A DNA stretch of 64,000 nt from Lentilactobacillus sunkii DSM 19904 (GTDB lineage: Bacteria; Bacillota; Bacilli; Lactobacillales; Lactobacillaceae): assembly GCF_001435575.1 (NCBI RefSeq), contig NZ_AZEA01000008.1:1-64000 (forward strand), read 5' to 3'. The notes below the pieces were generated by a model. It did not search any database and was not told the DNA's origin. It saw only the letters and a list, made by a program, of their open reading frames with translations. Position numbers and translations under genes: made by a program. This document shows positions 1 to 64,000 of the stretch, piece after piece (position 1 is the first letter of the stretch; the number at the start of each line of letters is the position of its first letter).

Positions 1-175
1 CTTCCTTGTCTAACAATTGTAGGGCACTTCAAAAACAGGAATAATTGCTTTGTTTCGTTAAACTCTGGGGCCAAGCGCCTCCTTCCGCACTCTATATAAA
101 AAGGCCCCGCACAACTTTTATTGTCCGTGGCCTAATTATAGAAGGATGAAGCTTAATCATTTAATTCGATTTCAA

Positions 176-580
176 TTAATCAGCTGGCATGTAAATGCCC
201 TTGGTGATTTGTGAAGCAAGAACATAGCCATAACCTTTGACATACAAGAATGTCTTAGTCTTTTTAGAATTAGTTTTGTAAACCTTAATTGAGCGGGTTA
301 CCTTATAAGTAACTGCTTTGGTTAACTTGCCCTTTTGAGTGAAGGTTACCTTACCGCCATTTGCATAAATGAGACCCTTGTATAATGGAATGTTCTTCTT
401 AATATGATAGCTCTTTGCTTTAAAGCTCTTAGCACCGTTCTTAGCAATGTTGTAAGTGGTACCCTTCGTCTTTGCTGCAGTAGTAACAGGTGTTGTTGCG
501 GCTGAAACTGCCAGTGGTGCGGCAAATGCCAAAGGTAATGCGAGTGAAGCGACTGTAATCATTGTTGCAAATTTTTTCAT
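176..580 (-). CDS. Small secreted protein of unknown function
   Basis: A 134-residue protein with a clear Sec signal peptide: a MKK start, a hydrophobic stretch to about residue 25 and an A-x-A cleavage site near residues 25-28. The mature part is Lys/Thr/Tyr-rich and basic, with short beta-strand-like segments (KSYHIKKNIPLYKG; YVKGYGYVLASQI). These recall the small cell-surface domains of lactobacilli such as SLAP/DUF5776, but I cannot assign a family. It probably stays electrostatically bound to the wall, because no LPXTG motif is present. A GAAGG ribosome binding site lies about 11 bases before the ATG. It is monocistronic. Confidence 0.75.
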   Translation of the reverse strand: MKKFATMITVASLALPLAFAAPLAVSAATTPVTTAAKTKGTTYNIAKNGAKSFKAKSYHIKKNIPLYKGLIYANGGKVTFTQKGKLTKAVTYKVTRSIKVYKTNSKKTKTFLYVKGYGYVLASQITKGIYMPAD

Positions 581-824
581 AATCAGTACTACCTTCTATA
601 AAGAATAAATCTATTATGCCACGTTACAATCAGATGTCAACGAAATATTCGTGTAACATTAAGCCCTTAAAGAAATATTAATTTAACGGTTACATTTTAT
701 TTATGCACAATCTTAATAATCATGAATAGCTTGGTATAACGCGTTTTTACTAAAAGAAATTCACAATCTTTGGTTGTTTTAGTGTTGGACGATCTTTGTA
801 ACATTTTTGTAAAAATAATTCTAA

Positions 825-855
825 AAAACAAGTACCCATAACGAGTACTTGTTTT
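825..855 (-). terminator. Intrinsic terminator of pyruvate oxidase
   Basis: Perfect 11-bp arms (AAAACAAGTAC / GTACTTGTTTT) with a 9-nt loop. Read on the minus strand the hairpin is followed by a run of six T. It lies 10 nt past the pyruvate oxidase stop. Confidence 0.85.
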
Positions 856-864
856 ATTTGACGA

Positions 865-2619
865 TTAATTTTCTTTGGAACGTAACAATTCTTCCAAAGA
901 TGGTTGTTGCTTACGATCGATATGATATTGCTTTGCGAATCCTTCGGCAGTATCTTCGCCATACTTCTGTGAATCAAGCGGCATGAAAGCAGTTGCGACT
1001 GGATCATCCTGCTTGATCTTGGCATCAATCACGATTGGCTTCTTATTGCCTGACGCTTGGAGATCCTTAATCTTAGCAAATACCTCATCAAGATCTTTGA
1101 TACTCTTCACAGTAAAGCCAATTCCACCAAGGCCTTCACTGACTTTAGCCCAGTCGGCATCGTTCAAATCAACACCGTAGAAGTGTTGCTTAGTCTGCAT
1201 TTGTTCATACCAGATAAAGCCGAAGCGGTCATTTGAGAAGACCACGTTGATAACTGGTAAGCCGTAACGAACTTGAGTTAAGATATCCTGGACAACCATT
1301 GAGAAGCCACCGTCGCCAGATAATGACCATGCTTGGCCATCAGGAACGCTCAATGCACCGGCAATGCCACCAGGAAGGCCAAAGCCCATGGTTGCGAATA
1401 ATCCGGAAATTGCGAAGCGTTGGTTCTTGTTCATTGGTAAGCCACGAACACCCCACTCTGATACATTTCCAGTATCAACAGCGTAGGTATCATTTGGCCC
1501 AGCCATTTCGGCAATCTTCTTAGTAACTGATTCAGCATTCAGACCATCACTGTCATCGTCAGCCAATTGATCCAGCCATTTATCCCAGTTCTTCTTGTTT
1601 TCCTGGTTGGCTTCAAGCCAAGCATCCTTTGGACGGCTCTCGCCAGAATCAATCATGGCTTGGAGATAACTCTTGGCATCAGCAATAACGGCATAGTCAA
1701 CGTCAATTCGCTTACCAATATCGTAAGGGTTGTTGTTAACCTGAATCATCTTGGTATCTTGTGGCCAGAAGTTGGCAAATGGATATTCAGATGCCAGGAA
1801 TAAAATCAAGTCAGCATTTTGAATGGCTTCAAATCCTGACTTGGTACCAAGTCGACCGGTGGTTCCAATAAAGTTTGGATGATCAGTACTGATGACACCA
1901 GTTGCCGGAACACTATTCATAACTGGAATGTTGAATTGTTCCGAGAACTTGCTTAAAGTATCACGGGCACCAAGTAAGCCACGGCCTGCATAGATCAATG
2001 GGTGTTTGGCTTCTTTAATCATCTTAAGGGTGTCATCAACAGCTTTAGGATCAACACTTTGTTTGAAGTTGTCAGCAACCGTTAATGGTGTCTTGGTTGG
2101 TGCATAATCGATTTCTTCAGAAGTTAAGTTCTCAGGAAGAATGACAACAGCAACACCCTTTTGACGATATGCTTCCTTAATTGCCTGATTGACAACGTAT
2201 GGAATCTGATCTGCTGTGGTTACCTGTTTGTTATAAATGGCAACGTCGCTGAACATTGGTGTTTCATCCATTTCCTGGAAGTAGTTGGTGTTCATTGATG
2301 CTTGTGGAACTTGACCAATTAAAGCCAGAACGGGAACGTGGTCCATCTTGGCATCATACAGTCCGTTAAACAGATGAGTGGCGCCAGGGCCGGCAGATCC
2401 AAAGGCAACCCCAATTTTGCCAGTGAATTTAGCATCGGCAGAAGCGGCAATTGCGCCAACCTCTTCATGACGAACTTGGATATATTTCATTTTATCTTTT
2501 TCAAGGTAGAGTCCTTCGACAGTATGATTAATTGAGCCGCCGGGAATTCCATAGACGTGATCAACGCCCCAGTCTTCAAGTACCTTAACTAAAGCTTGTC
2601 CTGCAATCATCTTAGTCAT
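865..2619 (-). CDS. pox: Pyruvate oxidase (ThDP/FAD)
   Basis: Converts pyruvate, phosphate and O2 to acetyl phosphate, CO2 and H2O2. The three domains of the ThDP oxidase family are present. The N-terminal Pyr domain has the catalytic Glu in RHEE (about residue 52) and the GSAGPGATH loop. The central FAD-type domain is followed by the C-terminal PP domain, with SGDGG starting the ThDP/Mg motif and ending in FSND. The open frame runs 17 codons further upstream, but an AAAGGAG site 8 nt before the ATG at 2619 fixes the start at MTKMIAGQ, giving 584 residues, close to other lactobacillar Pox proteins. A cre-like site in the leader suggests repression by CcpA. Acetolactate synthase is a related family, but the overall pattern matches Pox better. 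Confidence 0.93.
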   Translation of the reverse strand: MTKMIAGQALVKVLEDWGVDHVYGIPGGSINHTVEGLYLEKDKMKYIQVRHEEVGAIAASADAKFTGKIGVAFGSAGPGATHLFNGLYDAKMDHVPVLALIGQVPQASMNTNYFQEMDETPMFSDVAIYNKQVTTADQIPYVVNQAIKEAYRQKGVAVVILPENLTSEEIDYAPTKTPLTVADNFKQSVDPKAVDDTLKMIKEAKHPLIYAGRGLLGARDTLSKFSEQFNIPVMNSVPATGVISTDHPNFIGTTGRLGTKSGFEAIQNADLILFLASEYPFANFWPQDTKMIQVNNNPYDIGKRIDVDYAVIADAKSYLQAMIDSGESRPKDAWLEANQENKKNWDKWLDQLADDDSDGLNAESVTKKIAEMAGPNDTYAVDTGNVSEWGVRGLPMNKNQRFAISGLFATMGFGLPGGIAGALSVPDGQAWSLSGDGGFSMVVQDILTQVRYGLPVINVVFSNDRFGFIWYEQMQTKQHFYGVDLNDADWAKVSEGLGGIGFTVKSIKDLDEVFAKIKDLQASGNKKPIVIDAKIKQDDPVATAFMPLDSQKYGEDTAEGFAKQYHIDRKQQPSLEELLRSKEN

Positions 2620-2654
2620 AACAAAATCTCCTTTAATAGATATGATGTCAACGA

Positions 2655-2717
2655 TGTAAGCGTTTGACATCTTTGGTTCAATTATTAATTATAGGCATGC
2701 TGAAAATGGAATGCCAG
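2655..2717 (-). promoter_or_regulatory. Pyruvate oxidase promoter with cre-like operator
   Basis: On the minus strand a TATAAT -10 (2688-2693) lies 18 nt from a CTGGCA -35 (2712-2717). Downstream of it, at 2655-2669, is TGTAAGCGTTTGACA, a catabolite-response-element-like palindrome with one extra base relative to the usual 14-mer. A cre between -10 and the start codon would be expected to repress on rich sugar. The promoter is seen; CcpA binding is inferred. Confidence 0.55.
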
Positions 2718-2800
2718 TATTTAGACTTACTTTTCGTAAGTATTACAAATCGGTTTACTGTTGGCGGAAAAATGATAATGACGAGAATTATAGACACATA

Positions 2801-2838
2801 AAAAGCCAGCCAGTACTTTACGTACAAGCTGACTTTTT
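2801..2838 (-). terminator. Terminator downstream of the Abi gene
   Basis: Imperfect hairpin (AAAAG, AGC and GTAC arm segments pairing with GTAC, GCT and CTTTT around a tttac loop) followed by T5 on the minus strand. It lies about 70 nt beyond the stop of the Abi_2 gene. Confidence 0.6.
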
Positions 2839-2907
2839 GATAACTAACGTTTAGCTGTGCCTTGGTTAGCGAACGATCGAATCGTCCTTTCCTTAATTAA
2901 AAGAATA

Positions 2908-3813
2908 CTAGTTGGTTTCCAGATAGTCAACTAACATATCCATAATTTTAACAAAAGTCACTAAATTCACATTATCAATATACCAGTCCTGATGTCGCTG
3001 AAATCTTAAAATTAATTTCTTTCCCTGATCATACTTATGCGAACCTAGCACATCACTTTGAATTAGTTTATGAAGATAAAACAAAGAGATCAAATCATTA
3101 ACTTTAAGATCACGTAGATTTGAAGATGAAATTCCTATTTCTTTAGACGCCGTCCGAACCGGTGCTGATGGCTTACGTAAAAACTCTTTATCAGAAAATA
3201 GATTCACTAATAGAGGATTGTTGTGTGCGCATGCATTCCGAATATTTTTGGCATATTTAAGGTAATTATGAAACTTTCTTACCGATTTGGATGGCGATCT
3301 TTTTAAATAAAAATCCACAAATAATGATAGCGTACCAAACGTCATTATCTCAAATAAGACCCAAATAGAAGGTTCATTCCCATGCTTCACGTATAAATCA
3401 TGCAAATATCGATTTTTACGAAGGTATGCAATTGTTTGCTGATATGCGTGCTCATTGGCCTTTTTGAAATCAGTAACAATTGAATAACCGTCCTCCTCAT
3501 TATCGTTAGAAATGAGCTCCATTAGCTTTACTTTGATTCCATGCTCAATGTCCAGTGATAAGTCCAACAAATACTCTCTTAAATGCATATCGATCGATGC
3601 AAGATCAATCAAATAAGCAAAGTCCAAGTTATGATATTTATCGTTTAACTCCAAAAAGTTTTTTCGATAGGAGGTCAATTTGAAGTAATAGTTTTTCTGT
3701 TCTAAAACCAATCGCGCTTGTTGTTCGTTTGCTTTCTCAAACTTAATGCCTTTAGATTTCATGTGAACAATCAGTTGTTTAGTGGACATCATTGGCTTGT
3801 CGCTTTTACTCAT
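2908..3813 (-). CDS. Abi_2 (AbiD/AbiF-type) HEPN-domain protein, putative phage-abortive-infection factor
   Basis: A 301-residue all-helical, soluble protein. The N-terminal segment (STKQLIVHMKSKGI ... YRKNFLE) and the 'DLSLDIEHGIKVKLM' block are typical of the Abi_2 family (AbiD, AbiD1, AbiF). Residues 192-197 read RNACAH, the R-x4-H motif of HEPN ribonucleases, so the protein probably cleaves RNA when phage infection triggers it. It stands alone: no partner antitoxin, restriction or prophage gene is adjacent, which is common for AbiF-type genes. An AAAGG site precedes the ATG. Phage defence is known for the family; no phage specificity can be read from the sequence. Confidence 0.8.
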   Translation of the reverse strand: MSKSDKPMMSTKQLIVHMKSKGIKFEKANEQQARLVLEQKNYYFKLTSYRKNFLELNDKYHNLDFAYLIDLASIDMHLREYLLDLSLDIEHGIKVKLMELISNDNEEDGYSIVTDFKKANEHAYQQTIAYLRKNRYLHDLYVKHGNEPSIWVLFEIMTFGTLSLFVDFYLKRSPSKSVRKFHNYLKYAKNIRNACAHNNPLLVNLFSDKEFLRKPSAPVRTASKEIGISSSNLRDLKVNDLISLFYLHKLIQSDVLGSHKYDQGKKLILRFQRHQDWYIDNVNLVTFVKIMDMLVDYLETN

Positions 3814-3938
3814 AGATTTTTACCTTTAATCTCTATTTTTAAAACGATATTACCATAAATTTTGTATTGTTCCAAAACTAAGTTTCTTACTCAAATGGAA
3901 ACAGCTGAAAGGTAATGTACTTGTTCAAATTTAAAAGC

Positions 3939-4886
3939 TCAAAAGTACGTTTTCAAAAATTCCTGCACCCGGCGCTTATAGGCGACCGGATCATACCAAA
4001 AACTCTCCGCGTGAGTCGCGTTTGGCACAATCCAAAGCTGCTTGGGTGCGTGGGTTGCCTGATAGTTTTCGTTCGCCATGTATGCTGGAACATAAGTATC
4101 TTTGCCACCATGGATAAATAAAATTGGCCGGGTATTTTTCTCCAGCTGCTTCACTGATGAAGCACTGTCGAGCCCAAATCCGGCAGCCCGCTTATTGATT
4201 TCACTCACCATTGGTTCTACGGGATATTCGGGCAAATGGTACTGTTTCTTCAGTAGATAAGTTAGTTCTTCTTTGATGCTGGAGTAACCACAGTCGGCAA
4301 TAATCGCTTTGACTTGAGTCGGGAGGCGTTCACCGGAAAGCATTTCAACGGTTGCACCACCCATGCTGACGCCAAACAGGAGTAGTTTGCTGTCCTCACC
4401 AACATGATCAATAACTTGGTCGATCCACTTCAAATAATCCAAACGATCAAGCCAGCCAAAGCTGATGTATTTACCGGCGCTATCGCCATGACCACGGTCG
4501 TCGGGAGTCAGTACGTTGAAACCCATGTCGTGAAACATTTGGGCGTAGTTTGCCATTGTTTCACGGTTTCCCTTATACCCGTGAGCAATAATGACGGTCT
4601 TCTTTGAGATCCCATCCGCAGGGATATATGTGGCAACCATTTTCTTGTCGGGTTCGTCTCGATTGAGGTACCATTCTTCAGAAGGCATGTTGTGGAACCA
4701 GTCAACGTATTTATAGTATTGATCGGCATACTGTTGCTTTTCCTTAGAAGTTTCGGGCACGTAGTCGACTCGTTTAAACGCAATATCAAATAACTTGAGA
4801 CTAACCCAAAAACTGCCGGCCGTAATCGCTGTCAGAGGCAGAATGAATGTTTTAAATGATGATGGTTTGATATTTCGCATTTTCAT
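3939..4886 (-). CDS. Membrane-anchored alpha/beta hydrolase
   Basis: A 315-residue serine hydrolase with an N-terminal hydrophobic anchor (about residues 12-37), so the catalytic domain probably faces outward. The oxyanion loop is AHGYKG, the nucleophile elbow is GVSMGG (Ser174), the acid is GGKDTYVP (Asp263) and the base is NATHAES (His292). This is the BAAT/cinnamoyl-esterase-like group common in lactobacilli; the substrate is not predictable. The open frame extends 21 codons further upstream, but GGGAG sits 12 nt before the ATG at 4886, so MKMRNIK is chosen as the start. Confidence 0.85.
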   Translation of the reverse strand: MKMRNIKPSSFKTFILPLTAITAGSFWVSLKLFDIAFKRVDYVPETSKEKQQYADQYYKYVDWFHNMPSEEWYLNRDEPDKKMVATYIPADGISKKTVIIAHGYKGNRETMANYAQMFHDMGFNVLTPDDRGHGDSAGKYISFGWLDRLDYLKWIDQVIDHVGEDSKLLLFGVSMGGATVEMLSGERLPTQVKAIIADCGYSSIKEELTYLLKKQYHLPEYPVEPMVSEINKRAAGFGLDSASSVKQLEKNTRPILFIHGGKDTYVPAYMANENYQATHAPKQLWIVPNATHAESFWYDPVAYKRRVQEFLKTYF

Positions 4887-5119
4887 TGGTTTTCGCAACT
4901 CCCTATTAATGTTAATCTTAATGGTAGTTATTGCGCTGATTGAAGTCAAACAACTTTACTCTTGTTTAATAAATCAGCAAAAAAGCCCTCAATATTCAAT
5001 AGAACGTCGTCAGAGTTCCACAAATACCAAGTGCTTTTTCTTTCATTTTTATCATTATTTTTAAAATCGATGCGATAATAAATTCATTAATCTATTCCAA
5101 CAAATAAGGTGGTTACATA

Positions 5120-5962
5120 ATGAAGTTCTCAGTTCTCGGACCCGAAGGCACCTTTGCCGACGCGGCCGCAAAAGATTATCTTAAAACCCAGCCAAATGCT
5201 AACGTCCTTTTTGACTACCATCCCTCTTTCGATCAAGTCTACCAAGCTGTTTCCGGTGATGACATCGGTCTTTTGCCACTCGAGAATCAGCTTGACGGTT
5301 ATGTGTCCGCAACTCTTCAACGCTTACAAACCGCCGACGTTACGGAAATCGGCGAGATTACAATTCCGGTCAACTTTGGCTTGGTTGCCAATGTTGCTGA
5401 ATTAAGTCAAATCAAACGGATCTATGTTCAGTTCAAGACGGAGGGGCAATGTCAGAAACTCCTGTCATCGTTACCCAACGTCCAAATTATTACGACTTCT
5501 TCCAATATGGTCTCACTAGAGAAGTTTCAAAGCGGTGAACTCGGTGATGCAGCGATCATTCCCCAATCACAAATGACGGATCTATCACTTCCGTTAATGC
5601 GGGACAATGTTGCCGATCAAGATGACAACAGCACAAGATTCATTATTTTTAAATCCCAGCCTGCCAATCTCGAGAAACTTTCTCGACATCATTTAACGAC
5701 CAATCACTTTAAAGCACCACTCTTTGTTACCCCTTCTTTCAATGATCAACCGGGAACCTTATATGATATCCTCGGTTATTTTGCGGAACACCAACTCAAC
5801 TTGGTCACGCTCATGTCGCTGCCGGTCAAATCCCAACTAGGCGTCTATTCATTTTATTTGGAGCTCTCCGGAACTCGTGAACAACAGGAGGTGCTTTTCA
5901 CAACGCTTCAAAAGATGGCTGCCAAATATCATGTTCACCCCTTAGGCTACTATGCAGTTTGA
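5120..5962 (+). CDS. pheA: Prephenate dehydratase
   Basis: Converts prephenate to phenylpyruvate, the committed step of phenylalanine synthesis. The 280-residue protein opens with LGPEGTFA and carries PLENQLDG and the signature STRF (171-174). A C-terminal ACT domain covers about residues 200-275. The ACT segment has the usual PGTLYDILGYFAEHQLNL, but where Phe-regulated enzymes have ESRP this one reads LMSLP, so feedback inhibition may be altered. It stands alone, with AAGGTGG before the ATG. Its last 13 bp overlap the convergent PanE-like gene, and no terminator separates them. Confidence 0.92.
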   Translation: MKFSVLGPEGTFADAAAKDYLKTQPNANVLFDYHPSFDQVYQAVSGDDIGLLPLENQLDGYVSATLQRLQTADVTEIGEITIPVNFGLVANVAELSQIKRIYVQFKTEGQCQKLLSSLPNVQIITTSSNMVSLEKFQSGELGDAAIIPQSQMTDLSLPLMRDNVADQDDNSTRFIIFKSQPANLEKLSRHHLTTNHFKAPLFVTPSFNDQPGTLYDILGYFAEHQLNLVTLMSLPVKSQLGVYSFYLELSGTREQQEVLFTTLQKMAAKYHVHPLGYYAV

Positions 5963-6951
5963 GCTTGAGGTGCTTCCTGCTTAGCCTTGATAGCTCGTTG
6001 TTTAGCAAGGTTTTGACGATGGAATTCAGCTAAATGAACCGCTTGGGTTACAAACAAATGGGTGCTGGCTTCGTAGTGATATTTGCGTCCAAGTTCGGCA
6101 ATATAGCCGTTTATGTAGTCAACTTCAGTTGGACGGTCCTTGGTCATGTCTTGATACATGGAAGGATAATGAAGCGGCATATCGATTCGGGTATTGTGGT
6201 CAAGGGCAGCCATTTCTTCGTCACGGCTGGATACCAGCTTAATGCCCGCTCTTGCACAGATATCATAGGCTTCATCAATCAGTTGACGACCCATCTGGTA
6301 AGCGCCGGGGAAGTTTCCGAATTCGCCCATTGGTAATTCAAACATCGTACAAATCGTGTTGATAACTGAATTGAAGATAACCTTGGTCATCAATGTCCCA
6401 GTGAAATCGTCGGTTAGAGTGGGATTCATATCAGCCTTTTGCAGTTCATTGAACAATGCTTTGCACATCTTGTCGGGCTTCTCGTTAAGTGGACACATGT
6501 TCATCTTGCCGGCACCACGTTTACCCATGAAGTCAACCTCACCAGGACCAGGAAGAACTGTGGCAATTAAGGCAGTTCCACCAATGATCTTGTCGTCCGC
6601 AAAGTAATTTTGCAGCTTTTCAATATGGCCCATGCCGTTCATACAGGTGAAAGCATATTGATCCTTGTGGAAGAAGTGTTCACAGCGATCCAAGTAATCC
6701 TGGAGCTGCATCTGTTTTGCGAAGAAGATAAACATATCTGGATGTCCATCAAAGGTTTCAGGGGTTTCCAACTTAATTTTGGTTAAATGGCGATCTTTAT
6801 GATCCCGCATGACATATACGCCACCTTGTTCACGAATCTTGTCAATATGTGGCTGCCAAGTATCGATGAAAGTGACATCGTTGCCGGCCTCCTGTAGTAA
6901 AATTCCGTAACGTAATCCCATTGCTCCTGCACCAATCATTGCAAACTTCAT
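5950..6951 (-). CDS. PanE/ApbA-family 2-ketoacid (ketopantoate) reductase
   Basis: A 333-residue NAD(P)H-dependent reductase with the Rossmann motif GAGAMG near the N-terminus and the ketopantoate-reductase core KVIFNSVINTIC, which holds the catalytic Lys and substrate Asn. It is about 30 residues longer than classical PanE owing to a C-terminal tail. Lactococcus lactis PanE is known to be a D-2-hydroxyacid dehydrogenase acting on branched-chain 2-ketoacids. The valine-type T-box leader upstream supports either that role or pantothenate synthesis from 2-ketoisovalerate. The ATG at 6951 is preferred over an in-frame GTG at 6960 because GGAG then has 10 nt of spacing. Confidence 0.85.
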   Translation of the reverse strand: MKFAMIGAGAMGLRYGILLQEAGNDVTFIDTWQPHIDKIREQGGVYVMRDHKDRHLTKIKLETPETFDGHPDMFIFFAKQMQLQDYLDRCEHFFHKDQYAFTCMNGMGHIEKLQNYFADDKIIGGTALIATVLPGPGEVDFMGKRGAGKMNMCPLNEKPDKMCKALFNELQKADMNPTLTDDFTGTLMTKVIFNSVINTICTMFELPMGEFGNFPGAYQMGRQLIDEAYDICARAGIKLVSSRDEEMAALDHNTRIDMPLHYPSMYQDMTKDRPTEVDYINGYIAELGRKYHYEASTHLFVTQAVHLAEFHRQNLAKQRAIKAKQEAPQAQTA

Positions 6952-6995
6952 AAAAATCACTCTCCAATTCCTATTTTTTATTTTTGATTAAAAAA

Positions 6996-7031
6996 AGCGC
7001 CCTTAATCTTATTTCTAAGATTAAGGGCGCT
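6996..7031 (-). terminator. T-box attenuator terminator
   Basis: A perfect 16-bp stem (AGCGCCCTTAATCTTA and its complement) with a 4-nt loop and a run of seven T on the minus strand. It immediately follows the T-box sequence and lies 45 nt before the PanE-like start codon, so it is the conditional terminator of the riboswitch. Confidence 0.92.
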
Positions 7032-7258
7032 TGCGCGTGTTACCACCTAAATTCACGACCTGCTCACACAAATCGTCTCATCATGTACGGCCAAGTCAAT
7101 GACGATACACTGGCACTTTAAGGGGTGCACACCGTGGATACTCATTTCTTCGCATCTACTGCTTAGAGGCTACTTTCATTTCGCGAATCATTATCCCTTC
7201 TCACTTACCGGGACTCCCTGAAATGATTTGGTGAAATTACTCTCCTCATCGCTGCATT
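6996..7258 (-). promoter_or_regulatory. T-box riboswitch leader, probable valine specificity
   Basis: Transcribed on the minus strand between htpX and the PanE-like gene. Stem I starts near 7256 with GATGAGGAGAGTAA. Helix pairs AATCATT/AATGATT and ATTTC/GAAAT enclose the apical region with AGGGAG. The 3' side of the specifier loop reads GAAA-GUA-G before CCUC, which pairs with GAGG. By analogy with the glyQS leader (GAAA-GGC-A) the specifier is GUA, valine, at 7171-7173. The T-box proper (TTTAGGTGGTAACACGCG) is at 7033-7051; its UGGU bulge predicts an A discriminator base, as in tRNA-Val. A TTGACA -35 lies at 7308-7313. The T-box is seen directly; the amino acid is inferred. Confidence 0.88.
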
Positions 7259-7327
7259 TTTTCAATCAAATTTAATGTGCCTATAACTTAACTCATAGAA
7301 TTTTAATTGTCAACGGTAAATTTAAAA

Positions 7328-8335
7328 TTATTTTTCACCCAGCAATCTCTTTAACCGAGCAATCCGCTCATCCAGCGGTGGATGAGTATCAAACATTTTA
7401 ACTAGAAACGGTGTCTTGCCTTGACGGGTCACAGGTTCATTAATGTACAAAGCAGCACCTTTTGCAGTTGGGTTGTCGGTCGGAGTGGAGTCATTCTTAA
7501 GTAACGTGAGTGCATCAATCAATCCTTGCGGGTCTCGGGTCAAGTTAACCCCAGAAACATCAGCCAATGATTCACGTTGGCGGGAAACGGAGAATTGCAG
7601 AATCTGGGCGACCGGGACACCGATAATTCGGATGACCCAGCCACCAAGCCACATGATCAAGCCAAAGGTCAAGATTCCAATTGCAATTGCCCAGCCACCT
7701 TTAGAATCGCTGTCACTATCACTGCCGAACCAACTGAACCACCGACCACCACGAATGAGGCCAATCCCGGCAACAATTAAGACCGTCCCGGCACCGGCAA
7801 TGAAGGTGGTCAAAGCAACGGTAATGGATGATACCCGAATATCATAGTTCTTGATATGAGAAATCTCATGAGCGAGAACTCCTTCCAACTCCTCACGGTT
7901 CATCATTTCTCGAAGACCCTTGGTGACCGCCACGGCGGCATGCTTAGGATCTCGTCCAGTTGCGAACGCATTGGGTGAAGGATCATCGGTCTGATAAATT
8001 GCCGGCATTGGAATATGGGCAACCATTGCCAAGTCACTGACAATGTTAAACAATTCCGGATCATCGGATTCCTGAAGCTGATGCGCATTGGCTGATCTCA
8101 TCAAAATATTGGTTACCTGGGTATAAACAAAAAGTGAGTAGAGTCCGGCACCAATTAAAAAGCCGACCATGGTGTAAGTTGGAATGATCCAGTCAATTGA
8201 GCCTTCATCATCCGTTGCAAGTGCGAATACCAGTCCAATTAGAAACCCAATAATCGCTATTAAAACAACGAAGACTGCCATTACTGACCAGGTTCGCCGT
8301 CGATTTTGCTGAACTTGCTGATTTATGGTGTCCAT
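7328..8335 (-). CDS. htpX: HtpX-like M48 zinc metalloprotease
   Basis: A membrane protease for misfolded membrane proteins. The 335-residue protein has two N-terminal membrane helices (about residues 16-40 and 52-75), the zinc site HEISH (156-160), two further helices (about 168-190 and 213-236), then the downstream ESLAD glutamate ligand and a C-terminal THPPLDERI box typical of HtpX. A short Asp/Ser repeat (GSDSDSDS) lies in the third loop, which is unusual but harmless-looking. It is co-transcribed with lemA, 16 nt upstream, a standard pairing in lactic acid bacteria. No terminator is visible before the T-box leader that follows. Confidence 0.93.
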   Translation of the reverse strand: MDTINQQVQQNRRRTWSVMAVFVVLIAIIGFLIGLVFALATDDEGSIDWIIPTYTMVGFLIGAGLYSLFVYTQVTNILMRSANAHQLQESDDPELFNIVSDLAMVAHIPMPAIYQTDDPSPNAFATGRDPKHAAVAVTKGLREMMNREELEGVLAHEISHIKNYDIRVSSITVALTTFIAGAGTVLIVAGIGLIRGGRWFSWFGSDSDSDSKGGWAIAIGILTFGLIMWLGGWVIRIIGVPVAQILQFSVSRQRESLADVSGVNLTRDPQGLIDALTLLKNDSTPTDNPTAKGAALYINEPVTRQGKTPFLVKMFDTHPPLDERIARLKRLLGEK

Positions 8336-8351
8336 TATCAGTCAGTCCCCT

Positions 8352-8903
8352 TTAGAATTTCATTTGTGGTACTTCTTTAGATTGTTCAGGAACTTCAAGG
8401 TAACTGTGTACTGGGAAGTTTCCGAATTTGGCAACAATGTTACTTGGGAAGGTTTGCAGTCTGTTGTTGTAAACCATCACGTTGCTATTGTAGTTCTGAC
8501 GTGAGAATGCAATCTTGTTTTCAGTATTAGTCAACTCTTCTTGCAGAGCCAAGAAGTTTTGGTTTGCTTTTAATTCGGGGTAGTTTTCGGAAACTGCAAA
8601 CAAGTGGTTCAAGGCACCGGTCAATTCATTATCGGCTTTAACCTTGTCGCCCAAGCTAGCATTCGGATCCTGAATTTGTGAACGCATTGCGGTTACTTTT
8701 TCAAAAGTTTCCTGTTCGTGCTTTGCATATCCTTTTACGGTTTCCAAAAGGTTGGGCAGCAAGTCGCCTCGACGTTGTAATTGAACGTCAATCTGACTGG
8801 CAGCTTCGTCAACCAGGTTCCGTTGACTCACCAAACCGTTGTACATTAAAACAACGGCGATAATAATGATGACGATGATGACGCCTGTAATTATAAATGC
8901 CAT
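8352..8903 (-). CDS. lemA: LemA family membrane protein
   Basis: A 183-residue protein with one N-terminal membrane helix (residues 2-22) followed by a long helical cytosolic or external domain. Family hallmarks are RNLVDEAASQIDVQLQRRGDLLPNLLETVKGYAKHE split over residues 28-64 and the block NENPxLKAN-like 'SENYPELKANQNFLALQEELTNTENKIAFSR'. The function is unknown; the pairing with htpX suggests envelope quality control. The ATG has a GGAGG site 8 nt upstream. Confidence 0.93.
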   Translation of the reverse strand: MAFIITGVIIVIIIIAVVLMYNGLVSQRNLVDEAASQIDVQLQRRGDLLPNLLETVKGYAKHEQETFEKVTAMRSQIQDPNASLGDKVKADNELTGALNHLFAVSENYPELKANQNFLALQEELTNTENKIAFSRQNYNSNVMVYNNRLQTFPSNIVAKFGNFPVHSYLEVPEQSKEVPQMKF

Positions 8904-9040
8904 GTGAATTCCTCCTTGAGTCGTTTGAACTTAATTTACCATACTGGCAAGAAATACTAAAGGTCTGGGTTGGATATTAACATCATTTTAATGAACAAAT
9001 TCAGCGTAATGACTAACAGCTAATTCCATGCTACCCTAAT

Positions 9041-9068
9041 AAAAATCAGGCACCCATTGGGATGCCCG
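9041..9068 (-). terminator. Terminator of gdhA
   Basis: Stem of GGCA/CCC and GGG/TGCC segments with one bulge and an ATT loop, followed by T5 on the minus strand, 14 nt past the gdhA stop. Confidence 0.75.
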
Positions 9069-9081
9069 ACAATTACTTTTA

Positions 9082-10443
<1,362 letters not shown>

Positions 10444-10587
10444 CTAATTTTGGCTTGGAGCAGCAATATAGACTGTAAATGAAAATTCAGTTAGTGAATG
10501 TCACTTACATCGTTAGGTAATATATTAGCAGAAATTTTATTAAATATCTTCACATTTTATTATATTTATCAAATATTTATTCAATAA

Positions 10588-10630
10588 AAGATGCTTAGAC
10601 CGTTTATTCAACAGTCTAAGCATCTTCTTT
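10588..10630 (-). terminator. Strong intrinsic terminator between GPH operon and gdhA
   Basis: 13-bp perfect arms AAGATGCTTAGAC / GTCTAAGCATCTT with a 13-nt loop. T-rich tracts on both sides make it potentially bidirectional. It most likely ends the arabinofuranoside operon, whose last stop is 150 nt away. Confidence 0.8.
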
Positions 10631-10636
10631 TATTAA

Positions 10637-10704
10637 TGGGTAACTCATTACACGAATGGGGTTCGTGAAAACATTATGTCAGAAATAATGTTGGGTTGAG
10701 TCCA
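10637..10704. other. Possible three-way-junction structured element in the operon 3' region
   Basis: Outer arms ACTCA (10643-10647) and TGAGT (10697-10701), extended by TGG/CCA, enclose two hairpins: CACGAA/TTCGTG (10651-10667) and AACATTAT/ATAATGTT (10670-10692). The element lies between the GPH stop and the terminator. It is not a tRNA: there is no anticodon stem or acceptor end. Pairing is by eye. Confidence 0.35.
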
Positions 10705-10778
10705 TGTTGAAGTTTTCTGGATGAATGCATCACCACCTTATCAGGTGTCAAAAGTTACTCGAGAATATTTGATTCAAA

Positions 10779-12164
10779 TTAGTCCTTAGCATGACGTGCA
10801 GCCAAGTCTGCTTTGATTTGTGGTTCCATCTTCTCGTACTTGAAGTACAAGCACATGATGGCAGCAACAATCGCATAGATGATAACTGGAAGATAGATGA
10901 ATGTGAAGTGAATTGCTGAAAGAGCATGGGCAGTCTGAGTCTTGTTAGCAACGAATCCGGCAGCAGCCATGATCTTTGATGGGATAAATGAACCGAATCC
11001 TGAACCTAACTGGATACAGAAGGCAGAACCAACGGCAGTCAAGAACCCAGGGGCACGAATACCCGTCTTCCACTCACCATAATCAACAGTATCGGCTAAC
11101 ATACCAAATGGCATAGCAATGGCAGTTGAAGCACCGAAGATACCGATAATCCAAGCGACAATAACAAGAGTGAAGTTGTTACCAACCATACCCATCATGA
11201 TCTGACCAAAGGCACCAATTGCCAAACCAATTAACATGGTAGCAGTCTTGTTAGTAACCTTAACGATAAATGGAATACACATTGTTGCGATGATACCAAG
11301 AACTTGAAGTCCGTTAAATACTGAAGTTAATTGTTCGTTACCAAGGTTGTATTTAGCGTAGTAAACTGAGATACCATTACGAGTTGACTGAGCAACCCAG
11401 TAAATAACGAATGCGACAACCAAGATGTACCATGGGTTGTTACCAACAGTTGCTTTCAAAGAATCCTTAAATGGAATTGGCTTCTGAATAGCAATAGTAC
11501 GTTCCTTCATTCCCTTGAATGCCAAGAAGAGAAGGATGATTGCCAAGATACCAAACATGAACATTGTCCACATGAAACCAACTTTGTCGTCACCTTTACC
11601 AAAGAATGCAACTAATGGTAAAGCGAAGGTACTAGTGATAAATGATCCAATGGCTCCACCACACATACGGAATGTGTTGGCGTTGATACGTTCCTGACCG
11701 TTAGTAGTTAAACTAGGAAGAATAGCAGTAATTGGTGTTTGAATACCTGTATAAATAACACCAGCAGCTAGGATGTAAGTAAATCCGGCATACCATAATT
11801 TAGCAGTACCGTGTAAGTTTGGAGCGGTAAATGCTAAGAATGTGGCAGCAGCAAATGGAATTGCCAGCCATAAGAAGTATGGTCGACTTTGGCCCCATTT
11901 TGTGTGGGTGTGGTCAACAATTGATCCCCAAACTGGTGCACTGATGGCATCGAATATACGAGCAACCAGTAAGATTAAACCGGCTCCACCAACTGAGATA
12001 CTGAATACATCAGTATAGAAATAAAGAATATAACTTGAAATTGTAACATATAGCAAGTTACCAGCCATATCAGTAAAGGAGTAAGCTGTTTTCTCCCAAA
12101 CTGACAGTTTAACGTTTGCACTGTCTTTGCTGGTACCTGCTGCACTAGCAGCGTTTTTATCCAT
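10779..12164 (-). CDS. GPH-family glycoside:cation symporter
   Basis: A 461-residue secondary transporter with 12 predicted helices. Family marks of the glycoside-pentoside-hexuronide group are the N-terminal KTAYSFTDMAGNLLY, the GSIVDHTHTKWGQSRPYFLW loop (fewer than twenty residues at a time recognisable) and MLADTVDYGEWKTG between the two halves. It is the last gene of the operon starting with the GH127/GH146 enzyme. I infer that it imports beta-L-arabinofuranosyl oligosaccharides, because both local glycosidases lack signal peptides and must act inside the cell. The ATG at 12164 has GGAG with 9 nt spacing; the upstream in-frame ATG at 12170 is too close to it. Confidence 0.88.
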   Translation of the reverse strand: MDKNAASAAGTSKDSANVKLSVWEKTAYSFTDMAGNLLYVTISSYILYFYTDVFSISVGGAGLILLVARIFDAISAPVWGSIVDHTHTKWGQSRPYFLWLAIPFAAATFLAFTAPNLHGTAKLWYAGFTYILAAGVIYTGIQTPITAILPSLTTNGQERINANTFRMCGGAIGSFITSTFALPLVAFFGKGDDKVGFMWTMFMFGILAIILLFLAFKGMKERTIAIQKPIPFKDSLKATVGNNPWYILVVAFVIYWVAQSTRNGISVYYAKYNLGNEQLTSVFNGLQVLGIIATMCIPFIVKVTNKTATMLIGLAIGAFGQIMMGMVGNNFTLVIVAWIIGIFGASTAIAMPFGMLADTVDYGEWKTGIRAPGFLTAVGSAFCIQLGSGFGSFIPSKIMAAAGFVANKTQTAHALSAIHFTFIYLPVIIYAIVAAIMCLYFKYEKMEPQIKADLAARHAKD

Positions 12165-12254
12165 GATCATAATCTCCTATCCAAATTTTATTGAAAATAA
12201 TTGCAAAACAAAATGTGAAACGGGCCACCACCTCCTAAAGTGGAATCTGTCCAA

Positions 12255-14621
12255 TTATTCGAATTTACGGGTTGATAGATTGAACAACGCTTTATCCTTG
12301 TTGCTTTCTAATACAAGTCCGTCATCCAAATAAATATATTCATTGATGTATGGTGCAAAGCTTTGAACCTCATAGTGTTCGTCAACAAGCTTCTTAACGC
12401 GTCCGTTGACGGCTGTGAGACCGTTTTGCTTATCCTTATAGATATAAGTCTTTTGACCAAATCCATTCAGGAAGGCAACCAGCTCTTCACCCATGTCCCA
12501 ATCATCTTCACCTGTGTATCCATCTGGGAACAGACGGGCGAAGATACCGCCGTCTGATGCAAAGATGGATTGGCCAAATCGGTTTCTGGAAAGATCAGGC
12601 CGGTTCAGGTTCGGCCCTGCAATACTGTATGTTGATGCTGCTTCGCCGGGTTTAAGCATCCGGTTGGTAGCAGTCGCATTGGAGTCATACATGTAAAGGA
12701 TGGCACCAGTAGCCCGATAAGCAGCTTCTACCAGTTCGGGATCTTGAAGCTTCTCACCTGCAATTTGTGCAGATGCAGCGGTTAAACCGCCCCATAGTGC
12801 ATGAATCATGTATGATAAGGCTTCCCACCAACGATCAGGGCTTTGGGAACGGAAGTCGTTACTGAAGCCGATATTGGCTTTCAGCAACTCACCGTAAGTT
12901 GTTGCAGCGTGGACATTACCGGTTAAAGCAAGTGCGCCGGCAGCTGGACCAAATCCAGCGTTATCGAAGAAATGCTCTGTCATCGCAGCTTCCAAAGAAT
13001 CACTGTTGGCTGCAAGTCTGTCGGTAACTGATTTCCATGATTTGGAAATCTCTGAATACTCTTTATCCAATCCACTCTTCTGCAGATCGGCCAACAAGTC
13101 TTCAATGTAGAGACCGTAAGTTCCAAGCATCTGAGCCTCTGTCTTACCACGTTCATTGTCATTGAGATCCGGGTTAACCCGAACATCAAATACCTGGGCA
13201 GCCCATGAGAGATAGTCATTAGGCTTGTTGAGCTTCAATGATGAAGCTGGGCATTTGGACAACAGGTAGAACATGTGAGCGATATACTCCAAATCCATCA
13301 AGCGATAAAAGTCACCATATAGTTTGGCAGGCTTCTTAAAATCACCGTTTTCAAACCATTTTGGCCGGACATACTTCACAGCACTTTCTTCAACTTGGGC
13401 AATTTGCTTATCGGCATCCTTAACTTTGTCATCCAGCAGGCATTCCTGAAGAATGAAGGTCATCTTTCCGATTGACTCGCCTTGGTTGGATACAGGTCCG
13501 AAACTGTATGGTACCTTGCCGTCTTTTCCTGCATACGAATGTTCGGAAACATAATCTGCACGGTTTCGAAGCAATTCGTTGATTGAATTCATGACATTGA
13601 AAACACCCATGTCGACTGTCCCGTCATCAAATTCAAGAATTACCTGGTGCTCACCAAGCCCTTGTGGCTCGTACACAAGTCGGCCATTTTCCAGTTGATC
13701 GGTCATATCCTGATCAACAATCTCTTCACCGGACTTGTGTCGGACGGTAATGCTCTTCAAAGTTTGACCTTTGGCAAGCTTAATCGTGAAGACCTGATAA
13801 GAACCTTGGGAAATCATCGGTTCAAATGAGAATCTTGGATGATTGTATAATCTCGTCGCAATATCATAAAAGTCTTTTTGATCGGTGAATGGTTTTAGAT
13901 AAAACTCCCAATTCTTGCTTTCACCAGGTTTAAGAACCAGTGAGTTTTGAGGATAAATCCAGTCGTTATGCGGCCTGCGGTCATCATCGTAGCCGCCAGC
14001 CAGGACAATTTCATGGAAGAGCATGCCATCCAATGAAGGCGACACGTTTTCAAAGAATCGGTTGGTGTAGTCATTGAACGTTCCCACCGAAAGTACTTCA
14101 CCCTTGGTTTGATAAACACCCAGGTTAGGGGCTGTGTTGTCACGACGGACAGCAGCCAGCTTTGTATAATTCTTTGAGATTTGGGGAAAGACCGCAACGG
14201 ATTGATTGGCATTTCGCTTAACGTTCTTATCTCTGAACATGACATAGGCCAAGCTGATCCAAACGCCGAGATTGCTAATGGTGATGTCTTCTTCGCCGTT
14301 ATTTTGAACGGTAAAATCCCATTTAAATGAATTGCCGATCAGTTGAAATTGTTGAACCAATGAAAGATCATCCACCTTGAATTGAAGCTTGCTATGAGTA
14401 TCATCACCGCTTACCTCAGGATCCTGATCAATACTGCGGTGCTTTTGCCCATCCACCGTGATGTTAAATTCTCCAAACAATTTATCCAGGTCGTCATATC
14501 CAAGTGACTCAAGATAATTGGGATCGATTACCCAGTTCATGTTGGATTTATCGGAATTCAACTGTAACTTTGTAATAGCTCCACGCTTGTTTTGTGAAAC
14601 TGTCAGAAATTCTGACTTCAT
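12255..14621 (-). CDS. Large soluble protein of unknown function (DUF5695-like), candidate glycoside-acting enzyme
   Basis: A 788-residue protein with no signal peptide or membrane helix. The first 300 residues look like a beta-sandwich, rich in short strands and ending in LKPGESKNWEFYLKPF. A linker follows, and the C-terminal half is helical with conserved-looking aromatic and acidic clusters: SPDRWWEALSYMIHALWGG, FFDNAGFGPAAGALALTG, EDDWDMGEELVAFLNGFG. A beta-sandwich plus (alpha/alpha)-barrel layout is typical of several glycosidase clans, and the protein resembles the DUF5695 group, but I cannot confirm the family. It lies 21 nt downstream of the GH127/GH146 gene with a CAGGAGG site, so it is certainly co-transcribed. 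A role in breaking the imported arabinofuranoside is inferred from position only. Confidence 0.72.
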   Translation of the reverse strand: MKSEFLTVSQNKRGAITKLQLNSDKSNMNWVIDPNYLESLGYDDLDKLFGEFNITVDGQKHRSIDQDPEVSGDDTHSKLQFKVDDLSLVQQFQLIGNSFKWDFTVQNNGEEDITISNLGVWISLAYVMFRDKNVKRNANQSVAVFPQISKNYTKLAAVRRDNTAPNLGVYQTKGEVLSVGTFNDYTNRFFENVSPSLDGMLFHEIVLAGGYDDDRRPHNDWIYPQNSLVLKPGESKNWEFYLKPFTDQKDFYDIATRLYNHPRFSFEPMISQGSYQVFTIKLAKGQTLKSITVRHKSGEEIVDQDMTDQLENGRLVYEPQGLGEHQVILEFDDGTVDMGVFNVMNSINELLRNRADYVSEHSYAGKDGKVPYSFGPVSNQGESIGKMTFILQECLLDDKVKDADKQIAQVEESAVKYVRPKWFENGDFKKPAKLYGDFYRLMDLEYIAHMFYLLSKCPASSLKLNKPNDYLSWAAQVFDVRVNPDLNDNERGKTEAQMLGTYGLYIEDLLADLQKSGLDKEYSEISKSWKSVTDRLAANSDSLEAAMTEHFFDNAGFGPAAGALALTGNVHAATTYGELLKANIGFSNDFRSQSPDRWWEALSYMIHALWGGLTAASAQIAGEKLQDPELVEAAYRATGAILYMYDSNATATNRMLKPGEAASTYSIAGPNLNRPDLSRNRFGQSIFASDGGIFARLFPDGYTGEDDWDMGEELVAFLNGFGQKTYIYKDKQNGLTAVNGRVKKLVDEHYEVQSFAPYINEYIYLDDGLVLESNKDKALFNLSTRKFE

Positions 14622-14642
14622 GTGTAAAACCTCCTGGAGTTG

Positions 14643-16823
14643 TTAGTTATTTGATACCATTGTTTCGATCTTGTTAATGTTGGCAATATCGTAATTTGAT
14701 CCTTCGTAATCAAGCGGTGTGATCTTGATGTTAATCTTGTTCTTTCCATTAGTTGCATCAACTGGTAATGGATAGATGTAGTATGAATCTTCAGGCCACT
14801 CATCATTCTTCATCGTCTGGGTGAACAAGACCTTGTTATCATCTTGAATTTGGAAGCTGTAAATATCGCCATCAAGATAATCGTATGTGATCTTCAAGTA
14901 ATTCTTCTTGTCCGGATCAACTGCTAAAGTCCATGAATGTTCTTCGTTCACTGGATTGTCGCTGTCATTTTGGGTGTCGATGGTTGTTGCAACTGCTTCA
15001 TCAGGCACCTTAACGTATACGTTGTATGGTGTGTCTGCCGGAATCTCTGGAAGTGACTTGAAAATAATATCAGTACCTGCAAGTCTGAACTGGTTCTTAT
15101 CTTCAACTTTTTGCAGATCTTCCAAATATTCAACAGCTGGTTTAGTTGATGCTGGTAAGTCTTTAGTCTGGGCGGCTAACAGGATTGGGCCGTAGTAGAT
15201 GGCAACTCGGTTGAATCGATCAGCAAGTGTTTGATAATGAAGTTGGAAATCAAGGTTAACTTTAATTTCACTCTTCTTGCCCCAGTTGCGTTTGATTGCA
15301 ACAAAGCCATTTTCTGGTTGAGCACTAATCTCTTCACCATCAACGGTAATTGTTGTTTCTGCACTCCACTTAGGAACTCGAACGTAAACAGCGAATTCCT
15401 GGTCCTTATCTGATTCAACAGTAATGTGGGCAAAATGTTGATCTGGATAATGTGAATCCTGGGTGATTGTGATACCCTTGTCTTTCAAATTCAGGATTGA
15501 ATCGAAGTATTGAGCAACATAGATGTCGTTTCCGTCTTCGTAATAAATCCCGTCAACTAAAGTGGAATGACGTTCAGTACCACTACCAACACAGCACCAG
15601 AAGCCGCCACGATCAAACTCTTTGGTTGCGTTAGGCGAAACGCTTAAGTTGTAAAGATATTCTGCGATAGCGCTGTCATTATTCTGCTGAGCCATGATGG
15701 CGTTGATGAAACGAATCTCGTAGTCATCCATTAAGGTAGCGTCTTTAGTATCAGCGAATAATTCGGAACTCAAGTAGTTCAAATCATGTGAGCAGCAGCT
15801 TTCACCGTTTAACTTGGATAAGTGCTTGAAGAACATTTCAGGGTAATCATAGAGTTCTGAACCATAATCAGCAGGTGCCGGATATGCAGAACGACCTGAA
15901 ATTCCCTTGGTTGGCAATTCATGGCCGGTATGCATCCAGTTCATGAAGTTCTCAACACCATCTTTATATTTTTCATCACCAGTTGTGTGATAGTATTCGA
16001 GCATCCCTTCAGCACAAACCAATTCGGTGTTTGAATGACATGAGTAGTAACCTAATTCATCGTCATTCTTGATGAGCATGTCGCGGAACCATTTACGGTC
16101 AAACTTTTCAGCAAGATCAAAGACATCCTGTTCTTTCTTACCGTTCAGCTCGTAAAGCCTCAATAGTGTTCGATGCATTGCACCAAATTCTTGATGGAAT
16201 ACATAATGGCCTTTTCCTTGATACCAGCGTGTGTCAATCATTGCATTGATTCTTTCAGGTGTCAGACGTGCCATCCGTTTTTCAAAGTAATGGGTCAAAT
16301 TCTCAGTCAATTCAAGAGCTGTCTTATTGCCAGTGAATTCATATGCATCCATTAAGCCATCCATCAATTTTTGTGCGGCATAATAAGGCACATAATGGTT
16401 ACCGTTGAATCGGAGCTTTTCAATATCATCAAATCGTTTCGATGGTTCAGCTAATAAGTAGCCGGGGAACTCTTCGAATGTATCAAATTTTTCCTGGCAT
16501 TCTTTCAAACCATCGACAATCGTGTCAACTCGTCGTTTAAGTTCGTTTGCCTGGTCATTGTCACCCATGTTGTTAAGTTCAACGAAACTCTTAGAAGCAC
16601 CTGATAGGTAATGACCAGTAAAATGGCCTCGGAAGAACCAGTCGGGTGATTCCCAAACAGTCAAAGGTGTCGCACCTTTGGTGTCCAGCCCCGCGTTTTT
16701 ACGGTAGTTATAAAGTAGTTGGTCTGTAGTGAGTGAAAGCATCCAGTTAATGTTTCGATCGAACTTCTCTTTAAGGGTCGATCCTGGTAAGTATTGAATG
16801 TCGTAGTATGATACCGGTTTCAT
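14643..16823 (-). CDS. GH127/GH146-type beta-L-arabinofuranosidase (DUF1680)
   Basis: A 726-residue cytosolic glycosidase. In Bifidobacterium longum HypBA1 (GH127) a zinc ion is held by Glu338, Cys340, Cys417 and Cys418, with one of the paired Cys as nucleophile. The same arrangement is visible here as E341-S-C343 within GESCCSH and C410-C411 within FWCCVGSG. The catalytic (alpha/alpha)6 barrel covers about residues 30-430 and is followed by beta-sandwich domains. The WCCVGSGTERHS form of the motif fits the longer GH146-like branch better than classical GH127. It is the first gene of the operon with the unknown large protein and the GPH symporter, and it diverges from an AraC gene. A cre-like site precedes it. 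Confidence 0.87.
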   Translation of the reverse strand: MKPVSYYDIQYLPGSTLKEKFDRNINWMLSLTTDQLLYNYRKNAGLDTKGATPLTVWESPDWFFRGHFTGHYLSGASKSFVELNNMGDNDQANELKRRVDTIVDGLKECQEKFDTFEEFPGYLLAEPSKRFDDIEKLRFNGNHYVPYYAAQKLMDGLMDAYEFTGNKTALELTENLTHYFEKRMARLTPERINAMIDTRWYQGKGHYVFHQEFGAMHRTLLRLYELNGKKEQDVFDLAEKFDRKWFRDMLIKNDDELGYYSCHSNTELVCAEGMLEYYHTTGDEKYKDGVENFMNWMHTGHELPTKGISGRSAYPAPADYGSELYDYPEMFFKHLSKLNGESCCSHDLNYLSSELFADTKDATLMDDYEIRFINAIMAQQNNDSAIAEYLYNLSVSPNATKEFDRGGFWCCVGSGTERHSTLVDGIYYEDGNDIYVAQYFDSILNLKDKGITITQDSHYPDQHFAHITVESDKDQEFAVYVRVPKWSAETTITVDGEEISAQPENGFVAIKRNWGKKSEIKVNLDFQLHYQTLADRFNRVAIYYGPILLAAQTKDLPASTKPAVEYLEDLQKVEDKNQFRLAGTDIIFKSLPEIPADTPYNVYVKVPDEAVATTIDTQNDSDNPVNEEHSWTLAVDPDKKNYLKITYDYLDGDIYSFQIQDDNKVLFTQTMKNDEWPEDSYYIYPLPVDATNGKNKINIKITPLDYEGSNYDIANINKIETMVSNN

Positions 16824-16882
16824 TTTTAATCGTCCTTTCTGGAAATAAAGTGAGTTTATTGATAAGGAACTAATAATTATTC

Positions 16883-16896
16883 TGTAACCGCTTACG
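16883..16896 (-). promoter_or_regulatory. cre-like operator of the arabinofuranoside operon
   Basis: TGTAACCGCTTACG matches the catabolite-response consensus at all but the last position. It sits 60 nt before the GH ATG and just downstream of a TATATA -10-like box (read on the minus strand), a repressing position. The rest of the 346-bp divergent region is AT-rich, and I see no other clear operator. Confidence 0.6.
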
Positions 16897-17169
16897 ATAT
16901 ATAGAATACAATCGATTTAGGTTAATTAGAATCCATTATCTTATTAACAATTTATAAAATATAACAGAATCAAATATATTGGATTGTTAATCACTGAACG
17001 TGTAGCAAACGGCCATATTACCCGTGATAAAAGTTTTTGAACTTTAATATTAATAAATGAAAAATTTGACTTTTTATGGTTTATGAACTATTTTTATATT
17101 ATCAAAATGTTTATTTATAAAATCTGATTTAGCCCTTAAATCCAGCTGATTATCATTGGAGGTTTTGTC

Positions 17170-18105
17170 ATGGTAAAAGAGTTTTTATCAATATCTTGTC
17201 TGCCTACACCAACTTATATTCAGAGTGGCCACGTCGTCTTTAGTCCCGGTGAGAAGCATCCAAATCGGAAGAATTTTCAGTTTTTCGTCATGATGTTTAT
17301 GATTCGAGGCAAATTGTACATTGCCGAGGATGACACCCAATATACAGTCAGTGCAGGTGAGATGTTTATCCTGCAGCCTCAACATCACCATTATTCATGG
17401 AAACCAATGGACGAAACCACTGAGTACTATTGGATTCACTTCGCAACGACAGGCAATTATGTTCAGGGACAAGAGCCCAAACAGGTTCGCCCAGCAATCC
17501 CTGTTCCTGCAATTCACTACTACACTTCGACGATTACTTTGTTCTTACGGAAGCAGCAAACCATTCCGAATCAAGAGACGGTTATCTCCATGATCAAGAA
17601 GATTTTTTCCAATAGCAGAAAATCCAATGAGAATCATTCCGACACCACTCAAAACTCGATTGAATTCTGGAAAGCTCAGCAGCTGTTTCTCGATCTTTTG
17701 CAGCAAATTCAGGTTCAAACGCCGCAGGAGTCGCCAATGGTCTTAGTTGCCAATAAGATTCAACGATACATTGAAGATCATTTCGACGAAAAGATTACCT
17801 ATGAACAACTGGGTAAAGAATTTCACATTCATCCAAATTCCGTTTCGTTATATATGAAGAAAACTTTCGGAATTACGCCAAACAATCTACTCACAAAATA
17901 CCGTTTGGAGGAAGCCACCAAGTATCTTCTGCTCACTTCCGACCAAATCAGTACCATCGCCACCAAGGTCGGCTACCAAAATGTCTATTACTTTTCGATG
18001 GCCTTCAAGAAAGGCTATGGCATGTCGCCTTCCGAATACCGCAAGAAGTACATTAGTTTGAAGCCAAACACACCGGATGACGGTTCTGCAAATCAATTTA
18101 TGTAG
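17170..18105 (+). CDS. AraC-family transcriptional regulator
   Basis: A 311-residue regulator. An N-terminal cupin-like ligand domain (about residues 15-105, with VSAGEMFILQPQHHHYS as the cupin strand) is joined by a linker to two C-terminal helix-turn-helix motifs (about 196-295), closing with YFSMAFKKGYGMSPSEYRKKY. It is divergent from the GH127/GH146 operon and shares a 346-bp promoter region with it, so it most likely activates that operon when a sugar ligand binds. A TGGAGG site precedes the ATG. It is convergent with the second GH127 gene. Confidence 0.9.
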   Translation: MVKEFLSISCLPTPTYIQSGHVVFSPGEKHPNRKNFQFFVMMFMIRGKLYIAEDDTQYTVSAGEMFILQPQHHHYSWKPMDETTEYYWIHFATTGNYVQGQEPKQVRPAIPVPAIHYYTSTITLFLRKQQTIPNQETVISMIKKIFSNSRKSNENHSDTTQNSIEFWKAQQLFLDLLQQIQVQTPQESPMVLVANKIQRYIEDHFDEKITYEQLGKEFHIHPNSVSLYMKKTFGITPNNLLTKYRLEEATKYLLLTSDQISTIATKVGYQNVYYFSMAFKKGYGMSPSEYRKKYISLKPNTPDDGSANQFM

Positions 18106-18108
18106 AGC

Positions 18109-18159
18109 AAAACGCCTGCTTACAAAGAATGGGGTTAATTTGTAGGCAGGCGTTTTATT
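18109..18159. terminator. Bidirectional terminator between AraC and GH127 genes
   Basis: 18-bp arms from AAAACGCCTGCTTACAAA to its complement with a 12-nt loop. It has T runs in both directions and serves the convergent AraC (+) and GH127 (-) genes. Confidence 0.88.
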
Positions 18160-18208
18160 ATGCTCAAATCACGATTAAGAGTGATCCGCCCAACAATTTG
18201 ATTCGGTT

Positions 18209-20182
18209 TTAGAATTCATTTTGATGAAGCCAAACCGTCATTTGCTTCTCATCGCGGTTAGCCCATGCATAATATGGAATCAATGTTAAGCGACTCTTTT
18301 GGGCGCCCTTTGGTGTATCAAAGGTATACAAATCATCTGTACTGTCTTCTTCAAGGTAATAGGCATCATCAGTGGATAATGTGCCAACCCCACTTAATAG
18401 TTGAGGTTGATACTGGTACTTAAACGATGGCTTTTGTCCTAAGATATAGCTCGACAGCGGTTGCTTGTTATCAACACCTTCTGCACAATAAACGATTGGT
18501 CCACGTTGAACAGCGACTTTCATGACATCTGCACTAACGCGAGTATTTGCTCTGACAAGGTGAGTATTCATGTTAAGGACAAGATTAATTTCGAGTTCCT
18601 TGGCGTCAACCGGAATGTAGAGAATGTCGTCTTCCAGCTTGGTGTCGACTTCTTGGCCATTGACTTTGACTGAATATTTATCAAGACTCCATGAAGGAAT
18701 ACGAATACCAAAAGTGAATTTGCTGTCATGCGGATTTGAAATGGTGTAATTGATATTGCCATCCCAAGGGAAATTGCCAGTCTGCTTAATTTCAATGTCA
18801 TCATTAAACTTGGCATCGTTAGCAACGAATTGATGAGATAAAATCACTTCGTCATGAACTTCATACAAGTATTGATCAAGTGATGCAATCAATCGGGTAA
18901 TGTTAGCCGGGCAGCAGGCGCATGCAAACCATGATGATCGTCGAAGGGCAATGTGTTTCTTGCCAGGATTCAATTCACTGGCAGTTGGGTCGGCTTCCAA
19001 TGGGTTGGCATAGAAGTAATGCTTTCCATCCAAAGCAATTCCACTCAAGGCACCATTGAAGATTTCCTTTTCGATAATGTCACCGAATTTTCCGTCAAAT
19101 TTATTGGCCATCATCTGCTTGGTGAAGAATGCCATCGAAACAGAGGCACATGTTTCACCGTAATCGGTATCGTTAGGCAAATCATAATCGTAAGTGAAGG
19201 CCTCGCCAGTTGCTGTTTGGCCTACGTTACCAGTGATATACATCTGCTTTTTGACGATATCATTCCAAATTGTATTAGCTGCTTTTAACAGTTTGTCATC
19301 ATGTTCAACCCGAGCAACATGAGCTAAACCGGTGCAGAAGTACAATACTCGGACAGCATGGCCATGAGCATCCTTTTGCTCAGTTATTGGCTTGTCGGCG
19401 AAGTAATAACGATCGCCAATCGTCCGCAATTCTGGGAAGAAGTCATTATCAATACCATCTGCCTCGTTTTGGCGATCAAAGAACTTCAGGTCGCGTCCAC
19501 GTTCAGTGATGAAGTATTTAGCCAAATTCAAGTAAGTTTTATTTTTGGTTGCTTCATAAAGTTTGGATAATGCGAGTTCAATCTCTGGGTGACCATCATA
19601 GCCATGAATCTTGCCATCTTCCGGTCCGAAGTGATTGTTGATACATTCGGCCATCTTTTCAGCAATGTCTAATGCCTTCTTATTCCCAGTTGATTCATAG
19701 TAGGCAACTCCGGCTTCAATATAGTGCCCCATTGAATATAATTCGTGAGATTGTTGAAGACGCTTGAATTTCCGCTGAGGCGCATCGATCTGGAAATAAG
19801 TTGAGAGATATCCGTCATCGTCTTGGGCATCGGCAATCAAGTCAACTGTCCAGTCTGCTTCATCCTTCATCTTTTGATCGAAATGGTACTTCAATACATA
19901 AGCGACTGTTTCCAACCACTTATAAACATCAGTGTCTTGGAATGGGTAGCCAAAGTGATGACCTTTTGCTCGGCCGGCAGCAATCTTCAAATTTTCGATT
20001 GCCCCACTATGATCGGCTGCACCACCTGCTGCATCCGCATTGGTGACATCCATCTTACCTTTGTCATTGATCATATCCCATTGGAAAGGAACTGAATCAT
20101 TGGCAATTAAATCACGATAACGTTTCCAAAAACCCGATGTGATTTGGACCTCGTTTAATGATAATTTAGTTAATTCATCCAT
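18209..20182 (-). CDS. Beta-L-arabinofuranosidase, GH127 (HypBA1-like)
   Basis: A 657-residue cytosolic enzyme, very similar in layout to B. longum HypBA1, which releases L-arabinose from beta-1,2-arabinofuranosyl disaccharide of hydroxyproline-rich plant glycoproteins. The zinc and catalytic residues are visible as E343-T-C345 in YGETCASV and C423-C424 in FACACCPANITR. The barrel covers about residues 20-440 and beta-sandwich domains follow. There is no signal peptide. It is monocistronic, divergent from its own AraC gene at 20520, and preceded by a cre-like site and an inverted repeat. GH127 is near certain from the motifs; the natural substrate is inferred. Confidence 0.92.
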   Translation of the reverse strand: MDELTKLSLNEVQITSGFWKRYRDLIANDSVPFQWDMINDKGKMDVTNADAAGGAADHSGAIENLKIAAGRAKGHHFGYPFQDTDVYKWLETVAYVLKYHFDQKMKDEADWTVDLIADAQDDDGYLSTYFQIDAPQRKFKRLQQSHELYSMGHYIEAGVAYYESTGNKKALDIAEKMAECINNHFGPEDGKIHGYDGHPEIELALSKLYEATKNKTYLNLAKYFITERGRDLKFFDRQNEADGIDNDFFPELRTIGDRYYFADKPITEQKDAHGHAVRVLYFCTGLAHVARVEHDDKLLKAANTIWNDIVKKQMYITGNVGQTATGEAFTYDYDLPNDTDYGETCASVSMAFFTKQMMANKFDGKFGDIIEKEIFNGALSGIALDGKHYFYANPLEADPTASELNPGKKHIALRRSSWFACACCPANITRLIASLDQYLYEVHDEVILSHQFVANDAKFNDDIEIKQTGNFPWDGNINYTISNPHDSKFTFGIRIPSWSLDKYSVKVNGQEVDTKLEDDILYIPVDAKELEINLVLNMNTHLVRANTRVSADVMKVAVQRGPIVYCAEGVDNKQPLSSYILGQKPSFKYQYQPQLLSGVGTLSTDDAYYLEEDSTDDLYTFDTPKGAQKSRLTLIPYYAWANRDEKQMTVWLHQNEF

Positions 20183-20230
20183 TGTATAATCTCCTTACTC
20201 TTTGTTATTCAGGTAGCTGTATTACTTCGC

Positions 20231-20248
20231 GGTGACGTTGTTGTCACC
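20231..20248. promoter_or_regulatory. Inverted repeat upstream of GH127 gene
   Basis: GGTGAC-N6-GTCACC, perfect 6-bp arms, 49 nt before the GH127 ATG. It could be a regulator site or a small leader hairpin; AraC proteins usually bind direct repeats, so the binding factor is unknown. Confidence 0.4.
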
Positions 20249-20263
20249 TGATTACAATTTAAA

Positions 20264-20277
20264 TGATAACGGTTTCA
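20264..20277 (-). promoter_or_regulatory. cre-like operator of the GH127 gene
   Basis: TGATAACGGTTTCA, 13 of 14 matches to the cre consensus, immediately downstream of a TATACT -10-like box (20283-20288 on the minus strand). It lies in the 337-bp divergent region between GH127 and the second AraC gene. A weaker cre-like match is at 20332-20345. Confidence 0.6.
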
Positions 20278-20519
20278 TGTGCAGTATAAAACTGATAAAT
20301 AATCATATTTGGTGTAAAAATATGACATTTCTAATAGCGCTTTCATACATTGAATGCTAAAATGAAATCATAAAATTAAAAAATATCGGAAAAACGTTGC
20401 AGCACCAACGATTCACCTCTCCCTATTGCTTTAAAGCATTCGGGTTGACGTTTTTTGTAATTTGGTGTATTTAATTGACTAAAAGTATTTTTATAAATCT
20501 TTCATGTGGAGGGATTATC

Positions 20520-21443
20520 ATGGACAAGCTGACCATTCATAAAAATCAAGTTGTTTCCTACATGATCGGCGGAAATTTCACTGCTGATTCAGGATGGAAG
20601 CACAAAGTTCGATACCATCATGGTGACTATGAGCTGATGGTGTGTTTACAGGGACCGATCAGCTTGTTGATTGGAACCGACAATGTTGTGCTGAATAAGA
20701 ATGACGTCTTAATCGTCCCACCCTACACTTCGATGAGGGGAACCGTTTCTTCCCCAAAACCAATTGAGTTTTATTGGTTACACTTTTTAGTTCCCAAGGC
20801 CCCGTTGCACACAACTGGTGAACCCGACAAACAATCTCAGATTGCCTTTAGAAACAAGTACCACTTGAATGATTTGAGTGAATTACTTATATCCATACAT
20901 GAGCTTCTCACAATTGATACTTCACTTCCATTGACTCAAGAGCGTCAAGATCTCCTTATGACGCTTATTCTGATTCAAATTGCCGGGACAGCCACAGATT
21001 CAACCGATGAAGATCAAAGCAGTGCACTCATCGATCAATTAAAAGAATGGATTCGAACTAATATTTATAAATCGCCGACTCTGACAGATATTGCCAACGA
21101 AACCGGGCTCAACCCACAATATGTCTCTCGAGTTTTCAAGAAGTACGTTTCTATGTCCCCCAAGCACTACATGATCCATCTGAAAATTCAGACGGCCCAG
21201 GCATTGTTAATTCGGACGAATTTATCTATCAAAGAGGTCAGTCACTATGCTTATTATTCAGACGACAAGTTATTCTTGAAACAATTTAAGCAGCTAAGTG
21301 GTGTCACGCCGAGTGAATTTCGGACAATGTACCAGAAGGTCTACCATAATAACCAGGTCATTGATCCGGTACTACCGATTCCAGAAGAGATCACCCAGAA
21401 GCTGGATAATGATCGAGATCCGGGGAGTCCAACAAATAAGTGA
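20520..21443 (+). CDS. AraC-family transcriptional regulator
   Basis: A 307-residue regulator with an N-terminal cupin-type domain (about residues 10-95, KNDVLIVPPYTSMRG) and two C-terminal helix-turn-helix motifs (LTDIANETGLNPQYVSRVFKK, about residues 190-215, and a second ending FLKQFKQLSGVTPSEFR). The frame opens 15 codons earlier, but TGGAGGG lies just before the ATG at 20520, which is taken as the start. It is divergent from the GH127 gene and by position is its activator. It is related to, but clearly different from, the AraC protein at 17.2 kb. Confidence 0.9.
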   Translation: MDKLTIHKNQVVSYMIGGNFTADSGWKHKVRYHHGDYELMVCLQGPISLLIGTDNVVLNKNDVLIVPPYTSMRGTVSSPKPIEFYWLHFLVPKAPLHTTGEPDKQSQIAFRNKYHLNDLSELLISIHELLTIDTSLPLTQERQDLLMTLILIQIAGTATDSTDEDQSSALIDQLKEWIRTNIYKSPTLTDIANETGLNPQYVSRVFKKYVSMSPKHYMIHLKIQTAQALLIRTNLSIKEVSHYAYYSDDKLFLKQFKQLSGVTPSEFRTMYQKVYHNNQVIDPVLPIPEEITQKLDNDRDPGSPTNK

Positions 21444-21451
21444 TCAAATAA

Positions 21452-21480
21452 AGGCCGTCAACCAAAAAGGTTGAAGGCCT
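21452..21480. terminator. Bidirectional terminator after second AraC gene
   Basis: AGGCC/GGCCT and CAACC/GGTTG arm segments around an AAAAA loop with a small internal mismatch. The minus-strand side is followed by a T-rich stretch, so it mainly ends the small membrane-protein gene. Confidence 0.65.
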
Positions 21481-21514
21481 ATGTGCAATAACATCATTCG
21501 CATTCAAAAGATTA

Positions 21515-21847
21515 TTAGTCTGTGCCAAGTCGCTTGTCCCAAAAATAAAACCATACTGCAATGATGGGGCCAAACAAGTCGTATGCCACCAACAAAGCAA
21601 CGGCGACAAAAAAGTTCATTTCCCCGACTGCTTCACCTTTTGCTTTCGCAGTTGCTTGGGAAATTGGATAAAGGCCTCGAAATTTCATTAAATAGAACTG
21701 ACTTGCAAAAGACAAGATCAGCCATACCAACACTAATCCGATTCGCATTGTGAAGCTGCCATCAGGGTTGGAGCAATACAGAAAGTAAATACCCGAAATA
21801 AGGATTGCCTGTAGTGCTACTCGAAGTAAATATACTGGTTTGTTCAT
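21515..21847 (-). CDS. Small integral membrane protein of unknown function
   Basis: A 110-residue protein with three predicted membrane helices (about residues 8-25, 36-53 and 78-101) and a basic loop KFRGLYPISQATAKAKGEAVGE between helices 2 and 3 (residues 55-76). AAGGAG lies 8 nt before the ATG. It is monocistronic, and I do not recognise a family. Confidence 0.75.
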   Translation of the reverse strand: MNKPVYLLRVALQAILISGIYFLYCSNPDGSFTMRIGLVLVWLILSFASQFYLMKFRGLYPISQATAKAKGEAVGEMNFFVAVALLVAYDLFGPIIAVWFYFWDKRLGTD

Positions 21848-21993
21848 TTAATATCTCCTTGCTAAAATAACTGAAATCTCTTAAATCGTGAGATCGCTTT
21901 CAATGCTATTTTACAGTTACTTGGTCATTTAGGTAATCTATAATCTACCCGAGAATTTATAATAAGACACACAATATATCGGCTATCCGTGGA

Positions 21994-22150
21994 AAATGAA
22001 CTACGACGGCTTGCTCCGCTCTCTGGTATGTGGGATGGGTCTTTGGATCGCTCATCGTATTTACTGCTCCCTTCGGCTTTTGAGCTATGCTCCGACACCG
22101 CAAGGCCCTAAAGTACAAACAAAAGTCGGCAACGACGAACGAGATACGTT
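21994..22150. repeat. Intergenic tandem repeat, copy 1
   Basis: A non-coding element beginning AATGAACTACGACGGC and ending near GTCGGCAACGACGAAC then TACGTT. It contains CTCCCTTCGGC, GAGCTATGCTCCGAC and AAGGCCCTAAAGTACAAAC blocks also present in copy 2. No credible open frame spans it. It lies in a 570-bp gap between the small membrane-protein gene and oleate hydratase. Confidence 0.75.
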
Positions 22151-22169
22151 TCTCACTTATATTTTGCTG

Positions 22170-22362
22170 AAATGAGCTACGACGGCATGCAAAGCCTGCC
22201 TAGTCCTGTGGACGCAAACCAGCTTTCTCCGCTCTCGGTTATGTGGGATAGGGTTTTGGAGCGCTCATTTTATTTACAGCTCCCTTCGGCCTTTGAGCTA
22301 TGCTCCGACGCCCCAAGGCCCTAAAGTACAAACAAAAGTCGGCAACGACGAACAAAATACGT
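22170..22362. repeat. Intergenic tandem repeat, copy 2 (with about 35-bp insertion)
   Basis: The same element as copy 1 in the same orientation, differing by scattered substitutions and an extra stretch near 22186-22222 (AAGCCTGCCTAGTCCTGTGG). Its right end supplies the left arm of the oleate hydratase terminator. The family origin is unknown, and there is no transposase. Confidence 0.75.
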
Positions 22363-22378
22363 TCATCATTGCCGACTT
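22336..22378 (-). terminator. Terminator of oleate hydratase within the repeat
   Basis: Arms AAGTCGGCAA / TTGCCGACTT plus inner GAAC/GTTC. On the minus strand it is followed by TTTTGTTTG. It lies 40 nt beyond the oleate hydratase stop. Confidence 0.8.
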
Positions 22379-22417
22379 CCGCTTGTACCACGGGCCTAAC
22401 CGGGGCTCGTCGCACAC

Positions 22418-24112
22418 TTACTCAAACATCTTCCTCGTAGCCTTTGCCAGTGTCTTAACATCCTTATCATATCGAGGGTTCTTGACCAATTTGGCCATTG
22501 GTACGCCCGCGAAATGATAAGCCGCAATTTCGCCTGAACGAACGGCACTTTGCTCTGTGAAGACCATTTGGTATGGCTGCTCAACGAACTCACCTGTGAA
22601 GGCCAGGTTGGTTGAGTGTTCTGGAATGACTTTTGGCCGATCGGTCTTGGCACGATTATTGAACAAAGCCGACGCATATGGCATATATGAAGGAATGCAG
22701 TTAATTACGCTGTCCATGATTTCCTGCTTCTTATCCATAATGTTGCCTGGACCCGGATCAACTTTGGACAGTTGACCTAAGAGTTCCTCAACCATTTCCT
22801 TACCGGTCATCTTAATGTATTGTTTGTCGACAAATTCACCTTTCCGGCGTGGGTACAAGAAGTATCCCCAGATAACCGACTCATTCGGCTTTTGGGTTGT
22901 GAAATGAGGTTGATGGTGAACCACAATCGACATGTTCACATCTTTGTTACCCATTGGTGTAATAGGTGAAGTTGAAATAAATGAATTCAAAGCATTACCG
23001 GGAACTTGAGTGGTAATCCGAGTAATTTCATTCAATAAAATATGATCTTTGGTCGTCAACGTAAAGCTGACCCACTCGCTGGCGTTCCGATCATTGAAGA
23101 ACTTATCAGGATTCCCCAAGTTATAGAACCGATTGGTGGCCTTCTTCCACAGACTGGCAGCTGCACCATAATCCATATTTTCCGGAGCTGGTGTGTTGAA
23201 ATCACCAAGGGTTGCAGAGTCGGTAATTGAACCATTGGTAAAGATAACAGCAGTGTCATCGTCAACCGGCACGTCTTCTTCCTCATCGGTTTCAGTATTT
23301 TTCATCCGTAAGGCAGTGACCGTAATTTCATCTTGCATGGGCGTGTTTTTAAATTCAAAGTTGGTAACTCGGCGATTTAAAACAATCTTGACGCCTTGAT
23401 CCTTCAAATAATTGAACAACGGCAGCATGATGCTCTCAAATTGGTTGTAACGCGTCCGGTTCACCCCGACCAGATGCTCGATTTGGGTAAATTCATAAAT
23501 CATTTGGTGCATGTAACGACGGAGTTCCTGAGCTGAGCTCTGGACTCTGAATGCAAAGGTTGTTTCCCACATGTACCAGAAGTTAGTGGTAAACATGTGT
23601 GGATCATCTTTGAAGTAGTCGGCAATTGTGACGTTGTCGAGCTTTTCTTCCTTTGAATCGGGCATCAAAATCAATTCAGTCAGCTTCATTCGATCCTTAT
23701 TATTAAGACCCAACTTACCGCCATTAATAATGCCTTTGCCGCCTTCCATCAGCCGGGCTTTGTCAAAAGTCCGGTGTTTGGCGTCAAATTCGCGGGTATC
23801 TTCAGCTGCCGTCATCCCTTCTTCAGTTGCGGATGGAATTCGGCTGAGCAGATCCATCAGATCAACATAAGTCCGGTAGTTGAGCATCCGACCACCACGT
23901 GCGATGAAGCCCTTGCTGTTTTCCAGTGGGTGGGTCTTGTTCCAATATTCATCAGCGGCTTCACTTGCTGTTGAACCATCGTTTGAGCCATGATCATCAA
24001 TTGAATAAAACGTGATCTGATCGCCTTTCCATTTACCTTCCTGAATCAAATAAACAGCAGCTGCCATGTTGGCCAAGCCGGCTCCGATCATAATTGCTTT
24101 ACTTTTTGTCAT
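22418..24112 (-). CDS. ohyA: Oleate hydratase (MCRA family, FAD)
   Basis: Adds water to the cis-9 double bond of oleic or linoleic acid to give 10-hydroxy fatty acids, a membrane-protective detoxification in lactobacilli. The 564-residue length is typical. Visible are the N-terminal FAD motif GAGLANMAAAVYLI, the SIDDHGSNDGS segment, the RGGRMLNYRTYVDLMDLL block, the FWYMWETTFAFR region and the C-terminal PYQMVFTEQSAVRSGEIAAY (FAD contact). GGAGG is 8 nt before the ATG. A 40-residue peptide gene lies 27 nt upstream in the same direction and is probably co-transcribed. Confidence 0.95.
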   Translation of the reverse strand: MTKSKAIMIGAGLANMAAAVYLIQEGKWKGDQITFYSIDDHGSNDGSTASEAADEYWNKTHPLENSKGFIARGGRMLNYRTYVDLMDLLSRIPSATEEGMTAAEDTREFDAKHRTFDKARLMEGGKGIINGGKLGLNNKDRMKLTELILMPDSKEEKLDNVTIADYFKDDPHMFTTNFWYMWETTFAFRVQSSAQELRRYMHQMIYEFTQIEHLVGVNRTRYNQFESIMLPLFNYLKDQGVKIVLNRRVTNFEFKNTPMQDEITVTALRMKNTETDEEEDVPVDDDTAVIFTNGSITDSATLGDFNTPAPENMDYGAAASLWKKATNRFYNLGNPDKFFNDRNASEWVSFTLTTKDHILLNEITRITTQVPGNALNSFISTSPITPMGNKDVNMSIVVHHQPHFTTQKPNESVIWGYFLYPRRKGEFVDKQYIKMTGKEMVEELLGQLSKVDPGPGNIMDKKQEIMDSVINCIPSYMPYASALFNNRAKTDRPKVIPEHSTNLAFTGEFVEQPYQMVFTEQSAVRSGEIAAYHFAGVPMAKLVKNPRYDKDVKTLAKATRKMFE

Positions 24113-24139
24113 TGATAGCTCCTCCTGATCTGTTAAAGA

Positions 24140-24262
24140 TTATTTTGCTTCATATTCATCGTACAAGTGAGAATCGTCTTCAAACCAGCCGATGGATTTT
24201 AAGAAATAAGCACCTGCAACGACGACGCCGATCCCCGTTAATAACAAAACCTTGTGTTTCAT
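24140..24262 (-). CDS. 40-residue single-pass membrane peptide upstream of oleate hydratase
   Basis: A short open frame starting MKHKVLLLTGIGVVVAGAYF, with a membrane helix at about residues 4-20 followed by an acidic tail (FEDDSHLYDEYEAK). The codons look like real coding use and the frame ends cleanly 27 nt before the ohyA ATG. The ribosome binding site is weak (a G-rich GGGGGCGATCGAG). The inside-positive (KHK), outside-negative topology suggests a membrane-tethered small protein working with fatty-acid hydration or stress. The family is not known to me. Confidence 0.6.
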   Translation of the reverse strand: MKHKVLLLTGIGVVVAGAYFLKSIGWFEDDSHLYDEYEAK

Positions 24263-24355
24263 ACTCGATCGCCCCCACATATTTTTTTGAGAGAAATGCG
24301 TTATTAATTTCTACTGCGCACCTACCCCTATTGTAGTAGATTATTGGAATAAATG

Positions 24356-24384
24356 TATGGACAATGTATACATACTTGTCCATA
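24356..24384. promoter_or_regulatory. Perfect inverted repeat, putative TetR-type operator
   Basis: TATGGACAA-N11-TTGTCCATA lies in the 274-bp divergent region between the 40-residue peptide/ohyA unit (-) and an efflux MFS gene (+). Arm length and position suit a TetR/AcrR dimer, but no such regulator gene lies nearby. Confidence 0.55.
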
Positions 24385-24536
24385 TTTCTGGGACCGCTTC
24401 CAGTCATCCTTGATCTGATAAGTTTTCATGGATTTATGAAAGTTGTTGAAAATAACACTTACGAGAATCTTTTATTTATGGTAGTGTAATCAATTGTCGT
24501 GATAGAAAAGTTTTTAGAATTAGGAGAGTCATCTTT

Positions 24537-25976
24537 ATGGAAAAATCTTTAAATGCAGAACAAGTTTCTGTAGAACCAAAACAAAAACAGGCAGCCAAGC
24601 CGGTTGACCGCCCATTTCTCGCTATGTTGGGTATGCTGATAGGCGGATTTGTGGGAATGCTCAGTGAAACTTCGCTAAACATTGCCCTGCCGAGTTTAAT
24701 TACCCAGCTTCACACCAGCATTGGCACAATGCAGTGGTTGGTAACCGGTTATATGCTGGTCATCGGAATTGTCCTGCCAATGTCTTCATTATTACAACGA
24801 ATTTTTACCACTCGTTCATTGGTCTTATTCGCCTTATGCGATTTCATGGTTGGTGCTGTGATTTCGGCTATGGCACCGAATTTTGCTGTTTTATTAGTCG
24901 GCCGAATGATTCAGGGAATTGCTACCGGATTAATTCTGCCGCTCATGTTCACAGTTGCCACCTTAATCTTCCCACCTTATAAATTAGGATCAGCGATGGG
25001 GATGATTGGGTTGGTCATTATGTTTGCCCCTGCCGTTGGCCCTACCTTAGCCGGTATGATCCTCGGCCTGCTTTCATGGCACTGGATTTTCTGGCTGTTC
25101 ATTCCATTCTTAGTGGTCGCCTTTATCCTGGCTGCAAAGTTTCTGCCAAACGTTGGCACTATCACAAAACCCAAAATTGACTGGTTCTCAATTATCCTTT
25201 CAGCAATTGGTTTTGGTGGTTTAGTTGCCGGTGTCAGTCTGGCAAGTGACTCAGGATGGGGTTCACCTCAAGTGCTGGGTTCATTGGTTGTTTCCGTTAT
25301 TGTCTTGGGATGGTATATTCGTCGCCAGTTAAGTTCTGAAACACCTATTCTGAACTTCCGTGTGTTCAAGAAGTCTCAATTTACCGTTGGTTCAATTCTG
25401 GTCATGCTGGACTTTGTGATTATTCTTTCTTCCATGTATCTACTGCCAATGTTCTGGCAAAATGGGTTGGCAATTCCAGTTGCCATGACCGGTATCGTGA
25501 TGCTGCCAGGTGGAATCGTCAATGCCATTGTTTCAGCACTTGCAGGCCGCTTTTCAGACACGGTCAGCACGAAACTTTTGACGACCATGGGCTTCGGTGT
25601 CACCATCATCGGTCTTGTCATGTTACTGCTGGCAAGTTCAACCTCACCTATGTGGTATGTCATTATGGCCCACATCGTTATTATGCTAGGTGTCCCACTT
25701 GCCATGTCACCTGCTCAAACATTTGGGCTGGGCGCTTTGGACGAGCGCACTTCCGGTGATGGAAGCACCATTATGAATACTTTCCAGCAGATCATTGGTG
25801 CGATGGCAACCGCCATTGCGACGAGTTTGCTGGCATTTGGAAATAACGCTGCTGGAAACGTCAACCACCAAATCGCCTTTACTCAGGGTGTTCATGTTGG
25901 TTTGTGGTTCACCTTGATTGTCGCCGGCGTGGCATTCATTCTATCGTTTACAATTAAAGATCGGAACCGTGCTTAA
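24537..25976 (+). CDS. DHA2-family (EmrB/QacA-type) multidrug MFS transporter
   Basis: A 479-residue, 14-helix drug:H+ antiporter. Visible marks are the N-terminal SETSLNIALPSL, motif A-like GRMIQGIATGLILPLMF, and the antiporter motif C in helix 5, GLVIMFAPAVGPTLAGMI. It lacks the long cytosolic domain of fatty-acid or lipid exporters. It is divergent from ohyA and shares with it a palindromic operator, so efflux of fatty acids or another membrane-active compound is plausible but inferred. AGGAGAG precedes the ATG, and no partner MFP gene is present. Confidence 0.88.
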   Translation: MEKSLNAEQVSVEPKQKQAAKPVDRPFLAMLGMLIGGFVGMLSETSLNIALPSLITQLHTSIGTMQWLVTGYMLVIGIVLPMSSLLQRIFTTRSLVLFALCDFMVGAVISAMAPNFAVLLVGRMIQGIATGLILPLMFTVATLIFPPYKLGSAMGMIGLVIMFAPAVGPTLAGMILGLLSWHWIFWLFIPFLVVAFILAAKFLPNVGTITKPKIDWFSIILSAIGFGGLVAGVSLASDSGWGSPQVLGSLVVSVIVLGWYIRRQLSSETPILNFRVFKKSQFTVGSILVMLDFVIILSSMYLLPMFWQNGLAIPVAMTGIVMLPGGIVNAIVSALAGRFSDTVSTKLLTTMGFGVTIIGLVMLLLASSTSPMWYVIMAHIVIMLGVPLAMSPAQTFGLGALDERTSGDGSTIMNTFQQIIGAMATAIATSLLAFGNNAAGNVNHQIAFTQGVHVGLWFTLIVAGVAFILSFTIKDRNRA

Positions 25977-26074
25977 TTTAATATTTCAATCAAAGTCGCT
26001 GGGAATTTTCCTGGCGGCCTTTTTGAATAAAGTTAGCTAATCTTCGCTAAAAATGCATTAAAATACTCAATTTA

Positions 26075-26134
26075 TGTAAGCGCTTTATCTACTGATAGAA
26101 CGCTATTGACGGCAATTGCTCATCAATGTACAAT
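26075..26134 (+). promoter_or_regulatory. Dipeptidase promoter with upstream cre-like site
   Basis: TTGACG (26106-26111), a 17-nt spacer and TACAAT (26129-26134) form a near-consensus promoter. A cre-like TGTAAGCGCTTTAT (26075-26088) lies just upstream of the -35, where CcpA would activate or interfere rather than block elongation. Confidence 0.6.
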
Positions 26135-26170
26135 CAGGTTGAATCAATCAAATTGAGAGGTGGAAAAATC

Positions 26171-27637
26171 ATGAGAACTACAAAATTACTCCCTGGACTT
26201 GTGGCATTCGCAGCCGCAATGGGAATGGGGATCGCTGCAAATGCCTGCACGACTGTACTAGTGGGTAAGGATGCCAGCACAGATGGATCAACATTGGCTT
26301 CCAGGAATGAAGATGTTGACACTTCATGGGCAAAACACTTTATCGTTCATCAAGCAACATCTAACGGGCCAACTCAATATGTTTCAAAAGACAATAACTT
26401 TACTGTGAACTTACCTGCCCAAGCACAACGCTATACCAGCACGCCTGACTGGCAGCAGATTGATGGACAAAACCAATTTGGCGAAGACGGAATCAACAGC
26501 AGCAACGTTGCAATGAGTGGGACTGAATCAGGCACCACCAACAGTAAGGCACTCAAGGCAGATCCATTTGTTAAAGATGGTTTGGCGGAAACTTCAATAC
26601 TGGATGTAGTGCTTCCTTACATCACATCAGCAAAAGAAGGTGTTCAATACCTTGGCCACATCATTGAGACTAAGGGGTCAGCAGAGAACAATGGGGTTAT
26701 CTTTAGTGATAAGAATGACATTTGGTACATGGAAATCGGATCAGGCCATCAATGGGCAGCTGTCAGAGTTCCGGATGACATGTATGCAGTTATCCCCAAT
26801 CAGAATATGATTGGTAAGTTAAAGCTATCTGATTCCAGCAATTATCTTGCATCTCCTGGCATCACCAATTTTGTTAAATCCCACAAACTCAATGGGTATA
26901 AAAACGGCACCGTTGACTTTGCTTTGGCTTTTGGCACTAACAGTAAAAGTGATGCCACTTATAACCGCCCACGTGTTTGGGATGGCCAACGAATTTTGAC
27001 ACCAAGCAAGAAACAATCCATTACCACAAAACGTTTCTCAATGTTCATGAAACCTGATCATAAAATTGGCGTTAGGCAAATTGAAAAAGTATTGAGCTCA
27101 CATTTCACTGGTACCAAATACGATTCCAACGGCAAATGGGTTGGCGGCTACCGACCAATCAATGTTCCAACAGATGTTGAATCGCATATTCTTCAAATCA
27201 GAAATAACGTTCCAAACGATATTGCGGCTGTACAATGGCTGGCAATGGCCTCACCTGCTACCAGTGCGTATATTCCGTTTTACACCAATATCAAAGACAC
27301 CCCTGCACAATATAAGCTTGGCACAGATCAACCTGATGCCAAATCAGCTTATTGGACTTACAAAATGACTCGGATATTAACTGATCCATACAAGGACGTC
27401 TTGATTAGCAAAGATGTCACTCCTATAAAGGAGGTTGTCAACCATCAGCTTGATATGAACTTGGAAAATTCCGACAACCATGCAGTTCATCTAAATGGCG
27501 ATGATTTGGTTAATTACTTGACTGAACAAAATCAGATGAACGCTGATTATGCTCAAACTCAATTCCAACTTTTAAATCAAAAGTTAATTCAAGATGCTAG
27601 TCGATTAACTAAAATTGTTCAAAACAAAGATTTGTAA
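26171..27637 (+). CDS. pepD: Secreted C69-family dipeptidase
   Basis: A 488-residue dipeptidase of the N-terminal-nucleophile fold. A hydrophobic leader (residues 1-25) ends at ANA, directly before CTTVLVGKDAS. In C69 enzymes this Cys becomes the N-terminal catalytic nucleophile after processing. Further family blocks are SRNEDVD, GEDGINSSNVAMSGTES and DIWYMEIGSGHQWAAVRVPD. The presence of a leader suggests an exported enzyme that cuts dipeptides outside the cell, unlike the cytosolic PepD forms of many lactobacilli. The frame extends 15 codons upstream, but GAGAGGTGG before ATG 26171 fixes the start. Confidence 0.9.
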   Translation: MRTTKLLPGLVAFAAAMGMGIAANACTTVLVGKDASTDGSTLASRNEDVDTSWAKHFIVHQATSNGPTQYVSKDNNFTVNLPAQAQRYTSTPDWQQIDGQNQFGEDGINSSNVAMSGTESGTTNSKALKADPFVKDGLAETSILDVVLPYITSAKEGVQYLGHIIETKGSAENNGVIFSDKNDIWYMEIGSGHQWAAVRVPDDMYAVIPNQNMIGKLKLSDSSNYLASPGITNFVKSHKLNGYKNGTVDFALAFGTNSKSDATYNRPRVWDGQRILTPSKKQSITTKRFSMFMKPDHKIGVRQIEKVLSSHFTGTKYDSNGKWVGGYRPINVPTDVESHILQIRNNVPNDIAAVQWLAMASPATSAYIPFYTNIKDTPAQYKLGTDQPDAKSAYWTYKMTRILTDPYKDVLISKDVTPIKEVVNHQLDMNLENSDNHAVHLNGDDLVNYLTEQNQMNADYAQTQFQLLNQKLIQDASRLTKIVQNKDL

Positions 27638-27645
27638 TCCCATCA

Positions 27646-27678
27646 AAAAAGCCGTCAGATAATCTCTGACAGCTTTTG
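27646..27678. terminator. Bidirectional terminator between dipeptidase and aminotransferase
   Basis: AAAAGC-GTCAGA / TCTGAC-GCTTTT arms with one mismatch and a short loop, T runs both ways, between convergent genes. Confidence 0.85.
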
Positions 27679-27691
27679 CATACATATATCA

Positions 27692-28867
27692 TTACTTGGT
27701 GGGTTCTTCAGTATGATCGGCAACCAGCTGTTTAACAGCCTTCATAGCAGCTGCCAAAGCTTCATCGCTGGCGGCATAACTAATACGAACATATTCGTTA
27801 TCGCCAAATGGATCACCAGGCATCAAGCCAATGTGGTATTCCTTGGCTAATGTCTTAACAAATGCCCAGCTGTCCATGTTCAGGTCCGCTGGAATCTTGG
27901 CAAAGACATAGAACGCACCACCGGGATGAACAACATCAAAGCCGGCTTCAGCCATTTCTTTGGCAACAAAGTCACGGCGCTTTTCATATTCCTGAAGCAT
28001 TGGCTTGGAATCGTCTTGACCATGCTCCAATGCTTCGATTGCAGCATACTGAACGATTGAGGCAGCTGCGGTCACTGTAAACTGATGGACTTTGGCAATT
28101 TGATCAACAAACCCTGAAGGGCCAAAGATGAAGCCTAACCGATAACCGGTCATGGCATGGGACTTGGATAACCCGTTAATGATAATGGTTTGGTCTGGAA
28201 GGTATTCGGAAATTGAATAGTGCTTTTGGCCATAAGTCAGTTCACCATAAATTTCATCACTGATGACCCAGATGCCATTTTCCTTCAGTACTGGTGCCAA
28301 TGCAGCAATCTGGTCTTTCGAATAGGCAACTCCGGTTGGGTTGTTCGGATCCGTTAAAATCAAACCCTTAACATTTAAATCAGGGTGATCGTCAATCGCC
28401 TGTTGAACCTTTTCCGGCGTCAAAATAAAGCCATCATCACTGGTATCAACCAGCAGGGTATTCAACTCGTTTAAGGTAGTCGTTGCATTATACAGTGGAT
28501 AAGCCGGAGTTGGAATAATCACGGCATCCCCAGGTTTGAACAATGCTTTGACAGTCACGGCCACTGCCTCGGTTGCCCCAACAGTCACAATAATTTGGTC
28601 CGCTGAATAATCATAACCAAATTTATCACGATAATATTTGGAAGCCGCATCCCGGAGTTCTTGATAACCCCAATAATATGGATAATGGGACTTGTTATCA
28701 TTGATGGCATCAATTGCAGCCTGCTTGATATGGTCAGGAACGTTAAAGTTGGGTTCACCCAAAGTTAACTTGATAATCTTAGGATCGACGTTGATATCGT
28801 GGTCAAACTTACGCATGGCAGAAGGCATAACCTTAAGCACGTAAGGGTTAATTTCATTTAAATCCAT
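27692..28867 (-). CDS. Class I/II PLP aminotransferase (AraT/PatA-like)
   Basis: A 391-residue fold-type I aminotransferase. The PLP Lys is in GLSKSHAMTGYRLGF, the pyridine-N partner Asp and the Asn of DPNNPTG are present, and the C-terminal Arg for the substrate carboxylate lies in YVRISYA. The closest known group is the aromatic/branched-chain aminotransferase of lactic acid bacteria (AraT/PatA), which starts amino-acid catabolism with 2-oxoglutarate as acceptor. Glutamate dehydrogenase and the 2-ketoacid reductase in this window would supply and use those ketoacids. The exact substrate is uncertain. CGGAGG precedes the ATG. Confidence 0.9.
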   Translation of the reverse strand: MDLNEINPYVLKVMPSAMRKFDHDINVDPKIIKLTLGEPNFNVPDHIKQAAIDAINDNKSHYPYYWGYQELRDAASKYYRDKFGYDYSADQIIVTVGATEAVAVTVKALFKPGDAVIIPTPAYPLYNATTTLNELNTLLVDTSDDGFILTPEKVQQAIDDHPDLNVKGLILTDPNNPTGVAYSKDQIAALAPVLKENGIWVISDEIYGELTYGQKHYSISEYLPDQTIIINGLSKSHAMTGYRLGFIFGPSGFVDQIAKVHQFTVTAAASIVQYAAIEALEHGQDDSKPMLQEYEKRRDFVAKEMAEAGFDVVHPGGAFYVFAKIPADLNMDSWAFVKTLAKEYHIGLMPGDPFGDNEYVRISYAASDEALAAAMKAVKQLVADHTEEPTK

Positions 28868-29032
28868 ATTGAAACCTCCGGGAATATTTATTTAAAAGCT
28901 GATTAGTAAAAGTTATTGTTAATAATATATCAAACAGTGGGAAAGTCAATCAAATATGGTAACTTAATGAATAAATATTCCATAACTCTAGTATCAGTTG
29001 TTTAATCATACATGATGATGTCAGGTTAACGA

Positions 29033-29671
29033 CTATTTTTTTGGAAACATGGCAACGCTTAAGTAATTGTCACGATAAGTTGCCGAAAAGACCGACTTCA
29101 CGCTGTCAATTCCCTGCTCTTTGAGCTGTGATTCCAACCAAGCTTCGTCCTTACCCATAATGTCCAAGACATCCGGATCGATTGCCCCGTCTACAATGAC
29201 CGGGTAACGGATACTGCCTTCACCCCGGTTCAAGACTGTCAGTTGCCCATTTTGCTCCAGGATTGCCCGCTTGACATCTTTAATTTCATAAACACCGGCT
29301 GTCCGTAATTTAAAGTCGACGTCTGACGCGGAGAGGTTAGCTTTGATGCAATTTTCTACTAACAATTCACCATTACGAACCAACGTGATCGGCTCACCCT
29401 CGATAAACTTACCAAACCAATGAATATGAGTCTTCAGGTAACGGGTCACCAGAATCAGCAATGCCCATAACAAAAGGATCACCAAGAATTGGGCCATCGT
29501 GATTGCCGGATTATAAATCACACCACCGATAATGCCACCAAGAACATAGTTCTGCAGCTGGTCCATCGCTGAAGTGGGTGCCAAATTCCCCTTACCGGTT
29601 AGATTAATGAGAACCGTGATAAATAAGAAACCAACAATTAACTTAAGTGCAACGTCTGAATATGTAAACAT
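29033..29671 (-). CDS. DUF421 membrane protein (YetF family)
   Basis: A 212-residue protein with three N-terminal membrane helices (about residues 8-25, 39-57 and 61-80) and a cytosolic YetF-type domain containing GEPITLVRNGELLVENC and DVDFKLRTAGVYEIKDVKRAILEQNG (over two blocks). Its ATG overlaps the stop of the DUF3290 gene (TAATG), the usual DUF3290-DUF421 couple of Lactobacillaceae. The function is unknown; envelope or spore-type roles are proposed for relatives. Confidence 0.9.
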   Translation of the reverse strand: MFTYSDVALKLIVGFLFITVLINLTGKGNLAPTSAMDQLQNYVLGGIIGGVIYNPAITMAQFLVILLLWALLILVTRYLKTHIHWFGKFIEGEPITLVRNGELLVENCIKANLSASDVDFKLRTAGVYEIKDVKRAILEQNGQLTVLNRGEGSIRYPVIVDGAIDPDVLDIMGKDEAWLESQLKEQGIDSVKSVFSATYRDNYLSVAMFPKK

Positions 29672-30123
29672 TATTGTGCCCCCTCAACTTTAATATCACT
29701 GGATTCATCCAGTTCAACCCGTTCCAATACGAATTCAGTTCCAGCTGAATTGTAGTCAACCCGAAAGAAGCCCTGTGGTGTTTTAACCATCAAGTTGGCA
29801 TTCACGTTGGTGGAATTAACACTGATTGTCTTTGGCCGGACGTCCAGCCGCTTGGCAACCTGCTTGACTGTCTGGGTAATTTGCCCAGTTTGTTTGGAAG
29901 ATGACTGAATCGCACTAAAGTCGTTATACTGAACGGCTAAAACAAGTAATAGAATTGTGGCCACAATAATGCTTAAATCTTTGTATTTGATGTCCATTCG
30001 ATTGCGCAGGTAATGAATCAAGAAAAGAATAAAAACGACCGCCAGTACGCTTATAATGGCAATTCTTCCATACTGCCAGTTGCTTTGAGAATCATGAAGA
30101 TAATCATAGGTATAAAATGTCAT
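29671..30123 (-). CDS. DUF3290 membrane protein
   Basis: A 150-residue protein with two N-terminal helices (about residues 21-40 and 49-65) and an extracytosolic C-terminal domain with KTPQGFFRVDYNSAGTEFVLE. It is translationally coupled to the DUF421 gene. The open frame offers an ATG at 30129, but that lies against the GGGGG site; the ATG at 30123 gives 6 nt spacing and is preferred. Confidence 0.9.
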   Translation of the reverse strand: MTFYTYDYLHDSQSNWQYGRIAIISVLAVVFILFLIHYLRNRMDIKYKDLSIIVATILLLVLAVQYNDFSAIQSSSKQTGQITQTVKQVAKRLDVRPKTISVNSTNVNANLMVKTPQGFFRVDYNSAGTEFVLERVELDESSDIKVEGAQ

Positions 30124-30208
30124 GTGCATCCCCCTAAATAATCAGATAAATACAATATCATATTTTAAACCACAATTTCTAATGATAAAACGTTTATCTC
30201 AAGAACAA

Positions 30209-30240
30209 AAAAGACTGCTCCTTTTACCGGAACAGTCTTC
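30209..30240 (-). terminator. Terminator of the ABC exporter operon
   Basis: AAGACTG..TCC / GGA..CAGTCTT arms with a tttta loop and T6 on the minus strand, 18 nt past the permease stop. Confidence 0.82.
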
Positions 30241-30257
30241 TAAGTAAAATTTAAAGA

Positions 30258-31034
30258 TTAAACACTGCGACGCTTAAAGATGACATAACTGATTGCCATG
30301 AAGATGGCGGTGTAAACCAAACTCCCGACCACCATTTCCGGCGTTGAAAGCAGCGTCATCTTGTGGAAGGAGCTTGAAACCAGCTGGCTGGGTAGATTCA
30401 TCATGTTCAATGGATTCCATTTCAGCCAATCCCACTTTTGCATCAAGACGAACATGATGTTTGAGATGATACTTAATGCAAAATAACCAATAATTCCGAT
30501 TGAGATAGCTGCTGCTGTACTCTTGAAGATGTTTGCAAGTAAGAGAACCAGGCTGAGTACCAGCCAAACTGTCAGGAAGGAACCAACAATTCCAAGCCAC
30601 ATTGAATTAATGACTGAGTGACCCGGTTGATAAGTATCTGATAATTGGAACTTGTTGTTGAAGAGAACTACCTTCAATAACATTGACCAGACAAACGCCA
30701 ATACATAGAAGTAAATTGAGTAAAGCAGCATGGTGATCCACTTGCTTACCAAAATTTGACCACGGTAATATTTTCGGTACAGCAGTTCTTTAATTGTTCC
30801 GTACTGGAATTCCATGGCAATAATCGAGCTGCAGGCTGCGATCATAAACAACACGATCCAGTTGATCCCAGTAAACATTGTGACAAACAACCCTTTGGGA
30901 TCGCCCCAATACTTGGGATAGTTTCTGGTCAAAACACCAAAGACGGTCATGATGATCAACAGAGTCGCAGAAACGGCGTAAGTACTCTTCTTATGAAGTA
31001 ATTTGAAAGTTTCTTGTTTTACTAACGTTATCAT
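30258..31034 (-). CDS. ABC-2 type transporter permease
   Basis: A 258-residue permease with six predicted helices. The FQYGTIKELLYRKYYRGQILVSKW segment (shortened here; about residues 76-99) is the cytosolic coupling region typical of ABC-2/BcrB-like lantibiotic-immunity permeases. It follows the ATPase gene by 1 nt. Substrate unknown: self-protection against cationic peptides or export of a lipid-like compound are the usual roles. Confidence 0.87.
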   Translation of the reverse strand: MITLVKQETFKLLHKKSTYAVSATLLIIMTVFGVLTRNYPKYWGDPKGLFVTMFTGINWIVLFMIAACSSIIAMEFQYGTIKELLYRKYYRGQILVSKWITMLLYSIYFYVLAFVWSMLLKVVLFNNKFQLSDTYQPGHSVINSMWLGIVGSFLTVWLVLSLVLLLANIFKSTAAAISIGIIGYFALSIISNIMFVLMQKWDWLKWNPLNMMNLPSQLVSSSFHKMTLLSTPEMVVGSLVYTAIFMAISYVIFKRRSV

Positions 31035-31035
31035 T

Positions 31036-31947
31036 CTATGACTCCTTTACTTTGTCGTTTTTCAGCAGGTTCAGCAACGAGGTTTCCAAATCGCTATGAA
31101 CGTGTTGAACATCGTCAATATCGATGCCATTATCTGACAATAATTTGATAACATCGGCCATCTTGGTCTGATCGTTTTCGACAATCGCAAACTTGTCACC
31201 ATTATCAAGCTGGTAATTATTTTGAGCCAAAATCTCTTTTGCTTTGGCATCATCGGAGGTTTTGAGGACCAGCAGCTTCTTACTGCCGCTCTCAAGTTCT
31301 GCCATGCTCTTGGTGTAAACAATTTGACCTTTATCAATCACGACTAAATCGTCGATTAATTTTTCCAATTCGCTTAAAATATGACTGGAAATCAGGAGCG
31401 TAGTGCCTTGCTTGGCCAAATCAAGAATGATGGTTCGCAAATCTTTGTTGGCTTGTGGATCCAGTCCATTCATCGGTTCATCCAAAATGACCAGTTTGGG
31501 GCGGTCAACTAGTGCCAATGCAATTCCCAGCTTTTGCTTCATCCCCAGTGAGTAGGTTTTGGCTTTTCGATTAATGTATGAATCCATCTTCATCTTGTCG
31601 ACAATATCCATAATTTGATCTTTTGAAGTCGAATCTTTAGAGAACAGCTCCAAATGCTGATAACCGGTTAGGAATGGGTAGATACCCGGATATTCAATTA
31701 ATGCGCCAACCTTATCCATTGCTTTGTGGCTGGTCGGTGAGACCGGTTCGCCATCAATTGTGATCGTCCCGCTGGCATAGTTGAACAGCCCAAGGACGGC
31801 TTTCATAATCGTTGATTTACCGGCACCGTTAGGACCGACCAAACCGACAATATGGCCGGTTTGAACTGAAAACGAAACATCTTTCAGAACTTGCTTCTTG
31901 CCGAAGTTTTTATTAAGATGTTCGACATTTAATATTGTGTCTGACAT
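31036..31947 (-). CDS. ABC transporter ATP-binding protein (BcrA-like)
   Basis: A 303-residue ATPase. Walker A is GPNGAGKST (about residues 38-46), the signature is YSLGMKQKLGIALAL, Walker B is LVILDEPMNGLDP and the switch His is SSHILSEL. A C-terminal regulatory extension of about 80 residues is present, as in BcrA/LanF-type exporters. It forms a two-gene operon with the permease and has no adjacent two-component system. TAGGAGG precedes the ATG. Confidence 0.92.
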   Translation of the reverse strand: MSDTILNVEHLNKNFGKKQVLKDVSFSVQTGHIVGLVGPNGAGKSTIMKAVLGLFNYASGTITIDGEPVSPTSHKAMDKVGALIEYPGIYPFLTGYQHLELFSKDSTSKDQIMDIVDKMKMDSYINRKAKTYSLGMKQKLGIALALVDRPKLVILDEPMNGLDPQANKDLRTIILDLAKQGTTLLISSHILSELEKLIDDLVVIDKGQIVYTKSMAELESGSKKLLVLKTSDDAKAKEILAQNNYQLDNGDKFAIVENDQTKMADVIKLLSDNGIDIDDVQHVHSDLETSLLNLLKNDKVKES

Positions 31948-32150
31948 TTGTTCCTCCTAGTATTTTCTGTAAGCATGCTCTACAAGTAGCCATCAGCGTT
32001 TTACTGCCTGGCTGGCTATAAGGATAACATATGTGTTAAAACTTATACAACACCCCATTTTGCGTCACAACTTGTCAATATCTGCTATGATGGGAGTTGG
32101 GTACAATAACGAAAAGTTCATTGGAATCAAAAATCGAGGTAAATCTGCGT

Positions 32151-32837
32151 ATGACAAAAGCACTAATAGTGGTTACAAATACACCCACATTTAAGAAAAT
32201 TCAACGGGCAACCGGCATCTGGCTGAGGGAAGCATCACATTTCAATAAAGTGATGGCCGATAATGGCATCGATGTCGACTATGCCAGTCCCGATGGCGGC
32301 TATGTCCCCATTGATCCATTGAGCTTGGGAACCGATGATATGGACGCGACTGATTGGCAATATTACCTGGATGATGAATTCAGAAATGAACACCTGGCAA
32401 AGTCGCTGAAACCTGCCGATGTTGATCCAAAAGACTACCAGGTCATCTACTTTGTCGGTGGTCATGGTGCAATGACTGATTTCCCTGAAAATACCGAATT
32501 GGCAAAGATTGCCCAAACGATTTATGAAAATGGTGGAATCGTTTCAGCTAATTGTGTGGGTGTCTGCGGTCTGCTTCCAATGAGGAGCATTGACGGCCAA
32601 CGATTTGTTCATGGCCGCAAGGTAACCGGCTTTACCAACGATGAAGAAGCACTCAACGGCCTCACCAATGATGTTGAATTTCTCGTAGAAGATGAATTAA
32701 CTAAGTCCGGTGCCAGCTTTGTGAAGGGCACTGCCTTTGAACCCAACGTTGTCGTTGACGATCGGCTGATCACCGGCCAGAATCCCAACTCGGCAACCGG
32801 CGTTGGTGAAGCGATCATCAAAGAGTTATTGCAATAA
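32151..32837 (+). CDS. DJ-1/PfpI-family protein (Hsp31-like glyoxalase/chaperone group)
   Basis: A 228-residue protein of the type 1 glutamine amidotransferase-like fold. The strand-elbow with the reactive Cys is SANCVGVCGLL, preceded by YFVGGHGAMTDFPEN, both typical of the Hsp31/YhbO-like branch that includes glyoxalase III. The frame extends 18 codons upstream, but GAGGTAAATC precedes ATG 32151 and the conserved MTKALIVVTNT begins there. Likely role: handling reactive carbonyls or stress. Confidence 0.88.
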   Translation: MTKALIVVTNTPTFKKIQRATGIWLREASHFNKVMADNGIDVDYASPDGGYVPIDPLSLGTDDMDATDWQYYLDDEFRNEHLAKSLKPADVDPKDYQVIYFVGGHGAMTDFPENTELAKIAQTIYENGGIVSANCVGVCGLLPMRSIDGQRFVHGRKVTGFTNDEEALNGLTNDVEFLVEDELTKSGASFVKGTAFEPNVVVDDRLITGQNPNSATGVGEAIIKELLQ

Positions 32838-32845
32838 TACAAAAC

Positions 32846-32897
32846 AAACTGTTCAAGGAGTTATTTTATTAGTAACCGCTTGAACAGTTTTTATTTT
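32846..32897 (+). terminator. Terminator of DJ-1/PfpI gene
   Basis: Arms AAACTGTTCAAG / CTTGAACAGTTT with a 21-nt loop, followed by TTATTTT on the plus strand, 9 nt after the stop. Confidence 0.85.
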
Positions 32898-32903
32898 GGC
32901 TAA

Positions 32904-33107
32904 TTATTTAGTTTTCTTTGGTTTTTCAATCAATCCCTCGATCAAAAGGCTAATCCCAAATAGGAATTCCGCCAAATTAACCCACCACCAAAGTGAAAAG
33001 ACGGGGTTGTTTGGGGCGATGGCCGGGAAAAGCGAGATGCCCCCGAGAAACATAATTAGGCCAAGCCAGAAATTAAATGATTTATAAAACTGATGATTGA
33101 ATTTCAT
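32904..33107 (-). CDS. Small two-helix membrane protein
   Basis: A 67-residue protein with two predicted membrane helices (about residues 12-31 and 39-57; FWLGLIMFLGGISLFP and WWWVNLAEFLFGISLLI) and a Lys-rich tail. GGAGG lies 10 nt before ATG 33107, preferred over the upstream in-frame ATG. Function unknown. It ends close to the convergent DJ-1/PfpI terminator. Confidence 0.68.
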   Translation of the reverse strand: MKFNHQFYKSFNFWLGLIMFLGGISLFPAIAPNNPVFSLWWWVNLAEFLFGISLLIEGLIEKPKKTK

Positions 33108-33157
33108 CCTGATTCGCCCTCCTGTTATAGATATCAATTTACTAGCATTATTGCATC

Positions 33158-33197
33158 AAAAAGGAGAAACGCCTATCAAATAGCGTTTCTCCTTTTT
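33158..33197. terminator. Terminator of the sugar porter gene
   Basis: 15-bp perfect arms AAAAAGGAGAAACGC and complement, 10-nt loop, A/T tracts on both sides. On the minus strand it ends the sugar porter gene. Confidence 0.9.
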
Positions 33198-33220
33198 GTG
33201 AAATGATTATGTCTAAATTT

Positions 33221-34606
33221 TTATTTATTAACGTTTTCTTCTTCAATATCTTCCAAACTGCGGCCCTTTGTTTCTGGGACCCGTGAATGGATGAACCAGA
33301 CACCCAAGAGGCAGATAACACCGAAGATGGCGAATACGGCGTCCTGTGGCATGCTGGCAGTCATGATTGGGAACAGCAGACCAACAGCGAAGGAACCAAC
33401 CCAGTTGGCTGATGAGGCGGCCCCAGATGCCCGACCACGGATTGCCAGTGGGAATACTTCACCAATGATGACCCAAGTAAGGGGAGCCCAAGTAAATGAA
33501 TAGGCAGCCACATAGATGCTCAAGAATGCCACGATCAATAGTGGGCTTGAATTAGGCATCAATAACTTGATGACCGTTGGCAGGATGAATGATAATCCCA
33601 TTACCGTACCACCAAGGATCAACAATGTCCGACGCTTAAACTTGTCGGCGATACCCAAGAATACCAGTGAACCGATTACCAGGATAATTCCTTGAATGAT
33701 TGGCCACATCAAAGCTGAATTGGCAGCTGCACCAGTGGCTTTTTCAACAATCAATGGAATATAGTAGAAGATCGCGTTGGCACCTTGGAACTGTTGAAAG
33801 GCAGCAACCCCAATCCCGGCAATGGCAAGGTAACGATATTTGGAACTGAAGACGGTTCCCCAAGTGGTTGCTTTGGAAATTTTCTTTTCTTGTGAAGCAG
33901 TATCTTGAATCTGATCAAGTTCGTTATCAATCTCTTCATCGCTGTCACGAATGTAGCTCAATACTCGACGGGCTTCATCGGGACGACCATTTTTGACCAA
34001 AAATCTCGGTGATTCCGGAAGCTTCATCACACCGAAGAAAAGAATCAGAGCGGGAACTGCGGCTAATCCAAGCATTGAACGCCAGGCGAAGTTTTCAGGC
34101 AGGTCTTTCAATACGAAGTCCATCACATAGGAAAGTAACATTCCAGACACAATCATTGTCTGGTTAACCCCGGTCAATCGACCACGCATCTTGGCAGGTG
34201 CCATTTCCGACATATAAGCAGGAACCAAAGCTGATGAAGCCCCAACCGCCAGTCCAAGGAATACTCGGACAGCGATCAAATAAAATTGACCATCGTGAGG
34301 TGAAACTGCGGACAACAGTGATCCTGCCATGAAAATCAGGGCTGAAAGCAGAATCATCTTCCGCCTTCCCAACTTATCAGAAAGCTGGCCAGCAATTGCG
34401 CCACCAAAAATCGCCCCCAACATCACAGCGGATGTGATCCAGCCGACAATGGTGGCATTATTTTGAAGTCCCCAATCAGTCTGTAAAAATGGCAGCGCCC
34501 CTGTCATCACGCCGATATCATATCCGAATAAGATCCCACCGAATGAACCAAAGAAATAAATAAATCCGCTTGAGATCTTCTTTTCTGTTGCAGCAGCCTT
34601 TTCCAT
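33221..34606 (-). CDS. MFS sugar porter (SP family), pentose/hexose:H+ symporter
   Basis: A 461-residue, 12-helix transporter. Sugar porter motifs are GYDIGVMTGAL in helix 1, DKLGRRKMILLSA, PESPRFLVKNGRPDEAR after helix 6, FQQFQGANAIFYY in helix 7, the second GRR-type loop DKFKRRTLL, and the terminal VPETKGRSLEDIE. Closest known functions are arabinose/xylose:H+ symporters (AraE/XylE-like). A cre-like site upstream suggests catabolite repression, so it could carry the L-arabinose released by the 10.8-20.2 kb enzymes, but this is inference. ATG 34606 follows AAGGAG with good spacing. Confidence 0.9.
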   Translation of the reverse strand: MEKAAATEKKISSGFIYFFGSFGGILFGYDIGVMTGALPFLQTDWGLQNNATIVGWITSAVMLGAIFGGAIAGQLSDKLGRRKMILLSALIFMAGSLLSAVSPHDGQFYLIAVRVFLGLAVGASSALVPAYMSEMAPAKMRGRLTGVNQTMIVSGMLLSYVMDFVLKDLPENFAWRSMLGLAAVPALILFFGVMKLPESPRFLVKNGRPDEARRVLSYIRDSDEEIDNELDQIQDTASQEKKISKATTWGTVFSSKYRYLAIAGIGVAAFQQFQGANAIFYYIPLIVEKATGAAANSALMWPIIQGIILVIGSLVFLGIADKFKRRTLLILGGTVMGLSFILPTVIKLLMPNSSPLLIVAFLSIYVAAYSFTWAPLTWVIIGEVFPLAIRGRASGAASSANWVGSFAVGLLFPIMTASMPQDAVFAIFGVICLLGVWFIHSRVPETKGRSLEDIEEENVNK

Positions 34607-34746
34607 GATAATTCTCCTTTTCAATTCTCTTCTTAAACATCAATTTATGCTGTATCCCAATTCGAAAGGTTTGAAAGGGGTTACATAACAAATCGCACAA
34701 ATTCTGAACAACTTTTGTTTTTTCATACAACGGTCAATCATTGCTA

Positions 34747-34760
34747 TCGTAACGCTTACA
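34747..34760 (-). promoter_or_regulatory. cre-like operator of the sugar porter
   Basis: Read on the minus strand, TGTAAGCGTTACGA matches the cre consensus at 13 of 14 positions, 140 nt before the porter ATG. It lies in a 414-bp gap that otherwise holds an inverted repeat at 34826-34839 and the acetolactate decarboxylase terminator. Confidence 0.6.
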
Positions 34761-34825
34761 TTAGATTCGACAGCAGTTAATCACTACTATCAAAAAATAA
34801 CCAGCGTCCATAGTTTGCTATGTTA

Positions 34826-34839
34826 ACGGATTCATCCGT
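34826..34839. promoter_or_regulatory. Inverted repeat ACGGAT-TC-ATCCGT upstream of sugar porter
   Basis: 6-bp perfect arms with a 2-bp spacer, AT-rich flanks, about 65 bp upstream of the cre-like site. Size suits a LacI/GntR-type operator; the binding protein is unknown. Confidence 0.4.
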
Positions 34840-34895
34840 ATAAATCAAGTATAAAAATCAGTTATCATACAAATTCGAATTTTTGGGACAATAAA

Positions 34896-34928
34896 ATGCA
34901 CTCACCGCAAGGATTGCGACAAGTGCAT
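34896..34928 (-). terminator. Terminator of acetolactate decarboxylase
   Basis: Arms ATGCACT..CGCAA / TTGCG..AGTGCAT with 3-nt internal loops. T tracts on both sides. It is about 95 nt past the acetolactate decarboxylase stop. Confidence 0.75.
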
Positions 34929-35020
34929 ATTTTTTACTAATGGAACCATTATGTTTACTAAAAAGTAATAACTTTATTTTGATGTTTACAAAAATTGGTA
35001 TGATTGATTGCTCCATAAAA

Positions 35021-35731
35021 CTATTCTGACTGATGAATGTCTCCCTGAATATGGTCATCTGAAAAGTCGTGTTCCATGTATTGCTTGTCGTTGACGGGCA
35101 AATGCTGTTCAAAGGTGTCGAACAGCTGATAGCTGACATCCCCTTTAATCAGATGAAAGCCAAGCACATGACCGCCAAACTTGTGATCGTCAGAAATGAA
35201 ATGATGATGGAATCCGCCAACCGTTGCGCCTTCAAACAATTGTGGTGAGTAATAGCCAAGTAACGTGCCATCAATCCGATCCCGGGTGAAAACACTTTGA
35301 TTTTTCGATGTTTCAGCTAATGTTTGATACGGTGGCTTTGATTGAACGGCTGCTCGCGTTCGAATGTTTGAAAAAGTGCCATGGATCTCAACGGAGAAAA
35401 ATGTGTTTACTGCGCAGCTTAAGGAGACCATCTGCTTGTTCAAGTCAGCTTCATCCACATTTTCAAACTCCGCCAGAAGCACATATCGGGCAAAGTGGGC
35501 ATTAGCAAATGGCATCTCGAACGAGTTCGACACGGTCGTCACATCCCCTGTTGCATGAATGTGATAGGCCTTGCCGCCAAGAATAATCACTTCGCCATCC
35601 AAACCTTCACCGGTCCCAATACCGGTGTCACCGTGTTTCAACAGTTCACCCATCTTCATCGTCCCTTTCAGCAGACCTGGGACTAATAAAGCCAAGGTTC
35701 CATGCTGAAATAACGTTATGTGATTTGCCAT
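35021..35731 (-). CDS. aldC: Alpha-acetolactate decarboxylase
   Basis: Converts 2-acetolactate to acetoin, diverting pyruvate and preventing diacetyl or branched-chain amino-acid flux. The 236-residue protein has the zinc-ligand stretch GFHHHFISDDHKFGGHVLGF, the ETSKNQ segment and the acidic catalytic residues of the family. The preferred start is ATG 35731, with GAGGGGG upstream; the in-frame codon 6 residues earlier overlaps that site. No acetolactate synthase gene is adjacent. Confidence 0.93.
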   Translation of the reverse strand: MANHITLFQHGTLALLVPGLLKGTMKMGELLKHGDTGIGTGEGLDGEVIILGGKAYHIHATGDVTTVSNSFEMPFANAHFARYVLLAEFENVDEADLNKQMVSLSCAVNTFFSVEIHGTFSNIRTRAAVQSKPPYQTLAETSKNQSVFTRDRIDGTLLGYYSPQLFEGATVGGFHHHFISDDHKFGGHVLGFHLIKGDVSYQLFDTFEQHLPVNDKQYMEHDFSDDHIQGDIHQSE

Positions 35732-35866
35732 GTTAAAGTGCCCCCTCATTCATAATATACCAATTTAATCGTATCACTCCAGCCATTTCTCCGATCACAA
35801 TTTTCGTGGTTTTGATTAGAAACTTTTGTGATAAAATTAAACAAAATAAACTCGAGGTAAATTGAT

Positions 35867-36550
35867 ATGACATATTCAACTCTGCTGTTCGACGTCGATG
35901 ACACTCTGCTTAACTTTCAAGCATCCGAGCAGCACGCAATCACAAAACTTTTCAATACCATTGGTGAAGAGCTCACGCCGGATATTTACGCGGATTATCA
36001 TGAATTAAACGAACACCTATGGCAGCAGTATGAACTCGGGGAAATTACCCGCAAACAATTGCTGGCAACGCGCTTCACCTTATTCTTTGGCAAATACGGA
36101 AAGTCTGTGGACGGCCAAGACTACGAAACCAAGTATCGCAGTTACCTTGCCGAAGGTCACACAAAGATGCCCCATGCTCAGGAATTGTTGGCTGATTTGA
36201 GTGCTAGTCACGACATCTACGTGGTCACCAATGGAATTGCGAAGACCCAACGGCGACGCTTAAATGAATCTGGGTTAGCCCCTTACTTCACTCAGGTGTT
36301 TGCTTCCGAAATTGTCGGCTACCAAAAACCCGATCCGGCATTCTTTGATTATGTTGCCCGTAAGATTACCGGCTTTTCCAAACCTTCTTCTTTAGTAATT
36401 GGCGATTCTCTATCTTCGGATATTAAAGGTGCCGCAGCCTATGGACTCGACTCCGTTTGGTTCAACCCACAACACCAGGTAAACACTACAAAAACAAGCC
36501 CGACTTATGAAATTGACCACCTTTTACGGTTAGAGTCAATTGTCGCGTAA
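35867..36550 (+). CDS. HAD phosphatase, YjjG/YfnB family nucleotidase
   Basis: A 227-residue HAD-superfamily hydrolase. Motif I is FDVDDTLLNF, motif II VVTNG, motif III Lys in YQKPDPAFF and motif IV GDSLSSDIKGA. The helical cap between residues 15 and 90 places it with YjjG-type pyrimidine nucleotidases that clean non-canonical nucleotides. GAGGTAAATTGAT precedes the ATG. Monocistronic with its own terminator. Confidence 0.88.
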   Translation: MTYSTLLFDVDDTLLNFQASEQHAITKLFNTIGEELTPDIYADYHELNEHLWQQYELGEITRKQLLATRFTLFFGKYGKSVDGQDYETKYRSYLAEGHTKMPHAQELLADLSASHDIYVVTNGIAKTQRRRLNESGLAPYFTQVFASEIVGYQKPDPAFFDYVARKITGFSKPSSLVIGDSLSSDIKGAAAYGLDSVWFNPQHQVNTTKTSPTYEIDHLLRLESIVA

Positions 36551-36561
36551 AGTACTTTTTT

Positions 36562-36597
36562 GGTCAGTTGGAAATCAATCCAACTGACTTTTTATTT
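36562..36597 (+). terminator. Terminator of HAD phosphatase gene
   Basis: Perfect arms GTCAGTTGGA / TCCAACTGAC, 6-nt loop, TTTTTATTT follows. Confidence 0.9.
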
Positions 36598-36722
36598 GGC
36601 TTTTGTGTTATGTTTTGTGACACAAACTATTGCATGCCCTTAATAATTAAATTATACTATTATTTAATTAGAATTTGTCTAATGTAAATTAATCATGAGT
36701 TTTCATGAAGGAGGTTGTCAAC

Positions 36723-38060
36723 ATGCAAGTATATAGTCAAAAACGAATTACCAGCAACATCATCAAAGGTTCTTTGGGAAATATGATTGAATGGTTTGAC
36801 TGGTACATCTATGCATCATTTGCAATTTATTTTGCAGGATCATTTTTCCCTGATGGTGATCAAACCGTCGAACTTCTGAGTACTGCTGCCGTCTTTGCGA
36901 TTGGTTTTCTAATGCGGCCGTTTGGCAGCTTCATCATGGGCAAGTTTGCCGATCGAAAGGGCCGCCGATCAGCGTTAACTCTTTCAGTCAGCATCATGGC
37001 AACCGGATCGTTATTAATTGCAATCATTCCAACCTATCAGTCCATCGGTATCTTTGCTCCGTTATTGCTGGTCTGCATCCGGTTGGTCCAAGGCCTCTCG
37101 CTGGGCGGCGAATATGGAATTTCCGCAACTTATTTATCTGAAATGGCCACACCCGGTCGCCGGGGTTACTACGCTTCATTCCAATATGTAACTTTGATCA
37201 GTGGCCAGTTGATCGCTCTGATCGTTCAGATCATTCTCCAAGCGATGTTTAGTGATGGCCAATTAAGAGCGTTTGGCTGGCGAATTCCATTTGCCATTGG
37301 TGCTGTTGGTGCCGTAATTGTCTTATATCTTCGACTGTCGATGGATGAAACCAATCAGTTTAAACATGCTAAGCAGTCTAAGGCAGCCAGGGGAACCCTG
37401 CGAGAATTGCTCAAATACCCTAATCAGGTTCTGACGGTTATCGGATTGACTTTTGGCGGTACAATTGCCTTTTACACTTACACGACCTACATGCAAAAAT
37501 ACATGATCAATTCCCTGGGATTGGCACCAAAGCTCGTAACCATGATCAATTTTGCAGCCCTGTTAATCTTCATGTCACTGCAACCGCTTTTTGGCCATCT
37601 TTCGGACAAGATCGGCCGAAAACCGCTACTTTATTGGTTTGGCCTGGGTGGGACCCTGCTGACAGTCCCAATCTTTCTGGGATTAAAGTCATTCGACAGC
37701 CCCATTGCTTCATTTCTATTAATGCTTAGCGGCCTCCTGATCGTCAGCGGTTATACTTCAATTAATGCGATTGTTAAAGCAGAGCTGTTTCCAACCGAAA
37801 TTCGGGCTTTAGGCGTTGGCTTCCCATATGGACTGACCGTTGCAATCTTTGGTGGAAGTGTTGAATATGTCGCCCTTTGGCTCAAACACATCGGCCATGA
37901 AGACTGGTTCTTCTATTATGTATCAGCTGCTGCATTTGTCAGCTTCCTGGTTTATGTTCATATGCTGGAAACTTCTAAAGAGTCAAAGCTGGAAGAATCA
38001 ACAACAATTCCGGTTTCGCAACCTGAAGACCCCACGATTACCGGCCCCAGAGACCATTAA
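36723..38060 (+). CDS. MHS-family MFS metabolite:H+ symporter
   Basis: A 445-residue, 12-helix transporter of the metabolite:H+ symporter group (ProP, KgtP, ShiA-like). Hallmarks are the N-terminal GNMIEWFDWYIYASFAIYF, the GKFADRKGRRSAL loop, LVQGLSLGGEYGISATYLSE and the GHLSDKIGRKP loop between helices 8 and 9. Likely substrates are a dicarboxylate, 2-oxoglutarate or a compatible solute. GGAGG lies 8 nt before ATG 36723, so the six upstream in-frame codons are not used. Confidence 0.88.
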   Translation: MQVYSQKRITSNIIKGSLGNMIEWFDWYIYASFAIYFAGSFFPDGDQTVELLSTAAVFAIGFLMRPFGSFIMGKFADRKGRRSALTLSVSIMATGSLLIAIIPTYQSIGIFAPLLLVCIRLVQGLSLGGEYGISATYLSEMATPGRRGYYASFQYVTLISGQLIALIVQIILQAMFSDGQLRAFGWRIPFAIGAVGAVIVLYLRLSMDETNQFKHAKQSKAARGTLRELLKYPNQVLTVIGLTFGGTIAFYTYTTYMQKYMINSLGLAPKLVTMINFAALLIFMSLQPLFGHLSDKIGRKPLLYWFGLGGTLLTVPIFLGLKSFDSPIASFLLMLSGLLIVSGYTSINAIVKAELFPTEIRALGVGFPYGLTVAIFGGSVEYVALWLKHIGHEDWFFYYVSAAAFVSFLVYVHMLETSKESKLEESTTIPVSQPEDPTITGPRDH

Positions 38061-38163
38061 TCAGAGCACTAAGTTTTTAAAGTGCTACTTCCTTGATACC
38101 CCATCTCCCAATCAGGTACACTGAACATGTAACCGAATTCATGGATTTTGGGAGGTAAATATA

Positions 38164-38643
38164 ATGGCAGACAAGTATGATTTTCCAAAGACACGAGAAC
38201 AGTTAAACCAATTGGTGGCTGACTTAAGTCAGCTGCAGACCAACATACAACAAACTCATTGGTACATGAGAGGCGAGAACTTCTTCCGACTTCATCCATT
38301 GATGGATGACTACAATGACGAACTGGCAGACCAGTTAGATAACGTTGCCGAACGACTGATCGCTATTAACGGCTCACCATTCTCAACAACACATGAGTTT
38401 ATCGAGAACACCGGTCTTCCTGATGAAAAAGTCACCTGGGATCAATTAACTATGCGTGATTTCATGCAGCGTTTGGTTGACCAGTTCAGATACCTGCGTG
38501 ACCAATATCAAAAAGGCATCGAAGTAACTGATGAGGAAAAAGACTTTCCAACTCAGGATATGCTGAACGGATTCAAGGAAGCAATTGATAAGAATATCTG
38601 GATGATCAACGCCTATCTGGGTAAAGGACCTTACGACGACTAA
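38164..38643 (+). CDS. dps: Dps-family ferritin-like protein
   Basis: A 159-residue ferritin-fold protein that oxidises and stores iron and shields DNA. The inter-subunit ferroxidase residues are visible: His in QQTHWYMRG, and the signature FRLHPLMDDYNDELADQLDNVAERL that supplies H, D and E ligands (residues 41-65). It is a single gene with GGAGG before the ATG and its own terminator. It fits a window rich in oxidative-stress functions (H2O2 from pyruvate oxidase). Confidence 0.93.
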   Translation: MADKYDFPKTREQLNQLVADLSQLQTNIQQTHWYMRGENFFRLHPLMDDYNDELADQLDNVAERLIAINGSPFSTTHEFIENTGLPDEKVTWDQLTMRDFMQRLVDQFRYLRDQYQKGIEVTDEEKDFPTQDMLNGFKEAIDKNIWMINAYLGKGPYDD

Positions 38644-38654
38644 TCTATATACAC

Positions 38655-38690
38655 AAATGGGTTGAAAACAATTGATTTCAACCCATTTTT
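38655..38690 (+). terminator. Terminator of dps
   Basis: Arms AAATGGGTTGAAA / TTTCAACCCATTT, 8-nt loop, T5. It lies inside the frame that would be open upstream of the next gene, confirming that the aldo/keto reductase starts after it. Confidence 0.9.
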
Positions 38691-38709
38691 ATTTGAGGAG
38701 GAACCTATT

Positions 38710-39618
38710 TTGGACAATTCAGTTAAAATCGGCAAGAGTGACGTCACAACCGGCCCACTTGGCTTAGGAACCAATAAAGTTGGCGGCCATAATTTATTTG
38801 ACGGCCTCAAAGATGAAGACGGAGCTGCAGTCGTTAAAGCTGCTTTGAATAATGGAATTTCACTGCTGGACACAGCATTTATGTATGGCTTGGGAAAGTC
38901 CGAGGAAATCATTGGTGACGTCATTCAAGATTACGATCGCTCAAAGATCGTTATTGCCTCTAAGGCAGCTCAGGACCCAAATAATGGGCTGAAGCCGAAT
39001 AACGACCCCAAGTTCTTAAAAAAGTCCGTGGACGAAGCTTTGGAACGTCTGAACACTGATTATATCGACATCTTCTACATTCATTTTCCAGATGAGCAGA
39101 CTCCCAAGGCTGAGGCAGTGAACGCTTTAGCTGAGGAGAAGAAAGCTGGTAAGATCAGAGCGATTGGGGTTTCCAACTTTTCACTGGATCAGATCAAGGA
39201 AGCCAACATCGATGGTCAAGTCGACGTGGTTGAGAATCACTATAGTCTGGTTCACCGACAAGCTGAAGATCAGATATTTGCCTATCTTAAAGAAAACCAG
39301 ATTTCATTTGTGCCATACTTGCCACTGGCCATGGGTTTGTTGACTGGCAAATATAGTCGAAACGATGCCGGCAAATTCAGCAAATTCTCCTCTGATGAAT
39401 TCGGTAAAATTATTGATAACTTGTCTAAGGTTAAAATTATTGCCGACAAGCATCAGGCGACAGTCGCTCAGACTATTTTGGCCTGGTACATCGCCAATCC
39501 GAATATCAGCGTGGTGATTCCGGGTGCCAGATTGCCTGAACAGGTTGAAAGTAATGCCAAATCTTTGGACATACAGTTGAGTTCGGCGGAATTTGATGAA
39601 ATTGATAAATTATTTTAG
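38710..39618 (+). CDS. Aldo/keto reductase, TTG start
   Basis: A 302-residue NADPH-dependent reductase of the (beta/alpha)8 fold. The catalytic tetrad is visible as Asp and Tyr in LLDTAFMYG, Lys in IVIASKAA and His in FYIHFPD, with the NADP site near VVIPGARLPEQVESNAKS. The open frame reaches back to an ATG at 38662, but those codons run through the dps terminator. GAGGAGG lies 7 nt before a TTG at 38710, so that codon is the start. Substrate unknown. Confidence 0.86.
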   Translation: MDNSVKIGKSDVTTGPLGLGTNKVGGHNLFDGLKDEDGAAVVKAALNNGISLLDTAFMYGLGKSEEIIGDVIQDYDRSKIVIASKAAQDPNNGLKPNNDPKFLKKSVDEALERLNTDYIDIFYIHFPDEQTPKAEAVNALAEEKKAGKIRAIGVSNFSLDQIKEANIDGQVDVVENHYSLVHRQAEDQIFAYLKENQISFVPYLPLAMGLLTGKYSRNDAGKFSKFSSDEFGKIIDNLSKVKIIADKHQATVAQTILAWYIANPNISVVIPGARLPEQVESNAKSLDIQLSSAEFDEIDKLF

Positions 39619-39665
39619 CTGTTTGGGGCTTAGTGAATGCTGAGTCCTTTTTTGGTTATAGCAGC

Positions 39666-39711
39666 AAACAAGCAGTCCTCCCTAAGTGGCACGGGAGAAC
39701 TGCTTGTTTCA
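39666..39711 (+). terminator. Terminator of aldo/keto reductase gene
   Basis: Arms AAACAAGCAGT..CTCCC / GGGAG..ACTGCTTGTTT with a 10-nt loop; T-rich tail on the plus strand. Confidence 0.82.
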
Positions 39712-39757
39712 ATTTACACATCATAATTTGAAAACTATCGGGATTGGTCACACTCAA

Positions 39758-39979
39758 TTAATTGCGTTTACGTGAGTGCAAAATTGATTCTACTAAAAAC
39801 GTGATCAACCAGACGACCACGTAAACAGTGATAACGAAATCAATCACATATGCATACACATCGCTCGAAACTATAATCACAACGGTGGAGATAATACCAA
39901 CGCATACCATTGGGGATAATAACCGGTTTAAAATTTGGAACCATTTTGAATAATTCTGCAGTTTCTTGCTTGCGTTCAT
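39758..39979 (-). CDS. Small two-helix membrane protein
   Basis: A 73-residue protein with two predicted helices (SPMVCVGIISTVVIIVS and VIDFVITVYVVVWLITFLV) and a basic tail SRKRN. The start is uncertain: ATG 39979 has GGAAGG 13 nt upstream, and an in-frame GTG lies 4 codons earlier. Family not recognised. Confidence 0.55.
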   Translation of the reverse strand: MNASKKLQNYSKWFQILNRLLSPMVCVGIISTVVIIVSSDVYAYVIDFVITVYVVVWLITFLVESILHSRKRN

Positions 39980-40089
39980 ATGATTACTCACGCCTTCCAA
40001 ATTAGTATGTATTATCGGGACCAAAAAACCGTTCGTCATTTGACGGCGGTTCTTTCAAGCCTCCCAGAAAACAACATTGTCAATAAAGA

Positions 40090-41472
40090 TCAAATTTCAA
40101 AAATATAGTCTCGTACCTGTTGAGCCGCCCGCAAACCAAAAATCACGGTTTCCGCTATTGAGTTTCCACCAATGCGATTGGACCCATGCAGGCCACCGAC
40201 CACTTCCCCAGCAGCGTACAGCCCCTGAATCGGCTGGCCGTCAGCTTTAAGGACTTGGGTTTTATCGTTAGCTTTAACTCCACCCATTGTATAATGGACA
40301 GCCGGCGCGATATGAATTGAATAGTATGGTGGCATGTCGAGCACGTGCATCCCAGTTTTCCGACCAAAGGCGATATCCATCCGATCGGAAACCGATTGAT
40401 TCCACTTTTTAATCGACAGATTCAGCATTTCTGGATCAATACCGGCCTCACGTGCAAGAGTATCCAAATCAGAACCAGCTTTCACCAGGCCCACATGGTC
40501 ATAGAATTCAATTGCTTTCGCCCGGTTACGGACTGATTGATCAAAGATAAGGTATGCACCGGTTCCGTTGAGTTTATTAATCGCACTGGTGACCTTGTCA
40601 CGAGTTTCCATTTCGTTCACGAACCGTTTGCCTTCCTGATCAACCAGAATAGCCCCTTCACCACGAACGGTTTCGCCAATTAAGTAGACGTGGTTGGTGT
40701 CCTGTTGAACGGTTGGATGGATTTGAATTTGATCCATGTCCACCAACTGGGCACCCAACGCTTCAGCCAATATAATTCCATCACCAGTATTTCCTGGTTG
40801 ATTTGTAGTTTTATAGGTTGTTAGATCAGGGCGATACTTTGCGATCAGTTCTTTACTGGCACCAAAGCCACCCGTGGCGATGATGACGGCTTTCGCATTG
40901 ATCGTTTGCTCACCGTTTGCGGTTTGCACTTGGACACCGGTGACCTTTTGGTCAGTGTTAATTGCTGTTACCTTAACGTCACAAAATAATGGCATCTGTT
41001 TTGCCTTGATTTGTTTCAGCAACCCATTAATCAGGTAGGCGCCAACTGGCGCAGTGCTGCTTGGTCGATGAGCGCGGGGAACACTCATTCCACCGGTAAT
41101 TGTCAGGTCATCCAATTGGACACCTTCCTTGTATAGCCATTCAATCGCTCTGGAACTGTGTTCAGTGAAATACTTGAGCAGGTCGGGATCGTTTGTGCCA
41201 TGACCTCCTCGCAAAGTTTCATAGTAGAATTTGCCGACACTGTCTTGGACCCCATGCTCGGTTTGCACAAAAGTTTCCGCCGCATTCATCCCAGAGGACG
41301 CACGTTTAGTATCGCCACCGACTGTCGGCATCTTCTCCAAAACAACTGGTTTTAATCCAAGCTCTTTAGCTTGAATTGCACTGATTAGACCGGCACTACC
41401 AGATCCAATCACAATCACATCATACATATCTTTCAATTCACTTATATCAGTTGGTTCAAATTCTTGTGACAT
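40090..41472 (-). CDS. FAD-dependent fumarate reductase/flavocytochrome c-type flavoprotein
   Basis: A 460-residue soluble flavoprotein. The FAD dinucleotide motif is VIVIGSGSAGLISAIQAKE (about residues 19-37), followed by VGGDTKRASSGMNAAET, the substrate-site QIHPTV, and the terminal LYAAGEVVGGLHGSNRIGGNSIAET. It matches the NADH-dependent fumarate reductase/urocanate or acrylate reductase group but has no FMN-binding or cytochrome domain of its own. The reductant could come from the OYE-family gene 26 nt upstream. No signal peptide. Exact acceptor unknown. Confidence 0.88.
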   Translation of the reverse strand: MSQEFEPTDISELKDMYDVIVIGSGSAGLISAIQAKELGLKPVVLEKMPTVGGDTKRASSGMNAAETFVQTEHGVQDSVGKFYYETLRGGHGTNDPDLLKYFTEHSSRAIEWLYKEGVQLDDLTITGGMSVPRAHRPSSTAPVGAYLINGLLKQIKAKQMPLFCDVKVTAINTDQKVTGVQVQTANGEQTINAKAVIIATGGFGASKELIAKYRPDLTTYKTTNQPGNTGDGIILAEALGAQLVDMDQIQIHPTVQQDTNHVYLIGETVRGEGAILVDQEGKRFVNEMETRDKVTSAINKLNGTGAYLIFDQSVRNRAKAIEFYDHVGLVKAGSDLDTLAREAGIDPEMLNLSIKKWNQSVSDRMDIAFGRKTGMHVLDMPPYYSIHIAPAVHYTMGGVKANDKTQVLKADGQPIQGLYAAGEVVGGLHGSNRIGGNSIAETVIFGLRAAQQVRDYIFEI

Positions 41473-41498
41473 GGTTTTCTTCCCATCTTCAAATTTTA

Positions 41499-42689
41499 TT
41501 ATTGAGCCCGACGAGGAATTAATCCTTCTCGTCCATGCATCTTAACGCTGGCTGCCAGTGCCCGCCAGCCACTGCCATATAACTGTGGCTGCTTACCAGT
41601 CGCAATTCTACGGGCCTGCTGTTCACAATAGGCAGTAATGTATGCGGCAGTGTACTTTTGGTCAAGACGACGGCTTCCCATTGTGAGGGGCAACCGGACT
41701 GGCTGATAGTTTCCAGCTAAAACGCGATTTGGCAGATCGGGCAGCACAACCATCGGGGTACAAATTCCAATCATATCAGCGTCATGTCTGCCCAATGCTT
41801 CTTCCATCGTAGAAATGCTTCGAAAGCCTCCACTTAACGCAATTGGTGTGTCCACCAATTGATGGATCATATGGGCAAATCCGGAAAAGCCTACTGTTGA
41901 ATCCTCATAATCATCACCGGCAATTTCGATTAAATCGATCCCAAGATTAGCCATTTTTTGAATGACTGCTATCAAATCATGCTCGGTCAAGCCATCCAAG
42001 CTAATATCAAGCACGCTGACTTTTAGACTGATTGAAAAGTCGGCCCCACAAGATTCGCGAATACCTTGATAAATATCAATCAAGAATCTCATCCGATTCT
42101 CAAGTGAACCGCCAAACTCATCGTCTCGCTGATTATCTCTGCGAGATAGAAATTGATTGACCAAGTAGCCGAACGCACCATGAATTTGAACACCGTTAAA
42201 GCCGGCCTTTTGAGCAATCTCAGCAGTTCTGACATATTTGGCAATGATCTCATGGATTTCGTCATTCGAAAGTTCCCGGGGTTGATTGAAATATTTGGCA
42301 TTTGACCCATCAATCGGAATAGCGCTTGGCCCGGCAGGTTGAGCTGATAAATATTTGGGTGACTGCTTACCCGGATGGTTCAGCTGCATCCATAATTGTG
42401 TCTGGTTTGCGGTTCCCGCTTCAGCCCACTTTCGAAGTTCTGGCAGACTACTTTCGTCTTCGACAACCACATTGCCTGGTTCAGCGAGGGCTGCATGATC
42501 AACCATTACATTTCCGGTCACAACCACGCTGGATCCACCGGCTGCCCATGCCCCATATAATTTGGCAAACCGCTCATCAGGTTGATGATTCTCTGCCATC
42601 GTCTCGCTCATAGCAGACTTGAAGAAGCGATTCTTAACCTGTTGTCCATTTGGCAGTGTCAACGGCTTTGCAACATTTAAGTAATTCAT
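41499..42689 (-). CDS. OYE-family NADH:flavin oxidoreductase
   Basis: A 396-residue FMN-binding TIM barrel of the old-yellow-enzyme class. Visible are NRFFKSAMSETMA, LWMQLNHPGKQ, the catalytic pair region GVQIHGAFGYLVNQFLSRRDN (shortened; about residues 165-185) and the FGGSLENRMRFL signature. It has no C-terminal 4Fe-4S/FAD extension, so it is an ene-reductase rather than a dienoyl-CoA reductase. It forms an operon with the fumarate-reductase-like flavoprotein. AAGGAG precedes the ATG. Confidence 0.9.
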   Translation of the reverse strand: MNYLNVAKPLTLPNGQQVKNRFFKSAMSETMAENHQPDERFAKLYGAWAAGGSSVVVTGNVMVDHAALAEPGNVVVEDESSLPELRKWAEAGTANQTQLWMQLNHPGKQSPKYLSAQPAGPSAIPIDGSNAKYFNQPRELSNDEIHEIIAKYVRTAEIAQKAGFNGVQIHGAFGYLVNQFLSRRDNQRDDEFGGSLENRMRFLIDIYQGIRESCGADFSISLKVSVLDISLDGLTEHDLIAVIQKMANLGIDLIEIAGDDYEDSTVGFSGFAHMIHQLVDTPIALSGGFRSISTMEEALGRHDADMIGICTPMVVLPDLPNRVLAGNYQPVRLPLTMGSRRLDQKYTAAYITAYCEQQARRIATGKQPQLYGSGWRALAASVKMHGREGLIPRRAQ

Positions 42690-42830
42690 TTTAACCGCTC
42701 CTTTTTCCAGTAGTATTCGGTAGAATTAAAACTATTGATTTAATGGTAACCCGAATTAATTGGGAGAGCAATTATCAAATTGCACATAAAGTTTGATTTT
42801 CAGTTACAATGAAGCAAGAGGTGATATGCA

Positions 42831-43688
42831 ATGGATACTCAATGGCTATCACAACTACCAATTAAAGGAATTACCAAGGCAATCCCCGTTGGTGGCGGTG
42901 ACGTTAATCAAGCATTTCGATTAGAAACAAAGGACGATACTTATTTCCTGCTGGTTCAGCCCCATACCACAGCTGATTTTTACGCAGGAGAAATTGCCGG
43001 ACTCAAAGCTTTTGAAGAAGCCCACGTTTTGGCCCCTCGAGTTTTAGGTAACGGCCAGATTGATGGCGATGCTTACTTATTGCTGAACTATTTGGAATCA
43101 GGTTCCGGAAGTCAGAGCGACCTCGGCGAACTGGTTGCCAGTCTGCACCAGCATTACAGTAAGAATGGAAAATTCGGCTTTGATTTGCCATATGTCAGTA
43201 ATGATGAAAGCTTCGATAACAGCTGGACCGACTCATGGAGTGAACTGTTTGTCGACCATCGTCTCGATCGGCTCCGCGACGCTTTGATGAAAAAGCATTT
43301 GTGGAATGAGCATGATGATGACAAATACAAACAGGTTCGCGAAGTGATTCTCGATAAGTTGTCGAAGCATGAAAGCGAACCATCCCTGTTGCACGGTGAT
43401 CTTTGGGGCGGTAACTACATGTTTCTCGCGGACGGTCGCCCAGCATTAATTGACCCGGCATCATTTTACGGTGACCGCGAATTTGATTTAGGAATCACTA
43501 CCGTATTTGGCGGTTTTGACGCAGACTTCTATGCTGCCTATAATGCCGTTTACCCACTGGATCCCGGTGCTAATGAGCGATTAAACTTCTATCGCCTGTA
43601 CTACCTGATGGTCCACACCAACAAGTTTGGCACGATGTATAAGAGTAGTGCTGATAGTGCAATGAATCAGATTTTGGAACATAAATAA
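42831..43688 (+). CDS. Fructosamine kinase family protein
   Basis: A 285-residue small-molecule kinase of the aminoglycoside-phosphotransferase fold. The catalytic loop is LLHGDLWGGNYMF and the Mg-binding motif ALIDPASFYGDREFDLG, as in YniA/FN3K-related kinases that phosphorylate ketosamines so that glycated amines can be repaired. A probable TACAAT -10 lies about 20 nt upstream of the start. Monocistronic. Confidence 0.9.
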   Translation: MDTQWLSQLPIKGITKAIPVGGGDVNQAFRLETKDDTYFLLVQPHTTADFYAGEIAGLKAFEEAHVLAPRVLGNGQIDGDAYLLLNYLESGSGSQSDLGELVASLHQHYSKNGKFGFDLPYVSNDESFDNSWTDSWSELFVDHRLDRLRDALMKKHLWNEHDDDKYKQVREVILDKLSKHESEPSLLHGDLWGGNYMFLADGRPALIDPASFYGDREFDLGITTVFGGFDADFYAAYNAVYPLDPGANERLNFYRLYYLMVHTNKFGTMYKSSADSAMNQILEHK

Positions 43689-43698
43689 TCATTAATTA

Positions 43699-43728
43699 TA
43701 GCTGGACATTTTTGTCCGGCTATTTTTT
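43699..43728 (+). terminator. Terminator of fructosamine kinase gene
   Basis: Arms TAGCTGGACA / TGTCCGGCTA with one G-U pair, tttt loop, T6. Confidence 0.88.
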
Positions 43729-43796
43729 ACATAAATAATCAATTCAACGTTACTTTTACAGATTCCATTCGTTATATAGAGTGAAAGGGGGTTGTC

Positions 43797-44282
43797 ATGA
43801 AACTTGATGGGTATGAGACATTATTGAAGGATATTTCAGTTGAACTGAGGCGATACCTAATCTCAAAATGTGTCAACAAGGACATGGCCGAGGACGTTGT
43901 TCAAGATGTCTTCGTCAAAGTCTTGGAAATGGATTTGATATTGCCACCTGATAAAATTCGGCCATATATGTATAAGATTGCCAGAACAAGATACATCGAT
44001 TTGTATCGGCGAGACGCGCACTTGAAAGAAATTTTGCAATTATATCTGATTCCAGAAAAAAAGGCGGTCGATATTTCAGATGCCAAAAATTCATCAAAAA
44101 AGTTGCAACACACGCTCAATAAATTATCTTCAGAAGACCAAGATATTTTAAAGATGAAATACATCGACAATCATTCAATCGATCAAATTGCAATGAAACA
44201 GAAGACAACTCCTGCTGCCATTAAGATGCGGTTATATCGACTTAGAAAAAGAATCAGGAAAGGTTTTGGTGACTCAAAATGA
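43797..44282 (+). CDS. ECF-type RNA polymerase sigma factor
   Basis: A 161-residue sigma factor with region 2 (KDMAEDVVQDVFVKVLE, about residues 28-44, and IRPYMYKIARTRYIDLYRR) and region 4 (LSSEDQDILKMKYIDNHSIDQIAMKQKTT and AAIKMRLYRLRKRIR, about residues 108-155). It lacks regions 1 and 3. It overlaps by 4 bp the gene for a membrane protein with sigma-regulator layout, so it is held inactive at the membrane and released by an envelope signal. AGGGGG precedes the ATG. Its regulon is unknown; I could not find a convincing ECF promoter upstream. Confidence 0.9.
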   Translation: MKLDGYETLLKDISVELRRYLISKCVNKDMAEDVVQDVFVKVLEMDLILPPDKIRPYMYKIARTRYIDLYRRDAHLKEILQLYLIPEKKAVDISDAKNSSKKLQHTLNKLSSEDQDILKMKYIDNHSIDQIAMKQKTTPAAIKMRLYRLRKRIRKGFGDSK

Positions 44283-45196
44283 ATCAAGATAAACAGTTTG
44301 AAAAATTAGCATTTAAAATCAAGGCCAAACGATGGTTGATCACGATCCTGTTAATTATCGTGCTTGTACCAATTATCGCTACCATTGGCTACAAAGCTTC
44401 CCAATCACTATCTGGGAAACAGTCAGGTCAGCTCATGGCAGATATGAGTATTAATCAGACGCTGATTAGTCCCAATATTCAAAATAGTGATTTGGCGCTT
44501 GGTAACACTGGTATTGGCGGTGGAACCGTCATCAGCCACCAATATAAAGACATTGACGGTTATCATATTCCCTGGCAGACAGTTCAAGGAAAATACAATT
44601 GGCTTTCCCATCAAATTCAGAGTGATAACTTAGTCGATTGGGGAAAGAATGTCGCATACACCCGCACAACTCAAACCAAAATTCCATTATTTTACAATGA
44701 CCAGGTAAAATCACCGCTTGTCCACAAGGCGTATGAAATTAGTGATGTTGCGGACATGAAGGGTTACGTTGGTGAAGTTGCCTTGACCTTCAAACAACCA
44801 ATGACCTATAAGCAAATTAAACAAAGAATACCATCAAATATCCAAGCAAACTGGTTCTGGCTGGGGGTCAGTGGCAAGGCTGATCCAACCATGCAGGATA
44901 ACAATTTGCTTGGTATCCAATCTATGAATGGAACAATTCAAGAATCTGATTATCGGTACTTTCGAAAGAGCCTAAAAAAGGCCGATGACTTAGGAACGTA
45001 TAACAACTTTTCAATCACAAAATTTGCCCATCAATACGCTCAAAAGTACCCTTCCCTGAATAAAGCAAAGTTTGCCGGTGTGATTGTCACAGGGAAGACT
45101 GAAAATTTCAAACCACTTGTTAACCAGAAGTGGATTGCTGAAAGCTCAGTTGGTGCCACAATCAAACGAGTCCCATATATTAAGCCAAGTTTTTAA
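44279..45196 (+). CDS. Membrane anti-sigma factor (Sigma_reg_N/Sigma_reg_C type)
   Basis: A 305-residue single-pass protein. A short cytosolic N-terminus (residues 1-18) is followed by one helix (about residues 20-38, WLITILLIIVLVPIIATIG) and a large external domain, the layout of the sigma-factor regulator family paired with ECF sigmas in Firmicutes. The 4-bp ATGA overlap with the sigma gene indicates coupled translation. The external domain is the likely sensor; its signal is unknown. Confidence 0.85.
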   Translation: MNQDKQFEKLAFKIKAKRWLITILLIIVLVPIIATIGYKASQSLSGKQSGQLMADMSINQTLISPNIQNSDLALGNTGIGGGTVISHQYKDIDGYHIPWQTVQGKYNWLSHQIQSDNLVDWGKNVAYTRTTQTKIPLFYNDQVKSPLVHKAYEISDVADMKGYVGEVALTFKQPMTYKQIKQRIPSNIQANWFWLGVSGKADPTMQDNNLLGIQSMNGTIQESDYRYFRKSLKKADDLGTYNNFSITKFAHQYAQKYPSLNKAKFAGVIVTGKTENFKPLVNQKWIAESSVGATIKRVPYIKPSF

Positions 45197-45202
45197 CTTG
45201 TC

Positions 45203-45231
45203 AAAAGCCATCCGCAAACGGATGGCTTTAT
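45203..45231. terminator. Bidirectional terminator after the sigma/anti-sigma operon
   Basis: AAAGCCATCCG / CGGATGGCTTT with a CAAA loop; T-rich on both sides, between convergent genes. Confidence 0.88.
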
Positions 45232-45235
45232 TAGT

Positions 45236-45970
45236 CTATTTAAACGCAGTAAAGGTTCCCATGACCACCAATAAGACGCCAAGAATTGGCTTAACATATT
45301 TGGTGAACTTCTGGGGATCCAATTTACCCAACAAAACGGGTGCCAAAAACGATCCCATGATGGCCCCAAACATTAACCCCAGTCCAACTGACCAGTCAAC
45401 GTTGCCGGCTGACAAATGGAAAACCAAACCGGTGGCAGTCATGACCACTAACACGAGTGAGGATGTCGCGGCAGCTGTCACCATATCTGTACCCATCACA
45501 AGCAGTCCGGCCACAACTGGTCCACCGCCACTCAAGCCGCCAATTCCGACCATCAAGCCGCTGATGACACCGTAAATTGGTGCCAGCCACTTATTGGGCT
45601 TTTTATGGCCGTCCTGTTTGCTCAATAACGTCTGGATTCCCAGAACCGCTAAGATACCACCAATAATATACTGATAGATTTTAACCGGAATATGTGGCGA
45701 CAACAGCGAACCGACAACCACAGCGGGAACGGCAAAGATGATCATCCGCCAGGCAATCTTCAACTTGATTTTGTGTAATCGGAAATATGAATAAGAACCA
45801 ATCAACAGTGATGGAAATGAGGTCACCAAAGACGTTGCTGCCGCGCTGGCCGGACCCAATCCAAAGACAGTCGTCAAGATTCCCAGATAAAAGGCCGCTC
45901 CGCCACCACCAAGGGTGATAACAACCGTTCCAATGATAAAGCCGGTAATGATCAGAAATACGATATTCAT
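45236..45970 (-). CDS. TauE/SafE-family anion permease
   Basis: A 244-residue membrane protein with about eight helices. The two internal repeats of the TauE/SafE fold are visible as GGGGAAFYLGILTTVFGLGPASAAATSLV (first, about residues 20-48) and GGLSGGGPVVAGLLVMGTDMVTAAATSSLV (second). Relatives export sulfite, sulfoacetate or other small anions. Substrate not predictable. A GAGGCG site precedes the ATG. Confidence 0.88.
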   Translation of the reverse strand: MNIVFLIITGFIIGTVVITLGGGGAAFYLGILTTVFGLGPASAAATSLVTSFPSLLIGSYSYFRLHKIKLKIAWRMIIFAVPAVVVGSLLSPHIPVKIYQYIIGGILAVLGIQTLLSKQDGHKKPNKWLAPIYGVISGLMVGIGGLSGGGPVVAGLLVMGTDMVTAAATSSLVLVVMTATGLVFHLSAGNVDWSVGLGLMFGAIMGSFLAPVLLGKLDPQKFTKYVKPILGVLLVVMGTFTAFK

Positions 45971-46140
45971 AAACTGACGCCTCTTCCAAACAACATGATG
46001 AACTTATTGTACACCTGCAAAACATCCCTTAATTAAGCATTAAATGAACAAATTTGCTATGATTTCAATTCTTCAACAGGAATTTATCATATAATAGTTA
46101 TGTTCGCATCATAATGATTTTGTTGAGGAGAGAATTCATA

Positions 46141-47289
46141 ATGGGTATTCATCTTAAAGCAGTAACCGCATTCGCAGCAGTTGCAGTCGTTTCGTGTGGT
46201 CTGGGGCTTTCAATTCCAAGCAGCCACCCCAAAACGATTGCATCGGGAACTCATCACCAACTAACCACTGAACAAAAGATCGATAATCGAATTAAGCATA
46301 TGACATTGAACGAAAAGATCGGCCAGCTGTTTGTCACTGGCGTTTCAAACAATAAAGCCGCTACCAAAAACGATATCAAGAAGTACCACTTAGGTGGCAT
46401 TATTTTGATGGGCAATAATTTTGTCGGTACCAAGTCGTCGTTCAAATCCCGGCTCAAGAGCTATCAACGAAGTGCCAAAATTCCCCTGACCATTTCAACG
46501 GATCAGGAAGGCGGCACGGTTTCAAGGCTGAGTGCAAATAAACGGATCTCCGGCCACAGTTACTACCTTTCACCACAACAGGCGCTCCACCGCGGCGGCA
46601 TGAAGAAGGTTCTCTCCATGTATCGATATCAAGCTAAACAGCTGCATTCCCTGGGGATTAATTGGAACTTCGCTCCGGTTGCTGATGTTTCCACAAAACA
46701 CAGCAGCTTCATCTATGACCGGACAATTGGTAAGGGCTACAAAAAGACAGCTTACTATATTTCAAAGAGTGTCCCAGCAATCCAAGACCAACATGTTGCA
46801 GCAACGTTAAAGCATTTTCCAGGATATGGTTCGGCAGCCGATACCCATACCGGCTCTGCTGGCGTCAACCGCTCACTCAAGTCGTTTAAAACGAAGGACT
46901 TTATCCCATTCAAGGCCGGCATTAAAAGCGGTGTCGACTCAGTAATGGTCACCCATATCATTTTAAAGAAAATCGATCCGCACAAACCGGCATCCCTATC
47001 TAAAAAAGATATTAGTCTCCTCAGAAATGATTTGAACTTTAAGGGCGTCATTGTATCCGATAGTCTTCAGATGCAGGCTGTTGGCAATTACGCCGTTTCT
47101 CATCATGTTTACCGCGACGTTGCGGCCTTTAAAGCCGGCAACGACGTCCTGTTAACCAGCGATTACAAGCGCGGCATCCCTCAAATTCGGCACGCCGTGG
47201 CCAAGAAACAGATTTCCGTTAAACACATCAACGCTTCCGTTAAGCGAATCCTAACCATGAAAGCCAAAACCGGGTTAAACATTGACTAG
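46141..47289 (+). CDS. nagZ: Exported GH3 beta-N-acetylhexosaminidase (NagZ-like)
   Basis: A 382-residue GH3 enzyme that would cut GlcNAc from muropeptides or other beta-GlcNAc ends. Marks are STDQEGGTVSRL, the catalytic His-containing KHFPGYGSAADTHTG and the nucleophile Asp in VIVSDSLQMQAV. A hydrophobic N-terminal stretch (about residues 5-25) without a lipobox indicates export or anchoring, unlike cytosolic NagZ of Gram-negatives. GAGGAGAG precedes ATG 46141; the nine upstream codons are not used. Likely in cell-wall turnover or scavenging. Confidence 0.9.
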   Translation: MGIHLKAVTAFAAVAVVSCGLGLSIPSSHPKTIASGTHHQLTTEQKIDNRIKHMTLNEKIGQLFVTGVSNNKAATKNDIKKYHLGGIILMGNNFVGTKSSFKSRLKSYQRSAKIPLTISTDQEGGTVSRLSANKRISGHSYYLSPQQALHRGGMKKVLSMYRYQAKQLHSLGINWNFAPVADVSTKHSSFIYDRTIGKGYKKTAYYISKSVPAIQDQHVAATLKHFPGYGSAADTHTGSAGVNRSLKSFKTKDFIPFKAGIKSGVDSVMVTHIILKKIDPHKPASLSKKDISLLRNDLNFKGVIVSDSLQMQAVGNYAVSHHVYRDVAAFKAGNDVLLTSDYKRGIPQIRHAVAKKQISVKHINASVKRILTMKAKTGLNID

Positions 47290-47385
47290 CAGGTAAACGA
47301 ATATTTTCCGGAACCATGAATTGTGTGATACATTTAACATGTAAGTGTTTCCGGATTTAACGGATTCCAAAATGAGGTGAACAAA

Positions 47386-47772
47386 ATGAATGAAAAGGAA
47401 AAAGCACAAAACGCCAAACGGGCCAACATCATGTGGGTCATGATGACATTGATGATTCTAGTCGTGATTGCCGGCATCGTTGGTATCATCATGAAAAGTC
47501 ACCAAACTGGCCAATATAAAGAAATGATTCGGCAAAGCATTGTCGTGTATAATAAAACCGATCCTGAAAAGACCCTCTCAGCAGATAGTAAAACTAAAGT
47601 CTATCGCGTTCGTAAATCCGGTGATGGCGAATTCTTCGTCCAATTGAACGGAACCAGTCCAAAGTTTGTTTATGAAAAGAATCACGGCAAATGGTCTTCA
47701 GTTGGTACTCAAAAGAAAGCTAATGTCGTTTTGAAGTATCGGGCGGTTTACACGTCTAATCAGCAAGGATAA
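47386..47772 (+). CDS. Single-pass membrane protein of unknown function
   Basis: A 128-residue protein: Lys/Glu-rich N-terminus, one helix (about residues 18-40, IMWVMMTLMILVVIAGIVGII) and an external domain of about 90 residues with DPEKTLSADSKTKVYRVRKSGDGEFFV. Start ATG 47386 follows GAGGTG. It lies 97 nt after nagZ and shares its terminator, so it may be co-transcribed. Family not recognised. Confidence 0.7.
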   Translation: MNEKEKAQNAKRANIMWVMMTLMILVVIAGIVGIIMKSHQTGQYKEMIRQSIVVYNKTDPEKTLSADSKTKVYRVRKSGDGEFFVQLNGTSPKFVYEKNHGKWSSVGTQKKANVVLKYRAVYTSNQQG

Positions 47773-47792
47773 CTTGAAACCATATGTATAAC

Positions 47793-47824
47793 AAAGGCAG
47801 CCGAAACTTCTCGGCTGCCTTTTA
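47793..47824. terminator. Bidirectional terminator
   Basis: AAAGGCAGCCGA / TCGGCTGCCTTT, 6-nt loop, T runs on both sides, between convergent genes. Confidence 0.9.
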
Positions 47825-47829
47825 ATCTG

Positions 47830-48834
47830 CTATTTAATTGGTTTCTGAGTTGCCAAAATATCATCAATCTTCTTGAGTTCTTCATCAGAGAACTCGAGGT
47901 TATCCAACGCCTTCACGTTATCAAGCAACTGTTCCGGTCGGCTGGCACCAATCAAGACACTGGCAATTTCCGGTTCACGCAGGTTCCAGGCCAACGCCAT
48001 TTCGGCAAGCGTCTGACCCCGGTCTGCAGCAACCTGATTCAACTTTTTAACAGTCTTAATGGTTTCTTCCACCTGTTCTTCATGCAAGAATGGACTGGTG
48101 GATTTGTGGGCCCGGGAGTCAGCTGGAATACCATTCAGATACTTATCAGTTAACAATCCTTGTGCCAATGAACTGAAGCTGACGGCAGCCTTGTGTTCCT
48201 TCTTTAATACCGGGAAGAGGTCGTTTTCAATATGACGGTCAAACATGTTGTATCGCGGTTGGTGGATCACAAACGGTGTCTTCAAATCGTTGAAAATCTT
48301 GGTAATTTCAGCGGTTTGATGGCCATCGTAATTTGAAATCCCGATGTAGAGTGCTTTTCCTTCATGAACCAACTCGTCCAGTGCCAACGCGGTTTCTTCC
48401 AACGGTGTATCAGGATCGAAGCGGTGGGAATAGAAAATATCAACATAGTCCAAGCCCATCCGCTTCAGGCTTTGATTGGCACTGGCAATAATGTTCTTCC
48501 GAGAACCCCACTCACCATAAGGGCCTGGCCACATGTAGTAGCCGGCTTTGCTGGCGATAATCATTTCATCCCGGTAAGGCTTCATGTCAGTCGCCATAAT
48601 CCGGCCGAAATTCTCTTCGGCACTACCGGGTTCCGGACCGTAGTTGTTGGCCAAATCGAAGTAGGTAATCCCCAAATCGAAGGCTTGGTGAATAATCACC
48701 TTCTGGTTTTCAAATGAATCGACACTGCCAAAATTATGCCAGAGGCCTAAACTAAGAGCCGGAATTTTTAAGCCGCTTCTACCTACGCGGTTATAAACCA
48801 TTTTATCGTAACGATCTTTGGATGCTTTATACAT
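47830..48834 (-). CDS. Aldo/keto reductase (YghZ/AKR14-like)
   Basis: A 334-residue NADPH-dependent reductase of the AKR14 type (E. coli YghZ reduces methylglyoxal and L-glyceraldehyde 3-phosphate). Catalytic residues are Asp and Tyr in YFDLANNYGPEPGSAEE, Lys in IIASKAGYYMWPGPYGEWGS and His in YSHRFDPDTP. The first and last blocks match YghZ closely. It is divergent from a MerR gene across a 20-bp palindrome, so it is induced by that regulator, probably in response to reactive aldehydes. Confidence 0.92.
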   Translation of the reverse strand: MYKASKDRYDKMVYNRVGRSGLKIPALSLGLWHNFGSVDSFENQKVIIHQAFDLGITYFDLANNYGPEPGSAEENFGRIMATDMKPYRDEMIIASKAGYYMWPGPYGEWGSRKNIIASANQSLKRMGLDYVDIFYSHRFDPDTPLEETALALDELVHEGKALYIGISNYDGHQTAEITKIFNDLKTPFVIHQPRYNMFDRHIENDLFPVLKKEHKAAVSFSSLAQGLLTDKYLNGIPADSRAHKSTSPFLHEEQVEETIKTVKKLNQVAADRGQTLAEMALAWNLREPEIASVLIGASRPEQLLDNVKALDNLEFSDEELKKIDDILATQKPIK

Positions 48835-48863
48835 TTTGCCATCTCCTAAATTTGTTTAGCTTA

Positions 48864-48894
48864 AATGTAACACTTCAAGTATACTTGAAGTAAA
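48864..48894. promoter_or_regulatory. MerR operator and aldo/keto reductase promoter
   Basis: A perfect 20-bp palindrome, ACTTCAAGTATACTTGAAGT, at 48872-48891. On the minus strand TTTACT (48889-48894) and TACATT (48864-48869) are 19 nt apart with the palindrome in between, exactly the long-spacer promoter that MerR-family proteins activate by twisting DNA. The divergent MerR gene starts 30 nt away. Confidence 0.8.
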
Positions 48895-48921
48895 ATCATT
48901 TCAACTCAGGAGGCCACAATT

Positions 48922-49350
48922 TTGGAAACAACCACTGTTAAAACCTATTCCATCACTCAAGTATCCAAAATGTACAATCTACCGACAACCACGCTTCGGT
49001 ATTACGAGGACTTGGGACTGCTGTATGATATTCCGCGGATAAAGGGCCGCCGGGCTTACACCCAGGAACACCTGAACCGATTGGGCGCAATCTGCTGCTT
49101 CAAGGATACCGGCATGACGTTAAAAGAACTCCAAGAACTCTTTGAAGCCCAGGATAATGACAACGATCTAACCAAAACCTGTGAGATTTTGGATAACCAT
49201 TATGAACGGGTATTGGAACAGCTGGCTCAGCTAAAGAAGAATGAGCGTCATATCAAACGTAAGGTCCGATTTTACCATGATATCAAATCAGCAAAGGAGA
49301 ATCATACCAAGATGCCAGACTGGGATGATTATCGGGATCGAGATTTTTAA
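48922..49350 (+). CDS. MerR-family transcriptional regulator
   Basis: A 142-residue regulator with an N-terminal winged helix (SITQVSKMYNLPTTTLRYYEDLGLL, about residues 10-34), a wing RIKGRRAYTQEHLNRLGAI, and a C-terminal coiled coil (about residues 80-122). No metal-binding Cys cluster as in MerR or CueR; the single pair ICCF (about residues 58-61) lies in the domain linker and could be redox-active. It resembles the AdhR/NmlR carbonyl-sensing branch. Start is TTG with GGAGG 8 nt upstream. Confidence 0.88.
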   Translation: METTTVKTYSITQVSKMYNLPTTTLRYYEDLGLLYDIPRIKGRRAYTQEHLNRLGAICCFKDTGMTLKELQELFEAQDNDNDLTKTCEILDNHYERVLEQLAQLKKNERHIKRKVRFYHDIKSAKENHTKMPDWDDYRDRDF

Positions 49351-49363
49351 TCGTTATATCAAA

Positions 49364-49395
49364 AAGGGGTCTGAGAAATATTTCTCAGACCCCTT
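49364..49395. terminator. Bidirectional terminator
   Basis: AAGGGGTCTGAGAAAT and its exact complement, a nearly loop-less 32-bp palindrome between convergent MerR and OppA genes. Confidence 0.85.
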
Positions 49396-49408
49396 AAGTG
49401 TTGTTAAT

Positions 49409-51208
49409 TTATTTTGGATTTGATGAAGTCAGCTCCAAATTATCCCAGAACGTTGGGAACAAATAATTATTGTAAGCTGCCTGTTTAAAGTTCTTCAGCC
49501 GATGGTTAACCGGTGTGAAGCTTAACAATGTGCTTTGTGGTGCATAAGCAGCCTGCTCATTCATATATTCCTGCCACTTCTTGAATTGTTTGGTTCGATA
49601 ACTTTGGTTCCAAGCTTTACTATTATTCAAGCTGTTGAGCAGCTCAGTATTCTTCTTGGTGACAAAATGGCCCATGTTATAGGTGGCATCCTCACCATAG
49701 AACTGGGTTGGCGTTGGCTCATAAGTCAGCTGCCAGCCCCCGACAAAGACATCAATCTTGCTTTGTTTGGGTTTACCCAAAATTGAATAGAAACTGTTAA
49801 TTTCAAGGGGGCGGCCATTAGTCATTTGGACGTTCAATCCCAACTTCCGCCATTGCTGAACCTCGTAGCGAGAAATCTCATTGCTGGCTGCGGAACCCTG
49901 CATGGCTCCGAAGTGAATGGTCAACTTCTTACCGTTTGGTTGAACGTACCACTTGCCCTTCTTCTTGTATCCGGCGTCCTTCAACAGCTTCTTGGCCTTC
50001 GCCATGTCATATGGGAATCCAGCTGCTTTATTTTCGTGATACTTTTTAAAGATTGGTGGGATCAGGGTATTTGGCCGCCACTGAACACCGCTTAAGATCT
50101 TCTTATTAACCTGATCCAAATTAACCGCGTACAGCATGGCTTTTCTCAGATTCTTGTTGCCCATTTTACTGTGTTTATACATGACGTTCTTATTCTTTTT
50201 GGTGTCAAAATAACCGACGTTAAATCCAAAGTAGCCGTAACTTAAGCCGGGAGCACCTGCTAATGTGTAGCCTTTGATACCCTTGACTGATTTATATTGG
50301 CTGGCCGGTAGACCACCAAGCGCAAAGTCGAACTTTTTGGCTTTGAATGCGGCAGCCGAATTACTTGAGGAAACCACTTGAATATCGATGTGTTTGATCT
50401 TTGGTTGTGGTCCCCAGTAATACTTGTTGGGAACCCAAGCGGTTGATTCGCCTTGGACTTGATTCTGCAGCTTATACGGACCGACAAAGATCGGGTGTTT
50501 TCGAATCGCTGGTGCAGACGTCAGTTTTGAAATTTTGACGTTCTTAATGTGATTATATGGAACAACTGTCCCCCATAAGAAGGAATTACCGGCATACTGC
50601 ATAGCTGGTGACAGATGCGTGTAATGGATAACGACCTGTTTGCCGTTTTGACCATCCGGATAAGTAATCCCAGAAATGGTTGTTGTTTTGCCACTGTGGT
50701 ATGCGGCCATTCCTTTGATCGTCGCCATATCAGAGGAGTACTGCTCAGCGGCAGTGTTCCTGTTGCCAATGATTTCGTAAGCATACTCAACATCCTTGGC
50801 AATTACCGGGCTGCCATTGGACCATTTGGCGTTTTTACGGATTGTAATTGTTGCCGTGTTATTTGACCGATCCAACTTGAGATTGGCCAATCCACCGTTC
50901 ACAATCTTGAAGTCCTTATTGCTTTTGAACAGTTGATCACCACCACCGGGTGAATAAACGTCGGAATCTTCAACGTTATCCTGCAAAACTGCCAGGGTGA
51001 TTCCAGTAAATGGTGCATCAACGACTTCGGCAGCCGTCAACGTACTATCGTTCCCCGCTTTGGTTGCTTTGCCAGATGCACTGTAAGTTGTCGGCATCGA
51101 AATCGGCTTGGATTGTGATTCGGAGTTTTTATTGTTCGAGCAAGCTGCGAATGCAAGCGTCGAAAGACTGACAGCTCCTAACACCAACCATTTCTTAATA
51201 TTTTTCAT
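49409..51208 (-). CDS. OppA-type peptide ABC transporter substrate-binding lipoprotein
   Basis: A 599-residue SBP_bac_5 family protein. The signal peptide ends in LAFAAC, giving a lipid-anchored Cys at about residue 20. The mature fold shows KWSNGSPVIAKDVEYAYEII, ALGGLPASQYKS and the AMLYAVNLDQVNKKI blocks of peptide receptors. It is solitary, with no permease or ATPase genes nearby, as orphan OppA paralogues often are. The frame extends 37 codons upstream, but AGGGAG precedes ATG 51208. Confidence 0.93.
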   Translation of the reverse strand: MKNIKKWLVLGAVSLSTLAFAACSNNKNSESQSKPISMPTTYSASGKATKAGNDSTLTAAEVVDAPFTGITLAVLQDNVEDSDVYSPGGGDQLFKSNKDFKIVNGGLANLKLDRSNNTATITIRKNAKWSNGSPVIAKDVEYAYEIIGNRNTAAEQYSSDMATIKGMAAYHSGKTTTISGITYPDGQNGKQVVIHYTHLSPAMQYAGNSFLWGTVVPYNHIKNVKISKLTSAPAIRKHPIFVGPYKLQNQVQGESTAWVPNKYYWGPQPKIKHIDIQVVSSSNSAAAFKAKKFDFALGGLPASQYKSVKGIKGYTLAGAPGLSYGYFGFNVGYFDTKKNKNVMYKHSKMGNKNLRKAMLYAVNLDQVNKKILSGVQWRPNTLIPPIFKKYHENKAAGFPYDMAKAKKLLKDAGYKKKGKWYVQPNGKKLTIHFGAMQGSAASNEISRYEVQQWRKLGLNVQMTNGRPLEINSFYSILGKPKQSKIDVFVGGWQLTYEPTPTQFYGEDATYNMGHFVTKKNTELLNSLNNSKAWNQSYRTKQFKKWQEYMNEQAAYAPQSTLLSFTPVNHRLKNFKQAAYNNYLFPTFWDNLELTSSNPK

Positions 51209-51423
51209 GGCAATATCTCCCTTGCACAATATGATATTAAAATGAGATTCTTCTAATACAATTTTAATTATATATCTGACATGTAAGGTATTGCAACACG
51301 AAAACCGAAAACCAACCAAAAAAGGCCAGAGATTTCTCTCCGACCAAATCCTAGTGATTGCAAAATTTTTTCATTAATTTGGGATTTTGCTCCCATATAG
51401 ATAATACCACACTATGGTATGTT

Positions 51424-51987
51424 TTAAACGCTTCGTGAACTTAACGTCGGCATGGCAGCTGTCAAAAATTGGTTCGCAAACTCATCATTATTAAGCCATG
51501 GCTTGATTTGATCCTTCTTCAAGATTAACGGCATTCGATTATGGATGGTTGCAACAGACTGATTGGGAGCTGTTGTGAGTAAAATACTTTGGGGTGTCCC
51601 TTGGAAAACATTATAAAAACCACCGATATATAATGGTTCCGGAGCCTCACCATAATTAAACCAATATTTTTCTTTGTCCTGAGACCATTCGAAAAAGCCG
51701 CTAGTCGGATAGACACATCGGCGGGCCTTAAATGAACTCGCAAACATTTTCTTTTCATTAACAGTTTCCGATCTGGCGTTAATAATCAATTGACCCGGTT
51801 TGAATCCTGGGAAGCCCCATTTCATCGCGACAACTTTGACCTGATCTTCACCCGGAATAACCAGTGCAGTCTGATCGGATGGAAAGACTTCGCCGGTTTT
51901 CGGCTGGTAACCATTATCAACGGCAAGCTCATAAATCCGGTTAATTTCAGGATTCTTTTTAGGTTCAAACATAAATCGTCCACACAT
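51424..51987 (-). CDS. SRAP-family (YedK/HMCES) protein
   Basis: A 187-residue SOS response-associated peptidase-like protein that cross-links covalently to abasic sites in single-stranded DNA through Cys2. The start MCGRF, the INARSET block (Asn of the active site), SGFFEW (Glu) and IHNRMPLIL (His) are all present. Translation begins at ATG 51987 after GAGGTG; that start puts Cys at position 2, which the mechanism needs. Monocistronic. Confidence 0.94.
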   Translation of the reverse strand: MCGRFMFEPKKNPEINRIYELAVDNGYQPKTGEVFPSDQTALVIPGEDQVKVVAMKWGFPGFKPGQLIINARSETVNEKKMFASSFKARRCVYPTSGFFEWSQDKEKYWFNYGEAPEPLYIGGFYNVFQGTPQSILLTTAPNQSVATIHNRMPLILKKDQIKPWLNNDEFANQFLTAAMPTLSSRSV

Positions 51988-52109
51988 GACAATCACCTCA
52001 CAAACACGTTAGATACTTTAGTTATTGAAAGCGGTAGCAACCTTACATAATCTATGGTAACATCTATTTAAATTATTTCGATATTATGAACACGGGGAGT
52101 TAATCAATC

Positions 52110-53486
52110 ATGAATTCGGAAGAAAAACAATCTTTAATTAAAGCGGTCAATGAAGCCTCTCCTGAAGGCCTTCGCCAATTTATCATCAACCAGGCCCAAT
52201 TCGATCCGACATTCTTCCAAGATGTGAGTGCACAGTTCGGCGACCTGGATACCGATGCTGAATTCAAAAATACCAAAAAACTCATTCAAGATACAGTCAG
52301 ACACAATAAGTCCTATGGCTTCATCGATTACCAAGGCTGTATTGTGGTCTGCAACGTCTTGGACGATGTCATTAATAAATACATGTTGAGATTCCGGCAG
52401 GGACACTACCATCACGCCATGAATGGATTGTTACTGGTCGTAGAAACCGCTGGCAAAATGTTAAGTGATGCTGACAGCAGTTCCGGTGCCCTCACAGATA
52501 CATTTGAACGGGCTTTTGCTTCCATGAAAAACCTCAGCACCAACATTGCTCCAGAAATTTTAGACTCTCAAAAGACAATTCTCATTAAAGATGCTATCCG
52601 GATCTTTAAACGAAAACTATTCGAGAACTGGTCAGAACAACGCTATGCGGTCTTGTTCAACATCCTGCCATTAGTTACCCAAAAGACTGCCAAGACCATC
52701 CAGACAGCCTCTAAAGCAGTCATTAAATCAGCTGGTGAGAGTTATGAAAAAAATCAGATGGTGATCGGCGACAAAATATTACACGCAAGAATCCTAATTC
52801 AGATCGGCCAGGAAACTGAAGCTGAACAATTCATGGATGAGAACAAAAATATCCCGCAGATTCGCGAGGTTGAAATCCAAAACGCCATCCAGAACAAGAA
52901 CTATCAGCATGCCGAGGAACTCTGCCTTGAAGCTTCCAAGCAAGACCAAGGCTGGCGCAGAATTTGGGAAAAGTACCTGATTAAGATTTATGACGCCACC
53001 AACCAACTGCAGAAGCAAAAGGGCGTTCTTGAAAATAGCCTGTTTGCAAACTACCCCGATGCATATGAACCGCTTAAACAATTAATGCAGCAGGATCAGA
53101 CTTGGAATGCTGAATATCCAAAACTGTTAGACAAAGCCGCCAAAAAGCTCACTCCTGAAAACTACGCCTTTATTCTCGCTAAAGAAAGTGAGTTTGACAA
53201 GCTGATTAAGGTTGTCATGCAGCATCCGGAACTAACGGAAACCTATAGTCCGAATCTTTACCATTCTTATCCAGACATTATCAATAAACTGTATTACCAA
53301 AATGTGGTGATGAATGAAAAGTACCCTGGCAGAAAAGCTTATCGGAGAATGGGCCGGCGAATTAAACGCTATGCTGAATTTGGCAGCCGCGACACCGCAA
53401 TCAAGTGGATTGACGGGCTGATCGAAGAATACCCTTCCCGGCCTGCGTTGGCTGAGGAGCTTGATAAAGTTAAGAAGAAACTTTGA
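52110..53486 (+). CDS. Alpha-helical protein of unknown function, TPR-like C-terminal half
   Basis: A 458-residue cytosolic protein, almost entirely helical, without signal peptide or membrane segments. The C-terminal part from about residue 220 has repeated helix pairs of 30-40 residues (ARILIQIGQETEAEQFM, NAIQNKNYQHAEELCLEA) suggesting tetratricopeptide-like repeats, and ends in RYAEFGSRDTAIKWIDGLIEEYPSRPALAEEL. The N-terminal half contains YQGCIVVCNVLDDVINKY. It resembles SWIM-domain-associated proteins of Firmicutes only in general layout. GGGGAG precedes the ATG. Confidence 0.8.
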   Translation: MNSEEKQSLIKAVNEASPEGLRQFIINQAQFDPTFFQDVSAQFGDLDTDAEFKNTKKLIQDTVRHNKSYGFIDYQGCIVVCNVLDDVINKYMLRFRQGHYHHAMNGLLLVVETAGKMLSDADSSSGALTDTFERAFASMKNLSTNIAPEILDSQKTILIKDAIRIFKRKLFENWSEQRYAVLFNILPLVTQKTAKTIQTASKAVIKSAGESYEKNQMVIGDKILHARILIQIGQETEAEQFMDENKNIPQIREVEIQNAIQNKNYQHAEELCLEASKQDQGWRRIWEKYLIKIYDATNQLQKQKGVLENSLFANYPDAYEPLKQLMQQDQTWNAEYPKLLDKAAKKLTPENYAFILAKESEFDKLIKVVMQHPELTETYSPNLYHSYPDIINKLYYQNVVMNEKYPGRKAYRRMGRRIKRYAEFGSRDTAIKWIDGLIEEYPSRPALAEELDKVKKKL

Positions 53487-53495
53487 ATCTATATT

Positions 53496-53535
53496 AAAAG
53501 TGGCCGGAACGAATCTGTTCCAGTCACTTTTTGTA
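53496..53535 (+). terminator. Terminator of the 458-residue protein gene
   Basis: AAAAGTG..GGAAC / GTTCC..CACTTTT arms with small mismatches, T5 on the plus strand. Confidence 0.8.
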
Positions 53536-53560
53536 TATCTATTTTTATTTGTTAAAACGT

Positions 53561-53671
53561 GCAAAAAGTGGCTGATCCCTGCCATTTAAGCAAATCAATC
53601 CTTCATTCCAAAGCCCGGAATAGTCGATTGATTCACTAAAATTCTGGGATCAAACCACCACTTTTTACATG
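53561..53671. repeat. Long imperfect inverted repeat (about 48-nt arms)
   Basis: Arms 53561-53609 and 53617-53671 share AAAAAGTGG/CCACTTTTT, TGATCCC/GGGATCA, AATCAATC/GATTGATT and ATTCC/GGAAT blocks in the same order with a 7-nt loop. It lies just before the 3' end of the flavodoxin-membrane gene and after a separate terminator. No coding frame. Candidate miniature element or structured RNA. Confidence 0.65.
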
Positions 53672-53677
53672 CTGCTT

Positions 53678-54439
53678 CTAGTGCCGACGATGCTTCACAA
53701 ACGTAAAGAAATGAAGAATGCATCCCAACAACACATAGAAGATCACAACGAATGAAGCATAGCGCCACCAAAAGTCAGCAGTGGAAACCAAACGCAAACC
53801 AACTTGAATTCCCATTGTCAATAATGCCATTACGGCAACCATAAAGAACAATTCAATATATCGTTTCAATGTACTATCATCTCTCTTTTTCTCAGTATTT
53901 AAGCGATTGCCCCACTTGAGGCACTCCTGCTTTTTGTTTTCCGGCAAATCCTTCATTCCCCAGGTATTAGTTAATACCAACTCATGAATCTTGATCACCC
54001 CTGCTGCCGACATGACTTTATCAATTGTTCGAAAACTTTGATCGGTTACGCCGGTAACCCAGTTTTCGAAGGCGCCGGTATAACAATCGGTAATGCTCAA
54101 ATAGTGTTTGTTCTTGAATCGATCAGGATGGGTTCCACCATCATGGTCAAACCGGACCAAGCGTTGACGCATACAGTCAAAGAAGTCTTTCATTTTACCG
54201 GCAAGGCCACCCCAATAAGTCGGTGCCGCAATCACCCAGACGTCACTTTCAAGCATTTTCTGTTCAAGCTCATCCAACACTGGATCCTTCTTATCGCCTT
54301 GGTCCGGCTTAAATGGATAATCCTCCAAGTACACCATATCAGTGGTATTGGGCGCCTTGACTGCTGACAAGACAGTTTCCAGCATTTTGTCAGTTGCCCC
54401 ATCATTTCGATGGGAACCTAAAATTCCAAGTATTTTCAA
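53678..54439 (-). CDS. Flavodoxin-fold NAD(P)H/FMN reductase with C-terminal membrane domain
   Basis: A 253-residue protein. Residues 1-185 form a flavodoxin-like FMN-binding domain (LGILGSHRNDGATDKML phosphate loop, WVIAAPTYWGGLAGKMKDFFDC FMN contact). After a charged linker, residues 200-245 contain two membrane helices (FFMVAVMALLTMGIQVGL and YASFVVIFYVLLGCILHFF). Fusing a soluble NADPH:FMN/quinone reductase to a membrane tail suggests electron delivery to quinones or membrane-embedded targets. Monocistronic, with the long inverted repeat just past its stop. Confidence 0.85.
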   Translation of the reverse strand: MKILGILGSHRNDGATDKMLETVLSAVKAPNTTDMVYLEDYPFKPDQGDKKDPVLDELEQKMLESDVWVIAAPTYWGGLAGKMKDFFDCMRQRLVRFDHDGGTHPDRFKNKHYLSITDCYTGAFENWVTGVTDQSFRTIDKVMSAAGVIKIHELVLTNTWGMKDLPENKKQECLKWGNRLNTEKKRDDSTLKRYIELFFMVAVMALLTMGIQVGLRLVSTADFWWRYASFVVIFYVLLGCILHFFTFVKHRRH

Positions 54440-54515
54440 GTCTAATCCCCCTGCATCTCATTATTTCAATGTTTTCTTTTAAGAAGTTTTAAATAACTGT
54501 ATTTAACGGCTGTAT

Positions 54516-55844
54516 CTAAAAGGCAGCGATTACGAATTGCAAGTTCAAAACGGTAATGATTGAAGTCAGTAAGTAGCCGATAATCGTGACGTACCGCTGG
54601 TTGGTATGAATCCCCATCAGCGCATGGTTACTGGTCAAAGCGACCATCGGAAACAGTGTAAACGGTAATGCAATCGACAACGCAATTTGGGCATAAACGA
54701 TAATCTGCTCAAAATCGTGGTCGTTAAACCCAACCAGAAACCCAATTGCCAAAATCGGAATCAGGGTCACAAACCTGGTTAGCAGTCGCCGTTCCCACAG
54801 TGGCAATCTGATATGCAGATAGCCTTCCATCACAATTTGTCCAGAAAGCGTACTGGTAATTGAGGAAATCATTCCAGTAATCAGTAACGCAAACGCAAAC
54901 AAAGTACTCATCAAAGGACTAGCCAAATTACCAACAACGGCTGAATTTTTCAAGCCGTCATAGACATCTTGAAACGCGGAAAGATGACCACCAGTGTGGA
55001 AGAACAACGTTCCACCCAGTACCAGCAGCAGTGCATTGATCAAAAACGCCGCGACCAGATGAACGTTGGAATCCCATTTTGCAAACCTCAAAGCTTCATT
55101 CACCTGCTTGGGGTTATGGTAATCATATCGCCTACTTTGGGCCAGTGATGAATGAAGGTACACGTTATGTGGCATGATGGTCGCCCCAACGATCCCTAAA
55201 CTCATAATCAGCATTTCATGATTGGTTAGGATTTTGGGCGTTGGTACCATGCCACCGGCAATTTGAATCAGGTTTGGTGCCGCTCTTGATACTTCCACAC
55301 CAAAGATAATGCCGACAATTAAAATGGCCGTCAACACGATAAATTCGATTCTTCTGATTCCAAATCGTAAAAATAATAGCACTAACAAAACATCGAATAT
55401 CGTGAAGAGGATGCCATAGACTAAAGGCAGACCGAACAACAGCTTCAAAGCAATTGCCGTTCCGACCACCCCGGTCATATCGGTGGCCATCATTGCCAGT
55501 TCATTGATAATCCAGAGGGTATAACGGCCGCCTTTCGGAACTTTCTGAGCAATTGCCTGGGCTAGATCCAGGCGAGCCACAACGCCCAATTTAATCGAAA
55601 GTGTCTGCATAAACATCGCTACCAGAATCGACATTAACAAAACAGAAAGTAGCGAATATCGATACTGACTGCCACCGGCAAGAGAAGTCAGCCAATTGCC
55701 GGGATCCATGTAGCCGACGGCCACTAAGGCGCCAGGACCACTGTACGCCAAGAACTTTTGAACAAATGAAGTTTCATAAACACTGGGTACATCAACACTC
55801 TGGTTAATTTCATCAAGACTTTTATGCGTTGGTTCCTGGCTCAT
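54516..55844 (-). CDS. mntH: Nramp-family Mn2+/Fe2+ transporter
   Basis: A 442-residue, 11-helix proton-coupled metal importer. The metal-site motifs are DPGNW in helix 1 and MPHNVYLHSSLAQSR in helix 6. The frame begins upstream inside hemH, but GGGAGG sits 8 nt before ATG 55844, so the gene overlaps the hemH 3' end by 23 bp and is co-expressed with it. Manganese uptake protects lactobacilli lacking superoxide dismutase; pairing with hemH ties it to metal homeostasis. Confidence 0.94.
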   Translation of the reverse strand: MSQEPTHKSLDEINQSVDVPSVYETSFVQKFLAYSGPGALVAVGYMDPGNWLTSLAGGSQYRYSLLSVLLMSILVAMFMQTLSIKLGVVARLDLAQAIAQKVPKGGRYTLWIINELAMMATDMTGVVGTAIALKLLFGLPLVYGILFTIFDVLLVLLFLRFGIRRIEFIVLTAILIVGIIFGVEVSRAAPNLIQIAGGMVPTPKILTNHEMLIMSLGIVGATIMPHNVYLHSSLAQSRRYDYHNPKQVNEALRFAKWDSNVHLVAAFLINALLLVLGGTLFFHTGGHLSAFQDVYDGLKNSAVVGNLASPLMSTLFAFALLITGMISSITSTLSGQIVMEGYLHIRLPLWERRLLTRFVTLIPILAIGFLVGFNDHDFEQIIVYAQIALSIALPFTLFPMVALTSNHALMGIHTNQRYVTIIGYLLTSIITVLNLQFVIAAF

Positions 55845-56796
55845 TAGCATCGCCTCCCTGCAGCTGTTTGACACTCAAGTCGGCCAAAAAATGACAAAAC
55901 TCGTCACTGCCGTTCATCGGTCTGACTGAATCAAACACGTTTCCGCCGCTGGCCTTGAAGGTCTGGTAGTTTTGAACGTTGTTTTCTTCAATCGTTTCAA
56001 GACAGTCTTCCACAAATGACGGGGTTACCAGGAGCACGCTTCGTTTGCCCATTGCGGCCAGTTCCATCAGATAATTTTTCAAATATGGTTTCAGCCAAGG
56101 CATCGGTCCAAATTTAGATTGGAAAACGGTCTTGACCTTATCCTTGGGAACTTTGGTCAGATACTTTGTCACACCCTCAGTGGTGGCTTCACATTCGCCT
56201 TTATAGGGATCGCCCTTCTTAACCATCGACATCGGAATACCATGGTAGCTGAAGATGACGGCATCATAATTTTTCTTTGGGTAAGCCTCGTCAACTTGTT
56301 TAGCTAAAATCCGCTGATAGACTGGCTCATCATAGAAATTTTTGATGATGTGAGTCTGTACACCAGATGCATGAACCTTCTCAATAATCGTGTCGTGGGT
56401 ACTTTGCGTATAGTTGGGAAATAACGGCAGCACAACGATTTCTTTATCGCCACGATCCTTCATTTCGTGGAGAACATCAACGATTCGTGGCTGGCCATAA
56501 TTCATTGCATATTGAACATCCCATTCGCGCAGATCCTGTTGGACTTTTTGCTTCATAATCTCAGTGTAAGCTGTCAGCGGTGAACCTGCTTTGGTCCACA
56601 TGTGCTGATAAAATGTGGCTGATCGCCAAGTCCTTGTGGGTAAAATCATCCCACGTAAAATAGGCTGCCAGAACCACTTTGGCAGCGTCACGACGTTTTG
56701 ATCACTCAAAAATTCTTTCAAGTAAGCTTTAACATCTTTATTACTGGGTGATACTGGTGATCCCAAATTCACAAGTAACAAACCATTTTTCGTCAA
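55822..56796 (-). CDS. hemH: Ferrochelatase (coproporphyrin/protoporphyrin ferrochelatase)
   Basis: A 324-residue chelatase. Marks are GLLLVNLGSP, FPNYTQSTHDTI, the catalytic His in VIFSYHGIPMSM and the acidic VTPSFVEDCLETIEE. TTG start with GAGGAGGGG upstream, and a promoter TTGTCT-N17-TAAAAT at 56826-56854. No other heme-synthesis gene is in the window; lactobacilli usually lack the pathway, so it may act on imported porphyrin or run in reverse. It overlaps mntH downstream. Confidence 0.94.
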   Translation of the reverse strand: MTKNGLLLVNLGSPVSPSNKDVKAYLKEFLSDQNVVTLPKWFWQPILRGMILPTRTWRSATFYQHMWTKAGSPLTAYTEIMKQKVQQDLREWDVQYAMNYGQPRIVDVLHEMKDRGDKEIVVLPLFPNYTQSTHDTIIEKVHASGVQTHIIKNFYDEPVYQRILAKQVDEAYPKKNYDAVIFSYHGIPMSMVKKGDPYKGECEATTEGVTKYLTKVPKDKVKTVFQSKFGPMPWLKPYLKNYLMELAAMGKRSVLLVTPSFVEDCLETIEENNVQNYQTFKASGGNVFDSVRPMNGSDEFCHFLADLSVKQLQGGDANEPGTNA

Positions 56797-56825
56797 GACG
56801 ATCCCCTCCTCGTCGTATAGTGTTT

Positions 56826-56854
56826 ATTTTAGAGGTTTATCGTGTGAAAGACAA
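56826..56854 (-). promoter_or_regulatory. hemH-mntH promoter
   Basis: TTGTCT (56849-56854), 17-nt spacer, TAAAAT (56826-56831) on the minus strand, 30 nt before the hemH TTG. No clear Fur or MntR box is visible around it. Confidence 0.65.
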
Positions 56855-56975
56855 TTCAGGTGTGTTTAAAAGTCCACATAATATAGAAATATCTTGTCTT
56901 TTGAACTTATTTGGACGTCTGCAATGAAATTGACCTGTATGTTGGGTACAATGGAAGAAGGAAGGACGTGATACC

Positions 56976-57278
56976 TTGAACGACTCCAAAGAATATCTGG
57001 ATTTTTTTGACCAGATGTATAATGACCCCAGCAAGCACAGCGGCTACAGCACAAACAGTAATTTAAGGTTTGAAAGTCGGGCAGACGCACTTGACGTCAA
57101 AAATATGCTGATCGAGAAAAGCGCCAACGCAAAATATTATAATTTTAGTGTTGAATACATCAACCCAAATAAATCAATGCAGGTCGGCTGGTACATCACT
57201 GTTAAAAAGATCGAAAAGAAAATCCAGCCCAGACCAAAGACAAATTCTGAAAAACAAAAAAAACAACCAAAAAAATAA
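56976..57278 (+). CDS. Small basic cytosolic protein of unknown function
   Basis: A 100-residue protein. Acidic N-terminus (NDSKEYLDFFDQMYNDPS), a compact alpha/beta core with FESRADALDVKNMLIEKSANAKYYNFSVEYIN (residues 32-63) and a very basic disordered tail ending KKQPKK. The tail could bind nucleic acid. TTG start with GAAGGA upstream. Divergent from hemH. Confidence 0.7.
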   Translation: MNDSKEYLDFFDQMYNDPSKHSGYSTNSNLRFESRADALDVKNMLIEKSANAKYYNFSVEYINPNKSMQVGWYITVKKIEKKIQPRPKTNSEKQKKQPKK

Positions 57279-57343
57279 TCCTCTCTTTTTGCGTAATTAC
57301 ATAACAGATGGGGTGGTTCAACTGGTGTGGAGGTAAATAGTTA

Positions 57344-58192
57344 ATGGAAAAAGATATGGTTCCTGAAATCACTTTAAACGACGGCTACAAAATGGCTTCA
57401 GTCCAGTTTGGAACCTTTCAAATTCGTGGTGGCGAAGGTCTTCAACAAACATTGGCTGCTATCAACGATGGTTACCGCGGCTTGGACACGGCGACAAATT
57501 ACGATAACGAAGGCATGGTTGGTGAAGCAATTCGCCGTTCTGGCATCCCCCGTTCCGAATTCTTTGTGACCTCAAAATTGCCTGGAAAATACCACAAATA
57601 TGATGAAGCAACCAAAGCAATCCAAGAATCGCTTTATCGATTAGGTCTCGACTATTTGGATTTGTACCTCATCCACTGGCCACTGCCAAAACGCGATCAT
57701 TATGTGGAAGCTTTCCAGGCAATGATTGACGCCAAGAAGCGTGGCTTAATCCGATCAATTGGTGTTTCTAATTTTGAACCGGAACATTTGGACAGATTGA
57801 TTAAGGAAACGGGCGTCACCCCAGCCGTCAACCAGATTGAGGCTCACCCTTACTGGAACAATGAACGAATGCTCAAAGCTGACCAGAAGCGTGGAATTGT
57901 CACCGAAGCGTGGAGCCCACTGGGTCGAGGAAGTGCCGCACTGAAGGAACCAATTATCCAAGAACTGGCAAAGAAATACGATAAAAATGTCGGCCAAATC
58001 ATCTTAAAGTGGCATAATCAAAGGGACATCATCCCGGTTCCCCGTTCAAGCAACTTAGTACATCAAAGAGCCAACAAGGATATCTTTGATTTCAAGCTGA
58101 CAGATGAAGAAATGAAGGCAATCAACGCATTAACAAAGCCAGACGGCCGAGTGGATGGCCAAGATCCGAAGGTGTATGAGGAATTTGAGTAG
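57344..58192 (+). CDS. Aldo/keto reductase (AKR5/2,5-diketogluconate reductase-like)
   Basis: A 282-residue NADPH-dependent reductase. Tetrad: Asp and Tyr in GLDTATNYDNE, Lys in FVTSKLPG, His in YLIHWPLPKRDH. IRSIGVSNFEPEHLDRL, QIEAHPYW and IIPVPRSSNLVHQRANK complete the family pattern. Broad-specificity aldehyde or ketone reduction is expected. It is the third aldo/keto reductase of the window and belongs to a different subfamily from those at 38.7 and 47.8 kb. GGAGG precedes the ATG. Confidence 0.91.
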   Translation: MEKDMVPEITLNDGYKMASVQFGTFQIRGGEGLQQTLAAINDGYRGLDTATNYDNEGMVGEAIRRSGIPRSEFFVTSKLPGKYHKYDEATKAIQESLYRLGLDYLDLYLIHWPLPKRDHYVEAFQAMIDAKKRGLIRSIGVSNFEPEHLDRLIKETGVTPAVNQIEAHPYWNNERMLKADQKRGIVTEAWSPLGRGSAALKEPIIQELAKKYDKNVGQIILKWHNQRDIIPVPRSSNLVHQRANKDIFDFKLTDEEMKAINALTKPDGRVDGQDPKVYEEFE

Positions 58193-58197
58193 AGAGT

Positions 58198-58302
58198 GAC
58201 GAGACCCGGGTGGCCCCGGAGTGTAAGGCAGAAATTTTAATGATGAACGGGTTTGGTTCATCATTGGAATTTTTGGCTTACACAGTAGGGGGCAGGGTCG
58301 TC
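58198..58302. repeat. Long nested hairpin element downstream of aldo/keto reductase
   Basis: Outer arms GACGAGACCC / GGGTCGTC surround an inner stem of about 28 pairs: GTGTAAG/CTTACAC (58221-58227 with 58277-58283), AAATTTT-type middle with G-U pairs, and AATGATGAAC/GTTCATCATT (58239-58265) closed by a GGGTTTG loop. No T run follows on the plus strand, so it is not an ordinary terminator. Nothing coding within. Confidence 0.7.
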
Positions 58303-58421
58303 GGAACTCGTTTCGGCTATATATAAGTCAACCGCCCATCATTTGCCACCCCACCACATTTCATGTTAGTATAGTAAATCCTGTTACTAACAAATTCCAA
58401 GTAACTCAACAAATCAATAAC

Positions 58422-58459
58422 AAGCTGACCAGCAAGTATCGAAGTGCTGGCAGTTTTTA
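58422..58459 (+). promoter_or_regulatory. Terminator-like hairpin in the leader of OppA paralogue
   Basis: CTG-CCAGC / GCTGG-CAG with one bulged A, 12-nt loop, then T5, ending 23 nt before the GTG start. A possible promoter (TTGCCA and TAGTAT boxes, 18-nt gap) is about 60-90 nt upstream of it, so it could act as an attenuator. Confidence 0.5.
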
Positions 58460-58481
58460 TGTCAAAAAAGAGGGGTAAATC

Positions 58482-60131
58482 GTGAAATTAAACAAACATT
58501 TTCTAGCAATTACCGGCACACTCGCATTAGTTTTGGTTCTAGCCGGTTGTGGCAGTAACAAAAGTTCTGAAAAATCCAGCACAACAATGTCTAAAAATCA
58601 GACGGTTAACATCAGCACAGCATCCGAAATTTCAACTTTGGATACGGCCAAAGCATCAGACAGCGGTAGCTTGACACCACTTTATCAAATCGGTGAAGGA
58701 ATTTATCGACTGGGGCCAAAATCAAAGGTTGAGAACGCGTTGGCAACCAGCACCAAGGTATCTAAAAACGGTCTGACATATACATTCAAACTGCGATCAA
58801 ACGATAAGTGGAATAATGGCCAGCCGGTCACCGCAAACGACTTTGTATATGGTTGGCGCCGAGTGGTCAATCCAAAAACCGCAGCCGGATATTCCTATTT
58901 ATTTGAAGGTGTGAAGAATTATAGTGCCATTCAAAAAAACAAGTTGTCGCCTAATAAGCTTGGTGTTTCGGCACCAAATAAATCGACCTTGGTTGTCCAG
59001 CTCAGCCATCCAGTTCCATACTTCAAGCTCTTATTGGCATTCCCAACTTTCTTCCCACAACAAGAATCCGCTGTGAAGAAATACGGCAGCCGTTACGGAA
59101 CCAGCAGTGCCACTACAGCCTACAATGGCCCATTTGAGCTCGCTGATTGGAATGGAACCAGTGATACGTGGACAATGAAGAAAAATGCCAACTACTGGGA
59201 TAAGAAAGCAGTCAAGCTTGATAAGCTCAACTTCCAAGTTGTTAAGACACCAAGTACTGGCCTTTCACTTTATCAGCAAAACAAACTTGATGTTGTGACA
59301 CTTTCCGGTGAAGAGGTTCCGTCGTACAAGAACAAGCCGGAATTTAAAAAGTTTGTCGGTGGATCGACCATCTATTTGGAAATGAATCAAAAGCGCGTTA
59401 AGGCTTTGAAGAACGTAAAAGTTCGTCAAGCATTATCACAGGCTATCAATAAGAACTCACTTGCGACTCAAGTGCTGAGAGACGGTTCAACTGCGCCAAA
59501 GGGATTTGTTTCAACCAACTTCTTCCAGAATCCTAAGACCGGTGCTGATTTTGCCAGTGATGCCTATGAAAAATCAGGGGTTACCTACAATGAAGCCCAA
59601 GCTAAAAAGCTATGGACTCAAGGCATGAAACAAGTCGGTCTGAAGAAGCTCCACCTGTCCTTATTGAGTGACGATACTGATCAGTCTAAAAAGACGACTC
59701 AGTACCTGCAAAGCCAATTCAATAAGCTGCCGGGATTGAGTATTACCATCCATAACGTACCAACAAAGAGTAAATTATCCCGTTCAACCGATGGCGATTT
59801 TGATCTGGTTGTTTCATCATGGGGTGCAGATTTTGCCGATCCAATCAACTTCTTGGACTTGCTTACAAAGAGCAACCCAACTAACAACGGGCACTGGGTT
59901 AACGCACAATATGACAAATACATTGCCGCATCAAAGACTACTGATGCCAATAACCCTGACAAACGTTACGACGACTTGGTCAATGCCGAAAAGATTTTAA
60001 TGAAGGATCAAGGTGTCATCCCACTGTATCAACCATCAACAACTCAACTATGGCGAACCAACATCCATGGATTTGTATGGAATCCAGCCGGAATGAGCAA
60101 TGGATATAAAGGATTATACGTCACTAAATAA
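58482..60131 (+). CDS. OppA-type peptide-binding lipoprotein
   Basis: A 549-residue SBP_bac_5 protein with lipobox LAGC (Cys at about residue 23). Family blocks are KWNNGQPVTANDFVYGWRRVVNP, AYNGPFELADWNGT and VRQALSQAINKN. It is the classic OppA/DppE size and has no transporter genes alongside. GTG start with AGAGGGG upstream. It is clearly distinct from the paralogue at 49.4 kb. Confidence 0.93.
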   Translation: MKLNKHFLAITGTLALVLVLAGCGSNKSSEKSSTTMSKNQTVNISTASEISTLDTAKASDSGSLTPLYQIGEGIYRLGPKSKVENALATSTKVSKNGLTYTFKLRSNDKWNNGQPVTANDFVYGWRRVVNPKTAAGYSYLFEGVKNYSAIQKNKLSPNKLGVSAPNKSTLVVQLSHPVPYFKLLLAFPTFFPQQESAVKKYGSRYGTSSATTAYNGPFELADWNGTSDTWTMKKNANYWDKKAVKLDKLNFQVVKTPSTGLSLYQQNKLDVVTLSGEEVPSYKNKPEFKKFVGGSTIYLEMNQKRVKALKNVKVRQALSQAINKNSLATQVLRDGSTAPKGFVSTNFFQNPKTGADFASDAYEKSGVTYNEAQAKKLWTQGMKQVGLKKLHLSLLSDDTDQSKKTTQYLQSQFNKLPGLSITIHNVPTKSKLSRSTDGDFDLVVSSWGADFADPINFLDLLTKSNPTNNGHWVNAQYDKYIAASKTTDANNPDKRYDDLVNAEKILMKDQGVIPLYQPSTTQLWRTNIHGFVWNPAGMSNGYKGLYVTK

Positions 60132-60177
60132 TTTCAAACACACCGATAATCTTCTAAATATATAGCATCTGCATATT

Positions 60178-60238
60178 AAATACGGGTAGATTCCAAACGC
60201 TGACATCAAGCAGCGTTCAAAGGATTCTACCCGTATTT
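60178..60238. terminator. Bidirectional terminator between OppA and deiminase-like genes
   Basis: AAATACGGGTAGA..TCC / GGA..TTCTACCCGTATTT outer stem with an inner ACGCTG/CAGCGT stem; T tracts on both sides. Confidence 0.88.
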
Positions 60239-60264
60239 TGTCATACCATCATTTTTTAATCAGC

Positions 60265-61260
60265 TTATTTTTCTGGCACCATCGTTTTAGGAACATCCCA
60301 TGTCAGACAGTGAACGGATCCGCCCATGGTTGAGATCTTACCAACATTAATTGGAATCAATTTCTTATGAGTGTGACTCCGAATTATTTTCAAAACTTTA
60401 TGATCCATACTCAAACCATACTGTGGAACGTAGACCTTCGTTGGCGTTTCCAGCATATTAATGTACAACCCCTTGGCTGAAGCGATTTTTCGATCATATT
60501 GGCCACGAGAAGTATACGCCGAAGGCAAAACCACAAATTTAGCATTTGGAATGACAGATTTGATTTGATGTTCAACTTTTCTCAACAGTTTATGATTCCC
60601 TGAAAAGTCACTCACATATAATTCATTCCTGCTGATGAATTTCACCATGCCGTCAGCGTGGCCCAAAACATCTCCAGGTTCAACCGGAATAAAGATGACC
60701 CGTTTCACATTAAGTTTAGGCTTTAACTCACTTACAATCTCGCTTCGTGTCCATCCCGGATTATCATCAAACACATGATTTGTCAAAATGACAGTATCAT
60801 GACCATTCCAAATAAGGTTTCCCCCATCCAATACCAGGTTACTGACTTGGTAATTGAAGCCTTCTTCATCAAGCCAAGTTCGAAATTGCCGATCCAGGTA
60901 TGAGGCATCGGCCTTTGGCAAATAGTTGGATCCATACTTGAATTTCACCATTTTAGTTGTGATAACCGGTGCGACATCTCTCACCCAGATATCATCATAA
61001 GAAAATCGGCTTACCCTGTGATTCATTGACTGGTTGGTGATCGTAATCACATGTCTTGGGTCGGTGCGCGATAGTTGATTGCTGAAGGCCTTCAGTGAGT
61101 GACTGAATGGCTGATAATACGAATCACTTTTGACTGGTAATGCCGTATAAATGTTTGGCTCGTTTTGTGCTAGCGAAGGCTCACAACCTGCCACCAACAG
61201 ACCACCAGTGACAACTGTGATAAAAGCAAGCACCCTTTTGAACAAAGCAGTTTTTTTCAT
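60265..61260 (-). CDS. Lipoprotein of the agmatine deiminase/peptidylarginine deiminase (PAD_porph) family
   Basis: A 331-residue protein with a lipoprotein signal peptide: VAGC lipobox, Cys26. The remainder carries all catalytic blocks of guanidine deiminases: DDIWVRDVAPV (residues 89-99; usual form DxWxRDxGP), LDGGN (144-148), GHADGMVKF (200-208) and the nucleophile GGSVHC (313-318, Cys318). The residue after the nucleophile block is TWDVP rather than TQQxP. Agmatine deiminases are normally cytosolic and sit with agmatine transport genes; none is present, and the anchor would put this enzyme outside the cell. GAGGAGG precedes the ATG. Confidence 0.87.
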   Translation of the reverse strand: MKKTALFKRVLAFITVVTGGLLVAGCEPSLAQNEPNIYTALPVKSDSYYQPFSHSLKAFSNQLSRTDPRHVITITNQSMNHRVSRFSYDDIWVRDVAPVITTKMVKFKYGSNYLPKADASYLDRQFRTWLDEEGFNYQVSNLVLDGGNLIWNGHDTVILTNHVFDDNPGWTRSEIVSELKPKLNVKRVIFIPVEPGDVLGHADGMVKFISRNELYVSDFSGNHKLLRKVEHQIKSVIPNAKFVVLPSAYTSRGQYDRKIASAKGLYINMLETPTKVYVPQYGLSMDHKVLKIIRSHTHKKLIPINVGKISTMGGSVHCLTWDVPKTMVPEK

Positions 61261-61399
61261 AACTTCCTCCTCGTGTCATGTTCTGGAGTAAGTCTAACAC
61301 GGGAATTTTTTATAATAATTAATAAAAAATATATCACCGGTGCTAACGAAAAAGGTAAGGGTTGACATCATCAACATTAAAATAATATATATATAAATA

Positions 61400-61426
61400 A
61401 AAAAGGACTGGAATTACCAGTCCTTT
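61400..61426 (-). terminator. Terminator of ugp/glycerophosphodiesterase operon
   Basis: AAAGGACTGG / CCAGTCCTTT with AATTA loop; T6 on the minus strand, 12 nt past the phosphodiesterase stop. Confidence 0.9.
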
Positions 61427-61437
61427 AATCTTATGAG

Positions 61438-62133
61438 TTACATTGCAACAGCATTATGCTGTACTCGAACAGCCTGCTCGAAATTATCGGTGATAATTCC
61501 GGCAACGTGGTCGGCCAACAACTTCTTTTGATCTTTTGGATCATCAACGGTCCAGATCCGCTCATCCACATTTGCCAGTGGTTGGTAATGGCTCAAGTGG
61601 AGTCCTGCCAAGTGTTCTTTAATGATGAGCGCCTTGGCGTCTTTTATAACGTGGTCGGATAGCAGGCAATATTGTTGAGATGGGTCGATTCGATAAGCAA
61701 CTTTCAGTGAATCCAGGTTAAATGAGGAGTAAATAACCGGATAAACCAAATCATATTGCTTGACCAAGTCGAGCACAATCTGTTCAATCTTTGGATAATG
61801 AATCTTGTTGGTCTTGAATTCCAGGTTCAAATGCACAGGCTTACCTGCAGCAAGTGATAAGAGATCCTTCAATGTGGGAATGGTCTCGCCATCGCGCATG
61901 TGGAACTGTTGAAGCTCTTGTAAAGTGTACGAGTTAATCAATCCTTTACCATTTGTCGTGCGGTTAATCTTTTCGTCGTGCATAATGACTGGAATATTAT
62001 CTTTAGTCAAATGAACATCGAATTCCAATCCATCAATCCCGTGATCGATCGCATATTGAAATCCTTTTAATGAATTTTCTGGAAATTTAAATGGGTAACC
62101 ACGATGCCCAAAAATCAGTGTTTTGGTAGTCAA
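61438..62133 (-). CDS. glpQ: Glycerophosphodiester phosphodiesterase
   Basis: A 231-residue TIM-barrel enzyme that splits glycerophosphodiesters to glycerol-3-phosphate and an alcohol. Marks are FGHRGYPFKFPENS, LEFDVHLTKDNIPVIMHD and NLEFKT with the Ca/Mg ligands. It lacks a signal peptide, as does E. coli UgpQ. The start is TTG 62133: AAAGGAAG lies 9 nt before it and the HRG motif follows at once. It follows the ugpB gene, giving a ugp operon order. Confidence 0.92.
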   Translation of the reverse strand: MTTKTLIFGHRGYPFKFPENSLKGFQYAIDHGIDGLEFDVHLTKDNIPVIMHDEKINRTTNGKGLINSYTLQELQQFHMRDGETIPTLKDLLSLAAGKPVHLNLEFKTNKIHYPKIEQIVLDLVKQYDLVYPVIYSSFNLDSLKVAYRIDPSQQYCLLSDHVIKDAKALIIKEHLAGLHLSHYQPLANVDERIWTVDDPKDQKKLLADHVAGIITDNFEQAVRVQHNAVAM

Positions 62134-62181
62134 AATGGGTAACTTCCTTTCAATTCTCAACTCTCTTAGCCAACTTCCCTT

Positions 62182-62203
62182 TAAGACCCCACAGCGGGTC
62201 TTA
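62182..62203 (-). other. Intercistronic hairpin between ugpB and phosphodiesterase
   Basis: TTAAGACCC / GGGTCTTAA with a 6-nt loop, extended by CTTCC/GGGAAG on the flanks, and no T tract. More likely an mRNA-stability hairpin than a terminator. Confidence 0.55.
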
Positions 62204-62222
62204 ATGGAAGCTGCTTATGATA

Positions 62223-63587
62223 TTATCTGCCGTCGGCCTTATTGGTCGTCTTCAAGTTGGCGTTCATCGCCTTATCGGCCGTGTTCAATGCTGAGTTGAT
62301 GTTACCACCGTTATAAACAGTTTCCATGGCAGTTTGTTCCAACTCACGGGTCAACTGCATGCCTTCCATCAAAATACCGGAATTGGTATTGTTTGGCTTG
62401 GCACTGGCTAATTGCTCACCTGGCACCTTGGCAGCAGGAATTTTTTTGTACAAATCTTGAAGGGTCTTAGTCTTTTGAGAATTCTTGTTCAAAGCCAGAT
62501 AACCAGTAGCTTTTTGCCATGCAGCCTGGTTCTTGGCAGTTTGAGTGAACTTGATGAATTCCCAAGCACCACGTTGGGTTTTAGCAGGCTTATCGTTAGA
62601 AATCCAAAGGGCGGCACCACCAATTCCAACACCATTGGCCTTTACGCCATCTGGATGTGGGAAGTAGGAAATTCCCAGTTTATTCTTGTTTCCAGTAGTT
62701 AATTGACCAATGTATGCTGAAGACTGAACAAAGATACCTAACTTACCAGCTAAGAATGCCGCAATTTCATTGGTTTCGGCACTGGCACCAGAACCATAGT
62801 TGACGAAATCGCCAGATTTAATATTCGTTCTGATCCAAGTCAGGAACTTCTTGGTTGTTGGGTTATTGAGGTTAATCTTGGTTGGGTTACCAGTGTGACC
62901 GTCACCATTGTTAATTAGTGAGGTATGGGCATTGGCAAGAGCTTCTTCAAGTAACCAGCCATAAATTTCCATGGTCATACCCTTAACTTTGTGATGTGAC
63001 TTTTTGTACAACTGTTCGGCAGCACGGGTAACTTCACTATAACTTGGTGATTTTGATGGTGGTGTGACACCATACTTCTTGAACAACGAAGCATTGTAGT
63101 AAAGCACAGGCTGCGAGGTATTGAACGGCATTGCCAGTTGCTTACCTTTATTGGAATAGAATGAACGGGCAACTGATGAGATATTGCTTGTGTCATAGTT
63201 GTCTTCGTCAATAAACTTCTGAACCGGTGTCGTGTACTTGCTGTGCATCATCTGAGCAGTTGAGATATCAAATGACTGGAACACAGCAGGTGATGCACTC
63301 GTTCCGTGGCTTTGAATGATCTTTTGAACAGCCTCGTCATAAACCCCTTGATACTGGGGAATCACTTCATATTTATTTTGAGACTTATTAAAATCATCCA
63401 CCATTTTATCCAGTTGAACTTCTGCGGGGCCACCCATTTCATGCCAAAATACAACGGGAATTCGACCGGCTTTCGCACTGGAAGCATCCCTTGAGCCGTG
63501 GACGAATGCGAGTCCAAGAACCAAGGCAAATATTGCAAAAATTGGTAATGCGTAAGTCTTCAAAAAGGCAGTAAATTTCTTCATCAT
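62223..63587 (-). CDS. ugpB: Extracellular solute-binding protein, UgpB-like
   Basis: A 454-residue family 1 ABC substrate receptor. N-terminal hydrophobic segment (about residues 10-30) without a lipobox Cys, so it is anchored by an uncut helix or released. Blocks PVVFWHEMGGPAEVQLDKMV, MPFNTSQPVLYYNASLFKKYG and KTQRGAWEFIKFTQTAKNQAAW match UgpB. It overlaps the permease gene upstream by 4 bp (ATGA). With the downstream glycerophosphodiesterase it indicates glycerol-3-phosphate or glycerophosphodiester uptake. Confidence 0.9.
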   Translation of the reverse strand: MMKKFTAFLKTYALPIFAIFALVLGLAFVHGSRDASSAKAGRIPVVFWHEMGGPAEVQLDKMVDDFNKSQNKYEVIPQYQGVYDEAVQKIIQSHGTSASPAVFQSFDISTAQMMHSKYTTPVQKFIDEDNYDTSNISSVARSFYSNKGKQLAMPFNTSQPVLYYNASLFKKYGVTPPSKSPSYSEVTRAAEQLYKKSHHKVKGMTMEIYGWLLEEALANAHTSLINNGDGHTGNPTKINLNNPTTKKFLTWIRTNIKSGDFVNYGSGASAETNEIAAFLAGKLGIFVQSSAYIGQLTTGNKNKLGISYFPHPDGVKANGVGIGGAALWISNDKPAKTQRGAWEFIKFTQTAKNQAAWQKATGYLALNKNSQKTKTLQDLYKKIPAAKVPGEQLASAKPNNTNSGILMEGMQLTRELEQTAMETVYNGGNINSALNTADKAMNANLKTTNKADGR

Positions 63588-64000
63588 TTAACTGCACCTT
63601 CATTCACACCAGACTTGAAGTAATGTTGACCGATGAAGAGGACGATCAAAGTAGGAATAACCACGATGGCTGCGGTGGCTTGAATCATTCCCCAGTCATT
63701 AAAGGTTTCCTCAGATTGAAGTTGACGGAGACCGTTTTGAACTGGACGGAAATCATTACTGAAAGTCGTCAGCATTGGCCAGAGATATTGGTTCCAAGCT
63801 CCCAAGAAACTATAGGCACCGAGTGTCATTAATGGAATTCGGTTATAGGGAAGAACCATTTTCCAGTAGAACTGGAAGTGGCCTAATCCTTCAATATCGG
63901 CAGCTTCTTTCAATTCAATCGGCATCTGCATAAATGACTGACGAAGCATGAAGACACCAAATGCTGAAGTCAGGAATGGAATGACCATAACTGAGTATGA
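63584..64000 (-). CDS. ugpE: ABC transporter permease, UgpE/MalG type (5' part outside the window)
   Basis: The last 139 codons of a binding-protein-dependent sugar permease; the gene continues past the right edge, and the first in-frame ATG here is not its start. The EAA motif EAADIEGLGHFQFYWKMVLP lies between membrane helices, and the C-terminus ends GQHYFKSGVNEGAVK, the usual GxxxGAVK end of UgpE/MalG permeases. It couples with ugpB through ATGA. Confidence 0.9.
   Translation of the reverse strand, partial: SYSVMVIPFLTSAFGVFMLRQSFMQMPIELKEAADIEGLGHFQFYWKMVLPYNRIPLMTLGAYSFLGAWNQYLWPMLTTFSNDFRPVQNGLRQLQSEETFNDWGMIQATAAIVVIPTLIVLFIGQHYFKSGVNEGAVK

Follow-up and report, generated by a model that had tools for sequence, protein, structure and literature searches.

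The DNA between positions 10779 and 21443 of the window (the first 64,000 nucleotides of contig NZ_AZEA01000008.1 of the plant-associated Lentilactobacillus sunkii DSM 19904) probably encodes a locus for scavenging short arabinosides, induced through AraC and subject to catabolite repression, in which a GH146-type enzyme is accompanied by a candidate new arabinosidase of 788 amino acids. We assign this reading, which is drawn from sequence and structure comparisons, a probability of approximately 0.6. The pathway logic is already known from bifidobacteria, making the locus as first described unsurprising; it represents a familiar type of system in a new arrangement. What makes it of value is a candidate, open to testing, for a new family of carbohydrate-active enzymes: a cytosolic protein, retained in many genomes, that has a fold resembling a lyase and gene neighbours that repeatedly point to L-arabinose. 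The literature searched yielded no publication on GH127/GH146 operons of Lentilactobacillus.

Organisation of the locus and its host genome

A check of open reading frames located all six genes of the locus exactly where a preliminary description, made from the sequence alone, had placed them. The features are as follows:

10779..12170, minus strand, GPH-family sugar:cation symporter of 463 aa (TIGR00792, 362.7 bits against a cut-off of 231.35; PF13347, 258.8 bits)
12255..14621, minus strand, cytosolic protein of 788 aa, candidate new arabinosidase (AlphaFold2 model, Foldseek/VIA, profile search, hhalign and gene neighbourhoods)
14643..16823, minus strand, predicted GH146-type beta-L-arabinofuranosidase of 726 aa (PF07944 and GH127M; best PDB matches 5opj, 8k7y and 8k7x)
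16883..16896, minus strand, cre-like (CcpA) site CGTAAGCGGTTACA, directly downstream of a -10-like TATTCT and kept in aligned GH146-operon promoters
16951..17119, minus strand, TATAAA repeats, candidate AraC1 operator (two lie 21 bp apart, at 17119 and 17098, and a third is at 16956)
17170..18105, plus strand, AraC1, AraC-family regulator divergent from the GH146 operon (HTH_18, AraC_binding; co-occurrence)
18209..20182, minus strand, predicted GH127 beta-L-arabinofuranosidase of HypBA1 type, 657 aa (PF07944/GH127M/GH127C; match to 3wkw)
20264..20277, minus strand, cre-like site TGAAACCGTTATCA upstream of the GH127 gene, an exact consensus match
20475..21443, plus strand, AraC2, AraC-family regulator divergent from the GH127 gene (HTH_18, AraC_binding)

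The AraC2 reading frame is listed from a TTG codon, an in-frame ATG 15 codons on (20520) being the likelier start. A further exact cre-like site, TGAAAGCGATCTCA, is located at 21889-21902, upstream of a small gene (21515-21847).

Both enzymes, each divergent from its own AraC regulator and initially assigned to the GH127 superfamily, matched PF07944 (187 and 343 bits against a cut-off of 24.9), yet they belong to different families, the 726-residue protein being GH146-type and the 657-residue protein GH127. The two units had been described as mirrored; they instead share one orientation, with AraC on the plus strand and the enzyme to its left on the minus strand, and are arranged in tandem. 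The zinc and cysteine residues reported as intact were found at the positions quoted, where they align with those that bind zinc or act as nucleophile in GH146 and GH127 enzymes of known structure. The reported absence of signal peptides was borne out by a hydropathy scan (a heuristic, not SignalP), in which the three soluble proteins had no N-terminal hydrophobic stretch. Family matches and catalytic residues support the original reading of a beta-L-arabinofuranoside utilisation locus, which would be cytosolic, symporter-fed and AraC-controlled.

PF07944 was found above the cut-off in 56 of 350 sampled Lactobacillaceae genomes, and the source genome had the highest count among the 350, with five such genes, three of them outside the locus. 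A GPH gene was paired with GH127 at two further loci of this genome, and the L-arabinose isomerase gene araA was found elsewhere in it. Another contig carries a second arabinose island (C12:189700-205100), in the order GH146-like (803 aa), two GH51-type genes, MFS transporter, AraC1 homologue, GH51, GPH and a second 788-type gene, the product of which is 69% identical.

The GH146-type and GH127 enzymes

The 726-residue enzyme scored 132, 125 and 119 bits against GH146 structures and at most 41 bits against GH127 structures and is, by these scores and with no tree behind the assignment, GH146-type rather than GH127. The closest structures were BT0349 (5opj) and Bll3HypBA1 (8k7y/8k7x), though similarity to the characterised GH146 enzymes was distant (E 1e-37). 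The residues E694, E723, C725, C804, C805 and E578 are essential in Bll3HypBA1 (PMC10850190), and E341, C343, C410, C411 and E212 of the 726-residue enzyme align with essential residues of this set; the acid/base residue E323 was aligned through BT0349, the alignment with Bll3HypBA1 being shifted at that point. In common with Bll3HypBA1/BT0349 (PMC10850190) are the catalytic (alpha/alpha)6 domain, the E-x-C...CC zinc site and the acid/base Glu, together with the aligned -1 subsite residues W429, E578, H628 and N630, whereas overall identity is low and the signal peptide, LamG and membrane anchor are lacking. Even the two characterised GH146 enzymes differ from one another at the positions tied to linkage specificity, be it for beta1,3- or Hyp-linked substrates (PMC10850190). 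In one Lentilactobacillus relative the GH146 gene has been reduced to a 41-codon fragment (G001:C1:1086941-1087063; 85% identity), a sign of operon loss.

The 657-residue protein matched HypBA1 (3wkw) over nearly its full length (E 9e-202) and is, by alignment, a HypBA1-type GH127 enzyme. Its residues E343, C345, C423 and C424 align with E338, C340, C417 and C418 of HypBA1, comprising the cysteine nucleophile and zinc site. Among the HypBA1 substrate residues listed in PMC10850190, H142, Y145, H194 and R273, along with the acid/base E322, were all identical in the phmmer alignment, E327 being the aligned acid/base of the 657-residue enzyme. All zinc, catalytic and substrate-binding residues and the intracellular location are hence shared with HypBA1, the differences being that the gene encoding the 657-residue enzyme has a divergent AraC as its regulator and, within the window, no adjoining transporter. 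An aceric acid hydrolase assignment (NF049879) was rejected for this protein, at 383 bits against a cut-off of 950.

Conservation and regulation of the operon

Orthologues of the GH146-type enzyme (at least 75% identity) were present in 10 of the 24 Lentilactobacillus genomes sampled, and the 788 gene adjoined in all ten. The comparison of gene order that had been proposed at the outset found AraC1 divergent from GH146-788-GPH to be kept across Lentilactobacillus, with the same order in Sporolactobacillus shoreicorticis (L014). The gaps inside the operon are tight (21 and 84 bp), its GPH orthologues are 81-95% identical, and close homologues of the 788-residue protein occur in L. kefiri (94% identity), where the gene order is the same, and in L. 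otakiensis (92%). Homologues of AraC1 accompany the 788 gene in most of its Lactobacillaceae loci.

The TATAAA pattern was kept across 11 aligned intergenic regions, and repeats 21 bp apart are as expected of an AraC-type operator. The TATAAA pair was absent from GH51-type cassettes and so is no general AraC1-family site. From the conserved cre site and the 21-bp-spaced repeats, we infer that GH146-788-GPH is an inducible, catabolite-repressed sugar operon. Scans for promoters and terminators gave results at chance level.

The GH127/AraC2 unit was found to be more mobile than the GH146 operon. The GH127 gene was missing from the fetched stretch around four GH146 operons (L007, L010, L012 and L014), lay on the other side of the operon in two (L008 and L013), and was accompanied by an MFS transporter of its own in L024 and, as far as gene position and length indicate, also in L006 and L009. 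This mobility, and the possession of its own regulator and cre site, would suit two functionally unrelated neighbours acting on different sugars rather than one locus. However, the two units lie side by side in six species (the window, L006, L008, L009, L013 and L024) and in more than one arrangement, which exceeds what unrelated genes would lead one to expect; we regard unrelated units as a serious possibility of clearly less than even probability.

Fold and homology of the 788-residue protein

The preliminary description had called this protein unknown, which holds in that its family is uncharacterised, but overlooks both a recognisable fold and its standing as the most conserved member of the operon. 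The AlphaFold2 model (pLDDT 82.4, pTM 0.85) begins with a beta-sandwich, continues into an (alpha/alpha)6 barrel and ends in a beta-rich segment; pLDDT is low at residues 595-609 and 663-691, conserved loops that likely line the active site. Its top fold match was the PL27 L-rhamnose-alpha-1,4-D-glucuronate lyase BACCELL_00875 (5no8; PMC8377490), with a Foldseek E value of 4e-25 and, by VIA, a Z score of 30.6 over 594 residues at 2.9 A, the next entry having a Z of 16.2. A PDB sequence search with the protein alone returned nothing useful, PL27 being reached only by the family profile (E 1e-8, mostly N-terminal), and NCBIfam held no name for it. Although whole-chain fold and sequence homology are shared with BACCELL_00875, identity is only about 15%, the barrel aligns poorly with almost no profile score, and the 788-residue protein differs in its cytosolic location, its arabinose-gene partners, an extra C-terminal beta-rich segment (about 720-788) and having no GH105 partner in its genome.

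The family is also homologous to DUF5695 (PF18951), as established by hhalign (97.8%, about 570 columns). The 788-residue protein scored 28.6 bits against PF18951 (cut-off 25.2) over 276 of 857 positions and some orthologues fell below the cut-off; the family is a compact group of its own that lies near the Pfam threshold, above or below. Across 36 homologues approximately 60 polar or aromatic residues of the C-terminal domain were invariant or nearly so. E549 and D553, both invariant, are matched by E566/D570 in DUF5695 and by Glu/Glu of PL27 in a weakly scoring segment, and are no more than candidates for the catalytic residues.

Distribution and gene neighbourhoods of the 788-residue protein

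The gene was identified in 33 of the 350 Lactobacillaceae genomes, representing 9 of 40 genera, and in other Bacilli, and is more widespread than GH146; the plasmid collection contained no match. Two instances of a 788-type gene split into several open reading frames, by decay or sequencing error, were observed: a second copy in L. raoultii (L030:10001-12369) and one in MAG UBA5807 (L028:135-2497).

Three contexts were distinguished. In the first, the gene is found with GH146, GPH and AraC1. The second, seen in many Lactobacillaceae including contig C12 of the source genome, combines it with a GH51 alpha-L-arabinofuranosidase, GPH and an AraC1 homologue. In the third, found in two Bacilli (G465 and G643), it occurs with GPH, AraC and araA-araD-araB. 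The G643 gene lies with araE-araA-araD-araB, GPH and AraC, and its flanks, over some 17 kb on the upstream and 13 kb on the downstream side, contained no other recognised glycosidase. That of G465 is situated between araBAD and the glucuronate genes uxuA/uxuB/KDPG aldolase, neighbours that leave room for a uronic-acid substrate. The common thread of these contexts is L-arabinose, and the third suggests that the 788-residue protein may itself release this sugar. In Paenibacillus-type genomes (L083-L091), the 788-type gene was found with a LacI regulator and an ABC importer, and most of these loci also have a gene for a large secreted protein (about 1,600 aa). These secreted proteins carry Big/PKD/F5-8C domains, one with an MGH1-like GH domain and another (L087) with DUF5695.

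Possible activities of the 788-residue protein

Taking the modelled fold and these neighbourhoods together, we propose that the protein may be an exo-acting arabinosidase of a new family, to which we give slightly less than an even chance. Against this stands its nearest experimentally known fold relative, a lyase acting on Rha-GlcA and not an arabinosidase. A PL27-like lyase might instead uncap a glucuronic-acid residue (e.g. of rhamnose or arabinose) in imported arabinogalactan fragments, in keeping with the best fold match and detectable homology to BACCELL_00875 and with the action of PL27 on arabinogalactan protein (PMC8377490). The source genome encodes uxuA, which also lies beside the 788 gene in G465, and GPH porters include hexuronide carriers. 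However, PF07470 (the GH105/GH88 unsaturated-uronide hydrolases, a pathway feature and not a strict family feature) was not found in the source genome, which argues against filing the protein as a PL27 lyase; with rhamnose isomerase also lacking, such a role is disfavoured in this organism. The weak correspondence of the barrel and the arabinose genes (GH51, GH146 and araBAD) that partner the protein across genomes likewise weigh against a lyase, which we consider unlikely.

Somewhat more unlikely still is a disaccharide phosphorylase-type or other non-hydrolytic enzyme of GH65/94-like architecture, acting on an arabinose-containing disaccharide. The cytosolic, symporter-fed setting is typical of phosphorylases, and the second-tier fold matches were cellobiose/chitobiose phosphorylases and GH149, but these fell far short of PL27, being weak matches with a Z of about 14-15 and a whole-chain rmsd of about 20 A, and the operon has no gene that uses a sugar 1-phosphate. 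A non-catalytic sugar-binding or chaperone partner of the adjoining glycosidase, as might be imagined given that its close relatives have no known activity and that the gene always adjoins a real glycosidase in the Lentilactobacillus operon, is improbable in view of the G643 locus without a recognised glycosidase nearby and the near-invariant C-terminal-domain residues, E549/D553 included.

Proposed pathway and comparison with bifidobacteria

According to the arabinoside-scavenging reading, the GPH symporter would import a small sugar containing beta-L-arabinofuranoside, from which the cytosolic GH146-type enzyme would remove terminal beta-L-Araf by a zinc-cysteine retaining mechanism, the residues for which are in place. 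The 788-residue protein would act on this sugar, either before or after trimming, and most likely be an arabinosidase of exo type from a new family with the PL27/DUF5695 fold, and the separately regulated HypBA1-type GH127 might cleave beta1,2-linked arabinobiose-like sugars. The L-arabinose released would then enter the araA pathway. GPH porters typically carry mono- to trisaccharides, and for this reason the uptake of intact oligosaccharide, as originally proposed, was too strong a claim, although symporter-fed cytosolic cleavage stands. Extensin is one possible source only; arabinogalactan proteins or arabinan (Araf-beta1,3) would suit equally.

A contrast with bifidobacteria had also been drawn, which does not hold: HypBA1 of B. 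longum is itself intracellular (PMC7263609), and a BauR2 regulon of cytoplasmic HypBA1 and the GPH symporter BauT was predicted by a comparative study in 2018 (PMC5928203). The bifidobacterial beta-arabino-oligosaccharide regulons (HypBA1 with BauABC or BauT; PMC5928203, PMC7263609) resemble the present locus in small beta-arabinoside import and cytosolic GH127, the BauR2 version also in its GPH symporter. The GH146 operon, which joins a gene for a predicted cytosolic beta-L-arabinofuranosidase to a GPH gene under one regulator, is an analogue of the BauT/HypBA1 type. The bifidobacterial regulators BauR1/BauR2 are, by contrast, LacI-type and not AraC, neither GH146 nor the 788-residue protein has been described in those operons, and some bifidobacteria possess extracellular GH121 and GH43. 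GH121 is missing from several strains that hold other beta-arabinoside genes (PMC5928203).

DUF5695 relatives

The only paper found that mentions DUF5695 concerns fungal regulators. Full DUF5695 genes, 15 in total, were present in 12 of the 350 Lactobacillaceae genomes, and each of these 12 also has PF07944. Of the 15, 10 lay within 12 kb of a PF07944 (GH127/GH146) gene, where about 0.04 would be expected per gene (about 1e-11 under a random-placement model that ignores species relatedness). In Lentilactobacillus, full members, some of them secreted with DUF5776, adjoin GH127/GH146. The DUF5695 proteins of several relatives combine a hydrophobic N-terminal segment with a DUF5776 domain (L009 and L010), so a surface-located partner may exist there; no such surface DUF5695 partner was found in the source genome. 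Those with a signal-peptide-like N-terminus that adjoin the GH146 operon are L009:14524-18315 (L. kisonensis), L010:2175-6011 (L. fungorum) and L014:12111-14945 (Sporolactobacillus), two of the three having a C-terminal DUF5776, and are candidate surface enzymes feeding that operon.

Tentatively, and with odds that fall somewhat short of even, the 788-residue family and its DUF5695 relatives may together make up a new superfamily of enzymes that cleave arabinosides and are built on the PL27 fold, with secreted and cytosolic members. The anchored DUF5695-DUF5776 proteins of Lentilactobacillus and the large Paenibacillus-type proteins would release oligosaccharides, which the cytosolic 788-residue proteins would finish. 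If true, this superfamily would provide the as yet unassigned enzymes to be expected of species in which beta-arabinoside genes are found without GH121. Outside the Lactobacillaceae, the pairing of DUF5695 with GH127 was also observed in G465 (L094:4282-8907), where a cytosolic DUF5695 protein of 851 aa is encoded directly beside GH127 in an ABC-transporter operon.
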